64,000 bases of DNA from Pseudoalteromonas sp. XMcav2-N (GTDB lineage: Bacteria; Pseudomonadota; Gammaproteobacteria; Enterobacterales; Alteromonadaceae). The stretch lies in assembly GCF_024124545.1 (NCBI RefSeq), contig NZ_JAMXSF010000001.1:372001-436000 (forward strand), given 5' to 3'. A model generated the notes under the pieces. It was not told the DNA's origin and did not search any database. It was given only the letters and a program-made list of their open reading frames with translations. Below, in pieces: positions 1-64,000 of this stretch (position 1 is the stretch's first letter; the number at the start of each line of letters is the position of its first letter). Made by a program: the position numbers and the translations under genes.

Positions 1-420
1 AAACTGGAAAAACCAACCATCTTGTTGTTGATTGAGTACCCGCAAGAATCCGTTCTGATTCCAGTATTGTCGCGTCTCCCTGTTGGCCCAGGAAGCGGTG
101 ACCAGTGCGTATTGATTTTGTACGCGGGCCAACTCCCTGAGCAGCACCTGCTCATTTAGCTGGCCTTTGTTGACCGAATCAAGCAAAAACTGATTGCTTG
201 AAAGTTGCTTTGCTGCACTCTTAAGCTGGCCAATTTGTTGGCTAATCGACTTGTTGATGCTCTCAACCTTGCTGGGTAGCTCAGATCCCAGCATGCGGGT
301 TTCGATCATAGACTTGGCCTGATAGGTAGAAATAAAGCCGATCAGACAAGCGACAACAACCGCGATTAAACTGCCCAGCAGAGTAATTCGTTGTGTAATT
401 GTTAAACCAGTGTTATGCAT
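1..420 (-). CDS. Methyl-accepting chemotaxis protein, N-terminal part (cut by window edge)
   Basis: I read this frame directly because it runs off the left edge of the window: 140 codons are open from an ATG at 418-420 to base 1. The product starts with a short basic N-terminus and a hydrophobic membrane segment at about residues 12-34. A periplasmic-looking helical region follows, with the phrase KSMIETRML and a predicted sensor stretch rich in Q, S and N. That layout fits the ligand-sensing half of a chemoreceptor of the Cache type. The HAMP and signalling domains would lie outside the window, so the assignment is by architecture only and the ligand is unknown. It could instead be another membrane sensor, such as a kinase or cyclase with the same input domain. 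Confidence 0.6.
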   Translation of the reverse strand, partial: MHNTGLTITQRITLLGSLIAVVVACLIGFISTYQAKSMIETRMLGSELPSKVESINKSISQQIGQLKSAAKQLSSNQFLLDSVNKGQLNEQVLLRELARVQNQYALVTASWANRETRQYWNQNGFLRVLNQQQDGWFFQF

Positions 421-525
421 TAAACTTACTACTTTTTGATCCCGTGACTCATAATTTTAGCATGGTCAATAATTAACACCTATAGGTATAAAGTCACTGT
501 CATAATACTGTCATACTTCAGGGGG

Positions 526-554
526 CAAAAAAGCCCACTGCATAGCAGGTGGGC
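526..554 (-). terminator. Rho-independent terminator of ilvC
   Basis: On the minus strand a GC-rich hairpin (arms GCCCA/TGGGC and CTGC/GCAG around a TAT loop, one bulged C) is followed by six T residues. It lies about 90 bases past the ilvC stop codon, so it should end that transcript before the chemoreceptor gene. Confidence 0.8.
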
Positions 555-640
555 CTTGGTTTCTAACAAGCGAACTAAAATGGCAAATTTGCTTGGTTAA
601 CAACTTTTGAATTAATAAAAGATTGTTAATATTTAATGGG

Positions 641-2113
641 TTAGATTATTTTCTTCATGGCAGACATATAACCACGCAAAGTATTGCCAACTATTTCAAC
701 CGGGTGATTTCGGATGGCATCGTTTACGCTTATCAGTGCCTGATTGTCTACCTCATTTGAGCTTTGTGACAACCCTTTACCAATAACATCTGTACCGATT
801 TTCTCCATAAACGGCTTGAGTAATGGCAAACAGGCGTGGTTGTACAGGTAGCAACCGTATTCCGCTGTATCTGAAATGGTGCGGTTCATTTCGAAAAGCT
901 TTTTACGGGCAATAGTGTTGGCAATCAATGGCGTTTCATGCAAAGACTCATAGTATGCAGACTCTTCGATAATGCCAGCGGCAGTCATGGTTTCAAACGC
1001 CAGTTCTACACCAGCTTTGACCATAGCAACCATTAAAATGCCATTGTCAAAAAATTCCTGCTCTGCAATTTCTTGTTCACAATTGGCCTGTTTTTCAAAC
1101 GCCGTTTCTGCAGTTTCAGCACGCCAGCTCAGCAGCTTGGCATCGTCTTCATGCCAGTCTGCCATCATCCCCTGAGAAAACTCACCACTGATAATGTCAT
1201 CCATATGCTTGTTGTACAGCGGACGCATAATGGTTTTGAGCTCTTCGCTCAGTGTAAATGCTTTGATTTTGGCCGGGTTCGACAGGCGATCCATCATGTT
1301 GGTAATGCCACCATGCTTGAGTGCTTCGGTGATCACTTCCCAGCCGTACTGGATGAGTTTTGAGGCATAACCGGGCTCAATACCCTGCTCGACCATTTTG
1401 TCGTAGCACAGCAAAGAACCAGTTTGCAGCATGCCACACAAAATGGTCTGTTCGCCCATCAAATCAGACTTCACTTCAGCAATGAAGGATGAATGTAGTA
1501 CTCCTGCGCGGTGTCCGCCTGTGCCTGCTGCATAGGCTTTTGCCTGAGCGAGACCATGTCCCTGAGGATCATTTTCAGGGTGAACAGCGATAAGCGTTGG
1601 CACACCAAAGCCCCGCTTATATTCTTCACGTACTTCGGTACCCGGGCACTTAGGTGCGACCATGATGACGGTGATATCATCACGGATCTGCATCCCTTCT
1701 TCGACAATATTGAAGCCGTGTGAATATGCTAGTGTGGCACCTTGCTTCATTAGCGGCATGACCGCTTCAACAACCGCTGAATGTTGCTTGTCGGGTGTCA
1801 GATTCAGTACCAGATCAGCCTGTGGGATCAGTGTTTCATAGGTACCGACCTCAAAGCCATTGTCACTGGCGTTGAGGAATGACTGACGCTTTTCATCTAT
1901 AGCTGACTGACGTAGCGCATAGCTTACATTCAGACCTGAATCACGTAAGTTGAGGCCCTGATTGAGACCTTGAGCACCACACCCAACAATTACCAGCTTT
2001 TTACCAAGCAGAACGTTCACGCCGTCCTCAAACTCTTTAGGGTCCATAAAGTGGCATTGAGCCAGTTGGGCAAGTTGCTCGCGTAGTGGCAGTGAATTGA
2101 AATAGTTCGCCAT
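641..2113 (-). CDS. ilvC: Ketol-acid reductoisomerase (NADP+), class II
   Basis: The enzyme catalyses the Mg2+- and NADPH-dependent isomeroreduction of 2-acetolactate or 2-aceto-2-hydroxybutyrate, the second step of isoleucine/valine synthesis in the cytoplasm. The 490-residue length matches the long class II form of enteric bacteria (about 491), not the roughly 330-residue class I form. An N-terminal Rossmann fold carries the dinucleotide loop [10 protein letters not shown] at about residues 44-53. Two C-terminal knotted domains follow, with the acidic metal-binding residues in the stretch [13 protein letters not shown]. The start MANYFNSL agrees with the family. It is transcribed away from ilvY and ends at a strong terminator. 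Control by IlvY is inferred from the enteric arrangement. Confidence 0.97.
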
Positions 2114-2240
2114 GATTTGTCCTGTTTGATTCTTCTGGAATAAAGTATAGGGTCTAGCCTAGTAGTAAGTTTAAGTTGCGTAAAATGATATATTTAAACT
2201 ATTGTATTTCACATAATGAAACACTCTGAGCGTAACCAAC
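2114..2240. promoter_or_regulatory. ilvC-ilvY divergent control region
   Basis: This 127-base AT-rich gap separates ilvC (left) from ilvY (right). In enteric bacteria IlvY binds tandem operators in this position and activates ilvC when acetolactate accumulates. A TATACT hexamer reading toward ilvC lies at 2147-2152. I could not place the operators or the -35 element with certainty, so the regulatory role rests on gene arrangement. Confidence 0.55.
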
Positions 2241-3131
2241 ATGGACCATAAACAGTTAAAGTATTTCCTCGCACTGGCGGATACCTTACATTTTTCCCGG
2301 GCGAGCGAACGTTGCTACATTAGCCCACCTACGCTAAGCCGCCAGATTAAGCAATTAGAGGAGGAGGTTGGGGCGCCTTTGTTTATTCGTGACAATCGCA
2401 GTGTCGCACTGACCCCGCAAGGGCAGGCATTCATTCAATATGCACAAGCCACGTTAACAAGTTGGCGTCAGTTTAAGAGTGAATGTCTGGATGAGGACAA
2501 GCCACTGAGTGGGGAGCTGAGCCTGTTTTGCTCGGTAACCGCGTCGTACAGCTTTATTTATGATTTGTTTGCGCGTTATCGTCAGGATTTTCCCCAGGTT
2601 GAACTGAACTTACTGACTGGTGACCCGGCAAACTCCATTGCACAGGTGCAAGGAGAAATTGTTGATGTCGCGGTCGCAGTAAGGCCACGCGCTCTTCCCC
2701 AGGGGCTTGAATACCTGAGTATAGGTCGTTCCAGGTTGTTGTTTATAGCCCCAACGATGAAGTGCCCGCTGAGTGAATTGATCGAGCATCATCGGGGTGA
2801 ATTGCCCTGGGAACAGGTGCCTTTCATTGTGCCAGAGCACGGTGTATTGAAAGAACGCTTGGATGTATTTTTCAAGAAAAAAGTACTGCAGCCAAAAATC
2901 TATGCGCATGTTTCTGGACATGAGGCTATGGTGGCGTTGACTAGTCTGGGTTTTGGCGTTGCCTATGTACCTGAGGTTGTACTTGAGCAAAGCCCGTTCA
3001 GAAATCAGGTTCAGACATTGGGCTTACAAAGTGAAGAAATTGAAATCGGCCTGGTGTGCAAAAAGAAACGCCTGCAGGACCCGGTCGTGAGTGCCTTGTT
3101 TCGTGTTGCTGAGCGTTTGTTTGCTGCGTAA
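2241..3131 (+). CDS. ilvY: LysR-type activator of ilvC
   Basis: This is a 296-residue LysR-family transcription factor. The N-terminal winged helix-turn-helix spans about residues 1-60 (MDHKQLKYFLALADTLHFSR, then PPTLSRQIKQLEEEVG as the recognition region). It is followed by a periplasmic-binding-protein-like effector domain. The FSRASERCYISPPTLSRQI wording and the divergent position next to ilvC identify it as IlvY, which senses acetolactate/acetohydroxybutyrate and activates the reductoisomerase gene. Length is typical for the family. No co-transcribed partner is evident; the next gene starts 63 bases downstream. Confidence 0.93.
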   Translation: MDHKQLKYFLALADTLHFSRASERCYISPPTLSRQIKQLEEEVGAPLFIRDNRSVALTPQGQAFIQYAQATLTSWRQFKSECLDEDKPLSGELSLFCSVTASYSFIYDLFARYRQDFPQVELNLLTGDPANSIAQVQGEIVDVAVAVRPRALPQGLEYLSIGRSRLLFIAPTMKCPLSELIEHHRGELPWEQVPFIVPEHGVLKERLDVFFKKKVLQPKIYAHVSGHEAMVALTSLGFGVAYVPEVVLEQSPFRNQVQTLGLQSEEIEIGLVCKKKRLQDPVVSALFRVAERLFAA

Positions 3132-3193
3132 AGCGTTTGTTCAGCTAACGTCACTAGACTAACCCTCACACATAGTTCGAACGAGGCTTTTTC

Positions 3194-3904
3194 GTGTCAA
3201 CGGTATTAATCGCACAAGATGAAAAAGGACACAGCATCGCGCCTTTCGAGGCACTACAACAGCATGGCTACACCATGAGGTTCATCAACATTCATGACGC
3301 AACCAGACAGGGTTATGCTATTCAGCAGGTAGACAGTATTGTGATTGGCCAGGCTCTGGCAACCAGTGCGCAATACGACACGATTAACGTGCTCAAAACG
3401 TATTTCGACGCCCCCCTGATCGTGTCTCTTGATGAAGACAATGAGGATTTGCAAAGCCTCATGCTGGAGTTGGGCGCGGATGACGTAATCCCCTGTATGG
3501 CTAAACCCCGGCTCTGGCGCGCCCGTCTGGACGCGCTGGCTCGCAAGCATCCGGCCATCTCGGTGCCTTATGCAGACACACCGCATGAACTCCACTTTGG
3601 AGAACTTTACTTAAACTTTAATGAGCGGAGTGTGTCACTGGCGCAACAGCCGGTTAATTTAACCAGCCATGAATTCGAGTTATTGTGGTTGTTGGCTTCG
3701 CGAGCACCGGAAGTGGTCAGTCGAGAGGATATCTACAAAAAGGTTGTCGGACAGCACTATCAGGCGAATAGCCGGACAGTGGATGTGCGTGTGTCATGTC
3801 TGCGCAGAAAGTTAGGTGATACAGCCGTCGGTGCAGAAAAAATTAAGACTGTTTGGCGTAAAGGTTACCTTTTTGTAAAGGAAGCGTGGTCCACCCTAAA
3901 TTAA
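3194..3904 (+). CDS. Orphan OmpR/PhoB-type response regulator with degenerate receiver
   Basis: This is a 236-residue two-domain regulator. The C-terminal half, from about residue 130, is a standard OmpR winged helix (SREDIYKKVVG, SRTVDVRVSCLRRKLGD, KTVWRKGYLF). The N-terminal half has receiver-like spacing but is altered. The usual phospho-accepting Asp is Gly52 in DSIVIGQ, and the first acidic-pocket residue is Gln8, although Asp9, Ser78 and Lys104 remain. It therefore probably works without phosphorylation, by dimerisation, a ligand or a partner protein. No histidine kinase gene is adjacent. Target genes are unknown; the envelope operon starting at 4225 is a candidate by proximity only. 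Confidence 0.85.
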   Translation: MSTVLIAQDEKGHSIAPFEALQQHGYTMRFINIHDATRQGYAIQQVDSIVIGQALATSAQYDTINVLKTYFDAPLIVSLDEDNEDLQSLMLELGADDVIPCMAKPRLWRARLDALARKHPAISVPYADTPHELHFGELYLNFNERSVSLAQQPVNLTSHEFELLWLLASRAPEVVSREDIYKKVVGQHYQANSRTVDVRVSCLRRKLGDTAVGAEKIKTVWRKGYLFVKEAWSTLN

Positions 3905-4129
3905 AGTCATACTTTGGCGAAACTTCCATGTCGGATAGTTCCAATTATTCGAACTATCCATTCGTTCTCGATTGTACTTACGCCATAAATCGCCCCACAA
4001 TTCTTTATCACACCACCAATAAAATGCTTTATTTATCAGTTTCTTAAGTTTTATCTTGTTTGCGCATCCAATACCCTTGTGCATTTTTAAGTAAAAAAGA
4101 TCGCATGTTTCTTGATCTAAATCGTGCAT
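3896..4129 (-). CDS. Possible small hypothetical protein, 77 aa (doubtful)
   Basis: This open frame fills most of the 320-base gap between the orphan regulator and the DUF4856 gene. It overlaps the regulator's stop codon by nine bases, tail to tail. The translation is basic and unusually tryptophan-rich (AFYWWCDKELWGDLWRKY), which is more protein-like than chance translation of AT-rich DNA usually looks. Against it, neither the ATG at 4129 nor the internal ATG at 4084 has a recognisable ribosome-binding site. I recognise no domain. It is listed so the gap is accounted for, and it may be spurious. Confidence 0.25.
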   Translation of the reverse strand: MHDLDQETCDLFYLKMHKGIGCANKIKLKKLINKAFYWWCDKELWGDLWRKYNRERMDSSNNWNYPTWKFRQSMTLI

Positions 4130-4138
4130 TTAGCAACG

Positions 4139-4175
4139 TAAATAGAATTGATTGCTATTTAAAGCGGTGTATACT
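4139..4175 (+). promoter_or_regulatory. Promoter of the DUF4856-imelysin-TonB operon with overlapping inverted repeat
   Basis: A sigma-70 type promoter is visible: -35 TTGATT at 4148-4153, a 16-base spacer, and -10 TATACT at 4170-4175. A perfect 7-bp inverted repeat (TAAATAG at 4139-4145, CTATTTA at 4155-4161) straddles the -35 hexamer, where a repressor would bind. It matches the Fur consensus only weakly (about 9 of 19 positions by eye), so the repressor is unidentified. The gene start lies 50 bases downstream. Confidence 0.55.
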
Positions 4176-4224
4176 TAACGCGACTAAGAATAATTTTTAA
4201 CATTGCTTTATTAAGGAATGCTCA

Positions 4225-6027
4225 ATGATTTTTAAAAAATCTCTGCTTGCTACTTCTATACTCGTTGCTACTTTGGGTCTGACTGCCTGTGGTGGTTCAA
4301 GCTCCAATGACAACAATACTCAGACGCCTGATCCAACGACAAACGAAGCGCCTACAGCACTGACGTTAAAAAGCCAGAATTCAGACGCAACTGAAGTGAC
4401 TGTAACTGAAAACATGGTGGCGATTGAGATTGGTACTTTGGTTGTTACAGACGGTGACGATGACAGCCATACTTTCACCGTGTCTGACGAGCGTTTTGAA
4501 GTTGCAAATGGCGTTTTGAAATTAAAAGCCGGTGAGCACCTGAACTATGAACTGGAGCAGGAAGTTAAATTAACTGTCATCGTAAAAGACAGTGCTGATA
4601 ATGAGCAAAGCTTTGAGATCGTATTCAAAGTACTGGATGAGATGGACTATGACTTCATTAGTCGTTTCGAAGAAGGGCAATCCAGTGTTGCTTACTCAGG
4701 ACAGATTGCGCGCCATGTGTTGATTAAAGAGTTGTTTAACTATATCGGTAGTGCTCAATTTGTTACCGATGCGAAAGATACGAACGCAACAAAAGAAACT
4801 TTGTTAACCGCAATAAACAAATTTTATGCTATTTCTGAAGATGAATACAGCAATGTTTGGGGAGCGCGTGACCTGACAATCGTCACTGATCCTGCTGCGC
4901 AAACTAAACTGACTGAGATATCTTCATCGCACAAAGACCTCACTGGTAAAATTGCTGGTAACGATGCAAAAGGCCAGTATAAAGACTGGACCGAAGATGG
5001 TAACTTCGCAGGCTGGACTGCAATTGCAGCCGACGGTGAAACACCTATTCCTGAGCTGTTCGTAAAGCAGCTGTTTGACCAGCTGGCTGAGCGTGCACTG
5101 GCTGAGGCTCCGTTAGACCCTAGCGGTAACGAGATCGACACTATCTACGTTGCTGAAAATGGCGTTGATCTTAACCAGTTAATTCAAAAGTTCCTATACG
5201 GTGCAGTGGCGTTTTCACAAGCGGCTGATGATTACCTGGATTACGACACAGATGGTAAAGGTTTGATGACCGACAACACTGTAGCAGTTGAAGGTAAAGC
5301 TTATACTAACCTTGAGCATCAGTGGGATGAAGGTTTCGGTTATTTTGGTGCAGCACGTAACTACATGAGCTACACGGATGACGAAATTGCAGGTAAAGAT
5401 GGCCGAGATGCTTTCAAAGCAGGTTACAACGATGCAAATGCCGACGGTTCAATTGACTTCAATTCAGAGTACAACTTTGGCAATTCTACCAATGCAGCCA
5501 AACGTGACCGTGGCACTGTAAGCAATACAAACCCAACTGACCTGAGCAAAGAGGCTTTTGAGGCTTTCTACAATGGCCGTAAGCTGATTAACTCGACAGA
5601 AGGTGCGCTAAGCGAAACGCAAATGGAGACCCTGAAAGGTCACGCCAAAGACGCATTGCTGGCATGGGAAAAAGCCATTGCTGCGACGGTTGTTCACTAC
5701 ATCAATGACACCCAAAAAGATTTAGATTTGCTGGCAGCAGAATTGGCCGGTACAGCTGAGGAAGAGTACACTGCTTCTGACTTTGCGACACTGGCTAAGC
5801 ACTGGTCAGAAATGAAAGGTTTTGCACTAAACTTCCAGTTTAATCGTTTCTCACCTTTCTATGCAGAAGGTAACGTGGGTAAGTTTGAACAGATGCACGC
5901 TCTGATGGGGACTCAGCCTGCGATTACCGCAGATGCCATCGCAGCTTATAAAGCAGACCTGCAAGCCGCTCGTGACATCCTTGAGGAAGTCTACGGCTTT
6001 GATGCAGAGAACGTTGCCAACTGGTAA
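4225..6027 (+). CDS. DUF4856-family outer-membrane lipoprotein
   Basis: The 600-residue product has a lipoprotein signal ending LTAC, with the acylated Cys at residue 22, and then a low-complexity Ser/Asn/Thr linker. A cadherin-like beta domain spans about residues 43-140. The rest matches the DUF4856 pattern as I recall it (FEEGQSSVAYSGQIARH near 150, DEGFGYFGAARNY near 370). Its biochemical function is not known to me. The family is typically encoded beside an imelysin-like lipoprotein and a TonB-dependent receptor, exactly as here, which suggests a role in metal (perhaps iron) capture at the cell surface. The start is supported by AAGGA seven bases upstream of the ATG. Confidence 0.85.
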   Translation: MIFKKSLLATSILVATLGLTACGGSSSNDNNTQTPDPTTNEAPTALTLKSQNSDATEVTVTENMVAIEIGTLVVTDGDDDSHTFTVSDERFEVANGVLKLKAGEHLNYELEQEVKLTVIVKDSADNEQSFEIVFKVLDEMDYDFISRFEEGQSSVAYSGQIARHVLIKELFNYIGSAQFVTDAKDTNATKETLLTAINKFYAISEDEYSNVWGARDLTIVTDPAAQTKLTEISSSHKDLTGKIAGNDAKGQYKDWTEDGNFAGWTAIAADGETPIPELFVKQLFDQLAERALAEAPLDPSGNEIDTIYVAENGVDLNQLIQKFLYGAVAFSQAADDYLDYDTDGKGLMTDNTVAVEGKAYTNLEHQWDEGFGYFGAARNYMSYTDDEIAGKDGRDAFKAGYNDANADGSIDFNSEYNFGNSTNAAKRDRGTVSNTNPTDLSKEAFEAFYNGRKLINSTEGALSETQMETLKGHAKDALLAWEKAIAATVVHYINDTQKDLDLLAAELAGTAEEEYTASDFATLAKHWSEMKGFALNFQFNRFSPFYAEGNVGKFEQMHALMGTQPAITADAIAAYKADLQAARDILEEVYGFDAENVANW

Positions 6028-6052
6028 GTTATTAACGATTCTTTGAACTGTC

Positions 6053-6082
6053 AAAAGGTTAGCAAGTTTTGCTAGCCTTTTG
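6053..6082 (+). terminator. Intercistronic hairpin, possible attenuator
   Basis: A 12-bp stem with one G·T pair (arms AAAGGTTAGCAA and TTGCTAGCCTTT) and a 3-base loop lies just after the DUF4856 stop codon. It runs into a short T stretch and sits 30 bases ahead of the next start codon. It could partly terminate transcription or protect the upstream message, setting different levels for the lipoprotein and its downstream partners. Confidence 0.6.
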
Positions 6083-6112
6083 CGTATCTAGACTATTCAT
6101 TTGAGGCACATA

Positions 6113-7462
6113 ATGAGAATACACTCCAGACCTATTTTATTGGCAGTGGCCATTGGTTTGGCATTAAGCGGGTGTGGCGAAAGTACGTCCAGCTCTGCCG
6201 GTCCTGGCTATAAACAAGCGAATCCGAACGATAACCAAGATACCGGTAACGATAACCAGGATTCATCCAATGGCGGCCCTGAAACACCAGATTCAGGTCA
6301 GGATGGCAACCAGAGCACTTTCAGCCAGAAAAAGCTAATTGCAAATCTGACTGACAATGTGTTTACCCCGACTTTCCAGCAATTTGCCAACAAAGCGAGC
6401 ACACAGCCTGACATAGTTAAAGCGTACTGTGATTTAGAAACTGCGTTTGATCCGACACTGGGTGACCAGGCAGCAAAAGCGGCGCGGGATGAAGCACTGC
6501 TTACGGCACAGAATAGCTGGAAAGAGACGATGGTGAGCTGGCAACATGCCGAGCTGATGATTGTGGGCCCTTTGCTGGCCGATGATAAGGCTCTTCGTAA
6601 AGACATTTATTCGTGGCCAGATACCAACTACTGTAATGTTGATCAGGATGTGGCTTACTTTGCGCAGGGCAATATTAATGGTGTGCCCTACGATATCAGC
6701 AAGCGCAGTGATAAACGTCGTGGTTTAGATGCAATGGAGTATTTACTCTTTAACAGTAATCTAGACCACAGTTGTTCAGCTGCAGCAGCAGGAGATATTT
6801 TGGCGCAGTGGAATACTCAGGATGAACAGCTACGTCGTTCGATGCGTTGTCAGTATGCCGTTGAAGTATCAAAAGATCTCAAAGAAACCGCAGAGCGTTT
6901 GATGTTTGAGTGGGTGGGTGATCAAGGTTATGCGGCTAAATTGAAAAATGCCGGTGAATCGGGCAGTGAGTTTGATACTGTTACTCAGGCTGTGAATCGT
7001 ATTTCTGACGCACTGTTCTACATGACTGAAGAACTAAAGGATTACAAATTGGCCACTCCGCTGGGCCTGTTTGCCAACCAGTGTGGTACTGAGGTGTGTC
7101 CTGAGGCAGTTGAGTCACGTTATGCTAAGCACTCTATCGAAAACATTCAGGCTAATATTGCTGCATTTGAGCAGATCTTTCTTGGACAAGGCACGGACAG
7201 TGCAGATACAACGGGTTTTGATGACTTTCTGGACAATCAATCTGCCAGTCAAACCAAAGACGTTATGATCCAGGGTATCGCAAATGCGAAAGCCGCGACA
7301 GCAGCACTGAGTGATAACTTGCAGCAAGCGCTGAACGAAGACGCTGCGGGTGTGACAAATACACATGCAAAGGTTAAAGACGTCACTGATCAGCTTAAAA
7401 ATGATTTCATCCAAAAGCTGGCTCTGGAACTTCCAAAAACATCGGCAGGTGACAATGACTAA
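6113..7462 (+). CDS. Imelysin-like (peptidase M75 superfamily) lipoprotein
   Basis: The 449-residue product carries a lipoprotein signal ending LSGC (Cys21) and a Gly/Asn/Asp-rich linker, then an all-helical imelysin-like domain. The family signature GxHxxE appears here as GLDAMEYLLF at residues 204-213, with Asp replacing His. Despite the family name these proteins are thought to act in iron uptake, like EfeO/IrpA, not proteolysis. I chose the ATG at 6113 over the upstream TTG because GAGG lies six bases before it and the lipoprotein signal then starts normally. It sits between the DUF4856 lipoprotein and the TonB-dependent receptor and is presumably co-transcribed with both. Confidence 0.87.
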   Translation: MRIHSRPILLAVAIGLALSGCGESTSSSAGPGYKQANPNDNQDTGNDNQDSSNGGPETPDSGQDGNQSTFSQKKLIANLTDNVFTPTFQQFANKASTQPDIVKAYCDLETAFDPTLGDQAAKAARDEALLTAQNSWKETMVSWQHAELMIVGPLLADDKALRKDIYSWPDTNYCNVDQDVAYFAQGNINGVPYDISKRSDKRRGLDAMEYLLFNSNLDHSCSAAAAGDILAQWNTQDEQLRRSMRCQYAVEVSKDLKETAERLMFEWVGDQGYAAKLKNAGESGSEFDTVTQAVNRISDALFYMTEELKDYKLATPLGLFANQCGTEVCPEAVESRYAKHSIENIQANIAAFEQIFLGQGTDSADTTGFDDFLDNQSASQTKDVMIQGIANAKAATAALSDNLQQALNEDAAGVTNTHAKVKDVTDQLKNDFIQKLALELPKTSAGDND

Positions 7463-7469
7463 AGGACCC

Positions 7470-9701
7470 ATGATGAAAAGAACTGTGTTGGCCGTGGCTG
7501 TGGCGCTGGCTGCATCTCAGGCACTGGCAAATGATGACGCAAAAAATGACGACATGGAACACATTCAGATCCTGAGCCATTACGATAAGCTTCGCACTGA
7601 AGCAGGCTCTGCGACTTTGCTAAGTGAAGAGCAGTTAGCAGAATTTGAATACGATGACATTCACCGTATCTTGTCATCGGTGCCGGGTGTGAATATCCGT
7701 GAGGAAGATGGCTATGGCCTGCGCCCAAACATCGGCTTTCGCGGAGTAACACCTGAACGAAGCAAAAAAATCACTATCATGGAAGACGGAGTGTTGATTG
7801 GTCCGGCACCATATTCAGCCCCCGCAGCTTATTATTTTCCAGTCACAACCCGCATGACAGCCGTTGAAGTATTCAAAGGTCCGGCCGCTATTAAACATGG
7901 CCCTCAGTCGGTTGCGGGTGCACTGAACCTGGTGACCCGTGCAGTGCCTGAGTTTTCAGAAGGGGCCATTGATCTGGCAACGGGCAGTGATGGTTATACC
8001 AAAGCACACGCGTATTTTGGCTCAGTAGTCAATAATGTTGGCTTCTTACTCGAAGGCGTTAATCTGCAAGCGGACGGGTTTAAAGACCTGGATGGTGGGG
8101 CAGACACTGGATTTGAGAAAAATGATTTACTGGCCAAGTTTAACTATAAGATGCAGCAAGGTGAGTTGGAGCACACGTTTGGGCTGAAACTCAGTTACGC
8201 GGATGAGTTGTCGAACGAAACCTATCTGGGTCTGACTGATGCGGATTTTGACGCCACCCCTTATCGTCGTTACGCTGCGTCTCAGCCTGACAATATGGAC
8301 ACCAAACACAGTCAGGTGATGTTTTCACACCACCTTAAATATCAGGACGTTAGTCTGACTTCGCGTGTGTATCGTAACGACTATGAACGTGCCTGGCTTA
8401 AGCTAAATGGCCTGACGAACACTGACGCGACTTTGCCAGAGATACTGGCAAATCCGGAAGATGAAAAGTATCAGCGCCTGTATCAGGTGCTCAGTGGTAC
8501 AGAAGATTCTATCCCGTTCAGTGGGCGGCCGAACTTTCTGACTATGGGTACCAATGACCGTGAGTATTTCTCTCAGGGCATTCAGGTTGATGGCTCTGCC
8601 AAGTTTAATCTCGCTGGCTATGAGAATACCTTGTCGTTTGGCGTGCGCTTTCATGAAGACGAGATTGAGCGTAAACACTTCACTGAAACCTACGGCATGA
8701 AAGATGGCAGTGCGTTTAATCTGGGGCTGGACAAAGTCTATACCGATCAAAACACCGAAAATACCAAGGCCTGGTCTGTTTATGTCGAGGACAAAGTGAC
8801 GATTGATGCGCTGACGCTTGGCTTGGGTATTCGTGGTGAACTCATGGACATGGCTTACCAGAATACGGTGGATGCGGATGACTGGCAGAACAAAACGACA
8901 CGCATCTGGCTGCCAGGTATGAGTGGTTTTTATCAGCTATCTGAAGACTCAGGCATTCTGTTCGGTGTACACCAAGGGTTTTCGCCTGCTTCGCCGCAGC
9001 AATCGGTTGATATTGAAATTGAGAAAAGTACGAACTATGAATTTGGTGGTCGCTTTAACGATGGCGTGACCCAGCTGGAAGTGGTTAGCTTTTTCAATGA
9101 CTACAGCAACCTGAAAGAAAGTTGTGGTCAGTCTAACTGTGGGGCACTGGAAGTTGGCAAAGAGTTTAATGGTGGCGAGGCGCACGTATATGGACTGGAA
9201 GCTCAGTTTAGCCAGCGTTATCCGTTGAACCTGCAAATTGACATCCCTTATGGCTTTGTTTACACCTATACCAAAGGGGAATTTAAAAACGACAGGTACA
9301 CTAACTTCGCACAATGGGGCCATGTAAAAAGCGGCGATGAACTCCCGTATTTACCTGAGCATCAGGCCAGCTTTAATATAGGTGTTTCTGCCCCTGACTG
9401 GCGTGTATCTTTGGCGGTGAAGTACGTTGGCTCTATGTCAGAAGCTGCGGGTCGCAGTTGGGACAGCAGCACAGATCCCAATGCACCCACTGGCAGCTAT
9501 GATCTGGTACTAGAGGGCAAAGAAGTGTCTGCGATTACAACCATTGACTTGTCAGCTGTCTATGAATTGGGCAAATACGGTCAGGTGTATGCTAAGGTTG
9601 ATAACCTGCTGGATGAGACTAAGATCGTGAGTCGCCGCCCTTATGGCGCGCGCCCGGGCAAGCCTCGTCAATTTACACTGGGTTATAAATATTCGTTCTG
9701 A
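7470..9701 (+). CDS. TonB-dependent outer-membrane receptor, FecA-like
   Basis: This is a 743-residue beta-barrel receptor. It has a cleavable signal (MMKRTVLAVAV... ending QALA) and a plug domain at about residues 40-170 (LLSEEQLAEFEYDDIHRILS, NIGFRGVTPERSKKI, VEVFKGPAAIKHGPQSVAGA). The barrel ends in an aromatic terminus, YKYSF, as expected for BAM-dependent assembly. The plug wording resembles ferric-citrate-type receptors (FecA), but the substrate cannot be read from sequence. An AAAGGA site seven nucleotides downstream of the imelysin stop codon fixes the start at 7470; the longer frame from 7365 would overlap the upstream gene. It is the last gene of the operon, ahead of a strong terminator. 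Confidence 0.92.
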   Translation: MMKRTVLAVAVALAASQALANDDAKNDDMEHIQILSHYDKLRTEAGSATLLSEEQLAEFEYDDIHRILSSVPGVNIREEDGYGLRPNIGFRGVTPERSKKITIMEDGVLIGPAPYSAPAAYYFPVTTRMTAVEVFKGPAAIKHGPQSVAGALNLVTRAVPEFSEGAIDLATGSDGYTKAHAYFGSVVNNVGFLLEGVNLQADGFKDLDGGADTGFEKNDLLAKFNYKMQQGELEHTFGLKLSYADELSNETYLGLTDADFDATPYRRYAASQPDNMDTKHSQVMFSHHLKYQDVSLTSRVYRNDYERAWLKLNGLTNTDATLPEILANPEDEKYQRLYQVLSGTEDSIPFSGRPNFLTMGTNDREYFSQGIQVDGSAKFNLAGYENTLSFGVRFHEDEIERKHFTETYGMKDGSAFNLGLDKVYTDQNTENTKAWSVYVEDKVTIDALTLGLGIRGELMDMAYQNTVDADDWQNKTTRIWLPGMSGFYQLSEDSGILFGVHQGFSPASPQQSVDIEIEKSTNYEFGGRFNDGVTQLEVVSFFNDYSNLKESCGQSNCGALEVGKEFNGGEAHVYGLEAQFSQRYPLNLQIDIPYGFVYTYTKGEFKNDRYTNFAQWGHVKSGDELPYLPEHQASFNIGVSAPDWRVSLAVKYVGSMSEAAGRSWDSSTDPNAPTGSYDLVLEGKEVSAITTIDLSAVYELGKYGQVYAKVDNLLDETKIVSRRPYGARPGKPRQFTLGYKYSF

Positions 9702-9766
9702 ACCGTGTAATCCAATCACAAGTGCGTAGCTAGCTGCGCATTTGTTGAAATTTAGTATACTTACAG

Positions 9767-9790
9767 GGCCGCTAATCAGTGGCCTTTTTT
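9767..9790 (+). terminator. Rho-independent terminator of the TonB receptor operon
   Basis: Hairpin arms GGCCGCT and AGTGGCC (one G·T pair) with loop AATC are followed by six T. It ends the three-gene operon and lies directly before the ribosome-binding site of the next gene. Confidence 0.85.
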
Positions 9791-9809
9791 AAAGGAGTCT
9801 GTCCATTTT

Positions 9810-10787
9810 ATGATCGAAACGCTCTGGCAAAGCCTGTTCTCTTTGCCCGGTTATTTACTGGATGCGAATAAACGAATCTATTGGCTGTATCTTCTCAGTG
9901 CCATCGCGATGGCGGGTCTGGTATACAGTAAACTACATGGCCCGCGTTCGCTCAAAGGGTTCCTAGGGTTTTTGTTCCCGCGTGACGTCTGGCTATCTGA
10001 CAGTGCAAAACTGGATTACGGATTGTTTATTGCCAACAAATTAATCAAAGCACTCACCTTTGCTCCCATCGTATTGACTATGGTGCCTGTTGCCATTGCA
10101 ATTTCTGATGGTCTCGAGTGGTTGTTTGGCGCACCGCTGCATCTAGCCTGGGATGATTCGGTGGTGATTTTTTTGTTCACACTGATGCTGTTTCTGGTGG
10201 ATGACTTTACCCGGTATCTGTTACACCTTGCGCTACACAAGATTCCGTTCCTGTGGGAGTTCCACAAAGTACACCACTCAGCAAAAGTGCTGACTCCATT
10301 TACTATCTATCGCTCACATCCGGTAGAGAGCTACTTGTACGCTTGTCGTATGGCTTTAACGCAAGGTTTTGTCGTGGGGTTAGGGTATTTCTTGTTTGGT
10401 ACGGCGTTGAGCATGTTCGATATTCTTGGGGCTAATGCCTTTGTTTTCTTATTTAATATTTTTGGCTCAAATTTACGTCATTCACATATCTGGTTTAGCT
10501 GGGGAGACAGGGTTGAAAACTGGTTTATCAGTCCGGCACAGCATCAAATTCATCACAGTGCTGATCCCGCCCATTTTGATACCAATCTGGGCTCTGCATT
10601 AGCAATATGGGACAGGCTGGGCCGCTCTTTGATCCGTGCGTCGCAAGTCGAGAAAATTGAAATCGGAGTGGGTCGTTATGATGCCGGACATGACAGTTTA
10701 GTTGCCATTTACCTTAAGCCACTCAGAGAAGCTGCGCGGTGTTTGTTACCTAAGCGGATAAGTGCTGTTTTAAGGAGAGAGAAATAG
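9810..10787 (+). CDS. Fatty acid hydroxylase / sterol desaturase superfamily membrane enzyme
   Basis: This 325-residue integral membrane protein has several hydrophobic segments (about 22-40, 75-100, 117-135, 185-220). It carries the three histidine clusters of the di-iron hydroxylase superfamily: H139xxxH143, H152xxHH156 and H245xxHH249. Such enzymes use O2 and a di-iron centre to hydroxylate or desaturate lipid chains. The bacterial members are diverse, and the substrate here is unknown. An AAAGGAGT site precedes the start. It appears to be a single-gene unit between the receptor terminator and a converging small gene. Confidence 0.85.
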   Translation: MIETLWQSLFSLPGYLLDANKRIYWLYLLSAIAMAGLVYSKLHGPRSLKGFLGFLFPRDVWLSDSAKLDYGLFIANKLIKALTFAPIVLTMVPVAIAISDGLEWLFGAPLHLAWDDSVVIFLFTLMLFLVDDFTRYLLHLALHKIPFLWEFHKVHHSAKVLTPFTIYRSHPVESYLYACRMALTQGFVVGLGYFLFGTALSMFDILGANAFVFLFNIFGSNLRHSHIWFSWGDRVENWFISPAQHQIHHSADPAHFDTNLGSALAIWDRLGRSLIRASQVEKIEIGVGRYDAGHDSLVAIYLKPLREAARCLLPKRISAVLRREK

Positions 10788-10812
10788 GCTGGCGACGGGC
10801 ATTGCCAGCCTA
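10785..10812. terminator. Hairpin between converging genes
   Basis: A perfect 9-bp inverted repeat, TAGGCTGGC and GCCAGCCTA, begins at the hydroxylase stop codon and lies between two converging genes. It lacks a T run, so it may be a weak or factor-assisted terminator, or an mRNA 3'-end stabiliser. Confidence 0.5.
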
Positions 10813-10844
10813 TGAGGGAGAGTAGGCTCCCATAAAACTGTATC

Positions 10845-11129
10845 TTAATGCACCTGACCTTGTGCGGTGCGATAGAAACCCAGTGCATTCAGCTGCTCAA
10901 CGATTGCCGGGTCATCAAGTCTGTCAGGCGTATCCTGCTCACGTAAAAAATGCTCCTTAGGAACAGAATGCATATCCAACATCTTGTGGAAAAGGATGTC
11001 CCTAATTGTCAACGCTGTCATTCCTGAATCTTGAATAGCATCGAGCTGCGCTTGCAATTTTGCGAGCGGGCCTGCATTTTTATCATCCACCGCTGCAGGA
11101 AAGTAAGAAGCTGATTTATTTTTTAACAT
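10845..11129 (-). CDS. Small conserved-looking hypothetical protein, 94 aa
   Basis: I do not recognise this protein. It is soluble and contains two predicted helices (AKLQAQLDAIQDSGM and DDPAIVEQLNALGFYR). It begins MLKNKSASYFPA from the ATG at 11127-11129, which has GAGAGG six bases upstream. A further in-frame ATG at 11159 would place that ribosome site inside the gene, so the shorter form is preferred. No membrane segment, signal peptide or metal motif is visible. It is transcribed toward the hydroxylase gene, and nothing in its surroundings indicates a job. Confidence 0.65.
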   Translation of the reverse strand: MLKNKSASYFPAAVDDKNAGPLAKLQAQLDAIQDSGMTALTIRDILFHKMLDMHSVPKEHFLREQDTPDRLDDPAIVEQLNALGFYRTAQGQVH

Positions 11130-11367
11130 GCTTGCCCTCTCGAATATTAGAGTCCCCACTCAATGTTCCTGATTGAGGGGTATAAGTATCAGATTTAAAT
11201 TGAGAAAATAGATTAGTGCAACTAACCTACTGAAGCCAGTTTACTTCGAATTGAGGGGCAATTACCAACGATGATGTAAAGCTTTGTAAATCGTATAGTT
11301 ACAAAGATGCCATGATTGTGTGCCTGATATTTAGACGTCTAGATGTAAGTGTATGATGCGGAATTAG

Positions 11368-11408
11368 AAATAATTCTCAGTACCCCTATTGATACTGAGA
11401 ATTATTTT
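11368..11408. terminator. Long perfect hairpin, terminator of the cation/proton antiporter gene
   Basis: A perfect 15-bp inverted repeat (AAATAATTCTCAGTA and its complement, 10-base loop) lies immediately after the antiporter stop codon. Read on the minus strand the right arm ends in an AT-rich tract. The symmetry means it could act in both directions. Confidence 0.75.
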
Positions 11409-11413
11409 GCAGG

Positions 11414-12985
11414 CTATGAAAATAATTTTTCTTTAACGTGTTCGGCAAAGCCGCTACCGGCTTCTAAATAGAAGTTATAGGTAGAGTGTACGCCCAAATC
11501 TTCCAGCTCTTTTTGTTGATCTGGATAGTTTGCGATGGCGGTGACCTGGCCTGAGAAGCCAGATGCTTTGAGTTGCTCCAGGGCATAGATATTTTGCATA
11601 TGCTTAGGCATAGCCAGCATAACCATATCGACATTGGAGTGGTTTACCCGTTGCCAGAAGTCAGGGTCAGTCGCATCCGCGAGCAGTACCCGGCGCTCAA
11701 GGCTAATGTGCTTTTCCACCACCTCTGGTTTGATATCGACGCCCGCAACGGCACCTGGGTGAGAGGCATGAATGGTCTCATAGGCACCGGTACCAATTCT
11801 GCCCATACCGAATATCACGATCCGTGTGTCTGTCAGATTAACAGGCAGCTCTTCTTCAAGTCGTTTATCACTTTCAAACTTGACGAGCAACGGCTCAAGC
11901 TTAACGTATATTTCGTTGGCTTTTTTATTCAAGGGGGTAGCCAGTACAAAAGTGACTGACACAGCCAGTGCAACCACGGCAAGCCAGTCAGCGGTGATCA
12001 TGCCGCTGCTGGCAGCAACCGCACAGACGATCAGGCCAAACTCACTGTAATTGGACAAGGTAAATGCACTAAGCAGTGATGTCCGTGCACGTAGTCTGAA
12101 CATGTTGGTGTAGAGGTAGTAAATGAAGACTTTCACAGGCAGTACAATTGCAAGTAACACGGCAATAAGCACGGCTTCGAGAGAGATATTGGCGTTGAGG
12201 CCAATGTTAAGGAAAAAGCCAACTAATAAGATATCTTTGATGTTGAGCAGTGCTTTAGACAATTCACCCGCTTTTTTATGTGGCGCAAATATCATTCCGA
12301 TGATCAGGGCGCCCAAATCACCTTTCAGACCCGCCAACTCGAATCCGTGGTAGCCAAGTACCAGGGCAAAGAAAAAACCGAACAATGGCAGAAGTTCGCC
12401 ATGTTTAGAACGGTTAAGTATCCAGAACAGCAACGGTCGCAAGAGTGGTAAACCAACCAGCAAGGCAAGTGCCCATAAGTTAGGCGATTTGCCAGTGCTG
12501 ATGGCGAGGAAGATCACAGCAAATATATCCTGCATAACCAGGATCCCGATGGAAATTTTACCATGCAGGCTGGCCATCTCTCCTCGTTCTTCCAGCACTT
12601 TAACCGCAAATACGGTGCTGGAAAAACTAAAAGCAAAACCAACCAGGCAGGCACTTTGCCAGGACAAATCGACAAATAACGGCAAGCCAAATGCGCCCAA
12701 CATCAGTAATAAAGAGGCAAAGAAAGCAATGCTGGTGATCAGGTGCAAGCTGGCAGGTGCCCACACCTGGGGCTTAACCAGGTTGGATACTTTTAGTTTT
12801 AAACCAATACTGAATAACAGTAGAGTGACACCCAAATCAGCCAGTTGGGTGAGTAAGTCGGTACTGCTGTGCCCCAACAGGTTGAGCACAAAGCCCGCCA
12901 ACAAAAAGCCAATTAATGGTGGGAGTTTAAGTTGATAGACGGAAAAGCCACAGGCAAAGGCAACGGCGAAGTACAGTAATTCCAT
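11414..12985 (-). CDS. CPA2-family K+ (or Na+)/H+ antiporter with RCK domain (KefB/YbaL type)
   Basis: The 523-residue product has an N-terminal membrane domain of about 12 segments (residues 1-360). It includes the family signature PPLIGFLLAGFVLN and the ion-path phrase ISIGILVMQDIFAV. A C-terminal RCK/TrkA-N domain follows, with the nucleotide loop GMGRIGTGAYE near residue 393 and an acidic strand end in VAGVDIKPEVVEKH. Members exchange K+ or Na+ for protons under nucleotide or thiol control. Length is close to E. coli YbaL and shorter than KefB/KefC. It is divergently transcribed from the Spo0M-like gene and ends at its own hairpin terminator. The ion actually moved is not determinable. 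Confidence 0.88.
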   Translation of the reverse strand: MELLYFAVAFACGFSVYQLKLPPLIGFLLAGFVLNLLGHSSTDLLTQLADLGVTLLLFSIGLKLKVSNLVKPQVWAPASLHLITSIAFFASLLLMLGAFGLPLFVDLSWQSACLVGFAFSFSSTVFAVKVLEERGEMASLHGKISIGILVMQDIFAVIFLAISTGKSPNLWALALLVGLPLLRPLLFWILNRSKHGELLPLFGFFFALVLGYHGFELAGLKGDLGALIIGMIFAPHKKAGELSKALLNIKDILLVGFFLNIGLNANISLEAVLIAVLLAIVLPVKVFIYYLYTNMFRLRARTSLLSAFTLSNYSEFGLIVCAVAASSGMITADWLAVVALAVSVTFVLATPLNKKANEIYVKLEPLLVKFESDKRLEEELPVNLTDTRIVIFGMGRIGTGAYETIHASHPGAVAGVDIKPEVVEKHISLERRVLLADATDPDFWQRVNHSNVDMVMLAMPKHMQNIYALEQLKASGFSGQVTAIANYPDQQKELEDLGVHSTYNFYLEAGSGFAEHVKEKLFS

Positions 12986-13075
12986 AGTGATTCAGTCAAG
13001 TCGAAGGTGCTAGCAGTGTAACAAAACAAACTGATTTATAAATGAAAAATTAGCGCATTGAGTAACTAATAAAAG

Positions 13076-13096
13076 CCTCAAAGGGAGCGTTTGAGG
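13076..13096. repeat. Inverted repeat in the antiporter/Spo0M divergent promoter region
   Basis: Perfect 7-bp arms CCTCAAA and TTTGAGG flank a 7-base GC-rich centre. It sits in the 214-base gap between two divergent genes, so it could be an operator. No regulator is recognised. Confidence 0.35.
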
Positions 13097-13199
13097 ATTT
13101 GATGTCAACTATTTATATGATAGCTATAAATTTTCGCTGACAAACCTGAAAAAATGTGGTTAAGATGCGGATAAGGGGACATCCTCGAGAGGAGATAAG

Positions 13200-13943
13200 A
13201 TGTTTAAAAAGCTCTTGGCATCCGTAGGTATTGGTGCCGCAAAAGTAGATACAATTTTAGAAACAGAACATTTGCATCCAGGTCAAAAATTCCAGGCGCA
13301 GATAGTTGTGTTGGGTGGTGATGTAGAGCAAGAAGTGAGTGGCCTGGAACTGGCGTTGATGACAAAAGTGAAGGTTGAAGGTGACAGTGGCGAGTATTAT
13401 GCCAATCAGGTAATCGAGAAATGGCGTGTTGGTAGTAAGTTCACAATTGCGCCGGGCGAGAAGAAGGTGCTCCCATTTGAGGCCCGTTTGCACTCTGAAA
13501 CCCCGATTACCGAAATTAATGCACCATATAATCACAGCTATGTATGGCTGGAAACGGGGCTGGACATTGATTTGGCCATGGACCCAAGCGACAAAGATCT
13601 GCTACATGTCTATCCTAATGAGGCCGTCAAGAATTGTCTGATGGCGATGGATAAACTTGGTTTTAGAATGGTGAAGGCGGATGTTGAACGAGGCTACCTC
13701 AAGGCGTCTAACTTTCAGTCTGTTTCTGGGTGTTATCAGGAAATAGAATATCGTCCGGCTAACACCTCTTTGTTTGGTCTTCAGGAGGTCGAACTATCTT
13801 TTGTCCCTGAAGCACATCGAACGCATGTACTGATTGAGCTGGACAGGGCGTTTCGCGGCGATGGCTATGTTGATTTGACTATTGAGCATGACCAAGTGAA
13901 CTTATCGCAGTTATGTGACCAACTGGAAAGGCTATTCGCCTAA
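13200..13943 (+). CDS. Spo0M-family (arrestin-like) protein
   Basis: This 247-residue cytoplasmic protein matches the Spo0M/SpoOM family. The N-terminal half has the arrestin-like beta-sandwich pattern (FKKLLASVGIGAAKVDTIL, then alternating strands such as FQAQIVVLGGDVEQEVSGL and PGEKKVLPFEARLHSETP). The C-terminal part is a smaller alpha/beta region. In Bacillus the homologue affects stage-0 sporulation control and stress. In non-sporulating gammaproteobacteria the role is unknown, perhaps membrane-stress related. GAGAGGAG precedes the ATG closely. The ElaA-like gene follows 48 bases later and could share its transcript. Confidence 0.85.
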   Translation: MFKKLLASVGIGAAKVDTILETEHLHPGQKFQAQIVVLGGDVEQEVSGLELALMTKVKVEGDSGEYYANQVIEKWRVGSKFTIAPGEKKVLPFEARLHSETPITEINAPYNHSYVWLETGLDIDLAMDPSDKDLLHVYPNEAVKNCLMAMDKLGFRMVKADVERGYLKASNFQSVSGCYQEIEYRPANTSLFGLQEVELSFVPEAHRTHVLIELDRAFRGDGYVDLTIEHDQVNLSQLCDQLERLFA

Positions 13944-13991
13944 ACCATTATTACGCCTCGTCAGGGGCGTTCCTTTTCAAGTGATAAATCC

Positions 13992-14426
13992 ATGCAAGTT
14001 AAAACCTTTTACGAACTTTCTCACGACGAGCTGTTTAGTATCTTTCAGACTCGTATTGCTGTGTTTGTTGTAGAGCAAGCCTGCGCTTATCAGGAAATTG
14101 ACGAAACAGATAAAAAGTCAGACACCTTACATGTTTTTTTAATTGAGGAAGGTGAGTTACAGGCTTATGCCAGGTGCTACAAATCAGCGTCGGATTGCAG
14201 TGCAATTGGCCGTGTTCTGGTTTCACAAAACTGTCGTGGTAAGGGTATAGCGCAGGCTCTGATGGACCGGGCAACAGAAGTCTGTCGTACACATTACGGC
14301 TTGCAACCCATACATATCTCGGCGCAAACCTATTTGACTCAATTTTACCAGTCTTTAGGGTTTGAAATATGTAGTCAGGCTTATCTGGAGGACGGTATTG
14401 AACACATAGATATGGTACTTTCTTAA
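13992..14426 (+). CDS. elaA: ElaA-family GNAT N-acetyltransferase
   Basis: This 144-residue single-domain GNAT protein has the acetyl-CoA pyrophosphate loop GRVLVSQNCRGKGIAQALM at about residues 73-91. It also has the ElaA-typical opening (FYELSHDELFSIFQTRIAVFVVEQACAYQEIDETD) and a C-terminal strand that ends with SLGFEICSQAYLEDGIEH. ElaA proteins are small cytoplasmic acetyltransferases with uncharacterised physiological substrates. It lies behind the Spo0M-like gene on the same strand, and no separate promoter is evident. Confidence 0.88.
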   Translation: MQVKTFYELSHDELFSIFQTRIAVFVVEQACAYQEIDETDKKSDTLHVFLIEEGELQAYARCYKSASDCSAIGRVLVSQNCRGKGIAQALMDRATEVCRTHYGLQPIHISAQTYLTQFYQSLGFEICSQAYLEDGIEHIDMVLS

Positions 14427-14506
14427 GATATGAAACGGCGCATAGATCTGAAGGTAGCCCTGCACTTGTATCTGTGCACCGTCAAAGTTGATTAAGTCTT
14501 TGGGAA

Positions 14507-15094
14507 CTAAAGTTGCTTCAACGCCTCAATCGCGCCCTGATAATCAGGTTCACTGGCCAGATTACTAACAAGCTGCTTGTATACTACCTTATGATTTTTG
14601 TCCAGTACCAGCACAGCTCGACTCAACAGGCCCATATCCTTAATGTAGAGGCCATATTTGGCACCGAAATCGCGCCAGACAGAATCCGATAGTGTGTCAA
14701 TCTGATCAATTTTCTCTGCTTTACAAAAGCGCTTTTGAGCGAAGGGCAGGTCCGCGCTGATAGTAAGCATCGCGACATCAGAGAACTCCTTGGCCACTTT
14801 TTCATTAAAGTACTTAGTCTGCAAAGAGCAGATCCCAGTATCCAGACTCGGCACAACGCTAATCAAAACGGGTTTACCCAAGTAATTGGCTAATGAAACT
14901 GGCACAAAGCTGCCATCAACAACTTTGAAATCTGGGGCTGAGTCGCCTACCTTGACGCCTTGGCCTAATAGAGTGACAGGCTTACCCTGTGCACTGACTT
15001 TTCCTGCATCAACCTGGTTTTCTTGCAGTTCGCTGGCATAGACTGGGTTGGTCAACGTCAACAGTGATGCTGTAAGCAAGGATATGATTCGCAT
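14507..15094 (-). CDS. tpx: Thiol peroxidase (Tpx, atypical 2-Cys peroxiredoxin) with a signal peptide
   Basis: Tpx reduces lipid and other hydroperoxides using a peroxidatic Cys and a resolving Cys on the same chain, normally recycled by thioredoxin. Both are present: Cys89 in SLDTGICS (enteric version SLDTPVC) and Cys124 in KRFCKAE. The core starts at about residue 38. Ahead of it is a clear Sec-type signal peptide of about 20 residues (MRIISLLTASLLTLTNPVYA), so this copy should be periplasmic, unlike the cytoplasmic E. coli enzyme. The total of 195 residues versus about 168 is explained by that extension. The reductant in the periplasm is unknown. Confidence 0.92.
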   Translation of the reverse strand: MRIISLLTASLLTLTNPVYASELQENQVDAGKVSAQGKPVTLLGQGVKVGDSAPDFKVVDGSFVPVSLANYLGKPVLISVVPSLDTGICSLQTKYFNEKVAKEFSDVAMLTISADLPFAQKRFCKAEKIDQIDTLSDSVWRDFGAKYGLYIKDMGLLSRAVLVLDKNHKVVYKQLVSNLASEPDYQGAIEALKQL

Positions 15095-15297
15095 AACGTA
15101 TTCCCTTTTTAATTTTTCGCAATTCCCGTCAGTGTATTATACTGGAATTATATAACCAACCTTTGCAGTAAATTGGATTGTAAATCGGTTAAGCTTTGAT
15201 TACCATGTAAGTCCTAAAATGCTGCTATGTCATAACTATAAATAGAAAATTTTCGGCTTCTTACAACTATTTAGCTGGAAATGCGAAGAGAGCTTTT

Positions 15298-16302
15298 ATG
15301 TCAACACCTGTCCTGATATGCGATGATTCTAAATTGGCACGCCGGCAACTGGCGCGATCATTGCCAGACGACTGGGATATTAAAGTGGAATTTGCAGAGC
15401 ATGGCCTGGATTGCATTGAGAAAATAAAAGCGCTCTCACCCGAGATTCTCTTTTTAGATTTAAACATGCCTCACATGGATGGATATGAGGTATTGCAAGC
15501 AATAAACGAACAAGGATTGAATGTTTTGACAGTTGTCGTTTCTGGAGATATCCAGCCAAATGCGCACCAAAGAGTAATGGAATTAGGTGCGATCGATTTT
15601 ATACGTAAACCCTGTGATGCTGCAAAGCTAGAAGAAATCATTACGCATCATGGGATCAAAGACAGGGCCATTCGTGCCAATCTGGTGCATAAGCTCGGTG
15701 AGCAACTTGAGCCTGAGATCCGGGATATTTATCAAGAAATTACGAACGTAGCGATGGGGCAGGCAGGTGACTTGCTCGCCCGGTTACTTAATGTATTCGT
15801 TGAATTACCTATTCCGAATGTAAACGTGCTAGAGGTCAATGAGCTGCACATGGCGTTGCAAGCGATTGATGCAAGTGCCACGACGTCGGGTGTATGTCAG
15901 GGGTTTATTGGAGGTGGAGTATCGGGAGAAGCCTTGCTTCTACTTAACGACTCCAGCTTCAAGGAAATTGCATCATTGATGAGCTATACGGGTGAACTCA
16001 ATCAAAAAGTAGAACTTGAGCTGCTTATGGACATTAGCAATATCCTGATTGGCGCCATCCTCACGGGTTTATCAAAGCAGTTAGATATGCCATTTAGCCA
16101 GGGGCACCCAGTCGTGCTAGGACAACATTGTGAAGTCTCCGAGCTCGTAAAGGCGAACAAAGACCGCTGGCAACGTACACTAGCGATAGAAATAAGTTAT
16201 GGAATTGAAGACCACGACATCAACTGCGATTTAATGTTGTTGTTTACTGAAGACTCACTTAAAACACTCAAATATAAAGTTGAGTACCTGTTAGAAGATT
16301 AG
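15298..16302 (+). CDS. Response regulator fused to a CheC/CheX-type phosphatase domain
   Basis: The 334-residue product starts with a complete receiver: acidic pair Asp9/Asp10, phospho-acceptor Asp54 in LFLDLNMP, and Lys in IRKPCD. From about residue 130 a CheC-like domain follows, with two helices carrying the paired Glu/Asp-Asn signature: QEITNVAMGQAG near 141 and LMDISNILIGAIL near 242. CheC/CheX proteins dephosphorylate CheY-P, so this may drain phosphate from a chemotaxis or c-di-GMP signalling chain. It is coupled to the PAS-GGDEF gene that begins four bases downstream, and the two probably form one output module. Confidence 0.87.
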   Translation: MSTPVLICDDSKLARRQLARSLPDDWDIKVEFAEHGLDCIEKIKALSPEILFLDLNMPHMDGYEVLQAINEQGLNVLTVVVSGDIQPNAHQRVMELGAIDFIRKPCDAAKLEEIITHHGIKDRAIRANLVHKLGEQLEPEIRDIYQEITNVAMGQAGDLLARLLNVFVELPIPNVNVLEVNELHMALQAIDASATTSGVCQGFIGGGVSGEALLLLNDSSFKEIASLMSYTGELNQKVELELLMDISNILIGAILTGLSKQLDMPFSQGHPVVLGQHCEVSELVKANKDRWQRTLAIEISYGIEDHDINCDLMLLFTEDSLKTLKYKVEYLLED

Positions 16303-16306
16303 AATT

Positions 16307-17278
16307 ATGCCAGCATCTGATTTTGACATGAATGAGATCCATTGGTTAATGGATATGTTTAACACAGTTGATGTCGGCCTGGTCGTTATGGACAGGAACT
16401 ATCGAGTGTGTGTCTGGAACGGGTTTATGGAAAACCACTCTGGCCTGTTGCCAAGTGCGGTAAAAGACAAAGATGTTTTTGACTTGTTTCCGAGCATTGA
16501 TGAGGCCTGGTTTAAAAGCAAATCAGAACCTGTATTTGTACTCAAAAACCGGTCTTTCACCATTTGGGAACAGCAGCCCTATATTTTCCGCTTTAAAAAT
16601 TATCGGCCTATCACAGGAAAGGCTGATTATATGTACCAGAATGCAACCTTTATCCCATTGACGACTGTAACAGGTGAAGTAGCCCACATTTGTGTGATTA
16701 TTTACGATGTGACAGACGAGGCAATGAACAAGCTTGAGCTTGAAAAGGTGAATAAAACGCTGGAAAAAATGAGCCGCACAGATAGCCTCACTAAGCTTGC
16801 GAATCGTGGTTATTGGGAGCAAAGCCTAAGAACAGAGTTCAAGCGTTTACAGCGAAGCCACGGTAGCAGCTGTTTGTTAATGTTCGACATCGACTTTTTT
16901 AAACGTATCAATGACGCCTATGGTCATAGTGGTGGTGATGAGGCCATTCGCCACATCTCCGATCTATTGCAAAAGACATTACGTGAAACCGACGTAGCGG
17001 GGCGTTACGGTGGTGAAGAGTTTGCTGTAACTTTGGTTGATACCGACGCTGAAGGTGCCAAGGTATTTGCCGAAAGGTTACGTAGCCTGATTGAAAACTC
17101 AGTAATTTATTATGACGACAAAGAGATTAAGTTGACTGTGAGCTTGGGTATTGCTTGTTGCGATGATAATTTTGAAAAATATGAGCAATGGATAGAGGCA
17201 GCTGATACCGCGCTTTACCACTCTAAGGAAAATGGACGGAACATAGTCACTGTGTATGATCCGTCTATGACACATTAA
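16307..17278 (+). CDS. PAS-GGDEF diguanylate cyclase
   Basis: This 323-residue cytoplasmic protein makes cyclic di-GMP from two GTP. A PAS sensor fold spans about residues 10-140 (NTVDVGLVVMDRNYRVCVWN). A coiled linker near 140-160 leads to the catalytic domain, with the metal-binding strand LMFDIDFFKRIND. The active site is GGEEF at 235-239, and an RETD inhibitory site sits at 226-229, five residues before it, so product inhibition is expected. It begins four bases after the receiver-CheC gene stop codon, implying co-transcription and a shared signal. The PAS ligand is unknown. Confidence 0.93.
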   Translation: MPASDFDMNEIHWLMDMFNTVDVGLVVMDRNYRVCVWNGFMENHSGLLPSAVKDKDVFDLFPSIDEAWFKSKSEPVFVLKNRSFTIWEQQPYIFRFKNYRPITGKADYMYQNATFIPLTTVTGEVAHICVIIYDVTDEAMNKLELEKVNKTLEKMSRTDSLTKLANRGYWEQSLRTEFKRLQRSHGSSCLLMFDIDFFKRINDAYGHSGGDEAIRHISDLLQKTLRETDVAGRYGGEEFAVTLVDTDAEGAKVFAERLRSLIENSVIYYDDKEIKLTVSLGIACCDDNFEKYEQWIEAADTALYHSKENGRNIVTVYDPSMTH

Positions 17279-17439
17279 GCTGCATAGGTTTGTGCAATAT
17301 CAGTGCGTGTAATCAGGCGCCGAGTTTATGTGACTAGATATGAAATGACAGCCTACTCCGGCGAATGACACAGTATGGTGCCTAGATTGACCGGTACCAT
17401 CGCTTCCTAAATCAGGTAGGTGTTCCTTTAAATGACAAA

Positions 17440-17459
17440 AAGCCCTTTTATAAGGGCTT
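17440..17459. terminator. Bidirectional terminator between the cyclase and spoVR genes
   Basis: Arms AAGCCCTT and AAGGGCTT surround a 4-base loop. On the minus strand the hairpin is followed by TTTTTG, immediately after the SpoVR-family stop codon. It can also serve the converging cyclase gene. Confidence 0.85.
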
Positions 17460-17463
17460 CTTG

Positions 17464-18975
17464 TTAAATGGAGTCTTCTTTATTTTCCTGAGGGCACTGA
17501 CCCAAAATGCTCACTGTACCGTCGTCCTGTTGCTCTTCCAGTTTAACTGGAAACCCCCACAGTCGGTAAAGGTGTTTCAGTACTTCTTTCTTCGAATCAG
17601 CAAGGGGTACCTTGTTATGGGGAACGTACCTTAATGTAAGCGAGCGATCGCCTCGTATATCCACATTGTACACCTGAATATTGGGTTCGTGATTACTCAG
17701 GTTATAATGTGCAGACAAACTATTTCTGACCTTCTGATAACCAGATTCATCGTGAATGGCTCCTACTTCCAGATGGGGTGATTTTTCTTGGTCTATGATA
17801 GTAAATAACTTGAAATCTCTCATGATTTTCGGAGACAGAAACTGGCTAACAAAGCTTTCATCTTTGAAGTTCTCCATGGCAAAATGGAGTGTATCTAGCC
17901 AATCCTTACCGGCAAATTCTGGGAACCAGTACTTGTCTTCGTCAGTTGGGTCTTCGCAGATCCTGCGGATATCCACCATCATATTAAACCCCAGCGCATA
18001 CGGGTTTATGCCAGAGTAAAACTTACTGTTGTATGGCGGTTGGTATACGACATTGGTATGACTTTGTAGAAACTCTAGCATAAATGCGTCGCTTAACTTA
18101 CCTTCGTCATATAGGTGGTTCAATATCGTATAGTGCCAAAACGTGGCCCAGCCTTCATTCATCACCTGAGTCTGTCTCTGCGGATAAAAGTACTGAGATA
18201 CTTTACGTACTATTCGAATGATCTCTCGTTGCCAAGACTCAAGTAGTGGGGCGTTTTTCTCAATAAAGTACAGGATATTTTCCTGAGGCTCAGATGGAAA
18301 CTTTACATCTTCGCGTTCATCCTGTTGTTTCCCTTTGGGGATGGTTCGCCAAAGTTCATTGACCTGAGACTGTAGATAATCTTCCCGTTCTTTTTGGCGT
18401 TTTTGTTCCTCGTACATGGAAATCTGTTGTGGGCGTTTATAGCGATCTACCCCATAATTCATCAATGCATGGCAGGAGTCGAGCAGGTTTTCGACCTCAT
18501 CTATGCCGTATTTTTGCTCACACTTGGCGACATAGTTTTTTGCAAAGACCAGGTAGTCGATAATCGATGATGCATCCGTCCACGCTTTGAAAAGATAATT
18601 TCCTTTAAAAAATGAATTATGGCCGTAGCAGGCATGTGCCATTACCAATGCCTGCATTGGCATGGTATTTTCTTCCATCAGATAGGCGATACACGGGTCT
18701 GAATTAATCACAATTTCATAAGCGAGGCCCATCTGTCCTCGTTTATAGGTTTGCTCCGTCTGGATAAACTTTTTACCGTAAGACCAGTGTGCATAGCCAA
18801 TAGGCATACCTACGCTGGAGTAGGCGTCCATCATCTGTTCCGCGGTGATTACTTCAATCTGATTCGGATAAGTATCCAGTCTGTAGTGGGCCGCAACTCG
18901 AGCAATATCAGCCTGATATTCTTCAAGCAAGTCGAACGTCCAGTCCGGGCCATCATTTAGCGGGTTATATGTCAT
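17464..18975 (-). CDS. SpoVR family protein (YcgB type)
   Basis: This 503-residue soluble protein belongs to the SpoVR family. The conserved opening is PDWTFDLLEEYQADIARVA, and the central region carries WATFWHYTILNHLYDEGKLS and an ASSIIDYLVFAKNY segment. In Bacillus SpoVR is needed for spore cortex formation. In gammaproteobacteria the family always appears with PrkA and YeaH, in a stationary-phase/nitrogen-stress operon, and its biochemical activity is unknown. I start it at the ATG at 18975, which has GGGGGAG five bases upstream; an upstream GTG would be too close to that site. It is the last gene of the prkA-yeaH-spoVR unit. Confidence 0.93.
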   Translation of the reverse strand: MTYNPLNDGPDWTFDLLEEYQADIARVAAHYRLDTYPNQIEVITAEQMMDAYSSVGMPIGYAHWSYGKKFIQTEQTYKRGQMGLAYEIVINSDPCIAYLMEENTMPMQALVMAHACYGHNSFFKGNYLFKAWTDASSIIDYLVFAKNYVAKCEQKYGIDEVENLLDSCHALMNYGVDRYKRPQQISMYEEQKRQKEREDYLQSQVNELWRTIPKGKQQDEREDVKFPSEPQENILYFIEKNAPLLESWQREIIRIVRKVSQYFYPQRQTQVMNEGWATFWHYTILNHLYDEGKLSDAFMLEFLQSHTNVVYQPPYNSKFYSGINPYALGFNMMVDIRRICEDPTDEDKYWFPEFAGKDWLDTLHFAMENFKDESFVSQFLSPKIMRDFKLFTIIDQEKSPHLEVGAIHDESGYQKVRNSLSAHYNLSNHEPNIQVYNVDIRGDRSLTLRYVPHNKVPLADSKKEVLKHLYRLWGFPVKLEEQQDDGTVSILGQCPQENKEDSI

Positions 18976-18989
18976 AGGCACTCCCCCAG

Positions 18990-20270
18990 TTAGGCTGCGT
19001 TTTGTTGTCGGTTTTTCTTAAACAACTCTCTGAATATCGGATAGATGTCTTCGACAGAACGAATGTGTTGCATTGCAAAGTTGTCAAATGTATCCGCAAT
19101 GCCCTGATACTCGCGCCAAAGACTCTGATGTGCGCGTGTCGTGATTTCGATATAGGCATAGTAACGCACCACTTTTAACAGCTTGTTCGTTAGTATGTCT
19201 GTACAGTGTGGTGAATCATCTGCCCAGTTGTCACCATCAGATGCCTGTGCGGCATAGATGTTCCAGTCTCCCTGTGCGTATCTGTCTGCAATGATTTCAT
19301 CCATCAGCTTAAGTGCACTGGACACTATGGTACCGCCAGTTTCCTGAGAGTAGAAAAACTCTTGCTCATCGACTTCTTTCGCTTGTGTATGGTGCCTGAT
19401 GTAGACAACTTCGATATCTTTGTAGGTTCGTGTTAAGAACTGATAAAGCAAAATATAAAACCGCTTCGCCATATCTTTGGTTGCCTGATCCATTGAGCCA
19501 GATACATCCATCAGGCAAAACATAACAGCTTTACTTGTAGGGTGTGGGCGCTTTTCATAATTTCTGAACCGCAGGTCATAGTTATCAATGAAAGGAACCG
19601 CGTCTATTTTGCGTTTAAGCTCTGCTATTTCTTGCTCAAGTTGCTGGATTTGCGTTTGCTTTGGTACAGGCTCTTCAAGCAAAGCTGCTAATTGCTCTTC
19701 TAGCTCTTTAAGCTGTTTTCTTTTGCTTGCGGTCATTGCAATGCGCCTGGCCACTGAGCCTTTCAACGATCTCACGATATCCAAGTTACTGGGCATACCA
19801 TCGTTACAAAAGCCAGCTCTGTGCGTTTTCATTTGCACTAACTTGTCGAGCTGACTTTTTTGCAGGTTTGGCAACTCCAGGTCTTCGAACAAGAGATCCA
19901 GGTATTCATCTTTTGAAATTGAGAACACAAAATCGTCCTGACCCTCACCTTGGTCACTCGCGTTGCCTTCTCCGGCGCCGCCACCCTGACCTGAGGGGGG
20001 ACGCTGAATTTTGTCTCCGGTCGTGAATTGGTCATTGCCGGGGTGAATATGCTCTCGATTACCCCCTTTCCCTTGATGAAAAATGGGTTCACTGATGTCT
20101 CTTTGCGGAATAGAAATACTCTCTCCACTGGAGACATCAGTAACACTTCTTTTGTTGATGGCATCTGAAACCGCTTCTTTTATCTGCTTTTTATAGCGTC
20201 TGATAAAGCGTTGACGGTTCAACGTACTTTTATTCTTGCCATTCAGTCGACGATCGATGAAATGTGCCAT
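18990..20270 (-). CDS. yeaH: YeaH/YhbH family protein (DUF444, VWA-like)
   Basis: The 426-residue product begins [20 protein letters not shown], the family hallmark. A Gly/Gln-rich linker lies near residues 85-110 and a coiled coil at about 185-225. A von Willebrand-like domain follows with the metal-site motif DVSGSMD near residue 255. It is the middle gene of the three-gene unit with PrkA and SpoVR and probably acts as an adaptor or substrate of the PrkA kinase/AAA protein. The mechanism is not known. A GGAGG site lies seven bases before the ATG. The 23-base gap to prkA and 14-base gap to spoVR indicate one transcript. Confidence 0.93.
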
Positions 20271-20293
20271 AGAACACCCTCCAACCGCTAATG

Positions 20294-22216
20294 TTATTGA
20301 GATTTTCTAACTCGTAAATACCACTCAGATAGCAACCGGACTTGTTTCTGGGTATAGCCTTTTTCCATCATTCGATTGACAAAGTCTTCGTGTTTTTTCT
20401 GATCTTCGGCTGAGGTTTTTGCGTTGAAAGAAATTACCGGCAGCAACTCTTCCGTGTTCGAGAACATTTTCTTCTCTATTACGGTTCTGAGCTTTTCATA
20501 ACTGGTCCAGACTGGGTTTGCACCATTATGATGAGCACGAGCTCTCAATACAAAGTTGACGATTTCATTCCGGAAATCTTTGGGGTTTGAGATGCCTGCG
20601 GGCTTTTCTATTTTCTCAAGTTCGGCATTGAGTGCAGCTCTGTCGAATAGCTGGCCAGTATCCGGATCCCGGTATTCTTGATCCTGAATCCAAAAATCGG
20701 CATAAGTGACATAGCGGTCAAAAATGTTTTGTCCGTATTCTGAATAAGATTCGAGATACGCAGTTTGTAGTTCCTTGCCAATAAATTCAACATACTGTGG
20801 AATCAAATAGCCTTTAAGGTGGCTTAAGTAGCGTTCCTGAATTTCTGCGCTGAACTGTTCACGTTCAATTTGTTGTTCCAGCACATAGAACAAATGAACT
20901 GGGTTTGCCGCGACTTCAGCGTGGTCAAAGTTGAAGACCCGAGATAATATCTTGAAGGCAAAACGGGTAGAGAGGCCAGTCATGCCTTCATCCACACCGG
21001 CATAATCTCTATATTCCTGATAAGACTTAGCTTTGGGGTCTGTGTCTTTGAGGCTTTCGCCATCATAGACGCGCATTTTTGAGTAAATGCTGGAGTTTTC
21101 GGGCTCATTGATACGTGACAACGTAGAAAATTTCGCAAGTGTTTCAAGCGTGCCCGGTGCGCATGGTGCAGTTCTGAGCTCACTGTTTTCAATCAGCTTC
21201 TTGTAGATTTTAACTTCTTCAGAAACACGCAAGCAATAGGGCACTTTAACAATGAAAACCCGATCCAAAAATGCTTCGTTGTTTTTGTTGTTTTTGAACG
21301 ACTGCCATTCTGATTCATTGGAGTGAGCAAGGATGATGCCGTTAAAGGGCAGGGCGGAAATCCCTTCTGTGCCGTTATAATTTCCTTCCTGTGTTGCAGT
21401 GAGCAAAGGGTGCAGAACTTTAATGGGCGCCTTAAACATTTCCACGAATTCCATCAACCCTTGGTTGGCCAGACACAAAGCCCCTGAATAAGAGTAGGCG
21501 TCTGGATCATTTTGGGCATAATGCTCTAGTTTTCGTATATCGACTTTACCAACCAGTGCTGAAATATCCTGGTTGTTCTCATCACCCGGTTCTGTTTTTG
21601 CGATGGCAGTCTGGTCTAAGATAGACGGGTACCGTTTCACAACTCTAAATTTAGAAATATCGCCGTTGAATTCATGCAATCGTTTGGTCGCCCAGGGAGA
21701 CATCACTGTACGCAAGTAACGGCTGTTTATCCCGTACTCTTTATCCAGTAATTCGCCGTCTTCCAGTGGGTTAAACAGGCTAAGAGGATGGTCATTTACG
21801 GGTGAACCTTTGATCGCATAAATAGGTACCTGCTGCATTAGGTATTTGAGTTTTTCCGCAATGGATGACTTACCCCCCCCGACAGGACCGAGCAAATAAA
21901 GTACTTGTTTATATTCTTCAAGGCCCTGCGCGGCATGTTTGAGATAAGACACTATTTGTTCAATGGCGTCTTCCATACCGTAAAATTCATGAAATGCAGG
22001 GTAGCGAGCAATGACTCGGTTTGAAAACAGGCGACTAAGCCGAGCATCCGTAGAAGTATCGACCATTTCTGGTTCACCAATTGCCATCAGCAAACGCTCC
22101 GGTGCACTGGCGTAAGCTGCTTTGTCTTCTTTACATATTTCCAAATATTCCGCTATGGTGAACTCTTCTTCTTGGGACGCTTCGTATCTGGACTGGTAAT
22201 GCTCAAATATACTCAT
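20294..22216 (-). CDS. yeaG: PrkA-family serine protein kinase / AAA+ protein (YeaG)
   Basis: The 640-residue protein matches the PrkA family, with a P-loop GPVGGGKS at residues 110-117, an AAA-type core, and a C-terminal kinase-like domain. In E. coli YeaG with YeaH supports survival under prolonged nitrogen starvation. In Bacillus PrkA is now described as having protease activity as well, so the catalytic role is unsettled. The ATG at 22216 is chosen because GGAG lies six bases ahead and MSIFEHYQ is the conserved start; a TTG four codons upstream falls inside the ribosome site. It heads the yeaG-yeaH-spoVR operon, and a probable RpoS-type promoter lies about 55 bases upstream. Confidence 0.95.
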
Positions 22217-22269
22217 AATGAACTCCAATAACCTGTTGATGATGCGGTCTCTTAATGCAAGGCTACTTA

Positions 22270-22309
22270 AAGTTTAGTAGGGATATATAAAATTTGCCCA
22301 AAAATTCCA
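22270..22309 (-). promoter_or_regulatory. Promoter of the yeaG operon with conserved upstream element
   Basis: On the minus strand a 16-base element TGGAATTTTTGGGCAA is followed, after exactly 16 bases, by CTAAACTT. The latter matches an extended RpoS-type -10 (CTAYACTT) in seven of eight positions. The same arrangement with the same spacing recurs ahead of the 82-residue membrane protein gene. RpoS control fits what is known of yeaGH in E. coli, but the promoter itself is inferred. Confidence 0.6.
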
Positions 22310-22377
22310 CTAATTCAATGTAAAATAAATACTCTTTGATTTTGTGGCATAATCGTTGAGTCTACGATCTGCCCGTG

Positions 22378-22626
22378 TTAGTGCTGAGCAAATTTGAGTA
22401 TAATTGGCATGATATTGTCTAAATGATCAAACTCAGATGCCAGCATCAAGTAGAGGCAAAAAAAACACATTCTTTGTAATTTTCCTAGTAATTTCAGTGC
22501 ATCACGGTATATATCTTTTGACCTTGTAGTTTTGCTGCTCCATAAAATGTACAACATGGCAACCCACAGTAGTACGAATAGAGTCAAAATCAGCCAAATA
22601 TAGTGATTTAGAGTTCCTACCGACAT
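22378..22626 (-). CDS. Small inner-membrane protein, 82 aa, unknown function
   Basis: I do not recognise this protein, but it is likely real: GGAGG lies seven bases before the ATG and its promoter closely copies that of the yeaG operon. Residues 9-29 form a strong membrane segment (WLILTLFVLLWVAMLYILW). A second hydrophobic, Cys-containing stretch lies near 53-65 (MCFFCLYLMLAS), with a basic amphipathic linker between. It may insert as a hairpin in the inner membrane. Shared promoter architecture suggests it is made together with YeaG/YeaH/SpoVR in stationary phase or starvation. Confidence 0.75.
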   Translation of the reverse strand: MSVGTLNHYIWLILTLFVLLWVAMLYILWSSKTTRSKDIYRDALKLLGKLQRMCFFCLYLMLASEFDHLDNIMPIILKFAQH

Positions 22627-22692
22627 AACAGCCTCCGGTGCAATCCAGACAGCCTACACAGAAGTTGGGACTGCCGATTATAAACTTACTTA

Positions 22693-22732
22693 AAGCTTAG
22701 TCTTGATATTCATGAATTGCCTAAAAATTCCA
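22693..22732 (-). promoter_or_regulatory. Promoter of the 82-aa membrane protein, duplicate of the yeaG promoter
   Basis: TGGAATTTTTAGGCAA, a 16-base spacer, and CTAAGCTT reproduce the yeaG promoter element almost base for base. The flanking CATTRAATTA is also conserved upstream. The -10-like box is 67 bases before the start codon. The spacer itself has diverged, so selection on the two blocks looks likely. Confidence 0.6.
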
Positions 22733-23061
22733 GTAATTTAATGCCCGTTGAGCTCATTGCACTGGTGCGGAAAATCGATACCGAATGAGCATTACGGTGC
22801 TTTCTCTTCAAGTTTGTGTGTAAATAGCTAAATTTGACTAATTAAGCGGTTAACTTTCTGCCAATTGGCTTGTTAATAAGTGAAATTTCAGAGCTTGTTT
22901 GCAGTTATAAACAATGAACAGTAGTAGTGGATTTACACTGCGTTAGGTGGCAGTTGATGGGGGACCTCTACATTAGTATCTGGTACATTGACTCGGGCGA
23001 CGGCATGGAACTAGTCATGTTGCATACTTTAATGGGAGCCTGTCAGGGGAAAAAAGCCAAC
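22733..23061. other. Non-coding gap upstream of the membrane protein gene
   Basis: This is about 330 AT-leaning bases between the duplicated promoter and the sodB terminator. I found no supported gene, RNA or repeat. The forward frame from 22927 has no ribosome site and runs across the sodB terminator into sodB antisense, so it is not credible. Confidence 0.5.
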
Positions 23062-23090
23062 AAAAAAGGCGCTCTGAAAAGCGCCTTTTT
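23062..23090 (-). terminator. Rho-independent terminator of sodB
   Basis: On the minus strand arms AAGGCGCT and AGCGCCTT around TTTCAG are followed by six T, 14 bases past the sodB stop codon. Confidence 0.9.
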
Positions 23091-23103
23091 ACACAGTCTG
23101 AAA

Positions 23104-23685
23104 TTAAGCAAGGTTCTCGTTTGCGAAATCCCAGTTAACCAGTGCCCAGAAGCCTTTCAGGTAGTCTGGACGCACGTTGCGGTAATCGATGTAGTAAGCG
23201 TGTTCCCACAGATCTACAGTAATGATTGGCGTAACGCCTTCTTCTGTCAGTGGCGTTGCTGCATTTGAGGTGTTAACGATATCCAAAGAACCGTCAGCAA
23301 GCTGCACTAACCAAGTCCAGCTTGAGCCGAAATTGTTAACTGCTTTATCGTTGAATGCTTCCTGAAATGCAGCGAATGAGCCCCATTTCGTATTGATCAG
23401 GTCAGCAACTTTACCAGTTGGCTCGCCGCCACCATTTGGTGCCAGGCTGTGCCAGTAGAAAGTATGGTTCCAGATCTGCGCTGCGTTGTTGAATACGCCG
23501 CCTTCAGAGTTACATACGATTTCTTCTAAAGATTTGTTCTCAAGGTCTGTGCCCTGGATAAGGCCGTTCAGTTTTACAACGTACGTGTTGTGGTGTTTAC
23601 CGTGGTGGAACTCAAGCGTTTCCTGAGAAATATGCGGTTCAAGCGCGTTGATTGCATACGGAAGTGACGGTAGTTCAAAAGCCAT
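23104..23685 (-). CDS. sodB: Iron superoxide dismutase
   Basis: The 193-residue cytoplasmic enzyme converts superoxide to O2 and H2O2. The sequence [20 protein letters not shown] is the SodB start. The expected metal ligands are present: His27 in EFHHGKHH, a second His in [10 protein letters not shown], and the Asp/His pair in [13 protein letters not shown]. The wording [15 protein letters not shown] and NTSNAATPL is that of the iron form, not the manganese form. GGAG eight bases before the ATG at 23685 sets the start; the longer frame to 23721 is not used. It is divergent from grxD, a second redox gene. Iron-dependent regulation is likely but not visible here. Confidence 0.97.
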
Positions 23686-23958
23686 GTTAATCTCCATTTC
23701 GTTGTTAAATTGCCAAAGCAAATAGAAGCAATCTCTATCTTAGCTTACATTTCTATACGATTTGACGGCATATAGTGATACTATAATTCCTGAGTATTTT
23801 ACTCAAGTTTTGGCAAACAGCAATGGCAATAGCCAAGACTTGTAGAATGAATGGCTTAGATTGCATTCATTTTGTACGGGCTAACTGACAAAAGACAGAG
23901 GTCGACTGGCAAAGTGGATGATATGCTGAGCTATGCTATCGTCATTTTGAGGTAAATA

Positions 23959-24306
23959 ATGGAAACCATTGAAAAGATTAAACAGCAAATCGCAGAGAAT
24001 CCGATCATCCTATATATGAAGGGATCGCCCAAGTTACCTAACTGCGGTTTTTCTTCGCAGGCATCTCAAGCGCTGATGGCGTGTGGCGAGCAATTTGCTT
24101 ACGTCGATATTCTGCTTAACCCAGACATTCGTGCCGAGCTGCCTCATTATGCCAACTGGCCAACATTTCCGCAGCTTTGGGTCGAAGGTGAGTTGATTGG
24201 TGGATGTGATATCATCATTGAAATGTTCCAAAAAGGTGAGTTGCAACCTCTGATTGCGGAAACGGCTGCAAAATACAAAGAAGACGACGCTGAAAAAGCA
24301 GAGTAA
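23959..24306 (+). CDS. grxD: Monothiol glutaredoxin (Grx4), Fe-S cluster carrier
   Basis: This 115-residue CGFS-type glutaredoxin has its active-site CGFS at 29-32, preceded by KGSPKLPN. The glutathione-binding phrases WPTFPQLWV and GGCDIIIEM follow at about 70-90. These proteins bind a [2Fe-2S] cluster between two monomers and glutathione and pass it to partners such as BolA and apo-enzymes. A short acidic/basic tail (KYKEDDAEKAE) ends the protein. AGGT lies close upstream of the ATG. It is divergent from sodB with about 270 bases between starts and has its own terminator. Confidence 0.97.
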   Translation: METIEKIKQQIAENPIILYMKGSPKLPNCGFSSQASQALMACGEQFAYVDILLNPDIRAELPHYANWPTFPQLWVEGELIGGCDIIIEMFQKGELQPLIAETAAKYKEDDAEKAE

Positions 24307-24327
24307 TTCTGCTTGAAGTCGTTTTGG

Positions 24328-24359
24328 GGCATGTCAGCGTTAGTTGCATGCCTTTTTTT
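24328..24359 (+). terminator. Rho-independent terminator of grxD
   Basis: Stem GGCATG/CATGCC with a longer loop is followed by seven T, 20 bases past the grxD stop. Confidence 0.75.
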
Positions 24360-24563
24360 ATGTGCCATTGCTTTTCATTCATGTCTGCCTATATCTGCGA
24401 ACACAGCTTCTAATCATTGAGATCTTTTCGTTAATTTCACGGCCTATTCTAGCTTTTGCAACACCAAGTTTACGCATGCGTCAAGCATTAACCCTGCATA
24501 GATTAAGGGGTTGCCAAATTCACACTCGAAATAGTGAATATTTATTCAGTGTTATGTTGGGTG

Positions 24564-24577
24564 TTACGTTAACGTAA
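24564..24577. promoter_or_regulatory. Perfect palindrome resembling a LiuR operator, upstream of gltBD
   Basis: TTACGTTAACGTAA is a perfect 14-base palindrome within a longer GTTACGTTAACGTAAAC. It resembles the ACGT-N-ACGT type motif recalled for LiuR, the MerR-family repressor of branched-chain amino acid degradation in gammaproteobacteria, whose regulon has been proposed to include glutamate synthase. It lies about 255 bases before gltB. The assignment is from memory of the consensus and needs a motif search. Confidence 0.5.
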
Positions 24578-24776
24578 ACTTCCCCTTTTACAGGTGCTAT
24601 TTATCACTTTTTTGGTTTGATACCGGTGTCATTTTGTGTTTTTCTACGTGTGTTGAAATATTTGTAAATTACCAGGGCGTTGTTTAAGTACCTTTTTTAT
24701 GAGAAATATTCATGTATGTGAATAACTATTCTTTATTGTATTGACTCGAATACTAATCAGGGCTAGCTTTGATTAT

Positions 24777-24811
24777 CTGCCAGTAATTCGTCTGAAATTA
24801 CCGGCTGGCAG
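24777..24811 (+). other. Leader hairpin immediately upstream of gltB
   Basis: Outer arms CTGCCAG and CTGGCAG enclose inner arms GTAATT and AATTAC, forming a two-part stem that ends ten bases before the strong GGGGAGG site of gltB. It could modulate translation or mRNA stability. No known riboswitch class is recognised. Confidence 0.45.
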
Positions 24812-24832
24812 TTGTAGCAAGGGGAGGAGTCC

Positions 24833-30717
<5,885 letters not shown>

Positions 30718-30759
30718 AGTCGCTTACTCTGGCTGAGTATGGTTTCATCATAAAAATTG

Positions 30760-30797
30760 GCCCGCGGTTAACCATTTTGGTTAACAGCGGGCTTTTT
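30760..30797 (+). terminator. Rho-independent terminator of gltBD
   Basis: Long stem GCCCGCGGTTAACC/GGTTAACAGCGGGC (one mismatch), loop ATTTT, then five T. It lies 42 bases past the gltD stop. Confidence 0.92.
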
Positions 30798-30901
30798 GCT
30801 TTTTGGGTGTACCTATTCATTCAGCACTTGGATTAAATCACTAACTAGGGTGGGCTCGGGCTTCGGGCTAAGCATGGAGTTTGGTTACATTTGAAGGAAT
30901 T

Positions 30902-31297
30902 ATGAACTATATTGCCGTCCTAATTGCTTTGGCAACTTTGCCAGCTTTTGCAGATGTTAATCAGGTATTTAAAAATATAGCGTTAAGGTCTGATCTCCTT
31001 ATTGTTGATGAGCACTCTGAGTTTCAGTTTCTCGGTTCGCTGAATAATGGAGACAAGATATTTAATTATCGTCGTTATTTTAACGCCGGACTGAGGGCGG
31101 CTACGCGCTTAGTCGTAATAGATACACAACATAATTTAGTTGGCATGTATGCCGTGAACGATTGGGCAACGTATGTCGATGAAGAATGTATATATTTTGC
31201 GCACCAGGCCTCAGAAGGAAATTCGATTTGTCTTGAGAGTGGTCAGCTGCCGACACAGGCATGGGTAGACGGTTCACTGCCCTCACTTTATAGATAG
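30902..31297 (+). CDS. Small secreted hypothetical protein, 131 aa
   Basis: I do not recognise a family. The ATG at 30902 has AAGGA four bases upstream and gives a clean 18-residue Sec signal (MNYIAVLIALATLPAFA) followed by a mature domain of about 113 residues. It contains two Cys (EECIYF and NSICLES) that could form one disulfide. Codon use and base composition look lower in GC than the gltBD operon upstream. The next gene begins five bases after its stop and also encodes a small secreted protein, so the two may be co-expressed and may act together outside the cytoplasm. Confidence 0.65.
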   Translation: MNYIAVLIALATLPAFADVNQVFKNIALRSDLLIVDEHSEFQFLGSLNNGDKIFNYRRYFNAGLRAATRLVVIDTQHNLVGMYAVNDWATYVDEECIYFAHQASEGNSICLESGQLPTQAWVDGSLPSLYR

Positions 31298-31302
31298 GCT
31301 GA

Positions 31303-31731
31303 ATGGACAGACAGGTGTTATGGAATTACTTGGAAACAACTAATGGAATGAATATCCAATTAGAAATTGTGTCAAGGACAGGACTTGTTCTTATCTGCCT
31401 GTGTTCTACCATCACAGTTCACGCGGCATGTGCGGTAATTGAAACGTCCTGCTCTATTATTCAGCCGAGTCAAAAACACCAACACCACTTTACTTGTGAA
31501 GCATTTATGTGTGGGAATATCCATGATCAGTCTGCTGGTTGGGAATATGAGAATGGTGTACGAGTATCTAAGGTTATGTACGGACATAATACCAAGATCA
31601 CAGTTAATCGAGTGTCAGGATTTGAAGTGCCGCCTGTCGATAACTATAACGGGTTGTGTGTTGCAAATGGCACAGGAAAAATGGTTTATTGTGTGAAAGG
31701 GTTATCGGGGTGGGATCAATCGAGCAAATGA
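31303..31731 (+). CDS. Small secreted Cys-rich hypothetical protein
   Basis: I do not recognise a family. The frame from 31303 encodes 142 residues, but a Sec signal (NIQLEIVSRTGLVLICLCST... ending VHA) only makes sense from the ATG at 31348, which would give 127 residues; neither start has a strong ribosome site. The mature part begins ACAVIETSCS and holds about six cysteines, suggesting disulfides in the periplasm or outside. The centre is His-rich (QKHQHHFTCEAFMC), which could bind metal. It follows the other secreted orphan by five bases, consistent with coupling. Confidence 0.6.
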   Translation: MDRQVLWNYLETTNGMNIQLEIVSRTGLVLICLCSTITVHAACAVIETSCSIIQPSQKHQHHFTCEAFMCGNIHDQSAGWEYENGVRVSKVMYGHNTKITVNRVSGFEVPPVDNYNGLCVANGTGKMVYCVKGLSGWDQSSK

Positions 31732-32135
31732 ACAAATAGTCTACTGGCTGATGGAAAACGAATCGCTAATGATGGAGTAACCCCTTATAGGGAGGTAGAG
31801 TGAAAATCGCGGGTATTATGTTATGAGTTAAAGGCTGTACCTGTGCTGTCTGATAAATTCGTTTCTCAGAGCACACGAAAGCTCACAAGGTAAGATAGCA
31901 TTAAGGCGCAGAATCTGCCCTAGTAAGAGCGGCTAACTTTGGGTTATGAAGTCAAACACCGGGCATAATTTAAAGTATTGTGCATGCTTTTGACACCTGG
32001 CCCGCTCGTACCTTTCCATAGGTACTGAGCGGACAACCAATCCCTAAACAGCTATTATCGAAGTATCAACAACATTAAATAAGGGCAGAAGCTTCGGCAC
32101 TCAGGTATGCTTTATTGAGCCGCTCCCGCCCGATG
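31732..32135. other. Gene-free gap between the secreted orphans and recN
   Basis: This is about 400 bases with no supported gene. One GC-rich inverted repeat with a bulge (CCGCTC-GTACCT pairing with AGGTAC-T-GAGCGG, 32002-32032) has no T run. A GGGAGG followed by GTG near 31790 opens only an eight-codon frame. I see nothing else. Confidence 0.5.
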
Positions 32136-33812
32136 TTACGCCCCCTGCACCTCAAGCAGCTCTTTAGCACTGGCAAGTGTGGTGCTGCTGATTTTGTCGC
32201 CACCAAGCAAGCGGGCGATTTCATCAATGCGTTGCTCCTGAACTAGTGGGAGCATAGACGTAAAGGTTTCACCGCCTTCAACACGCTTGGAAACAAAGAA
32301 CTGATGATGACCACTACAGGCAACCTGGGGCAAGTGAGTCACACAGATCACTTGGGTTGAGTTACCAAGCTGGCGTAATTGTTTCCCCACCTGTGAGGCT
32401 GTGGGACCCGAAATACCAACGTCTACTTCATCAAATATCAGAGTAGGGGTGGTAACTCGGTTCGCGATAATTACCTGAATAGCCAGGCTGATCCGTGACA
32501 GCTCGCCACCCGATGCTACTTTGGCCAGCGCTTGCAGAGGCTGTCCCGGGTTGGTCGAAACCAGAAACTCGATCTTATCCATGCCAAGCTCATTGGGGCG
32601 TCTGTCTTCATGCTGGTTAAGCTGAATAGCAAACTGGCCGTTTTCCATCGACAGTTCATGCATGCTTTCACTGATTAAATCATTCAAAGTCAGTGCAGCC
32701 TGCGCACGGCTTTCACTCAGTTGTGCCGCTGAGATTTGATAGGCGTGTAGTGCCTCCGCTATTTCGTGTTGCAGATCTTCTATGCGCTCATTGTTAGAGC
32801 AGATAGATGCCAGCTCTTCGTGCAACTGTTGATGATGTTGATGCAGTAACTCAGGGCCGATCTGGTGTTTACGTGATAAGGTCATTGCTTGCGCCAGCCT
32901 GTCTTCGACAGCCTGCAGACGCTCTGGGTCTTGTTCGATGTTTTCACCATAGGCACGCAGTTCTCGGCAGCCTTCTTCGAGTTGCACTGCAGCCTCCCCC
33001 AGCAGTTGGCTGATCTCCTGCAGTTTAGGGTCATAATTGCTTAGTTCAATGAAGGTTTGTACGCTGTGTTGAAGTTGCCCTAATACGGTCTGGTCATCCT
33101 GCTCAGACAGGCACATCAGTTCACGCTGACAGCTTTCTGCCAGCGTCTGGCTATGACTCAATCGTGTATGCTCAGTTTCAATCTGCTCATACTCGCCTTC
33201 TTCCAGCGCAAACTCATCCAGTTCCTGAACTTGGTATTCAAGCAGTTGTTTTTTGGCCGCCTGCGCCTGCTGTTGTTTTATGAGTTCGGCGTGCTCTTTT
33301 TGTAGCGTATGATAATGTTGATACTGAGCACGCACGGCGTGTAACAGGTTATCGTGACCCGCATAGGCGTCCAGTAAGCCCAGCTGATGCTCGGGTTTAA
33401 GAAGTAGCTGGTGGGCGTGCTGACCATGAATGGCAATGAGTCGCTGGCCGAGCTCTTTTAATTGCGCAGCCGTTACAGAGTTGCCGTTGATAAAGCTTTT
33501 ACTGCGGCCATTTTGCATAACAACACGACGTAAAATGCAGTTTTGCTCTTCATCGTCCAGCATTAAATCGTTCAAAAACTGCTGAGCATTGGGAAGTTGC
33601 CTGATATCAAACTGAGCAGTTATCTCTGCTTTGGTCGCACCAGGTCGAATGCTGGCAACGTCTGCCCGCTCACCCAGACACAAAGAGAGTGCATCGATTG
33701 CAATGGATTTACCTGCACCGGTTTCGCCGGTGATGGCAGTCATACCTGAGCGCCAGTCAATGGTTAATTCGTTAACAATGGCAAAGTTTTTGATTTGCAG
33801 ACAAAGAAGCAT
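32136..33812 (-). CDS. recN: DNA repair protein RecN (SMC-like ATPase)
   Basis: RecN is an SMC-like protein that acts early in double-strand-break repair. The 558-residue product opens MLLCLQIKNFAIVNELTIDW and has a Walker A GETGAGKS at 29-36. Long coiled-coil arms cover about 150-350, and the ABC signature and Walker B lie near the C-terminus (VASGGELSRISLAIQV, TPTLIFDEVDVGISG). Two LexA boxes lie immediately upstream, one only two bases from the ATG, so SOS control should be tight. The ribosome site is weak because the operator occupies that space. It is last in a same-strand run behind nadK and a membrane-anchored protein. Confidence 0.97.
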   Translation of the reverse strand: MLLCLQIKNFAIVNELTIDWRSGMTAITGETGAGKSIAIDALSLCLGERADVASIRPGATKAEITAQFDIRQLPNAQQFLNDLMLDDEEQNCILRRVVMQNGRSKSFINGNSVTAAQLKELGQRLIAIHGQHAHQLLLKPEHQLGLLDAYAGHDNLLHAVRAQYQHYHTLQKEHAELIKQQQAQAAKKQLLEYQVQELDEFALEEGEYEQIETEHTRLSHSQTLAESCQRELMCLSEQDDQTVLGQLQHSVQTFIELSNYDPKLQEISQLLGEAAVQLEEGCRELRAYGENIEQDPERLQAVEDRLAQAMTLSRKHQIGPELLHQHHQQLHEELASICSNNERIEDLQHEIAEALHAYQISAAQLSESRAQAALTLNDLISESMHELSMENGQFAIQLNQHEDRRPNELGMDKIEFLVSTNPGQPLQALAKVASGGELSRISLAIQVIIANRVTTPTLIFDEVDVGISGPTASQVGKQLRQLGNSTQVICVTHLPQVACSGHHQFFVSKRVEGGETFTSMLPLVQEQRIDEIARLLGGDKISSTTLASAKELLEVQGA

Positions 33813-33813
33813 G

Positions 33814-33829
33814 CTGTATATCCAAACAG
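33814..33829 (-). promoter_or_regulatory. LexA (SOS) box 1 of recN
   Basis: CTGTATATCCAAACAG fits the LexA consensus CTGT-N8-ACAG exactly at both ends. It ends two bases before the recN start codon, so bound LexA would also block the ribosome-loading part of the promoter region. Confidence 0.88.
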
Positions 33830-33837
33830 TACAATTA

Positions 33838-33853
33838 CTGTTAATTTATACAG
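33838..33853 (-). promoter_or_regulatory. LexA (SOS) box 2 of recN
   Basis: CTGTTAATTTATACAG is a second perfect CTGT-N8-ACAG site, centred 24 bases upstream of box 1. Two tandem sites are also the pattern at E. coli recN, where they give strong repression and a large damage response. Confidence 0.88.
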
Positions 33854-33900
33854 CATTTTTGAGAAATGCAACTTGAAATTGCGTTTTGTTACCCAGGTTT

Positions 33901-34476
33901 TTACAGGGCAGCGGCTTTCTGTTGCTGTCCCGAGGGGGCGTTATTCTCGGTTTGAGCTGACGCTTCTTCCTCACTCTGCCCAGCTTCCTGCGTGTCGGTT
34001 TGTACAGGGGTATCTGGTGTCTGGATCCGTGAAATCAACGCGGGTAAAATTTCGCTGTAAAATGCCTTGTTATAAGCTATCCCGGCAGAAGGTAGCTCGC
34101 TAACAAACATAAATAGCTGGTCGGCCAGGAGCTCCAAATTGCCATTTTCACGACACTTATTCAGTTCAGTGCCAATTGTGGCGAGCAAATGATCAGTAAC
34201 ACGTTCCAATGCTTCCAGGTTCTCGTCATTGTGGGCTTGTACAACAAAGAAATTGCCGACAATGGCGTTAAATTGAGGCGCGTGCTTTGGGCGGATCAGC
34301 TTGTAACTTACGAATTCGCTAATTTTACTTTTGAAGTGACTGCTGATCTCTTTCAGACGTTCATTGAACACCCGCTTTTCGGCTTCGCGTGCTTTTTTAC
34401 GGTTATTCTCAATCACCACATAAACCCCCAAAATGGTGATCAATAAGGTAATAGATACGAAAACAACGTAGCTCAT
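33901..34476 (-). CDS. Membrane-anchored hypothetical protein, 191 aa
   Basis: I do not recognise a named family. Residues 3-22 form an N-terminal membrane anchor (VVFVSITLLITILGVYVVI). A basic coiled helix follows (RKKAREAEKRVFNERLKEIS), then a helical soluble domain to about residue 150, and finally a low-complexity Gln/Glu/Ala tail (residues 155-191). That suggests a single-pass inner-membrane protein with its body in the cytoplasm. It lies between nadK and recN on the same strand, 62 bases after nadK, and is probably read from the nadK promoter. No function can be assigned. Confidence 0.75.
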   Translation of the reverse strand: MSYVVFVSITLLITILGVYVVIENNRKKAREAEKRVFNERLKEISSHFKSKISEFVSYKLIRPKHAPQFNAIVGNFFVVQAHNDENLEALERVTDHLLATIGTELNKCRENGNLELLADQLFMFVSELPSAGIAYNKAFYSEILPALISRIQTPDTPVQTDTQEAGQSEEEASAQTENNAPSGQQQKAAAL

Positions 34477-34538
34477 GTTGGTTTACTTTTCCCTAAAATA
34501 GAAAATAAATTTCACTTATTTTGCTGAACTTCGATCGC

Positions 34539-35423
34539 TTAGTAAAGCCTGCTGCCCCAATTTAATTTCTGTCTCAGAACATTGTAGTAGGAATAGCTGA
34601 CAGGGTGGATCAAACGTAGTTTTTTTTCTGCTTTTTTTATGACCACTTCATCACCCGGAAGCAACGCGAGCACGACGTGACTGTCACAACTTACCTGCAA
34701 GCTTGCCGTGTTTTCGGGGCTGAGCTTCAGTTTGACCTGCTTATTTGCATCAACGACCAAAGGTCTGCTGGACAGTGTATGCGGAAACATGGGGACCAGA
34801 GCCATCGCGTTTAGCTCAGGCGTTAAAATGGGACCTCCGCCGGACAAAGAGTAAGCCGTTGAACCGGTTGGTGTGGTGACAATGAGGCCGTCAGAGCGCT
34901 GAGAAAAAACAAACTGATCGTCAATGAAAGCTTCGAACTCGATCATGTGGGCGACTTTATCAGCGTGTAATACCGCTTCATTTACCGCCAGGTTGGCACT
35001 TTTAAGTTCTGCATGTCGGAACACTTCGACTTCAAGCAAAAAGCGTTGTTCTGCTACAAACTTGCCACTCAGAACCTGCTCTAGTTCTGCTTCAAAACCG
35101 TCGGGATCTAAATCGGTCAGAAATCCTAAATTACCCCGGTTAACACCTATCACGGCAACGTCAAATCGGGCCAGTACACGAGCAGCCCCCAACATATTTC
35201 CATCACCGCCGACCACCACAGCCAGATCACAACGCTCTCCCAGAGCCACAACATCAAGTATGTTTGTTTCAGGCAGCTCAGTGATTTGTTTGCCAACGCG
35301 TTGCTCAACAAAAACTTCATAGCCAAGTGCTTGCAAAAATGTATACAGGCGTTGTAATGTCAGGGCGGCGCCATCATGGTTTGGTTTACCAATCAGGCCG
35401 ATGGTTTTAAATGGTGCGCTCAT
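34539..35423 (-). CDS. nadK: NAD kinase
   Basis: The enzyme phosphorylates NAD+ with ATP to make NADP+ and is essential and cytoplasmic. The 294-residue product has the signature GGDGNMLGA at about 72-80. The NAD-binding phrases [13 protein letters not shown] near 95 and [20 protein letters not shown] near 185 are also present. Length is that of the gammaproteobacterial enzyme (about 292). It is divergent from hrcA, with only a short shared promoter space, and heads the run nadK, membrane protein, recN. The nadK-recN neighbourhood is the same as in E. coli, where grpE is also adjacent. Confidence 0.97.
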
Positions 35424-35469
35424 TCAGTGAGTTTCCTTGGCAAAATTCTATTGCCAAGATTATCTTAAA

Positions 35470-36459
35470 ATGAATTCGCTTGAAACTCGCAAATTTAACC
35501 TTATTTATGATGTTATGAAACTTAGTGCACGTGATAAACAAGTCTTCTCTGCTGTGATGAGTCTTTACTGTAACGGTGAAGGACACCCTGTGGCATCGAG
35601 TAAGATAGCAAAATTAAAAGGCATGGCGGTGTGCTCTGCAACGGTACGCAATGCCATGGCGCGCCTGGAAAACCAGGGGTTGCTTTTTTCACCTCATACT
35701 TCTGCAGGGCGTGTGCCCTCAGATCTGGGTATTAAGTATTGGTTACAGGAGTATTTTGGCTTAGAAGACATTGCTCCGTACTGGGAGCCAGAGCGCGAAG
35801 AACTGACTGGTTTTGCACATACTCTCAGCCAGACATATCAGGTGTGTTGTATCGTTGGTTTGCCGCAGGTGAGTGAACAAACCATATTTCGGGTTGAGGT
35901 ACTCGATTTTGATCGCAAACACTGGTTGGTACTTCTGATAGACAGAACCGGTCAATCCAATAATATTCTTATCAACAAGCCCGAATCCAATTCTGACCAG
36001 GTCAGGTACCAGTTTGCGGCCTGGATGAACACCGTATTCAGTGCGCAAACGCTCAAAGAAGGGTTGCACCGAATGCGCGCTATGGCGAAAAGTGCGATGG
36101 CGGATTGCCGTGGTTCTTTAATGCAATGGAGCCGCGAGTTAAGTTTACAGCTGGGGACCGACAATAGCATAGTAGTCGGAGAGCGTTATCTTTATAACCG
36201 CCTGGAAGGAAATAACGAACTCAACCTGGGGGTGAGCTTTTTACACCAGGTGGAAGATCAGTTAGCGCTAAAGAATGGCCTGTCGGTGTTACTGGGCAGT
36301 GAGCTGAGTTATCTGAATCTGGAGCGATTTGTGGTCTTGAGTGTACCTTACTTTACTTTGAGCGAGTACCAGAGTCGTTTTTGTGTGATTTGCCCCGCTG
36401 ATGCGCCGATTGAGGCAATAATCGGTGAATTTACACAAATCCCAAAAAAAGATGCTTGA
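35470..36459 (+). CDS. hrcA: Heat-inducible transcription repressor HrcA-like protein
   Basis: HrcA represses chaperone genes by binding CIRCE elements and is controlled by GroEL. Residues about 15-95 match its winged helix (KLSARDKQVFSAVMSLYCN, SATVRNAMARLENQGLLFSP, HTSAGRVPSDLGIKYWL). The C-terminal dimerisation/GAF-like region is more divergent. The start is uncertain: the ATG at 35470 gives 329 residues, the ATG at 35515 gives a length starting directly at KLSARD, and the TTG at 35437 is unlikely. None has a clear ribosome site. It precedes grpE, the usual HrcA partner gene. I saw no CIRCE element in this window. Confidence 0.85.
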   Translation: MNSLETRKFNLIYDVMKLSARDKQVFSAVMSLYCNGEGHPVASSKIAKLKGMAVCSATVRNAMARLENQGLLFSPHTSAGRVPSDLGIKYWLQEYFGLEDIAPYWEPEREELTGFAHTLSQTYQVCCIVGLPQVSEQTIFRVEVLDFDRKHWLVLLIDRTGQSNNILINKPESNSDQVRYQFAAWMNTVFSAQTLKEGLHRMRAMAKSAMADCRGSLMQWSRELSLQLGTDNSIVVGERYLYNRLEGNNELNLGVSFLHQVEDQLALKNGLSVLLGSELSYLNLERFVVLSVPYFTLSEYQSRFCVICPADAPIEAIIGEFTQIPKKDA

Positions 36460-36483
36460 ATAACAAATTTGAATCCCCATAAT
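36455..36483 (+). promoter_or_regulatory. Sigma-32 heat-shock promoter of grpE
   Basis: CTTGAA at 36455-36460, a 14-base spacer, and CCCCATAAT at 36475-36483 match the RpoH consensus essentially perfectly. The -35 overlaps the hrcA stop codon. grpE starts 35 bases downstream, so it should respond to heat independently of hrcA read-through. Confidence 0.9.
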
Positions 36484-36517
36484 TACGGCAGTTGTAAAGA
36501 ATCGGAGAGAATTTTTC

Positions 36518-37129
36518 ATGTCTGAGCAGACAAAAGCCCAAGAGCAGGAACAAGAGTTAGTGCAAGAAGACGTACAGGAAAGTGCTGCAGAGCAAGCTGA
36601 ACAAGCGCAGGAGAGTGCACAAACTGAGCAAGCTGAGTTGAGCCCAGAAGAAGAGATTGCAGGCCTGTATGCAGAACTGGAAGCAGCTAAGCAAACAATT
36701 GAAGGTCAGAAAGACAGCGTGATCCGTGCAGCCGCAGATGCCGAGAATGTCCGCCGTCGTGCAGCGCAAGATGTTGAGAAAGCGCAGAAGTTTGCATTAG
36801 AAAAGTTTTCTAATGAGTTGCTCCCTGTGGTCGACAACCTGGAGCGTGCAATTGAATTTGCTGACAAAGACAATGAAGCGACCAAGTCAATCCTTGAAGG
36901 TATTGAGATGACGCTGAAGTCATTTAACGATGCGCTGGCGAAGTTTGGTGTTGAGGCTGTGAGCCCGCAAGGCGAAGCGTTCAACCCAGAGCTACACCAG
37001 GCAATGTCAATGCAACCTAGCAACGACGTCTCGCCTAATACCGTTTTAGCGGTAATGCAAAAAGGGTACACATTGAACGGCCGTTTGCTGCGCCCGGCAA
37101 TGGTTATGGTGTCAAAAGCAGCTGAATAA
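36518..37129 (+). CDS. grpE: GrpE nucleotide exchange factor for DnaK
   Basis: GrpE releases ADP from DnaK and resets the chaperone cycle. The 203-residue product has an acidic, Gln/Glu-rich N-terminus (residues 1-45) and a long coiled coil at about 45-110 ([40 protein letters not shown]). A C-terminal beta-wing carries the conserved [10 protein letters not shown] and [27 protein letters not shown] site precedes the ATG. It has a sigma-32 promoter of its own and a strong terminator, and dnaK-dnaJ are not adjacent in this window. Confidence 0.97.
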
Positions 37130-37149
37130 GCTGTAACTACCTGATTTAT

Positions 37150-37173
37150 AAGCCCGCGACAGCGGGCTTTTTT
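37150..37173 (+). terminator. Rho-independent terminator of grpE
   Basis: Arms AAGCCCGC and GCGGGCTT with loop GACA are followed by four further T, 20 bases past the grpE stop. Confidence 0.92.
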
Positions 37174-37241
37174 GATCTGATTTGCACCAGTCCGAGTCAC
37201 CTTTTAAAATAAAAACAGTGAAATCACTTAGGCATAAGTCC

Positions 37242-38039
37242 ATGAATAAAAAACTTCTTGCTATTGCTGCTATCGCCATTACTCTGGCTGGCTGCAAAAC
37301 CTCTCCTACCGGACGTACCCAAATAGCCCTGTATTCAGAACAACAAATGGATAAGATGGGCGTTGCCAGCTTCGAGCAAATGAAGCAGGAGCAAACGATA
37401 GAAAATGATGCCAAGATCAACGGCTACGTAAACTGTATAGCAGATGCCCTGATTGCGCAGCTTCCAGCGCAGTATGCACAACAGCAATGGGAAGTGGTGG
37501 TATTTCAGGACCCCAGCGCAAATGCCTTTGCTTTGCCCGGTGGCAAGATAGGGGTGCACACCGGGCTGCTGAAGGTAGCACAAAACCAACACCAGCTCGC
37601 TGCCGTCATGGGGCATGAAGTGGGACACGTTATCGCTGAGCATGCCAACGAACGGGTGTCTCAAAATAGCCTGTTGCAGCTGGGTCTGCAAGCCGGCAAT
37701 GCGGCACTTGAAATGGGCAATGTGCAGTATCGTAATGCCATCATGCAGGGCTTAGGGCTAGGGGCACAGTACGGAATTGCACTGCCATTTAGCCGCAGTC
37801 ATGAAAGTGAAGCGGATGTCATTGGTCTCGACCTAATGGCCAAAGCGGGCTTCAAACCAGAGGGAGCCGTCGAGTTGTGGCAAAACATGGAAAAAGCGGG
37901 GGGAGAGCGGCCTATGGAGTTTTTGTCGACTCACCCGTCTCCGCAAAACCGCATTGCGCTGCTGCAAAGCAAAATGGCGCAGGCCAATACACTTGCGCAG
38001 GACGCTAACCGCCAGGGTCGTAGTCCTGCCTGCCAATAA
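37242..38039 (+). CDS. loiP: M48-family metalloprotease lipoprotein (LoiP/YggG-like)
   Basis: This 265-residue outer-membrane lipoprotein protease has a signal ending LAGC at about residue 18. The zinc-binding HEVGH at 125-129 and the third-ligand Glu in SHESEADVIGLDLM near 190 are both present. The wording TSPTGRTQIALYSEQQMDKMG and GGKIGVHTGLL is typical of the LoiP/BepA-like M48B/C group. These enzymes degrade misassembled envelope proteins. I take the ATG at 37242 because the lipoprotein signal starts there; an upstream start would add 20 charged residues. The gene has only two bases to the convergent YgjP-like gene. Confidence 0.88.
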   Translation: MNKKLLAIAAIAITLAGCKTSPTGRTQIALYSEQQMDKMGVASFEQMKQEQTIENDAKINGYVNCIADALIAQLPAQYAQQQWEVVVFQDPSANAFALPGGKIGVHTGLLKVAQNQHQLAAVMGHEVGHVIAEHANERVSQNSLLQLGLQAGNAALEMGNVQYRNAIMQGLGLGAQYGIALPFSRSHESEADVIGLDLMAKAGFKPEGAVELWQNMEKAGGERPMEFLSTHPSPQNRIALLQSKMAQANTLAQDANRQGRSPACQ

Positions 38040-38041
38040 AT

Positions 38042-38566
38042 TTAACCTGGTTGGGCGGGATGCTCATAAAAGCTTGCGCCCAGCTTATTGAGCACAATAA
38101 ACAGCCTGAGGTCCAGTTCCAGCTGATGATACTCAGGCTCCATATGGCAACAGAGCTGATAAAAGGCTTTGTTGTGATCCAGCTCTTTGAAGTGCGCGAG
38201 TTCATGAACAACCAAAGCACGTAAAACGGCTTCAGGCGCATATTTTAACTGCTGAGACAGGGCAATTTCATAGCGCGTTTTTACTTTTCCGCCGTGCTGT
38301 TTACGTGTTTGGCTATGATGCCCTAATGTTCCCGTCATCAGATCCCGGCCCTTTGCATAGTTTACCTTATGCAGACGAGGCACATTCTTAAGATATTTGT
38401 TTTTGTAGCCGTGGCAGTAATCATAAAGTGCTTGCGTACTCTGGAGCTGATGACCCTGTGGATATTTACTTTTGAAATAAGCTGCAAGTTTATCAGGTTC
38501 CAGCAAGGTTTTAATCTGGGATTGCAACGCAGGAGGGTAGTGCTGAAAATACGGCAAATAATTCAT
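38042..38566 (-). CDS. YgjP-like metallopeptidase (M48-related, DUF45)
   Basis: The 174-residue cytoplasmic protein carries a zinc-protease HExxH at His121-Glu122-His125 in VVHELAHFKELDH, with His131 as a likely further ligand. This is the arrangement of the YgjP-like / Wss1-related metallopeptidases. The N-terminal half is basic and helical (DKLAAYFKSKYPQ, GYKNKYLKNVPRL). Enteric YgjP is poorly characterised; the eukaryotic relative Wss1 cleaves DNA-protein crosslinks, but that function cannot be carried over. It converges with loiP and leaves no room for separate terminators. Confidence 0.8.
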   Translation of the reverse strand: MNYLPYFQHYPPALQSQIKTLLEPDKLAAYFKSKYPQGHQLQSTQALYDYCHGYKNKYLKNVPRLHKVNYAKGRDLMTGTLGHHSQTRKQHGGKVKTRYEIALSQQLKYAPEAVLRALVVHELAHFKELDHNKAFYQLCCHMEPEYHQLELDLRLFIVLNKLGASFYEHPAQPG

Positions 38567-38637
38567 GATGACGGTAGTAATCCTGATGCGGAAATTCTAA
38601 GCTGGTGTACTTAAGATCATAACAGGAATAACAATAA

Positions 38638-39045
38638 ATGTATCACGCAAGTTGTTTATGCGGTGCGGTCAAGTTGACATTGCACGGAGCCATTTCCAGT
38701 ATCATCCACTGCCACTGTTCATTGTGCCGTAAGTCATCTGGTACTGCATATGCGACGAATGGATTTGTCAATCGTGACGATCTGCAGATCGTTGCCGGAG
38801 AGGAGCTTATCCGTCACTACGCGTTTAAACCTGGCAGGTTACGTCACTTCTGTGGAGTGTGTGCCTCCCCTTTATATAGCTCTAATAAGGATGACCCTGA
38901 AAAACTCAGGCTACGACTCGGTATACTCGACTCTGATATAACGGAGCGGCCAATGTCACACAATTACGTAACCTCAAAAGCAAATTGGGAAGAATTAGAT
39001 GCCAAGCTACCTCACTATGAGGGGAAAGAGCCGGGCAGGGAATAG
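38638..39045 (+). CDS. GFA (glutathione-dependent formaldehyde-activating) zinc-domain protein
   Basis: The 135-residue protein is a single GFA domain. Zinc-binding cysteines are visible in ASCLCGAVKL (Cys6 and Cys8), HCHCSLCRKSSG (near 27-32) and FCGVCASPLYSS (near 74-77). A few GFA members were reported to help glutathione react with formaldehyde, but most, including short stand-alone copies like this one, have no assigned reaction. It appears to be a single-gene unit ended by a GGGCCA/TGGCCC hairpin at 39052-39068. Confidence 0.87.
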   Translation: MYHASCLCGAVKLTLHGAISSIIHCHCSLCRKSSGTAYATNGFVNRDDLQIVAGEELIRHYAFKPGRLRHFCGVCASPLYSSNKDDPEKLRLRLGILDSDITERPMSHNYVTSKANWEELDAKLPHYEGKEPGRE

Positions 39046-39185
39046 TAAACAGGGCCATATTTTGGCCCCAATTCACTTAACTTATTCCATTGTACTTAAT
39101 TAAGTGTGCCACTTTGAAACAAATATGACACAGCTTCTGTCATATTGGTGCCTTCAAATTGAACACGTATTAAGTGCACTTGGTT

Positions 39186-39347
39186 TTAATTGTCTGTCAT
39201 TGCGCAACAATCAGAGGCGCGAGAATTACCACCGCTTTTCTGAATCTCTGCTCTGCCTGCGCCAACGGCACGGGTCGCTTTGGCAGGTAATGCAGACTGG
39301 TCATCAGAGAGTTGTTTTACAGGTTTTTTAGTGAGTTTTAATAACAT
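39186..39347 (-). CDS. Short leader-like peptide, 53 aa, candidate RiPP/bacteriocin precursor
   Basis: I translated this by hand; it is too short for most gene callers. It begins MLLKLTKKPVKQLSDDQSAL, continues with PAKATRAVGAGRAEIQ, and ends in a small polar segment with paired cysteines (SRASDCCAMTDN). A strong AAGGA site lies eight bases before the ATG, and a TTGACA -35 lies 58 bases upstream. The basic start, KxLS segment, LP-xxx-T spacing and small-residue GAG turn are the layout of precursor peptides with a leader cut near Gly-Ala/Gly-Gly. No modification, protease or export gene is beside it, so the peptide function is inference. It lies on the same strand as, and 67 bases after, the DUF72 gene. 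Confidence 0.6.
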   Translation of the reverse strand: MLLKLTKKPVKQLSDDQSALPAKATRAVGAGRAEIQKSGGNSRASDCCAMTDN

Positions 39348-39404
39348 AGTATTTTCCTTATTGTTGTTTTATTCGCCTTCTAACATCCTGTAAAACTTTA
39401 ACGC

Positions 39405-39410
39405 TGTCAA
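39405..39410 (-). promoter_or_regulatory. -35 hexamer of the peptide gene
   Basis: A perfect TTGACA on the minus strand, followed 17 bases on by GATGTT as a poor -10. It sits between the DUF72 stop codon and the peptide start, which argues for separate transcription of the peptide. Confidence 0.45.
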
Positions 39411-39414
39411 GTGG

Positions 39415-40263
39415 CTAAATTAATGTGTGTTGCTGTGGCTGGCACTCAGCCGGAAACGGAGCAAGCACCTGATGAGCAACCCCTAAGTCCTGAATGAACT
39501 GCCTGGCGAGCAGAGGCGCATCATAGTTGTCGGCGGTGTGAAAGAAGACATAAGGGGTACGCCCCTCGTTCAGCCAGCCACGAATTTTGTTAAGCCAGGG
39601 GGCATAAAAGGTGCGGTTTGCAGCCAGATCTGAGCACCCAACAAAGCGCAACATCGGAGCCTGAGCGGTGGCAATGACATTGACCGGCACGCGCGGTTTC
39701 TTTTGCTGTGCATCAGTAATGGCTGGGGTACTGGCCGGCTCACTAAACAGGGGGCGAGTATCCATGATGATGCGATTCACTCCGGTCTGCATCAGCAGTT
39801 GGTTAAAACGCTTTTCAGGATCACCTTTGGCAAAAAACTGCCTGTGTCGGACTTCAATCCCCAGCGTCAGCTCCTCGGGTATTTGTGCAATAAAGTCGGC
39901 TATCCGGTCGAGATATTGAGGGCTACAGCTGGCTGGCAGTTGCAGCAGCACCATCCCAAGTCGTGAAAATAATGGCGAAAACAGCTCGAGCCATTGCTTG
40001 AGTTCTTGCTGACAATGAGTCAACGCCAGCTCGTGAGAGATCTGTTTGGGTATTTTAAAGGTAAAGCGAAAGTCTTCTGGCACGGCATTTGACCAGGCAG
40101 TGATGGTTTCTGGTTTTGGGCTGGCATAGAAGCTGGTATTGCCCTCAACACTGTTAAAGATCTGTGCATATTCGCTCAACATATCCGCGGCTTTGCAGTC
40201 GCTGCTGAAAAACCGACCTTTCCAGTGAGCAGAGCTCCACTGAGGACACCCCAAATACAGCAT
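39415..40263 (-). CDS. DUF72-family TIM-barrel protein (YecE type)
   Basis: The 282-residue protein opens with the family start MLYLGCPQWSSAHWKGRFF. It carries the barrel motifs SEYAQIFNSVEGNTSFYASP near 30-50, FRFTFKIPKQISHE near 65, and VGCSDLAANRTFYAPWL near 210. The C-terminus has the conserved YVFFHTADNYDAPLLARQF. DUF72 proteins have a TIM-barrel fold and no confirmed reaction. In E. coli YecE lies beside a cysteine hydrolase and tRNA-modification genes, but here it stands alone between the short peptide gene and aspS (divergent). Confidence 0.87.
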   Translation of the reverse strand: MLYLGCPQWSSAHWKGRFFSSDCKAADMLSEYAQIFNSVEGNTSFYASPKPETITAWSNAVPEDFRFTFKIPKQISHELALTHCQQELKQWLELFSPLFSRLGMVLLQLPASCSPQYLDRIADFIAQIPEELTLGIEVRHRQFFAKGDPEKRFNQLLMQTGVNRIIMDTRPLFSEPASTPAITDAQQKKPRVPVNVIATAQAPMLRFVGCSDLAANRTFYAPWLNKIRGWLNEGRTPYVFFHTADNYDAPLLARQFIQDLGVAHQVLAPFPAECQPQQHTLI

Positions 40264-40441
40264 GAAATTTGCTCCCTAATTGACTTGGAGAAGAGTCTAA
40301 CAAAGTCCAGATGGAGAAAAAATCGTAACTGCGAAAGAATCCCCGCTTTGTGGGATGACAAAGCGTGGCAATTTTATATAATTGGCGATTAAATTTATCA
40401 TTCATTATGCCCTTAAGAGTTAGTAGGCAAATAGGATTATT

Positions 40442-42217
40442 ATGCGCTCAATATACTGCGGAAAATTAAACAAGGACCATGTAGGTCAGGAAGTGGAGCT
40501 ATGTGGTTGGATCAACAAACGTCGTGATCTGGGTGGCCTGATCTTCATTGATCTGCGAGATCGCGAAGGTTTGGTCCAGGTCGTGTTTGATCCTGAAGTA
40601 GAAGGCCTGATGGATGTTGCAAACACTTTACGCCAGGAGTTCTGTGTTCAGGTTACCGGTACTGTCCGTGCACGCCCTGAGAGCCAAATCAATCAGGATA
40701 TGGCAACGGGTGAAGTTGAGATCCTGGGCACTGGCCTGACAATCATCAACCGTGCGGAACCTTTGCCTCTGGACTTTAACCAGGAAAACTCGGAAGAGCG
40801 TCGCCTGACTTATCGCTACCTTGACTTACGTCGTCTGGAAATGAGCGACCGCATTAAACTGCGTGCAAAAGCATCCAGCTTTGTCCGTCGCTTCTTAGAT
40901 AGCAATGACTTCCTGGACATCGAAACGCCGGTACTGACGAAAGCAACCCCAGAAGGTGCGCGTGACTATCTGGTACCAAGCCGTGTGCACAAAGGCAGCT
41001 TCTACGCGTTGCCACAGTCGCCTCAGCTGTTTAAACAGCTGCTGATGATGTCTGGTTTTGACCGTTACTACCAGATTGTTAAGTGTTTCCGCGATGAAGA
41101 TTTACGTGCTGACCGTCAGCCTGAATTCACTCAAATCGATTTAGAAACCTCATTCATGACATCCGATGAGGTGCGTAATATCACTGAGCGTTTGATTTCT
41201 GAAATGTGGCAAGAGCTGCTTGACGTTGATCTAGGCCAGTTCCCGGTCATGAGCTACGAAGAAGCCATGCGTCGTTACGGTTCAGACAAGCCGGACTTAC
41301 GCAACCCGCTTGAGCTGATTGATGTTGCTGATCTGGTTAAGGACGTTGAGTTCAAGGTACTGGCAGGCCCTGCAAACGATGAAAAAGGTCGTGTGGCGGT
41401 ATTGACTGTACCGGGTGGTGCATCATTATCTCGTAAGCAAATTGATGAGTACACCAAGTTTGTTGGCATCTATGGTGCAAAAGGTTTGGCCTGGATGAAG
41501 GTCAACGACTTGGACGCTGGCCTTGAAGGTATTCAGTCGCCAATTGCTAAGTTCCTGAACGAAGAAGTGATCAAAGGTATTCTTGAACGCACTAACGCAC
41601 AGACCGGCGACATCATTTTGTTCGGTGCTGACAAGCGCAACGTGGTTAACGAAGCAATGGGTGCACTGCGTCTGAAAGTAGGTCTGGACCTTGAACTGAC
41701 CAACCTTGGTCAGTGGGCACCACTGTGGGTTGTTGACTTCCCAATGTTTGAGGAAGACGACGAAGGTAACCTGCATGCAGTTCACCACCCATTCACGGCG
41801 CCTAAAGACATTTCAGCGGCAGAGCTGGAAGCTAACCCGGCAGGCGCTATTTCAGATGCGTACGACATGGTATTGAACGGCTACGAAGTCGGTGGTGGCT
41901 CGGTGCGGATCCACAACAACGATATGCAGCAGGCCGCTTTCCGTATTCTGGGCATTGATGAGCAAGAGCAACAAGATAAGTTCGGCTTCCTGCTGGACGC
42001 ACTAAAGTACGGTACGCCACCACACGCGGGTCTGGCGTTTGGCCTTGACCGCTTGGTTATGCTGTTGTGTGGCACAGACAACATCCGTGATGTGATTGCC
42101 TTCCCGAAAACCACACAGGCATCGTGTCTGATGACCAACGCACCGAGCGTTGCTAACCCGGATGCGTTAAAGGAGCTTGCGGTAACAGTGACTGCACAGC
42201 AAAAAGGCGCTGAGTAA
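40442..42217 (+). CDS. aspS: Aspartyl-tRNA synthetase
   Basis: This 591-residue class II synthetase charges tRNA-Asp. It has an N-terminal OB-fold anticodon-binding domain (residues 1-105, [20 protein letters not shown]). The catalytic core carries motif 2 ([21 protein letters not shown] near 217) and motif 3 ([13 protein letters not shown] near 530), with the bacterial GAD insertion at about 285-420. Length and domain order are those of the bacterial discriminating enzyme. It starts at an ATG preceded by TAGGATTATT. A strong terminator follows, so ruvC is not on the same message. Confidence 0.98.
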
Positions 42218-42234
42218 CGACAGCGAAAAGAATG

Positions 42235-42262
42235 AAAAAGCGGCGATTGCGCCGCTTTTTTT
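42235..42262 (+). terminator. Rho-independent terminator of aspS
   Basis: Arms AAAAAGCGGCG and CGCCGCTTTTT around ATTG, then further T. It lies 18 bases past the aspS stop. Confidence 0.92.
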
Positions 42263-42283
42263 TATTCTGCAAATCCTAGATAA

Positions 42284-42299
42284 CTGGAAATTCATACAG
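42284..42299 (+). promoter_or_regulatory. LexA (SOS) box upstream of ruvCAB
   Basis: CTGGAAATTCATACAG, flanked as AA...TA, matches the LexA consensus apart from one base in the left half (CTGG for CTGT). It lies 42 bases before ruvC, so the whole ruvC-ruvA-ruvB unit is probably damage-inducible, whereas in E. coli ruvC is not in the SOS regulon. Confidence 0.75.
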
Positions 42300-42340
42300 T
42301 ATTTTGGCATGATAGCGAAAAAACAACGAGAGAATGCGCC

Positions 42341-42862
42341 TTGGCAGTAATTTTAGGCATAGATCCAGGCTCCAGGCTGACAGGGTATGGCGTCGTTAAA
42401 CGTCAGGGTAGCCAGTTTCAGTATCTGGGCAGTGGTTGTATTCGGCTTGGTGATAAGCCATTTCCACAACGATTGCAGATGATTTATCAGGGCGTCAGTC
42501 AAATCATCGAGCAGTTTAACCCGCAGGGGTTTGCCATTGAGCAAGTCTTTATGGCACACAATCCAGATTCTGCGTTAAAGCTTGGTCAGGCGCGAGGGGC
42601 AGCCATCGTCGCTGCCACAATGAAAGAGATTGAGGTGTTTGAATATTCAGCCCGACAGGTTAAACAAGCGGTTGTTGGCACCGGTGGCGCGAATAAGTCG
42701 CAGGTTCAGGAAATGGTTAAGCGACTATTAAAGCTCCCGGGCACCCCCCAGGCCGATGCCGCAGATGCGCTGGCCATCGCCATCTGTCATGCACATTCAG
42801 AGCAAAACCTGATCAAGCTGGCTGGCAATGCGAAAAAAACCGTACGAGGAAGATTGAGGTAA
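42341..42862 (+). CDS. ruvC: Holliday junction resolvase RuvC
   Basis: RuvC cuts Holliday junctions as a dimer. The 173-residue product has the RNase H-like core with catalytic acids at the usual places: Asp in [12 protein letters not shown] (about residue 7), Glu in [15 protein letters not shown] (near 67), and the [14 protein letters not shown] segment near 140. The start is a TTG giving MAVILGID, which agrees with the family; the overlapping ATG at 42334 is out of frame. It is the first gene of ruvCAB, two bases before ruvA. Confidence 0.97.
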
Positions 42863-42864
42863 TT

Positions 42865-43482
42865 ATGATAGGCAGACTCAAAGGTCTTTTAGTAGAAAAA
42901 CAGCCACCTGAGATCCTGTTAGAGGTGAGTGGCGTCGGCTATGAAGTGCAAATGCCGATGACGTGTTTTTATGAATTGCCGCAGACGGGTAATGAGGCAA
43001 CCATCTATACTCACTTTGTGGTGCGAGAAGATGCACAATTATTGTTTGGCTTTAACCATAAAACCGAGCGAGCACTATTTCGTGAGCTAATTAAGGCGAA
43101 TGGTGTTGGTCCCAAGCTGGCACTGGCTATTTTGTCGGGTATGTCCGCAGAGCAGTTTGTTCATTGTGTCAATCAGGGCGATGCTTCTACTTTGGTGAAA
43201 ATTCCCGGGGTAGGCAAGAAAACCGCTGAGCGTTTGGTGCTTGAGATGAAAGACAAACTGAAAAACTTTGGCCATGATCTGCTGACCCCATTCAGCGATG
43301 ATGCCATTCTGGCACCTCAGGAAGATCCCACCGTGGCGAATACGCCAGAAGACGACGCATTGGCCGCGCTGCTGGCATTGGGTTATAAACCTGCACAAGC
43401 GCAAAAAGCTTTGAAAGCCGTAAGTAAACCAGGTATGGATACCGAAGGGCTGATCAAAGAAGCCCTGAGATCTATGATGTAA
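42865..43482 (+). CDS. ruvA: Holliday junction branch-migration protein RuvA
   Basis: RuvA forms the tetrameric cradle that binds the four-way junction and loads RuvB. The 205-residue product has domain I ([20 protein letters not shown]), then domain II with two helix-hairpin-helix motifs ([19 protein letters not shown] and [19 protein letters not shown]). A C-terminal three-helix domain III ([20 protein letters not shown]) contacts RuvB. The gene starts two bases after ruvC and ends 20 bases before ruvB. Confidence 0.98.
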
Positions 43483-43502
43483 GAAAGGCTGATTAAGTAA
43501 TT

Positions 43503-44510
43503 ATGATTGAAGCAGACAGACTCATTGAGCCGGAAGTGCAGGGCAGTGAAGAGGCCGTAGACAGAGCAATACGGCCTAAATTACTGTCGGACTATACCGG
43601 CCAGCAGCATGTAAAGCAGCAGATGGAAATCTTCATCGAAGCGGCGCGCAGCCGTGAAGAAGCACTGGACCACCTGCTGATATTCGGCCCGCCGGGGTTA
43701 GGTAAAACGACACTGGCCAATATTGTTGCCAATGAGCTGGGTGTGAATATTAAAACCACCTCAGGCCCTGTGCTTGAAAAAGCCGGCGACCTGGCCGCTA
43801 TGCTGACCAATCTGGAGCAGGGCGATGTGTTGTTTATTGATGAAATACATCGTCTGAGTCCCCAGGTTGAAGAGATTCTCTACCCCGCGATGGAAGATTA
43901 CCAGCTCGATATTATGATAGGTGAAGGACCGGCAGCGCGCTCAATAAAGCTGGACTTGCCACCTTTTACGCTGGTGGGCGCAACGACCCGTGCTGGTTCA
44001 CTGACCTCACCTTTGAGAGACCGTTTCGGTATTGTACAGCGTCTGGAGTTTTATTCTGTGTCTGAGCTGGCATCAATTGTGTCACGCTCTGCACATTTTT
44101 TGAATCTCGAGATCAGTGATGCGGGTGCGATAGAAGTGGCGAAACGTGCGCGAGGTACTCCTCGTATTGCCAATCGTTTGCTCAGACGGGTCCGAGACTT
44201 CGCTCAGGTAAAAGGAGATGGTAGCGTAGATGAGAAGATCGCCAGCCAGGCACTAGACATGGTCGACGTCGATAAGTGCGGTTTTGACTATATGGATCGT
44301 AAGTACTTACTTTCTATTATAGAGAAGTTCACTGGGGGGCCTGTCGGTTTGGATAATCTGGCGGCTGCAATTGGTGAAGAGCGAGAGACCATAGAAGATG
44401 TTATCGAGCCTTACCTGATCCAGCAAGGGTTTATCCAGCGAACTCCGAGGGGACGGATTGTTTCTGACAGAGCCTATTTGCATTTCGATTTAATCAAGCC
44501 ATCAGAATGA
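43503..44510 (+). CDS. ruvB: Holliday junction helicase motor RuvB
   Basis: This 335-residue AAA+ hexameric motor drives branch migration with RuvA. It has Walker A GPPGLGKT at 62-69, Walker [10 protein letters not shown] near 115, sensor 1 [16 protein letters not shown] near 160, and a C-terminal winged helix ([20 protein letters not shown] and [15 protein letters not shown]). Family length is typical. It is the last gene of ruvCAB and is followed by a hairpin with a T-rich tail. In related genomes a ybgC thioesterase gene often follows before tolQ; here there is a non-coding kilobase instead. Confidence 0.98.
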
Positions 44511-44544
44511 AGGTGGCCGTCAGGCATATATACTGATCAGACAG

Positions 44545-44574
44545 AGGCGCTGCCAAAGCGCTTCTTTGCTTTTT
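44545..44574 (+). terminator. Probable terminator of ruvCAB
   Basis: Stem AGGCGCT/AGCGCTT (one G·T) with a 5-base loop is followed by a T-rich tract (CTTTGCTTTTT), 35 bases past the ruvB stop. Confidence 0.7.
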
Positions 44575-44697
44575 ACACTTCTTCTATTTCCCTACCCATT
44601 CATTCAACGCTCATTTTATTTCATTTACGTTAGCGCCAGAGCCAGAGCTTGTGTCTTCATTTAGAGGAGAGTGAGCCATAAATGAGCAGATTACAGG

Positions 44698-44726
44698 CAA
44701 AAAAAAGCCCGCACAGTGTGCGGGCG
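44698..44726 (-). terminator. Rho-independent terminator of the candidate sRNA
   Basis: On the minus strand arms GCCCGCACA and TGTGCGGGC enclose a short loop and are followed by eight T. It cannot serve ruvB or tolQ, which are on the other strand, so something on the minus strand upstream is transcribed. Confidence 0.85.
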
Positions 44727-44877
44727 AAAACAACAAGTTGAAGGAAGTAATCCAGGGAACTGATGAGTCCGTTAAGGTGTTATCCAAAAGTTTCTCATCA
44801 TGACTGCAGAATAAATCAGACTTCTGCGGCCTAAGTAACTGTGCATTTGCATTGAGAGATGCTGCTCGCTCAGTACG
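44698..44877 (-). ncRNA. Candidate small RNA (about 180 nt) with its own promoter and terminator
   Basis: On the minus strand a sigma-70 promoter at 44884-44912 is followed by about 150 bases without a convincing gene and a textbook terminator (GCCCGCACACTGTGCGGGC plus eight T). The only internal frame with an early ATG is 26 codons long and lacks a ribosome site. A stand-alone transcript of about 180 bases in a 1-kb intergenic gap is best explained as an sRNA. I do not recognise the family. A short leader peptide is the alternative, but no gene follows on that strand until far past the terminator. Confidence 0.55.
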
Positions 44878-44883
44878 GGGAGT

Positions 44884-44912
44884 ATAATAAGGCCAGTCGG
44901 GCATTTAATCAA
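44884..44912 (-). promoter_or_regulatory. Promoter of the candidate sRNA
   Basis: Minus strand TTGATT at 44907-44912, a 17-base spacer, and TATTAT at 44884-44889. Initiation would fall near 44877. Confidence 0.6.
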
Positions 44913-44929
44913 ACTAGAAAAATTACAGT

Positions 44930-45526
44930 TTTGCTATAAAAAAAACTAATCCGAATGGGTTGTGTTGAATTATATTGCACAAATCGTAAGCATAGTTATA
45001 TTTTTAAGTGTTTGTAAAATATAGGGTTGTCTTTATTGTGCGCAATTTGTGAATATTAGATTATTTGTTGTTAATTGGTATTACCAATCGAGTTTTGAGG
45101 GTTTATTCTATCAGAGTGAATAAAACATTGCTTTTATGCAGGTTGCATAAATAAATAAACACCGTGAAGGTCAGACAGCTCCGACCACAGTAAATTTCTG
45201 TCACAAATACGCACCAGGCTGTATGTTTCATTGCAATCTACACGTGGGCACAGATCGTTTTTGCGGTATAAAAGGGCTATTTAGGCAGGATATTACGTGA
45301 AATCAACTCACTTTTAATATACAGCCGGGGCGTGTTAATCGAGTCAAAACTAGAGGTCAAGTAGCTTAATGTGCGAATTATCGGCATTTAAGTGAATTTT
45401 ACGGCATTGAGATTGTAAGCCCTTATTAGTGTGGTTAAACTACCTGAACCTTTTTGCTGGCTTACAGTCAATACGGTGAAGGCTGCCTTGGCCGAGAACA
45501 CAATTATTTTCTAGGAGTATAACAAC
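44930..45526 (+). other. AT-rich gene-free region upstream of tolQ
   Basis: This is about 600 bases with no supported frame on either strand and visibly lower GC than the genes around it. It must hold the tolQ promoter, but I could not place it with confidence. No repeat, tRNA or transposon end is seen. The usual ybgC gene is missing from this position. Confidence 0.5.
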
Positions 45527-46231
45527 GTGGAATCGGGACTTAATTTCATAGATCTCATTTTAGAAGCCAGTATCCTTGTACAACTTGTTATGTTGACACT
45601 GGTCGGCATGTCGGTTGCCTCATGGGCGATTATCTTTCAGCGTCGCAGTATATTGGCGCAATCTCTGGCAGATGCGAAAAAATTTGAACAGAAATTCTGG
45701 TCGGGGATGGACTTAGGCAAGCTATACAACGAAATTACTGCAAGAGCAGGTAGCTCAAGTGGCTTAGAAGCCTTATTTGTATCCGGCTTTAAGGAATTTG
45801 CACGGCATAAGAAGCAAAACACAGGCTCAGCGAGCATGATAATAGAAGGCACACACCGCTCTATGCGTGTTGCCCTGTCCCGTGAAGTGGAGAAAGTGGA
45901 ATCTGGGTTGTCTTTTTTGGCAACCGTTGGCTCCATCAGCCCTTACATCGGACTATTTGGTACGGTCTGGGGGATCATGAACGCATTTATCGCCCTGGGT
46001 GAGGTTAAGCAGGCAACACTGCAAATGGTCGCACCAGGTATCGCCGAAGCCCTGATAGCAACGGCAATGGGTTTGTTTGCGGCGATTCCGGCGGTCATGG
46101 CGTACAACCGTTTTGCTAAAAATGTAGAAAAACTGGAATCAAACTACATCAACTTTATGGAAGAGTTCGCCAATATTCTGCATCGCCAGGCTGCCAGCTT
46201 AACTGAGGCCAAGCAAAATGTACCAGCATAA
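45527..46231 (+). CDS. tolQ: Tol-Pal system inner-membrane protein TolQ
   Basis: TolQ forms, with TolR, the proton-driven motor of the Tol-Pal envelope system (ExbB family). The 234-residue product has three membrane segments (about 16-36, 135-155, 170-192). The motor stretches are [18 protein letters not shown] near 142 and [23 protein letters not shown] near 172. The start is a GTG preceded by AGGAG at a nine-base distance. It overlaps tolR by 14 bases, so the two are translationally coupled. It is the first gene of tolQRAB-pal-cpoB. Confidence 0.97.
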
Positions 46232-46646
46232 GAGACGCCGCCCTGTCGCAGAGATCAATGTAGTGCCATACATTGATGTTATGCTGGTGTTGTTAATCAT
46301 CTTTATGGCAACGGCGCCACTGATCACACATGGTGTTAAAGTGGACCTACCGCAGATGGAAGAGTCGGATTTGGTAGAGACCAAAGATGCACCACCTATT
46401 ATCGCTACTATCGATGCTGAAGGCCGCTACTATGTTTCGGTAGGAACTGACCCAGAAGCGCCAATGGATGCGGTAGAAGTGGCTGCGGTCATCAAGCTTA
46501 AGTTACAGCAAAACCCCGATACCCCCGTAATGATTAAAGGGTCTGGTCGTGTGTCATATCAGGAAGTACTTTTATTGATGGACTTTTTGAAAAATGCGGG
46601 CGTACCGTCGGTCGGGCTAATGACAAAATCGTTTGAGGACAGTTAA
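46218..46646 (+). CDS. tolR: Tol-Pal system protein TolR
   Basis: TolR is the ExbD-like partner of TolQ. The 142-residue product has a single membrane helix with the essential motor Asp in [20 protein letters not shown] (residues 15-34), then a periplasmic peptidoglycan-binding domain ending [14 protein letters not shown]. It starts inside tolQ in another frame and ends by sharing its last base with the tolA start (TAATG), which is typical of a tightly coupled operon. Confidence 0.97.
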
Positions 46647-47587
46647 TGGATGCTTTAACCAGCGGAATATTAAAGTCGTTTTTACTCCATTTCGCTATAG
46701 CCGGACTACTGTTCGCGACTGCCAACTTTCAGTTTTCCAGTCCCACTGTAATGGAAGTTCAGCTTAATCCTGCCATTAACGAAATTGAAGAAGCAAAAGC
46801 GGTATCAGCTATCTCAGTTAACGAGCAGGCGGTCGAGCGCAAAATTGCCCAGCTACGCGAAAAAGAAGCGCAGCAGAAGCGTGCGGAAGAGCAAAGGATA
46901 CGCGATTTAGAGCGCCGTGCAGTGCAGGCCCGAAAGGATCGTGAAGCTGAAGCCAGACGGATCAAGAAACTGGAACAACAGCGTCTTGCTAAGCTGGAAG
47001 AGAAACGTAAAGCTGAAGCGCAAGCCAAACGCGCACAAGAAATTCAAAACAAAGAGCGCCAGCAAGCCGAAAAGGCGCGCCAGGAAGCGCTTGCTGCTGA
47101 AAAGGCTGCCAAAGCTGCTGCGCAGAAGCGTAAAGCAGAAGAGGACAGGCTGAGGCAGGCTGAGGCGAAACGTAAACAGCAAGAGGAAGAAGCTAAGCGC
47201 AAAGCACAAGCTGCCGAAGAGGCGCGTCAGAAAGCTTTGCAAGAGCAACTTCTCCAGGAGCAACTGGCTCAGGAACAAGCGGCGAGAGCGAAAATTCGCC
47301 AGCAGCAGGTCCTGACCGAAGTTGACAAGTATAAGGCGCTGATTATGCAGCGGATCCAATCTAACTTGTTAATTGATGAGAAAATGAAAGGGAAGCAATG
47401 TCGCCTGAACATTCGCCTGGGCTTTAATGGCCTGGTGACACAAGCGGAGTCACTGGGTGGTGATAAGCTGGTGTGTGAAGCCGCTTTGCGTGCTGTGCGA
47501 ATGGCAGATACCTTGCCTGTTTCTGAGAATAAAGATGTTTTCGAACAGCTTAAAAACATTAACCTGACGATAAAACCAACTCTATAA
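46646..47587 (+). CDS. tolA: Tol-Pal system protein TolA
   Basis: TolA is the periplasm-spanning arm that links the TolQR motor to TolB and Pal. The 313-residue product has an N-terminal membrane helix (about 10-30). A very long Lys/Ala/Glu/Gln-rich helix follows at about 60-215 (RAEEQRIRDLERRAVQ, AEKAAKAAAQKRKAEED), and a compact C-terminal domain III starts at 225 (LIMQRIQSNLLIDEKMKGKQ) with two Cys (QCRLN, LVCEA). Overlap with tolR by one base indicates coupling. The coiled repeat will make many false antisense frames here. Confidence 0.95.
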   Translation: MDALTSGILKSFLLHFAIAGLLFATANFQFSSPTVMEVQLNPAINEIEEAKAVSAISVNEQAVERKIAQLREKEAQQKRAEEQRIRDLERRAVQARKDREAEARRIKKLEQQRLAKLEEKRKAEAQAKRAQEIQNKERQQAEKARQEALAAEKAAKAAAQKRKAEEDRLRQAEAKRKQQEEEAKRKAQAAEEARQKALQEQLLQEQLAQEQAARAKIRQQQVLTEVDKYKALIMQRIQSNLLIDEKMKGKQCRLNIRLGFNGLVTQAESLGGDKLVCEAALRAVRMADTLPVSENKDVFEQLKNINLTIKPTL

Positions 47588-47596
47588 AGGAAGACC

Positions 47597-48955
47597 ATGT
47601 ACAACCATTTAAGAAATTTACTCTTGGTTCTGGCTTTCGCTGCGCAAGGGGTCGCCTACGCAGCATTGGAGATCGTGATAACAGAAGGGGTCGACAGTGC
47701 CCGGCCTATCGCGATAGCTCCGTTTAAATACATTGGCAACGGCGAAGCGCCTGCTGAAATAAGCTCAGTGATTGCGGCGGACTTGATCCGCAGTGGTAAG
47801 TTCAAGCCAGTAGCAGAAGAGCAAATGCCTCAGTTACCTACAACCGATGAAGAAGTGGATTACGATGCCTGGGTTGAGTTAGGTGTAGAAGCTGTTGTTG
47901 TCGGGACCATTACCCAGCAGCCAGCGAATCGCTATCTTATCAAGTATGAGCTGATTGATGTCATCCGTGCGCAGATCACAGGTGGTGAGACCCGCATGAT
48001 GACTAACGGCCAGCTGATGAAGAGTCAGGATCACGTTTTGGAAGCACGTCAAAGTGTGATTGATGCTCAAAGCTTCCGTTATTACGCACATCAGATCAGC
48101 GATGTGGTTTATGAAGCCCTGACAGGTGAAAAAGGGGCGTTCCGCACCAAAATTGCGTATGTGATTGTACGTGAAGAGCAGGACAAACCTTATCAGTTGG
48201 TTGTTGCTGACTATGACGGCTATAACGAGCAGGTACTATTGCGTTCTAAAGAGCCGTTAATGTCTCCGGCCTGGTCACCTGATGGTAATAAACTGGCGTA
48301 TGTGACGTTCGAAAATCGTCAGTCACAAATTTATATTCAGGATATTTATACGGGTAAGCGTGAGATCTTAACCAGTTACCCGGGGATCAATGGCGCACCA
48401 CAGTTTTCGCCGGATGGTACACAAATGTTGATCGTGTTGTCTAAAGACAAAGGCGGTGCAACTGAAGTGTATGTAATTGACCTGGAAACGCGCAAAGAGA
48501 GGCGTCTGACTAAGCACCGTAGTATAGATACTGAGCCAACCTGGCATCCAAATGGCAAAGAAATAGTCTATACATCTGAAAGGGGTGGTAATGCCCAGAT
48601 TTATAAGTTAAATTTAGATACAGGAAGATCACGGCGTGTAACTTTCGACGGCGACATGAACTTAGCCGGGTCGATAACGCCAGATGGTAAACAATTGGTA
48701 ATGGTAAATCGTACCTTGGGTCGTTACCATATTGCCAAGAAAGAATTGGATTCTGGGCTGTTTCAGGTATTAACGCGCACCAGACTCGATGAATCACCGA
48801 GTATTGCGCCGAACGGCTCTATGATTATTTATAGTACCTTGCATAATAATAAGCAGGTACTGGCGTTGGTGTCGATGGATGGCCGCTTTAAGGCCCGCCT
48901 GCCGGTGTTAGACGGACAGGTTAAGGCACCAGCTTGGTCGCCATTTTTACAGTAA
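47597..48955 (+). CDS. tolB: Tol-Pal system beta-propeller protein TolB
   Basis: This 452-residue periplasmic protein has a Sec signal of about 22 residues ([16 protein letters not shown]), an N-terminal alpha/beta domain, and a six-bladed propeller. The propeller repeats are visible as [32 protein letters not shown] and [15 protein letters not shown]. TolB binds Pal and TolA in turn and so regulates the Pal-peptidoglycan link during constriction. An AAAGGAAG site precedes the ATG, ten bases after tolA. Pal follows on the same transcript. Confidence 0.97.
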
Positions 48956-48996
48956 TTTTGCTGGTAAGACTTATAAAAGATATAGGAATATACTCG

Positions 48997-49530
48997 ATGC
49001 AACTTAACAAAACTCTCAAGGCCCTTTTGGTCGCGTTGCCTGTGATGACGCTGGCTGCATGTAGCTCTTCATCGGGCACTGATGCAGGCGCTGGCAGCGA
49101 AACAAACGCAGCAACTGCGGACAATGGCAGCAACGTTGATGTGAACACAGCTACACGTCAGAAAACAGCTGAAGAGCTACTGAAAGAAAAGTATGAAGCG
49201 TTGCGTCAAGAGCAAATCGTATACTTCGACTTCGACAAGTCTACTGTTCGCAGCGAGTTCGTAGAGCTTCTGCAAGCACACGCTGACTTTCTGGTTAAAA
49301 ACCCAAGCGTTAAAGTACTGATCGAAGGTCACGCTGATGAGCGCGGTACGCCAGAGTACAACATCGCACTGGGTGAAAGCCGTGGTAAAGCGGTTGCTAA
49401 GTATCTGCAGAGCCTGGGTGTGTCTGACAGCCAAATGTCTGTTGTAAGTTATGGTGAAGAAAAGCCAATGGACAAAGCGCGCACTGAACAAGCCTTTGCT
49501 AAGAACCGCCGCGCGGTACTGGTATACTAA
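48997..49530 (+). CDS. pal: Peptidoglycan-associated lipoprotein Pal
   Basis: The 177-residue outer-membrane lipoprotein has its lipobox LAAC with Cys22 and an Ala/Ser/Thr/Gly linker to about residue 60. An OmpA-like peptidoglycan-binding domain follows (IVYFDFDKSTVRSEF, LIEGHADERGTPEYNIALGE, NRRAVLVY). The ATG at 48997 is used because AGGAA precedes it and it directly starts the lipoprotein signal; the in-frame upstream start at 48934 would overlap tolB and add a hydrophobic false leader. Pal anchors the outer membrane to the wall and is the endpoint of the TolQRAB motor. Confidence 0.97.
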   Translation: MQLNKTLKALLVALPVMTLAACSSSSGTDAGAGSETNAATADNGSNVDVNTATRQKTAEELLKEKYEALRQEQIVYFDFDKSTVRSEFVELLQAHADFLVKNPSVKVLIEGHADERGTPEYNIALGESRGKAVAKYLQSLGVSDSQMSVVSYGEEKPMDKARTEQAFAKNRRAVLVY

Positions 49531-49546
49531 TCGTTAAAGAGATGCT

Positions 49547-50302
49547 ATGAAGCCGAATACTTTTTTGGCAGCGATCATCTTAGTCAGCGGGAGCTCCCAA
49601 TTGTGGGCAGCTCCCGCTGCTGTATCTGATGCTGCTGGTTCTAACCAAACTATTGAACAACGTTTGTCTGCGCTTGAGGGCCTGATGCGAAACCGCAACT
49701 TGATCCAGGCGGAGCTACAAACGCAACTTGACCAACTACAGGACGAAGTGAGCCAGATCCGTGGTGTAACGGAAGAGCAAAGTTACAAGCTCGAAAAAGT
49801 GTTACAGCGCCAGCGTGAGCTTTATCAGGAAATAGAAACGCGAGTCACGCAGGTTTATGAGCAGAGCAAGCAGCTAGCGCCCGCAGTGACATCTGACAGT
49901 GCAACTGCGCAGGCCGTGAGCACTGACTTGTCGGAAAATGAAGCGTACGACAGAGCCGTTGCGTTGATTATGAAAGATAAGCGTTACGATGCGGCTATCC
50001 CGGAATTCGAAGGCTTCCTTAAGCAGTTTCCCAATTCCGTCTATATACCTAACGCGCACTATTGGTTAGGTCAGCTACAGTCTATCAAGAATCAAGACAC
50101 TCAGGCCATGGTGCACTTCCGTACCGTGGTAGATCAGTTTGCTGATTCAAATAAGCGACCAGATGCGATGTTAAAGCTGGGAACCTTGCTCCAGAAGACA
50201 GGACAATCTGCACAAGCAAAAACCTTGTTCGAGAATTTAATCAAAGAATATCCCAGCACAACGGCTGCAAAATTGGCAACGGAGCGACTGAGCAAAATAT
50301 AA
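49547..50302 (+). CDS. cpoB: Cell division coordinator CpoB (YbgF)
   Basis: This 251-residue periplasmic protein has a signal ending LWAAPAA. A trimerising coiled coil spans about 35-105 (IEQRLSALEGLMRNRNLIQA, VEKVLQRQRELYQEIE-type heptads). A C-terminal TPR domain follows (YDRAVALIMKDKRYDAAIPE, YIPNAHYWLGQLQ, RPDAMLKLGTLL). CpoB binds TolA and PBP1B and couples Tol function with wall synthesis. It is the last gene of the tol-pal operon, 16 bases after pal. No terminator is obvious before the tRNA promoter. Confidence 0.95.
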   Translation: MKPNTFLAAIILVSGSSQLWAAPAAVSDAAGSNQTIEQRLSALEGLMRNRNLIQAELQTQLDQLQDEVSQIRGVTEEQSYKLEKVLQRQRELYQEIETRVTQVYEQSKQLAPAVTSDSATAQAVSTDLSENEAYDRAVALIMKDKRYDAAIPEFEGFLKQFPNSVYIPNAHYWLGQLQSIKNQDTQAMVHFRTVVDQFADSNKRPDAMLKLGTLLQKTGQSAQAKTLFENLIKEYPSTTAAKLATERLSKI

Positions 50303-50377
50303 ATGGCTGATATTTTCTCAGAATGATTTAAAATTAGGCGCTTAGACGCGAAATTTGAAAAAAACAGGCAATTTCGG

Positions 50378-50405
50378 TTGCACAAGATTTTTAAATAAGT
50401 ATTAT
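50378..50405 (+). promoter_or_regulatory. Stable-RNA promoter of the tRNA-Lys array
   Basis: TTGCAC at 50378-50383, a 16-base spacer, and TATTAT at 50400-50405. The discriminator AAGCGCCCGC is GC-rich, as in stringently controlled tRNA/rRNA promoters. The first tRNA begins about 50 bases downstream. Confidence 0.75.
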
Positions 50406-50460
50406 AAGCGCCCGCAGCAGCCGATAGTGTTACACACATCTTGCAGCGAAACAATTTAGT

Positions 50461-50536
50461 GGGTCATTAGCTCAGTTGGTAGAGCAGTGGACTTTTAATC
50501 CATTGGTCGATGGTTCGAGTCCATCATGACCCACCA
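50461..50536 (+). tRNA. tRNA-Lys (anticodon TTT), copy 1
   Basis: 76 bases, GGGTCAT acceptor arm paired with ATGACCC, encoded CCA. The anticodon loop CTTTTAA reads Lys AAA/AAG. Confidence 0.97.
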
Positions 50537-50574
50537 TTCAAATTTGTTATTTTTACTTTAAGTAAAGCCAGAGC

Positions 50575-50650
50575 GGGTCATTAGCTCAGTTGGTAGAGCA
50601 GTGGACTTTTAATCCATTGGTCGATGGTTCGAGTCCATCATGACCCACCA
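50575..50650 (+). tRNA. tRNA-Lys (TTT), copy 2
   Basis: Identical in sequence to copy 1, 38 bases after it. It begins the regular repeat of about 112 bases that carries the rest of the array. Confidence 0.97.
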
Positions 50651-50685
50651 TTCAAATTTGGTGTATTATTTAAATAATCTCGAGC

Positions 50686-50761
50686 GGGTCATTAGCTCAG
50701 TTGGTAGAGCAGTGGACTTTTAATCCATTGGTCGATGGTTCGAGTCCATCATGACCCACCA
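50686..50761 (+). tRNA. tRNA-Lys (TTT), copy 3
   Basis: Identical to copy 1. Its start lies 111 bases after the start of copy 2, with a similar AT-rich spacer ending CTCGAGC. Confidence 0.97.
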
Positions 50762-50797
50762 TTCACATTTGGTGTATTATTTAAGTAACTTTCGAGC

Positions 50798-50873
50798 GGG
50801 TCATTAGCTCAGTTGGTAGAGCAGTGGACTTTTAATCCATTGGTCGATGGTTCGAGTCCATCATGACCCACCA
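50798..50873 (+). tRNA. tRNA-Lys (TTT), copy 4
   Basis: Identical to copy 1. The repeat period is 112 bases. Confidence 0.97.
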
Positions 50874-50909
50874 TTCAAATTTGGTGTATCACTTAAGTAA
50901 CTTTCGAGC

Positions 50910-50985
50910 GGGTCATTAGCTCAGTTGGTAGAGCAGTGGACTTTTAATCCATTGGTCGATGGTTCGAGTCCATCATGACCCACCA
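50910..50985 (+). tRNA. tRNA-Lys (TTT), copy 5
   Basis: Identical to copy 1. The repeat period is 112 bases. The next unit, in register, is broken. Confidence 0.97.
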
Positions 50986-51021
50986 TTCAAATTTGGTGTA
51001 TCACTTAAGTAACTCTCGAGC

Positions 51022-51146
51022 GGGTCATTAGCTCAGTTGGGTGAGAAAAACGAAGCATCGCTTCGCAGTTTTCGAACGCGAGTCAGGACGACGACGCTAA
51101 CCGGTAGCCGGGCCTAAACGTCAGGACGACTTAATGGCACTTTAAC
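51022..51146 (+). pseudogene. Truncated tRNA-Lys fused to a hairpin-rich module, copy A
   Basis: The first 19 bases, GGGTCATTAGCTCAGTTGG, are those of the tRNA-Lys, exactly in the 112-base register of the array. The rest of the tRNA is replaced by about 106 unrelated bases. These contain a stem CGAAGC-ATC-GCTTCG set between A-rich and T-rich flanks, and two copies of GTCAGGACGAC. The module ends just before the usual CGAGC spacer end and another intact tRNA. It cannot be a functional lysine tRNA. Whether it is a processed RNA, an insertion or debris of recombination is open. Confidence 0.75.
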
Positions 51147-51153
51147 TTCGAGC

Positions 51154-51229
51154 GGGTCATTAGCTCAGTTGGTAGAGCAGTGGACTTTTAATCCATTGGT
51201 CGATGGTTCGAGTCCATCATGACCCACCA
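51154..51229 (+). tRNA. tRNA-Lys (TTT), copy 6
   Basis: Identical to copy 1. It lies between the two truncated-tRNA modules. Confidence 0.97.
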
Positions 51230-51265
51230 TTCAAATTTGGTGTATCACTTAAGTAACTCTCGAGC

Positions 51266-51380
51266 GGGTCATTAGCTCAGTTGGGTGAGAAAAACGAAGC
51301 ACCGCTTCGCAGTTTTCGAACGCGAGTCAGGACGACGACGCCGGAACCAACCGTCAGGACGACTTAATGGCACTTTAACA
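51266..51380 (+). pseudogene. Truncated tRNA-Lys fused to a hairpin-rich module, copy B
   Basis: Same structure as copy A: 19 bases of tRNA-Lys, then a module starting GTGAGAAAAACGAAGC and ending CTTTAAC. It differs from copy A in the hairpin loop (ACC for ATC) and by a shorter, different segment between the two GTCAGGACGAC repeats. The conserved ends with a variable centre suggest two separate copies of one element, not a single read error. Confidence 0.75.
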
Positions 51381-51386
51381 CCGAGC

Positions 51387-51462
51387 GGGTCATTAGCTCA
51401 GTTGGTAGAGCAGTGGACTTTTAATCCATTGGTCGATGGTTCGAGTCCATCATGACCCACCA
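51387..51462 (+). tRNA. tRNA-Lys (TTT), copy 7
   Basis: Identical to copy 1 and last in the array. No clear terminator follows; a T-rich tract lies at 51463-51500. Confidence 0.97.
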
Positions 51463-51580
51463 TTCTTGCATACTCTTTTCCCTTTCATAATCTCTTAAAT
51501 ATTCCTTCAAAACTCCGACTTAAACTAGGATTATCGCCCCGTTTTTCGTATAATTCGCGGATATCCCGTAATGTGGACTA

Positions 51581-52636
51581 GTGGTCGAGAGAATGAGTCT
51601 AGCAGAACAAATTATGCCCGAGGATTATATTTTTCCTCCAAAACCTGCGCCTTTAACTAAGCAGGAACAAGCCGAATATAAAACCAGAATTAAAGCGTTG
51701 CTAAAAGAAAAGAACGCTGTCTTGGTTGCCCATTATTACACTGATCCTGAGATCCAAGCTTTGGCCGAGGAAACCGGTGGATGCGTAGCAGATTCGCTGG
51801 AAATGGCTCGCTTTGGTGCCAAGCAACAAGATGCTGATATGATCATAGTTGCCGGGGTACGTTTTATGGGTGAAACCGCCAAGATCTTAACACCAGAAAA
51901 AACCGTTGTTATGCCAACTTTGGCTGCAACCTGTTCATTGGATGTAGGATGTCCTATTGATGCGTTTTCTGCGTTTTGTGATCAACACCCAGACCGAAAG
52001 GTTGTTGTATACGCAAATACATCCACCGCAGTGAAAGCGCGCGCTGACTGGATTGTGACTTCGTCATGTGCACTTGAGATTGTCGAGCATTTGGACTCGG
52101 AAGGTGAAAAGATCATCTGGGGTCCAGATAAGCATTTAGGTTCTTACATTCAAAAGAAAACCGGTGCCGATATGATCATGTGGAATGGGGCATGTATCGT
52201 TCACGATGAGTTTAAAACCAAAGCGCTGAAAGACATGAAAGCGCTGCATCCGGACGCTGCCGTATTAGTTCATCCGGAATCTCCTGCGGAGATTGTGGAT
52301 TTGGCTGATGCTGTGGGTTCAACAAGTCAGTTGATTAGAGCGGCACAAGAGATGCCTAATCAGAAGTTCATCGTAGCGACTGACCGCGGTATCTTTTACA
52401 AAATGCAGCAGTTATGCCCTGAAAAAGAATTTTTTGAAGCGCCAACGGCGGGTGAAGGCGCAACCTGTAAAAGCTGTGCTCATTGCCCATGGATGGCCAT
52501 GAATGGTCTTAAAGCCATTGAAGAAGCTTTGATTGACCCTAGCGGAAAAGAAGTCTTCGTTGACATGGAGTTACGCGAAGGTGCACTACGCTCGCTTAAC
52601 CGTATGTTGGATTTTTCTGCAAGCTTACAAAAATAG
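51581..52636 (+). CDS. nadA: Quinolinate synthase A
   Basis: NadA condenses iminoaspartate with dihydroxyacetone phosphate to quinolinate in NAD synthesis, using a 4Fe-4S cluster. The 351-residue frame has the three cluster cysteines in [10 protein letters not shown] (near 68), [10 protein letters not shown] (near 127), and [16 protein letters not shown] (near 303). The substrate loops [20 protein letters not shown] and [15 protein letters not shown] are also present. The start is not certain: the GTG at 51581 (GGA close upstream) or the in-frame ATG at 51593 giving [11 protein letters not shown], which better resembles other NadA N-termini. It stands alone between tRNA loci. Confidence 0.96.
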
Positions 52637-52686
52637 GCTAAGTTGCTTAGTTACTAAGCATCTAGCTGTGTTTTTACAAAAAATAC

Positions 52687-52715
52687 TTGCTAAATTGCGA
52701 CGCTTTTCATAGTAT
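52687..52715 (+). promoter_or_regulatory. Promoter of tRNA-Ser
   Basis: TTGCTA at 52687-52692, 17-base spacer, TAGTAT at 52710-52715, and a GC-rich discriminator typical of stable-RNA promoters. The tRNA begins about 31 bases later. Confidence 0.7.
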
Positions 52716-52745
52716 TAGCGCCGCACCCAAGCGGTGCTACAGCGC

Positions 52746-52836
52746 GGAGAGATGGCTGAGTGGCTTAAGGCGCACGACTGGAACTCGTGTATACGTTTAT
52801 AGCGTATCGAGGGTTCGACTCCCTCTCTCTCCGCCA
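52746..52836 (+). tRNA. tRNA-Ser (anticodon GGA)
   Basis: 91 bases with the long variable arm of a class II tRNA. Acceptor GGAGAGA pairs with TCTCTCC, the discriminator is G, and CCA is encoded. The anticodon loop CTGGAAC reads TCC/TCT codons. It is a single-gene unit with its own promoter and terminator. Confidence 0.97.
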
Positions 52837-52851
52837 TTCCTTATTTTTGAA

Positions 52852-52876
52852 AAGGCGTCCAGTTGGACGCCTTTTT
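52852..52876 (+). terminator. Rho-independent terminator of tRNA-Ser
   Basis: Arms AAGGCGTCCA and TGGACGCCTT with a 2-base centre, then T. It starts 15 bases after the tRNA 3' end. Confidence 0.9.
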
Positions 52877-52994
52877 GCTTTGTACCACGTCTTAATTAGA
52901 CTTCGTGATCTCTGGTTGTTGCTAAACTTGGTAGTACACACTTTGGTGAAAAGTCGTTACTATATCCGGCATAAATCGAGTCTGTGAGTTTCGA

Positions 52995-54023
52995 ATGCAA
53001 GAAGAGCTACTCAATTCAGTAATTAAAATAACTAAAACAAGAGACATTGATTCACTTGAATACAGCCTGCTATCTACAATTCAGGAGCTGGTAGGGTGCA
53101 AGCACTTATGTGTCTATAAAAACTTCAATACCCAAGAAGATCTTGCTGTTGAGCGCAGTATTGGCCTGACCATGCACGGCGAGCGAGAGTTTGAATGGCT
53201 TGACAGACAAGTCATTGAACAGCCTCAGTCTGAATTGATTTCTTGTCTACAGTCTTCCTGTATTATTACGGTACAAAGTGCAGATGGTATAGAAAAGCGC
53301 TGGTTGCCTATCAATATCCATGAAACACCGGTTGGTGCGATTGAAGTGCACTCCGGCGGCCTCGACAGTAACGAACAGGTACTGCTCAACGCCTTTGTCC
53401 GTATCTACGAAAACTATCTGACCATATTGCATGAAAATGAGCGGGATAAACTCACTGGCTTATTGAATCGTCAAACATTTGAGAAAAAGCTTAAGCAGCT
53501 GCTCGAAAAGCAAGTTATTAAACAAAATCGCCATATTCGCGATGACCAGGATCCCCGTACTTTCCATCAGGGGGCCACATCCTGGCTTGCGATGATAGAC
53601 ATTGACCATTTCAAACAGGTTAACGATAACTACGGTCATGTTTGTGGGGACGAAGTGTTATTGCTGGTTGCACAAAAAATGCAGCAGTTTTTCCGTTCCA
53701 CGGATCTGTTATTTCGATTTGGTGGCGAAGAGTTTGTATTGGTGTTTGAGCCGACAGACCAAGCGTCTATAGAGGCAAAACTGGAAAAGTTCTTAGCACT
53801 TATTCGTGGCACGCACTTTCCGTTTGTCAAAAAGCTCACAGTGAGCGCCGGACTTGCTCGGATCAGCCCCTATGACTTCCCAATCAATGTGTTGGAAAAT
53901 GCAGACAGAGCATTATATTACGCAAAAGAAAACGGCCGTGATCAGGTCGCATTTTTCGAAACCCTGCTCAATACCAATAAGCTTGAGCGCCACGACGAAG
54001 GTTCAGGGATCGACTTGTTCTGA
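52995..54023 (+). CDS. GAF-GGDEF diguanylate cyclase
   Basis: The 342-residue cytoplasmic cyclic-di-GMP synthase has an N-terminal GAF-like sensor at about 10-150 (DSLEYSLLSTIQELVGCKHL) and a linker ending DKLTGLLNRQTFEKK. The catalytic domain has the metal strand AMIDIDHFKQVNDNYGHVCG. The active site is GGEEF at 243-247 and the RSTD inhibitory site at 234-237 is in the standard position. Both features imply an active, feedback-inhibited enzyme. It is a lone gene between tRNA-Ser and recC. The sensed molecule is unknown. Confidence 0.92.
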   Translation: MQEELLNSVIKITKTRDIDSLEYSLLSTIQELVGCKHLCVYKNFNTQEDLAVERSIGLTMHGEREFEWLDRQVIEQPQSELISCLQSSCIITVQSADGIEKRWLPINIHETPVGAIEVHSGGLDSNEQVLLNAFVRIYENYLTILHENERDKLTGLLNRQTFEKKLKQLLEKQVIKQNRHIRDDQDPRTFHQGATSWLAMIDIDHFKQVNDNYGHVCGDEVLLLVAQKMQQFFRSTDLLFRFGGEEFVLVFEPTDQASIEAKLEKFLALIRGTHFPFVKKLTVSAGLARISPYDFPINVLENADRALYYAKENGRDQVAFFETLLNTNKLERHDEGSGIDLF

Positions 54024-54040
54024 GCAAAAGAAGCAATTGA

Positions 54041-54062
54041 CGGTAACTGTACTCAGTTACCG
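54041..54062 (+). terminator. Hairpin after the GAF-GGDEF gene
   Basis: Perfect 9-bp stem CGGTAACTG/CAGTTACCG with loop TACT, 17 bases past the stop codon. The T tract that follows is broken, so termination may be partial. Confidence 0.55.
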
Positions 54063-54181
54063 GACTCTATTTCCACATATCCGTCAGATAGCTGTCTTGT
54101 CCTGGCTCGTTGCTATTCACCTGTGAAATCTCTTACACTGTCCTAAGTCCGAAATCTGCTTAAAAAGCCCGAGACATCATT

Positions 54182-57100
54182 ATGTTGCACATAATCCAAT
54201 CAAATCGAATGGAAGCCCTTCAAGCACAGTTTACAACGTTGTTGAAACAGGCACCGCTTGATGACCCTTTTGCTAACGAAATTGTCTTGGTACAGTCACC
54301 GGGCATGTCTCAGTGGCTTAAAAATGGCTTGAGCCGGGATATCGGCTATGCGGCACAGGTTGAGTTTCCACTGCCACTCAGTTTTATCTGGCAGCTGTAT
54401 CAACAGTTTTTGCCGGATGTGCCCAAAGAGTCACCTTTTAATAAGAACAACATGAGCTGGAAGCTGTTTACCTTGCTACCCCAGAAGCTCAGCAACCCGC
54501 TTTACGAGCCGCTGAGAGTATATCTGGAAGAGGGCGGTGATCTGCCACAGAGTGACCTTAAGCGCTTTGCTTTATGTGAGAAAATTGCCGATGTATACGA
54601 CCAATATCTGATGTACCGGCCAAACTGGCTGGAGCTGTGGGAGCTGGGCACAGATATGCTGGAAGATGTCGATGTGGATATTGCGCCCTGGCAGCCGGAC
54701 CTGTGGCGGGCACTGGTCGAACATACTCATAATTTAGGACAAAGCCCTTATAACCGGGCCAATATGCATCAGCAATTACTGGCAAAGCTGGCGGATGCTG
54801 ACATCACCAGCTTGCCCCAGCGGATCAGCATATTTGGTCTTTCAGCGATGGCGACTAACCAGCTAGAGATATTCAATGCCCTTGCCCAGAAAATCGATGT
54901 ATTGCTGTTTTTCTTTAATCCCAGTGAACACTACTGGGGCGACCTGGTTGATGAGAAAACCCAGGCCAAGATCCTGGCTAACTATCAGGTAAAGCCGGCC
55001 CTGGATGCTCAGTTGCAAAAACAGGCTGGCGAAGGCAGTTACTACAATACCGGTAACCCCTTGTTGTCCTCCTGGGGGAAGCTAGGTCGCGATTATCTTG
55101 AGCAGCTGCTGCAAACCGATGCGCGCTGGCTGGATGGTTTTATCGACCAGTTTGATGACAGCCTGTTGGCCCAATTGCAGCAGGAAATATATCAACTGGC
55201 GTTTAAAGGTGAGTCTCTGGTCGATGACCCAAGCTGGTATGTCAGTCCTGAAGGGCAGCTGACCATCAATGAGGATGACAGCTCTGTACTGCTATGCGAC
55301 TGCCACACCCCTTTGCGCGAAGTTGAGCTACTGCACGATCATCTGCTGACGCTCTTTCATGAAGACCCAGCGCTGACGCCAAAAGACATCATAGTGATGA
55401 TGCCGGATGTGGGCAGCTACAGTCCTTATATTGAAGCGGTGTTTGGCAGTGCATCAGGGGCGAGGAAAATTCCTTTTGCGCTGGCCGATATGAGCATAGA
55501 GCAAGAAAAGCCGGTGCTAAATTCCTTCGTTACACTGACGGGGCTGCCTTTTAGCCGTTTCAGTGTGTCCGATATACTCGATCTGTTGGGCGTTGAGCCC
55601 ATTGGCAAGCGTTTTGGGGTAGAGCAGAGTGAGTTTGTACAGATCCAGACCTGGCTTCAGCAGGTGGCGGTCAAATGGGGCTTAGATGGTCTGCACAAGC
55701 GCGATTACGGGTTGCCGGAGATCTCACTCAATACCTGGCGGCACGGGCTTCAACGTCTGCTGCTTGGCATTGCCAGTGCAGATGAACTGACAGCATACAA
55801 TGAGATATACCCGGCCGATGCGGTAGAAGGGATGGCTGTGAACACTTTGAGCAAGCTAATTGCCTTCATCGAAGCGCTGGAGCAGGCGCGAGAGCAGCTC
55901 TTAGCTGCAACGCCATTGGACGAGAAGTGTAACGTGCTCAGACACATGCTGGCAGATTTTTACGATCAGGACACCGAACAGAGCTGGGATCTGATGCAGT
56001 TGCATAAAGTTATCGACGAGCTGGAAAAACACCATATAAATGGCGACTTTGCCGGTCCGGTTGATGCCAGGATCGTATTACATCAGGTTCGCCAGGGGAT
56101 CAAAGACAAAGGGGTTGGTCAGCGCTTTTTGGCCGGGGCAGTAAACTTTTGTACTTTGATGCCAATGCGGGCCGTGCCGTTTAAAGTTGTCTGCTTACTC
56201 GGTATGAATGATGCCGATTATCCGCGCCAGGTACAACCGATTGGCTTTGACTTGGTACCGTATTCGCGGCGTCGTAAAGGAGACCGCTCACGTAAGCTGG
56301 ACGACCGTTATTTGTTTCTGGAGGCGTTGCTCAGTGCGCGTCAGCAACTTTATATCAGTTATCTGGGTCGCTCTTGTTATAACAATGAGCCGCAGGTGCC
56401 ATCCATTTTAGTGAGCGAGTTATGTGAATACCTGGACCGGGCTTTTTGCTACCAGGATGACACCCTCAAGCCCAGTGAGCGGCTATACCGCCAGGCACCT
56501 TTGCAACCATTTAGCAGCGAGCATTATCAAAGCGGCCCATTACACAGCTTTAACCCCAACTGGTGCCCATCTCAAAGCGAGCCACCGTCTGAATTGGCAC
56601 AGCAATCCACTGAGCAAGCGATTGCACTTGATCTGCCAGACGAGCTCGAGTTACCGGACTTTTTGCGTGCCTGTCTGGCACCACAACGCTGGTTTTATCA
56701 GTATACGCTGGGCGTCAGGTTAGTGACGTTAGAGGAAGATACGCCCGACAGTGAGCCATTTGCCTTGGACCCTCTGACGCGTTATCAGTATCTGGACGAA
56801 ATATTACACAGCGAGCTGAGCGACACACCGCTGCCCGAGGCGCAGCTGCTGCAACGCGCCCAGTTACCACAGGCCAATGTGGGAGTGGTTGAACTGCAAA
56901 AGTTAAAGGGACGCGTCGCGGCTATGTCAGGACGTCTGAAAGACGTGATGGGTGAGCCAATGGAGCCGGTGGAGGTGTGTGTGCAACTTGGCTCAACGCG
57001 TCTGCTTGGCTGGCTGGGAGACTTATATCAGGGCAAGCAAATATTTTATCGTACCGCCAGTATTAAAGGCAAAGACAGGATCCGAGGCTACCTGATGCAC

Positions 57101-57481
57101 CTGATAGCCAATTGCGTAACATCCAACACTGAAACACACATCTATGGCCTGGATGAACAAGTCGTTTTTCCGTCAGTTAGTCGTGATGACGCACAGGTTC
57201 AGTTAGCTAAGTGGCAGGATTTTTATGCCCAGCTTATCACCCGCGCAGTGCCCTTCTTTGCGGCCACCAGTTATGAGTTTTGTAAAACCCAGGATATGAG
57301 CAAAGCACTGAACAAATTCCAGGGAGGCCAGTACATCGGCTTTGGTGACTCTGAAGATCCGTATGTGGCACTGAGTTTCCCGTCATTGCAGGCCTGCGAA
57401 GCGGAGTTTACACAGTGGAGCAATGAATTACTGACCCCGCTTATCGACCTTGCACAGGAGTCCCGCTATGAAACGGCTTGA
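54182..57481 (+). CDS. recC: Exodeoxyribonuclease V subunit RecC
   Basis: RecC is the Chi-scanning, scaffold subunit of RecBCD. The 1099-residue product has the conserved opening MLHIIQSNRMEALQAQFTTL and QSPGMSQWLKNGLSRDIG. It has helicase-like but inactive domains in the middle (MPMRAVPFKVVCLLGMNDADYPR near 660, FDLVPYSRRRKGDRSRKLDDRY near 690) and a C-terminal nuclease-like fold. Length is close to E. coli RecC (1122). It is the first gene of recC-recB-recD; recB begins 14 bases before its stop. No LexA site is visible upstream. Confidence 0.96.
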   Translation: MLHIIQSNRMEALQAQFTTLLKQAPLDDPFANEIVLVQSPGMSQWLKNGLSRDIGYAAQVEFPLPLSFIWQLYQQFLPDVPKESPFNKNNMSWKLFTLLPQKLSNPLYEPLRVYLEEGGDLPQSDLKRFALCEKIADVYDQYLMYRPNWLELWELGTDMLEDVDVDIAPWQPDLWRALVEHTHNLGQSPYNRANMHQQLLAKLADADITSLPQRISIFGLSAMATNQLEIFNALAQKIDVLLFFFNPSEHYWGDLVDEKTQAKILANYQVKPALDAQLQKQAGEGSYYNTGNPLLSSWGKLGRDYLEQLLQTDARWLDGFIDQFDDSLLAQLQQEIYQLAFKGESLVDDPSWYVSPEGQLTINEDDSSVLLCDCHTPLREVELLHDHLLTLFHEDPALTPKDIIVMMPDVGSYSPYIEAVFGSASGARKIPFALADMSIEQEKPVLNSFVTLTGLPFSRFSVSDILDLLGVEPIGKRFGVEQSEFVQIQTWLQQVAVKWGLDGLHKRDYGLPEISLNTWRHGLQRLLLGIASADELTAYNEIYPADAVEGMAVNTLSKLIAFIEALEQAREQLLAATPLDEKCNVLRHMLADFYDQDTEQSWDLMQLHKVIDELEKHHINGDFAGPVDARIVLHQVRQGIKDKGVGQRFLAGAVNFCTLMPMRAVPFKVVCLLGMNDADYPRQVQPIGFDLVPYSRRRKGDRSRKLDDRYLFLEALLSARQQLYISYLGRSCYNNEPQVPSILVSELCEYLDRAFCYQDDTLKPSERLYRQAPLQPFSSEHYQSGPLHSFNPNWCPSQSEPPSELAQQSTEQAIALDLPDELELPDFLRACLAPQRWFYQYTLGVRLVTLEEDTPDSEPFALDPLTRYQYLDEILHSELSDTPLPEAQLLQRAQLPQANVGVVELQKLKGRVAAMSGRLKDVMGEPMEPVEVCVQLGSTRLLGWLGDLYQGKQIFYRTASIKGKDRIRGYLMHLIANCVTSNTETHIYGLDEQVVFPSVSRDDAQVQLAKWQDFYAQLITRAVPFFAATSYEFCKTQDMSKALNKFQGGQYIGFGDSEDPYVALSFPSLQACEAEFTQWSNELLTPLIDLAQESRYETA

Positions 57482-60400
57482 TCCCCAAACCATGCCTTTG
57501 TTGGGTCACAACCTGATTGAGGCCAGTGCCGGAACGGGTAAAACCTATACCATCACGGGGCTGTATTTACGCTACCTGCTGGGGCTTGTTGATGCACAGA
57601 GTCAGACTACCCCGTTGAGTGTTGAGCAGATCCTGGTCGTTACCTTTACAGACGCCGCGACTCAGGAGATCAAAGACAGGGTCCGAAAACGGATAGTACA
57701 GGCTCGGGATGCTTTACTCGGCGGCGGCTGTGACGATGCGCTGATCAGTGCGCTACTGGCGCAAGTGGCGGATCAGGAAGCGGCTTATCACTTGCTCGAT
57801 GCCGCAGCTAAATCCATGGATGAGGCCGCTATTTTTACCATTCATGGCTTTTGCCAACGTATGCTTAAACAACATGCGTTTGAATCTAACCTGAGCTTTA
57901 ATCTGGAGTTTATCCTCGATGACAGCGAGTTGTTTAATGCCGCTGTTGAGGATCACTGGCGACGCTTTGTTTATCCCCTGGATGCGGATAAAACTGAGCT
58001 GGTGTTGTCGCACTTCTCTCATCCACAGTCACTGGCAAAGCGCCTTTATCCTTTGCTTAAACGCGGTGATGCCCGTTTGGCACCCGAGTTGGACCTGGCT
58101 GTCGTGTTGGAGCAAAGAGCTGAGTATCAGCGCCGGGCGGCAGCATTTAAACAGCAGCTGCTAAACTCCGATTTTTTCCAGTTATTGCGCGACAGTGGAA
58201 TTTCAAAGAGCAAAGCGCCGGGACGCCCGGCTAATATCCAGGCGTTGATCGACTATTGTATGGGTGACGACTGGTACTTTGAATTTGGTAGCAGCAAGCA
58301 TTCGTTTGCGTTATGGGGAGAGGCTCAGCTGAGCGACCCGAAGAACTATACCAAAACGGGTAAGCCGATTGACCACCCGGCACTGGGCTGGTTTGATGAG
58401 ATGGCGCAGTTGCACCAAAATGTCTCTAAAGGGTTACCTATTGCTTTGTTGCAGCATGCACTGAAAGAAGTGCGCGCGCTGATGGGTCAGGCAAAGCTTG
58501 AACACAGCCTGATCTCGCCAGACGATCTGCTACAAAACTTGCATCAGGCATTACATGGTGCGCAGGGTGAGACGCTTGCCAAGAAAATAGCGCAGCTCTA
58601 TCCGGTTGCGATGATAGACGAATTCCAGGACACAGATCCCATTCAGTTTGGTATTTTTTCTCGCATCTATGGCACTGAAGGCGCTCAAGGCCTGACCATG
58701 ATAGGCGACCCCAAGCAGGCCATATACGGTTTTCGTGGTGCGGATATTTTCACTTACATCGGTGCAAAACATCAGGTGGATGAAACCCGCCAGTTTACTT
58801 TGGATAAGAATTATCGCTCGGCCCGGCACGTGGTCAGTGCAGTGAATGCCATTTTTACCGCGCAAGCCGACAGTTTTATTTTTAACCGTGACATTCCGTT
58901 TATTGAGGTCGACGCTGCGGGTAAAGACGCCGACAATACCTTTACTCTGGATGGCAACGAACCTGCAGCTTTGCAATTCAATGTGCTTGAGGATAGTGAC
59001 GCGCCGGTTACCAGCAAAGCCAGCGCCTATCCACAGCTTGCCGAGGGCTTTGCGGCGCAAATTGCACAGTTGCTTACCCAGGCGCAGGAGGGGCGCGCTC
59101 GCATTGGCAAGCGCCCGGTGCTGGCTGCGGATATTTGTGTGCTGGTTCGGGATCGTGTTGAAGCCAGTGTGATAAAACAGGCGTTACAAAGGGCTGGCGT
59201 CAGCAGTGTTTACCTGGCCCGGGACAGTGTGTTCTCGCAGCCAGTAGCGCAAGCAGTCTGGCAATTACTTCATGTTGTTCATGGCAGCTATGATGAAGCG
59301 GCATTACGTGGGGTTCTGGCGGGGCCTTTGTTTGCTCTGAATGAGCAGCAAATTTATGCTCTGCGCACTCAGGAAGGGCAATGGCAGCGTTACCTGATGC
59401 AGTTTGCCCAGCTTAAACAGCTGTGGTATAAGCAAGGCGCAATGGCCACACTGGAGTCTTTACTGGTCGATAATCAACTGGTTACGCTATGGCAAAAGGC
59501 AGGCTATGAAGTTGAGCGCTGGCTGACGGATTACCGGCATCTGGCCGAATTGCTACAACATAAACAGATAGAGCTGGAAGGCACACACAGGGTAATGCGC
59601 TGGTTGCAGGCTCAGTGTGCCAATCCTAGCTATGAAGGCACCCAGCTGCGCCTCGAAAGCGATGCCGATCTGGTCAAGATCGTCACTATGCATGCCTCCA
59701 AAGGGCTGGAATATCCCCTGGTATACATGCCATTTGCCACTGCATACCGTGAGGCCAGTGAAGTGATCTATCACGAAAATGGCGAGCTGGTACTCAATCT
59801 GGATGCGGACGATGGCGCACAGCACAATGCTGAGCGTGAGCGCCTTGCGGAGGATATTCGCCTGCTGTATGTAGCACTGACCCGGGCGATCCATTTTTGC
59901 AGCCTGGGCCTGTATAACCTGCCTCTGGGGCGCAGTAAAAAGCCTGGGATCCAGCAGTGTGCTCTGGGGCATGTGTTGTTTGACAAGGATAAAATCACAG
60001 AGGCAGCTCAATGGCATGACCAGCTTCGCGACCTGTGTTCACGCCATGAGGGGATGGCGTATGAAGTGTTGCGCATAGCGCCTTGTGTGTATCAGGCGCA
60101 GCACACCCAGGAAACACGGTTGTTGCACCGTCGGCCTGTCGAAGTAGCGATTGAACAAAACTGGCGAATGACCAGTTTTAGCCAGCTGAGTTATCATGAA
60201 ACCAGCGCAGAGCGCCCGGTGGGGGCTCTGGATGAGAACCATAAAATTGACCTGCCCGAGCCGAGCGTGATCAAACGCTTTACCCCTTACACCTTTGTTA
60301 AAGGTGCGCGCGCCGGTAGTTGTTTACATGAGATCTTTGAGCAAATTGACTTCACCGCGCCCCATGCACCTACCCGGCCAGACAAACTGACCTTAGTCGA

Positions 60401-61004
60401 AGCAACCCAGGCTTGTCTGGAGAAATATCATCTTGATACGGTATGGCAGGAAACCGTGGAGCAGTGGATCCTGGGGTGTCTGAGTACGCCTCTCAACCCG
60501 CTTCCGGAGCTGACGCTGAGCCAGCTGAGCGTCTCGGATTGTCTGGTAGAAATGGAGTTTCAGTTACCGCTTAAGCGGTTGTCCTATACCAGACTCAACA
60601 AGTTGGTTGCGCAAATTACCGGCGCGCCCAGCCACTTGCGCTTCGATGAAGTACAGGGCATGCTCAAAGGGTTTATTGACTTGATTTTTATCTGGCAGGG
60701 GCGATATTTCATTCTCGATTATAAATCAAATTATCTGGGGGATACCGCGGCCGATTATCAGGCTGATAATCTAGCACTGGCAATGAATTCTCATCAGTAC
60801 CACCTTCAGTATTTAATTTACTCCGTTGCTTTACACCGGCTGTTGAAGCACCGCCTTGCCGACTACAGCCCACAGCGTCATCTGGGTGGCGTCTATTATC
60901 TGTTCCTGCGGGCGCTACCCGATGGCGCCGGATGTTTCTTTACACAACTTGATGAAGACACTTTGTTGCAACTGGATGCCTTATTCGAGGCGGGAGAAGA
61001 ATAA
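57468..61004 (+). CDS. recB: Exodeoxyribonuclease V subunit RecB
   Basis: RecB is the 3'-5' helicase and the nuclease of RecBCD. The 1178-residue product has Walker A EASAGTGKT near 18-26, the UvrD motif VAMIDEFQDTDPIQ near 382, and motif VI LLYVALTRAIHFC. The C-terminal nuclease triad is Asp1071, Asp1084 and Lys1086 in DYK, the same spacing as the E. coli catalytic residues. The ATG at 57468 is chosen for its AGGAG site; the TTG at 57450 lies upstream of that site. The gene overlaps recC by 14 bases, and its stop overlaps the recD start (TAATG). Confidence 0.97.
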   Translation: MKRLDPQTMPLLGHNLIEASAGTGKTYTITGLYLRYLLGLVDAQSQTTPLSVEQILVVTFTDAATQEIKDRVRKRIVQARDALLGGGCDDALISALLAQVADQEAAYHLLDAAAKSMDEAAIFTIHGFCQRMLKQHAFESNLSFNLEFILDDSELFNAAVEDHWRRFVYPLDADKTELVLSHFSHPQSLAKRLYPLLKRGDARLAPELDLAVVLEQRAEYQRRAAAFKQQLLNSDFFQLLRDSGISKSKAPGRPANIQALIDYCMGDDWYFEFGSSKHSFALWGEAQLSDPKNYTKTGKPIDHPALGWFDEMAQLHQNVSKGLPIALLQHALKEVRALMGQAKLEHSLISPDDLLQNLHQALHGAQGETLAKKIAQLYPVAMIDEFQDTDPIQFGIFSRIYGTEGAQGLTMIGDPKQAIYGFRGADIFTYIGAKHQVDETRQFTLDKNYRSARHVVSAVNAIFTAQADSFIFNRDIPFIEVDAAGKDADNTFTLDGNEPAALQFNVLEDSDAPVTSKASAYPQLAEGFAAQIAQLLTQAQEGRARIGKRPVLAADICVLVRDRVEASVIKQALQRAGVSSVYLARDSVFSQPVAQAVWQLLHVVHGSYDEAALRGVLAGPLFALNEQQIYALRTQEGQWQRYLMQFAQLKQLWYKQGAMATLESLLVDNQLVTLWQKAGYEVERWLTDYRHLAELLQHKQIELEGTHRVMRWLQAQCANPSYEGTQLRLESDADLVKIVTMHASKGLEYPLVYMPFATAYREASEVIYHENGELVLNLDADDGAQHNAERERLAEDIRLLYVALTRAIHFCSLGLYNLPLGRSKKPGIQQCALGHVLFDKDKITEAAQWHDQLRDLCSRHEGMAYEVLRIAPCVYQAQHTQETRLLHRRPVEVAIEQNWRMTSFSQLSYHETSAERPVGALDENHKIDLPEPSVIKRFTPYTFVKGARAGSCLHEIFEQIDFTAPHAPTRPDKLTLVEATQACLEKYHLDTVWQETVEQWILGCLSTPLNPLPELTLSQLSVSDCLVEMEFQLPLKRLSYTRLNKLVAQITGAPSHLRFDEVQGMLKGFIDLIFIWQGRYFILDYKSNYLGDTAADYQADNLALAMNSHQYHLQYLIYSVALHRLLKHRLADYSPQRHLGGVYYLFLRALPDGAGCFFTQLDEDTLLQLDALFEAGEE

Positions 61005-62920
61005 TGTCACAGAGTATGTTTGAATTCCCGGCCGACAATCTGGACCATCAGGCTTATATCGCTCTGTTAATCCATGCCCGGCGCGTGCGTGCTGCGGATG
61101 TCGCATTGGCAAAGCTGCTATGTCAGGAGCGATTCGACACGGTATTTTATCTTATTTTATTACTGCAACGGGCTGAGCAAAGTCAGCATACGTGCTTATT
61201 ACTTGCAGAAATAGACTGGCAGAATCCTTTTGCGCTAAGTGCCGACGAAGTAAGCGCGTTTTCCGGTGCGTCTGGGTTGGGGAATACACTACCGTATACT
61301 CCGTTTGATGACCCTGAGGCTGCACTGATGATGCTGAGTGAACACCCAGCCGTAGGAGAGGGGAGACCGCTGAGGTTGTTCGCAGGCCGGCTGTATTTGG
61401 GGCGACTGGCCGAGTATGAAGCATATCTTAGTACTCGTTTTCAATCGATGGCACAGCAATCCATCAGTCTGAATGAATCGCAGTTAAGCGATTTACTGGA
61501 CCATTATTTTCCTGACAATCAAGCTCAGGGAGTTGACTGGCAAAAGGTTGCTTGTGCTATGGCTGCATCCAGCGGTTTTTGCGTGATTACAGGTGGCCCG
61601 GGGACTGGAAAAACCACCACAGTGACCAAGCTGCTGGCGATTTTACAGTCGCTGTATGCCGATGTGCCGCTGGGTATCAAACTGGTGGCGCCTACGGGCA
61701 AAGCTGCTGCAAGGCTCAGCGAATCAATAATCGGTGCAAAAGGGCGACTGGCACTGGGTCCTGAGCTGGCTGCGCTGATCCCCGAGCAGGCCCAAACTAT
61801 TCATCGTTTGCTTGGCGTTATCCCTAATACCAATCGATTTATTCATCACGAGCAGAATTTGCTACACCTCGATTTGCTGATAGTAGATGAAGCTTCTATG
61901 GTTGACCTGGCTTTGATGAGCAAGTTGGTGAAGGCATTGCCACCTCATGCCAGGTTGATCTTACTGGGAGATAAGGACCAACTTGCTTCGGTTGATACAG
62001 GTAGCATATTGAGCGACTTGTGCGGTCATCTGATATTGGGAGCTCAACCTCCATACACGGCCAACCGGGCGGCGTTTTTAAATCGGGTATGCTTCGCAGA
62101 CAGTAAGGTATTAAAAGGTAAAGCGAGCCGTTATGCGCTGGCCAATGCCACGGCATTTTTACAGCAAAGCCACCGCTTTAAAAGTGACAGTGGGATTGGC
62201 CAGCTGGCGAGTGCCGTCAATCATAATCAGCCAGAGCATTTGCAGCAGGTCATAAGTCACGGGTATAGCGACCTGAGCTTTTATGGTCTTGGTGTTGAGC
62301 AATACAATGCCTTGCTTGAGCGCGCAGCGGATCAATACAGTGTCTATCTAAAGGCTATTGAGGATAATCGCGGTGCAGCGGACATCCATACACTGTTTGG
62401 CCAGTATCAGCTTCTGGCCGCGGTCAGAGAAGGTCCTTACGGTGTTTCTGAGCTCAACAAGCGGATTGAGCAAAGGCTCGCGCAGCGCAGATTAATTGTA
62501 CCGTACAGCCGATTTTATGCGGGTATGCCAATTATGATTACGCAAAATGATTATCAGCTTAAGCTCTTTAATGGTGATATTGGGATCTTGCTGCCTGACG
62601 AGGATGGCCAGCTTTACGCAACCTTTATCGATGAACAAAGCGCTGTAAGGCACTTTTACCCGGCAAGGCTCCCCAGTTTTGAGCTGGTGTATGCTATGAC
62701 CATCCATAAGTCGCAGGGGTCTGAGTTTGACTATACTGCATTGATCCTGCCGCCAATTCAACGAGCAGGAAAAGGGGTGAATCGTCAGCTGGTTTACACG
62801 GGTATCACCCGTGCTAAACGGCATCTGGAATTAAATTGTCAGCCTCAGGTGTTGCAATTATCGATGCAGACACAAGCAGGGCGGCACTCTGGAATGAGTG
62901 AAAGGTTACGTTTGGGTTAA
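61004..62920 (+). CDS. recD: Exodeoxyribonuclease V subunit RecD
   Basis: RecD is the 5'-3' SF1 helicase of the complex. The 638-residue product has Walker A GGPGTGKTTT near 197-206, Walker B LIVDEASMVD near 297, and motif VI VYTGITRAKRHLEL near the end. The second half carries the SF1B domains (MTIHKSQGSEFDYTALI). The start overlaps the recB stop by one base, so the three subunits are translated in series. The gene order recC-recB-recD lacks the ptrA protease that separates recC and recB in E. coli. A strong terminator follows. Confidence 0.96.
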   Translation: MSQSMFEFPADNLDHQAYIALLIHARRVRAADVALAKLLCQERFDTVFYLILLLQRAEQSQHTCLLLAEIDWQNPFALSADEVSAFSGASGLGNTLPYTPFDDPEAALMMLSEHPAVGEGRPLRLFAGRLYLGRLAEYEAYLSTRFQSMAQQSISLNESQLSDLLDHYFPDNQAQGVDWQKVACAMAASSGFCVITGGPGTGKTTTVTKLLAILQSLYADVPLGIKLVAPTGKAAARLSESIIGAKGRLALGPELAALIPEQAQTIHRLLGVIPNTNRFIHHEQNLLHLDLLIVDEASMVDLALMSKLVKALPPHARLILLGDKDQLASVDTGSILSDLCGHLILGAQPPYTANRAAFLNRVCFADSKVLKGKASRYALANATAFLQQSHRFKSDSGIGQLASAVNHNQPEHLQQVISHGYSDLSFYGLGVEQYNALLERAADQYSVYLKAIEDNRGAADIHTLFGQYQLLAAVREGPYGVSELNKRIEQRLAQRRLIVPYSRFYAGMPIMITQNDYQLKLFNGDIGILLPDEDGQLYATFIDEQSAVRHFYPARLPSFELVYAMTIHKSQGSEFDYTALILPPIQRAGKGVNRQLVYTGITRAKRHLELNCQPQVLQLSMQTQAGRHSGMSERLRLG

Positions 62921-63018
62921 ATTTATGTTTTTATCTTGTTTGTTTATCTGATTGGTCTACAGTAGTTAATAACGGAGATGACAAACCGTGTTCATCACCG
63001 TTGATAACCCAGTGATTT

Positions 63019-63050
63019 ATGCCGCCAGCAGCCTGGCGGCATTTTTATTT
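63019..63050 (+). terminator. Rho-independent terminator of recCBD
   Basis: Arms ATGCCGCCAG and CTGGCGGCAT with a 3-base loop, then a T-rich tail, about 100 bases past the recD stop. Confidence 0.92.
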
Positions 63051-63154
63051 CTGGTATCTGTAAGGCATGGGCAGTCTAATATTGGGACAGTGTTGACTTT
63101 TTCAGCGGATTACGGCTTTATAAAATAAAGTAATTACTCAAAAGAATAAGAAAG

Positions 63155-63676
63155 ATGAAATCACTTGAACAACACCTGATCAACTACGCGCTTTATCACA
63201 GAGATAAGCGTAATATTGCAACGCACTTTATCGGTGTCCCTCTGATTGTGTTTGCGGTCGTCTGGATGACATTTTTACCGTCCGGACTGTTCGAACAGAC
63301 CCAGGTAACCTTGTCCGCCTGTTTGATTCTACTTGTTAGCATTTACTACTTATATCTGTCACCCACACTCGGTAGCTGGATGATAGGGTTTTTGTTAGTT
63401 TGTCAGATTGCAGCCAATTATGCATTTGAGGTTGTGGCTCAGGCGGGCATTGACGTTGTCTGGTTCTATGTGATGGGACTTGCTCTGTTTGTCATTGGTT
63501 GGGTTATCCAGTTTATCGGGCATTATTTTGAAGGAAAAAAACCTGCTTTTGCGGATGACCTGATGGGATTGTTGATAGGTCCTTTGTTTGTGATGATGGA
63601 GTTATTAAATAAGGTGGGTTGCTTTAGGGCACTTGAGCAGCGTATAAACAGCGAGGCCGGTCCATACCGGCCTTAA
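63155..63676 (+). CDS. Mpo1-like membrane protein (DUF962/YGL010w family)
   Basis: The 173-residue membrane protein has four hydrophobic segments (about 26-45, 52-70, 73-92, 102-122). The His residues of the Mpo1 family are in place: YALYHRDKRNIATHFIGVP near 12-30 and VIQFIGHYFEGKKPAFADD near 120. The yeast relative is an Fe2+ dioxygenase in 2-hydroxy fatty acid breakdown. The bacterial proteins are likely to do related lipid chemistry but are untested. It is a single gene after the recD terminator and ends near a convergent regulator gene. Confidence 0.85.
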   Translation: MKSLEQHLINYALYHRDKRNIATHFIGVPLIVFAVVWMTFLPSGLFEQTQVTLSACLILLVSIYYLYLSPTLGSWMIGFLLVCQIAANYAFEVVAQAGIDVVWFYVMGLALFVIGWVIQFIGHYFEGKKPAFADDLMGLLIGPLFVMMELLNKVGCFRALEQRINSEAGPYRP

Positions 63677-63693
63677 GATACTATGGCTAGAAA

Positions 63694-63999
63694 CTAGATA
63701 GAAATCCGAGTTTCTAACTGGCAGCCCTTAACAATGGTAATATTCTGACAATTCAGGCGAATTTTACCATTGTTGGTTTCCAGAACATAAGCTAGTTCAG
63801 GTGCTCTGTCACCGCCGGCTTCGGTAAGCTGCTTACGAGCGCGATGTACCATAATATTCATATGATTGGTTTGTACTCCCAGAGCTTTGGCGAGATCTTC
63901 TCGGTAAAGCCACCCTTGGGACTCTGTGTCCATGCCATTTTGCTTATCATCGATACGTGTTCTGGCTAACAACAGCATCAGATAATGATGTGTACGACA
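63694..63999 (-). CDS. C-terminus of a winged-helix transcriptional regulator (cut by window edge)
   Basis: This minus-strand frame stays open to the right edge, so the ATG at 63978 is internal and not the start. The 101 visible residues include an HHYLMLLLARTRIDD helix and a QGWLYREDLAKALGVQ region that resembles the DNA-binding domain of OmpR-like or FHA-linked regulators (MNIMVHRARKQL, then a strand-rich end KIRLNCQNITIV). The rest of the protein, perhaps an FHA or receiver domain, lies beyond the window. The assignment is by resemblance of this part alone. Confidence 0.5.
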   Translation of the reverse strand, partial: CRTHHYLMLLLARTRIDDKQNGMDTESQGWLYREDLAKALGVQTNHMNIMVHRARKQLTEAGGDRAPELAYVLETNNGKIRLNCQNITIVKGCQLETRISI

Positions 64000-64000
64000 A

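Follow-up and report, generated by a model that had tools for sequence, protein, structure and literature searches.

The stretch analysed here (the window) comprises 64,000 nucleotides of the Pseudoalteromonas sp. XMcav2-N genome, which totals 5.7 Mb in 44 contigs. It contains an array of seven tRNA-Lys(TTT) genes lying between cpoB and nadA, with cpoB, nadA, the tRNA genes, the fragments and the modules all on the plus strand. The cpoB gene (ybgF; 49547–50302) was recognised by a match to NCBIfam TIGR02795 above its cut-off and to NF008068 below its cut-off, and nadA (51581–52636) by TIGR00550. The tRNA genes, called with equal scores by ARAGORN and Rfam, span 50461–51462. Five intact genes come first (50461–50536, 50575–50650, 50686–50761, 50798–50873 and 50910–50985), and two more follow at 51154–51229 and 51387–51462 (ARAGORN). 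Upstream of cpoB, ORFs resembling tolA, tolB and pal were recognised by eye, giving a gene order within 46646–52636 that is presumably the one found around the lysT cluster of E. coli.

Each of the last two genes stands immediately 3′ of a composite in which a short piece of tRNA-Lys runs directly into a non-coding module. Fragment 1 (51022–51040) consists of the acceptor 5′ strand and the start of the D-arm and ends in AGTTGG; it is followed by module 1, 106 nt in length (51041–51146). Fragment 2 (51266–51284) is likewise followed by module 2, of 95 nt (51285–51379). The original prediction of two 19-base tRNA-Lys 5′ pieces continuing into modules of about 95–106 bases is therefore borne out (51022–51146 and 51266–51379), and both pieces are identical to the 5′ end of tRNA-Lys at 19 of 19 positions. 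As also predicted, the modules have the same ends and different centres: they share their first part and both termini, while module 1 possesses an extra inner stretch that is absent from module 2. The proposed 112-base register holds for the starts of the fragments (50910 to 51022, and 51154 to 51266) but not for the module units, which are longer: from the fragment start, the following tRNA begins 132 and 121 nt further on, as compared with the 112-base tRNA repeat. Most tRNA genes of the array carry no module, and neither modules nor fragments were called as tRNA by ARAGORN or Rfam in the window.

Both modules open with a junction hairpin (51041–51077 in module 1, and starting at 51285 in module 2), followed by two small hairpins with GGA in the loop (51082–51092 and 51120–51130 in module 1; 51326–51336 and 51353–51363 in module 2). 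The paired repeats noted at the outset do exist, as two GTCAGGACGAC copies per module; pairing between them is not required, however, and each forms a hairpin of its own, GTC-AGGAC-GAC. Taken alone, the window modules fold no better than their shuffled counterparts (z of −1.36 for module 1 and −0.15 for module 2), and the same is true when the tRNA fragment is included (−1.60 and −0.60). Elsewhere, the z score is −1.82 for a tRNA-Met module of the same genome, and −5.65, −3.92 and −3.15 for modules at three other loci (L188, L189 and L218). The structural case accordingly rests on covariation and not on the fold energy of the window modules.

A search with the module DNA found matches in 8 of 59 other genomes at E ≤ 0.01. 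These mostly adjoin tRNA genes, and most have the same layout within arrays of tRNA-Lys or clusters of tRNA-Phe/Thr; a few lack a tRNA (loci L013 and L018, and those linked to 5S rRNA). This search also located two further copies in the same genome, on contig 3 upstream of tRNA-Met, where a 5′-tRNA-Met piece plus module occurs twice in tandem before the intact gene. A covariance model, R1, was then built from an alignment of 19 modules that includes both window copies, on which it gives E-values of 1.1e-27 and 2.5e-25 (106.4 bits for module 1 and 115.1 bits for module 2). R1 matched 74 of 108 genomes of the genus at E ≤ 0.01, the present genome included, with the weak matches being uncertain because the model contains a tRNA-like D-arm; at least 42 of the 108 have a match of at least 60 bits among the matches listed. 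Within the order, R1 found matches in 10 of 394 genomes at 1e-8, seven of them outside the genus.

Across the class, a broader model, R2, whose E-values are roughly calibrated, found matches in 39 of 369 genomes at 1e-6 (the present one included), representing 33 of 272 genera. By reading, a tRNA on the same strand follows within 600 nt in 23 of 29 R2 loci, three (L229, L230 and L236) have a tRNA-like 5′ piece close to a contig end, and three (L225, L238 and L239) have neither a downstream tRNA nor a tRNA-like 5′ piece. Scanning named genomes with a pattern free of GGA returned 37 stretches, 11 of them outside Pseudoalteromonas, from 10 genomes: two of Marinimicrobium and otherwise MAGs, one of Alcanivorax and one of Coxiellaceae among them. 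To judge from these sequences, the module is far from a chance arrangement. A literature search of open-licence PMC texts found no description of a 5′ fragment joined to such a module, and tRNA-linked modules are a real, conserved and widely distributed feature that is apparently undescribed.

Linkage to tRNA genes was counted in 100 loci chosen from the listed R1 matches; of the 181 matches in these loci, the best 150 were used, a few of which overlap (e.g., L069/L134). Among these best 150, 114 lie within 320 nt of a tRNA on the same strand, 10 adjoin the 3′ end of a 5S gene in antisense, and 26 lie elsewhere or are unclassified. As to whether copies always sit beside a tRNA 5′ fragment, they are thus mostly tRNA-adjacent, with 36 of the best 150 of 181 having no tRNA nearby. 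A tRNA lies downstream in 111 of the best 150 of 181; it starts 12–17 nt past the end of the match in 104 of the 111, and its first 9 nt agree at all nine positions in 79 and at seven or more in 105.

In the loci examined, 147 distinct tRNA-linked modules precede ten types of tRNA (Lys 70, Met 32, Val 13, Arg 12, Phe 11, Thr 3, Ala 2, Gly 2, Asn 1 and Ile 1), and the 5′ copy is identical at 19 of 19 nt in 97 of them. This set was compiled, upstream and in the sense direction only, from 5′ copies with at most four mismatches that continue into TTGGG, CTGGG, TCGGG or TTGAG. The largest array has seven modules at one locus (L045), and at two loci (L214 and L220) the fragment is longer, with the junction lying deeper inside tRNA-Met. 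The suggestion of a mobile element that targets tRNA genes, or of a tRNA-derived RNA, finds partial support in the D-loop junction that is common to modules before all ten types.

Of the 26 copies that lie elsewhere or are unclassified, some are found where purL and trkH end, at the 3′ side, and one sits in antisense at the end of a gene for a protein ending in IHPTGSEEFVTMR, which we take to be glutathione reductase. At such sites, the body also starts after GG, many copies continuing with GYGA and some with GTAA or ACGA. Read in the direction of the rRNA, the 5S-linked copies of Pseudoalteromonas give the order 5S gene, antisense body, repeat of the 5S end, an order shared with the tRNA-linked repeats of E. 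coli described below. The fear that the module is merely part of a known rRNA or tRNA spacer is therefore realised only in part: relatives do occur at 5S ends, yet in antisense, and they also occur at the ends of protein genes.

Several neighbouring arrangements were seen at such loci. The ends of rRNA operons (positions 1–1560 of L029, and L084, L085, L097 and L138) contain repeated blocks in which a terminator is joined to a duplicate of the 5S 3′ end, together with antisense modules, and in L029 a second 5S copy at 503–631 scores lower than the first (42.8 versus 84.4 bits). Repeated GGA hairpins without a tRNA piece were found in L018, in four loci after trkH (L117, L123, L127 and L132) and at a contig end of the present genome (L031/L032); these have flanks resembling GAACGCGAG...GAGCCGG and lie at gene 3′ ends or alone, several of them in tandem. 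In L110–L112 and L133, modules lie near palindromes of the type GTAGGTC...GACCTAC that resemble REP sequences.

Covariation supports the structure of the module. In alignment A1, both sides change in 11 of 22 pairs and 96% of cells pair; none of 500 shuffles reached the covariation score or the number of double-sided changes, and 2 of 500 reached the number of pair types. In alignment A4, with 45 distinct rows from several lineages, both sides change in 17 of 22 pairs with 93.7% pairing, a figure to be read with the fact that A4 was fitted to the covariance model, which favours pairing. Again, none of 500 shuffles reached the double-sided changes or the covariation score, while the pair types (6 of 500) are less clear. 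The GYGA that follows the junction pairs with GARC, the end of the first hairpin, and the insert therefore begins at the base of a hairpin. Among 27 non-redundant modules, the Y-R pair at this junction is readable in 21 (five without a readable stem and one without a start excluded) and is T-A in 16 and C-G in 5. In the full set of 147, it is readable in 114 (31 and two excluded on the same grounds), with T-A in 80, C-G in 31, T-G in 2 and a C-A mismatch in 1.

A comparison of related genomes with and without a module is informative about how the arrangement may have arisen. For tRNA-Met, 30 loci from the genus comprise 17 occupied, nine empty and four unreadable sites. In genome G086, a close relative, the site is empty, and the promoter region runs through ...CAAGCACTTCTAAAT directly into the tRNA. 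Genomes G009 and G085 have a near-identical leader followed by AAATGGCCCTATAGCTCAGTTGG, about 119 nt of insert, AAATGGCCCTATAGCTCAGTTGG again and the intact tRNA, AAATGGCCCTATAGCTCAGTTGG being a 23-bp direct repeat that ends in the D-loop (AGTTGG|G). This insert belongs to a second type of module, with another sequence and the same junction as the R1 type. For tRNA-Val, five of the best-matching 30 loci are occupied and 25 are empty, and the orphan 5′ end stands at the original position. Direct repeats at other loci range, by eye, from about 20 to more than 37 bp. The idea of a mobile element targeting tRNA genes gains from these loci, in which empty and occupied tRNA-Met and tRNA-Val sites resemble the states before and after an insertion with target duplication. 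Such an insertion appears well supported by the sequences as the simplest account, because related modules occur at many tRNA loci; the empty tRNA-Met site could also be a clean deletion between the repeats.

The second type of module, in which a GTTTTC or GTAAAC hairpin is followed by GTCGAGGAAGC..., was seen at six tRNA-Met loci (L100, L104, L107, L177, L251 and L252), with the R1-type D-loop junction and the tRNA-Met 5′ duplication, and sometimes in tandem with the R1 type. Separately, the spacer after tRNA-Val at a number of loci (L277, L278, L280–L282, L284–L287, L293–L296 and L299–L301) holds GCACTACC(T), a piece also present inside tRNA-Val (with one change in L295), and then a different hairpin-like sequence. 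This is perhaps another insert associated with a tRNA piece.

The small hairpins have loops such as AGGAC, AGGAT, ATGGAT, AGGGAC and AGGAA, on quite different stems. In the 27 non-redundant modules (left from the 147 once redundant ones of ≥75% identity, short ones and N-containing ones had been dropped), GGA-loop hairpins number 1.85 per module, as compared with 0.54 after dinucleotide shuffling (200 shuffles, maximum 1.04), a test that leans towards GGA because R1 and R2 contain GGA positions. In the same modules, other loops show no enrichment (observed versus shuffled: TCC 0.19/0.16, CGA 0.59/0.58 and GAG 0.48/0.62), GCA is mildly enriched (0.89/0.48, maximum 0.85), and so is AGG, which overlaps GGA (1.33/0.45). 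An unbiased version of the test used modules found with the GGA-free pattern and counted only the sequence 3′ of that pattern. Outside Pseudoalteromonas (n = 12), it gave 1.42 GGA hairpins per module against 0.35 when shuffled, with at least one in 10 of 12 and at least two in 6 of 12; the two modules of this set that have none are L180 and L206. Within Pseudoalteromonas (n = 41), the values were 2.27 and 0.31, with at least two GGA hairpins in 40 of 41. By reading, L176 and L200 lack GGA at the position of hairpin 1.

Such loops bring to mind the global regulator CsrA, for which the fuller consensus is ANGGAN, displayed between paired bases. A GGA in a hairpin loop is treated as the canonical CsrA motif in the relevant part of a report on E. 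coli rRNA-linked RNAs (PMC8144298). Like the Csr/Rsm sponges described in parts of two reports (CsrB, RsmZ and Pf1–Pf3; PMC11882849, PMC9927453), the modules present GGA repeatedly in hairpin loops; the sponges, however, are free-standing genes with a promoter of their own, whereas each module carries about two GGA hairpins and matches no Rfam family. Rfam scans of the window and of 20 other loci returned tRNA and rRNA but nothing over the modules, no Csr/Rsm family of Rfam matches them, and a permissive scan gave two sub-threshold plastid families over a tRNA, not over modules. Elsewhere in the genome, a weak match to CsrB (RF00018; 22.9 bits, below the curated cut-off) lies on the minus strand of contig 2 (G000:C2:32612–32938), possibly a Csr sRNA of the Pf type. 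For Pseudoalteromonas fuliginea, 25, 21 and 9 GGA motifs are given for Pf1, Pf2 and Pf3, respectively, in a paper whose main text does not contain the word "tRNA" (PMC11882849). Since dedicated Csr sRNAs occur in that species, the modules would be auxiliary.

Precedents for regulatory by-products of stable-RNA operons come from E. coli, where, in the sections of PMC8144298 devoted to them, the RrA, RrB and RrF sRNAs are placed at the ends of rRNA operons, in the sense direction at 5S 3′ ends. In those sections, RrB arises as a by-product of an rRNA operon and binds CsrA in vitro by way of its GGA sites, with a KD near 100 nM, and the in-vivo effects of the rRNA-linked RNAs are modest (PMC8144298). 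As so described, these sRNAs and the modules (the latter by prediction) are alike in being GGA-loop by-products of stable-RNA operons; the likeness is one of description, and the modules are linked to tRNA 5′ ends whereas RrA, RrB and RrF are linked to 5S 3′ ends. The 5S-linked copies of Pseudoalteromonas have a geometry similar to the latter but are antisense to the rRNA, and read-through from the rRNA would therefore make no GGA sites there.

The tRNA-linked repeats (TLRs) of E. coli, reportedly first described in 1978, qualify the claim that no described element matches the modules, as a mirror-image analogue. In the pertinent sections of PMC8144298, TLRs (rttR in tyrTV being one) repeat the last 18–19 bp of the tRNA or rRNA that precedes them, number one to five per locus, and had no established function before the work on three rRNA-linked ones. 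So described, TLRs and modules are both short non-coding units in tRNA operons with an 18–19 bp copy of the end of a neighbouring tRNA. By position, the modules lie within tRNA operons as TLRs do, being beside tRNA genes and on the same strand; TLRs, however, end in a repeat of the 3′ terminus of the tRNA or rRNA upstream, whereas the modules copy the 5′ end of the downstream tRNA at their 5′ side. The module body appears unrelated to rttR, the best R2 score on the rttR region being 0.3 bits with filters off. Judged on sequence, the modules are not TLRs by definition and resemble them in mirror image, the body having been compared with rttR alone. With regard to CsrA, the same source in part reports that 19 TLRs in E. 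coli tRNA operons score below 0.01 in a predictor of CsrB-family RNAs and that only those of rRNA operons score high (PMC8144298).

Integrative elements leave tRNA fragments as well, and in the relevant portion of PMC9897764 partial and complete tRNA copies flank inserts of about 9–23 kb. The modules share with these an insert between a partial and a complete tRNA copy that form direct repeats, with the tRNA left intact, but as compared with that account, their inserts are of about 100–120 nt, non-coding and placed at the D-loop (PMC9897764). No integrase was found in the modules, and about 100–120 nt leaves no room for such a gene. Two other comparisons were dropped. The sequence GTTGGGY resembles an attC core, and the repeat duplication resembles spacer acquisition; an integron attC has no consistent partner site here (by eye), and neither it nor Cas1-type repeat duplication fits inserts that are conserved and about 100–120 nt long.

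Several explanations compete for these observations. The modules might be a purely selfish miniature element, akin to REP sequences or MITEs, that inserts after GG and whose hairpins serve movement as single-stranded DNA; tRNA sites would be tolerated because the duplication keeps the genes whole, and the GGA loops would be recognised by a transposase or be incidental. Copies at the 3′ ends of purL and trkH and antisense to the IHPTGSEEFVTMR gene and to 5S 3′ ends, all with the body after GG, speak for such an element, as does the coincidence of the junction bases with the base of the first hairpin. REP/RAYT and IS200/IS605-type palindromic repeats are hairpin repeats that lie beside a short target motif; the modules differ from these in their long direct repeats, and no Y1 transposase (PF01797) was found in the present genome by a search that was positive in 5 of 14 controls, on which ground mobilisation in cis by a RAYT/IS200 enzyme was rejected. 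A selfish origin also leaves aside the enrichment of GGA in loops, as opposed to TCC, GAG and CGA (with GCA only mildly enriched), and the sense orientation of 147 of 147 tRNA-linked modules, in a search that covered that direction only. We regard it as unlikely but deserving of real weight. A distinctly poorer prospect is that tandem duplication of tRNA genes was followed by replacement of the 3′ part of one copy through D-arm recombination with module-bearing tRNA genes, with no transposition at all. The AGCTCAGTTGG D-arm is nearly constant, tRNA arrays recombine easily, and at several tRNA-Phe loci the fused piece reads AGTTGG where the intact gene reads AGTCGG, as if the D-arm had travelled with the module. 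Nevertheless, the local AGTCGG is kept in L227 and in one copy of L237, the GG junction is common to non-tRNA sites, and in the tRNA-Met and tRNA-Val comparisons the leader is nearly unchanged, with only the module and a short repeat added.

It is more doubtful still that the modules are elements for processing or spacing of tRNA precursors (for example, a guide for RNase E or RNase P) whose GGA loops have no protein partner. They do lie between tRNAs, with an orphan 5′ end beside the true one, and folds of the window tRNA-Lys modules allow pairing between the fragment and the module's 3′ end. By eye, this pairing is unavailable in tRNA-Met, tRNA-Val and tRNA-Phe modules, and a closing helix was accordingly dropped as a general feature; moreover, most tRNA genes of the window array do without a module, and the conservation of GGA would go unexplained. 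Finally, an assembly artefact of a repetitive array, named at the outset as grounds for abandoning the observation, is scarcely credible. Repeats are hard to assemble and there are Ns in the array of G014, but modules recur in many separate assemblies, including five in two contigs with a completeness of 100 (G028, G089, G094, G101 and G110), which refutes an artefact for the arrangement.

With moderate confidence, we favour the view that the modules are a non-autonomous insertion family that places a predicted CsrA-binding RNA in tRNA operons. The family would consist of non-coding insertions of roughly 95–120 nt in several lineages of Gammaproteobacteria, and the element would insert after GG (often TTGG) and, in tRNA genes, into the D-loop right after ...AGTTGG. 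In the process, the 5′ end of the tRNA would be duplicated over about 20–24 bp, sometimes with more of the leader, the left copy becoming the orphan 5′ fragment and the right copy completing an intact tRNA. As the right copy restores the tRNA, insertion would be harmless, and D-loops would be frequent among surviving sites because the duplicated 5′ end restores the gene. Tandem units would then multiply, probably through recombination between the direct repeats.

Once resident in sense within a tRNA transcription unit, the module would be co-transcribed with the tRNA and excised from the precursor, with RNase P releasing the 3′ side when it cuts at the following tRNA. The predicted RNA would begin with the junction hairpin (GYGA...GARC) and continue with small hairpins, one or two in number, whose (A)NGGAN loops are likely sites for CsrA/RsmA, and selection may have kept these hairpins because CsrA binds them. 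Arrays of modules could thereby titrate CsrA in proportion to tRNA transcription, i.e., to growth rate. An RNA function of this kind is plausible. More tentatively, and at a good deal less than even confidence, the modules may represent a whole class of small, non-autonomous mobile RNA genes in Gammaproteobacteria ("5-prime TLRs"), defined by D-loop insertion, a target duplication of 20–24 bp and CsrA-titrating hairpins tied to the rate of tRNA synthesis, for which the TLRs of E. coli would be a parallel or mirror-image outcome.

If this is true, a widespread and apparently unnamed RNA family would be added to the tRNA operons of Gammaproteobacteria, and with it a direct genomic link between the transcription of stable RNA and CsrA as a global regulator. 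The long-standing puzzle posed by tRNA-linked repeats would become testable in related genomes with and without the insert at one tRNA, such as G086 as compared with G009 and G085, and the arrangement points to an insertion mechanism that would duplicate 20–24 bp and leave the tRNA intact.
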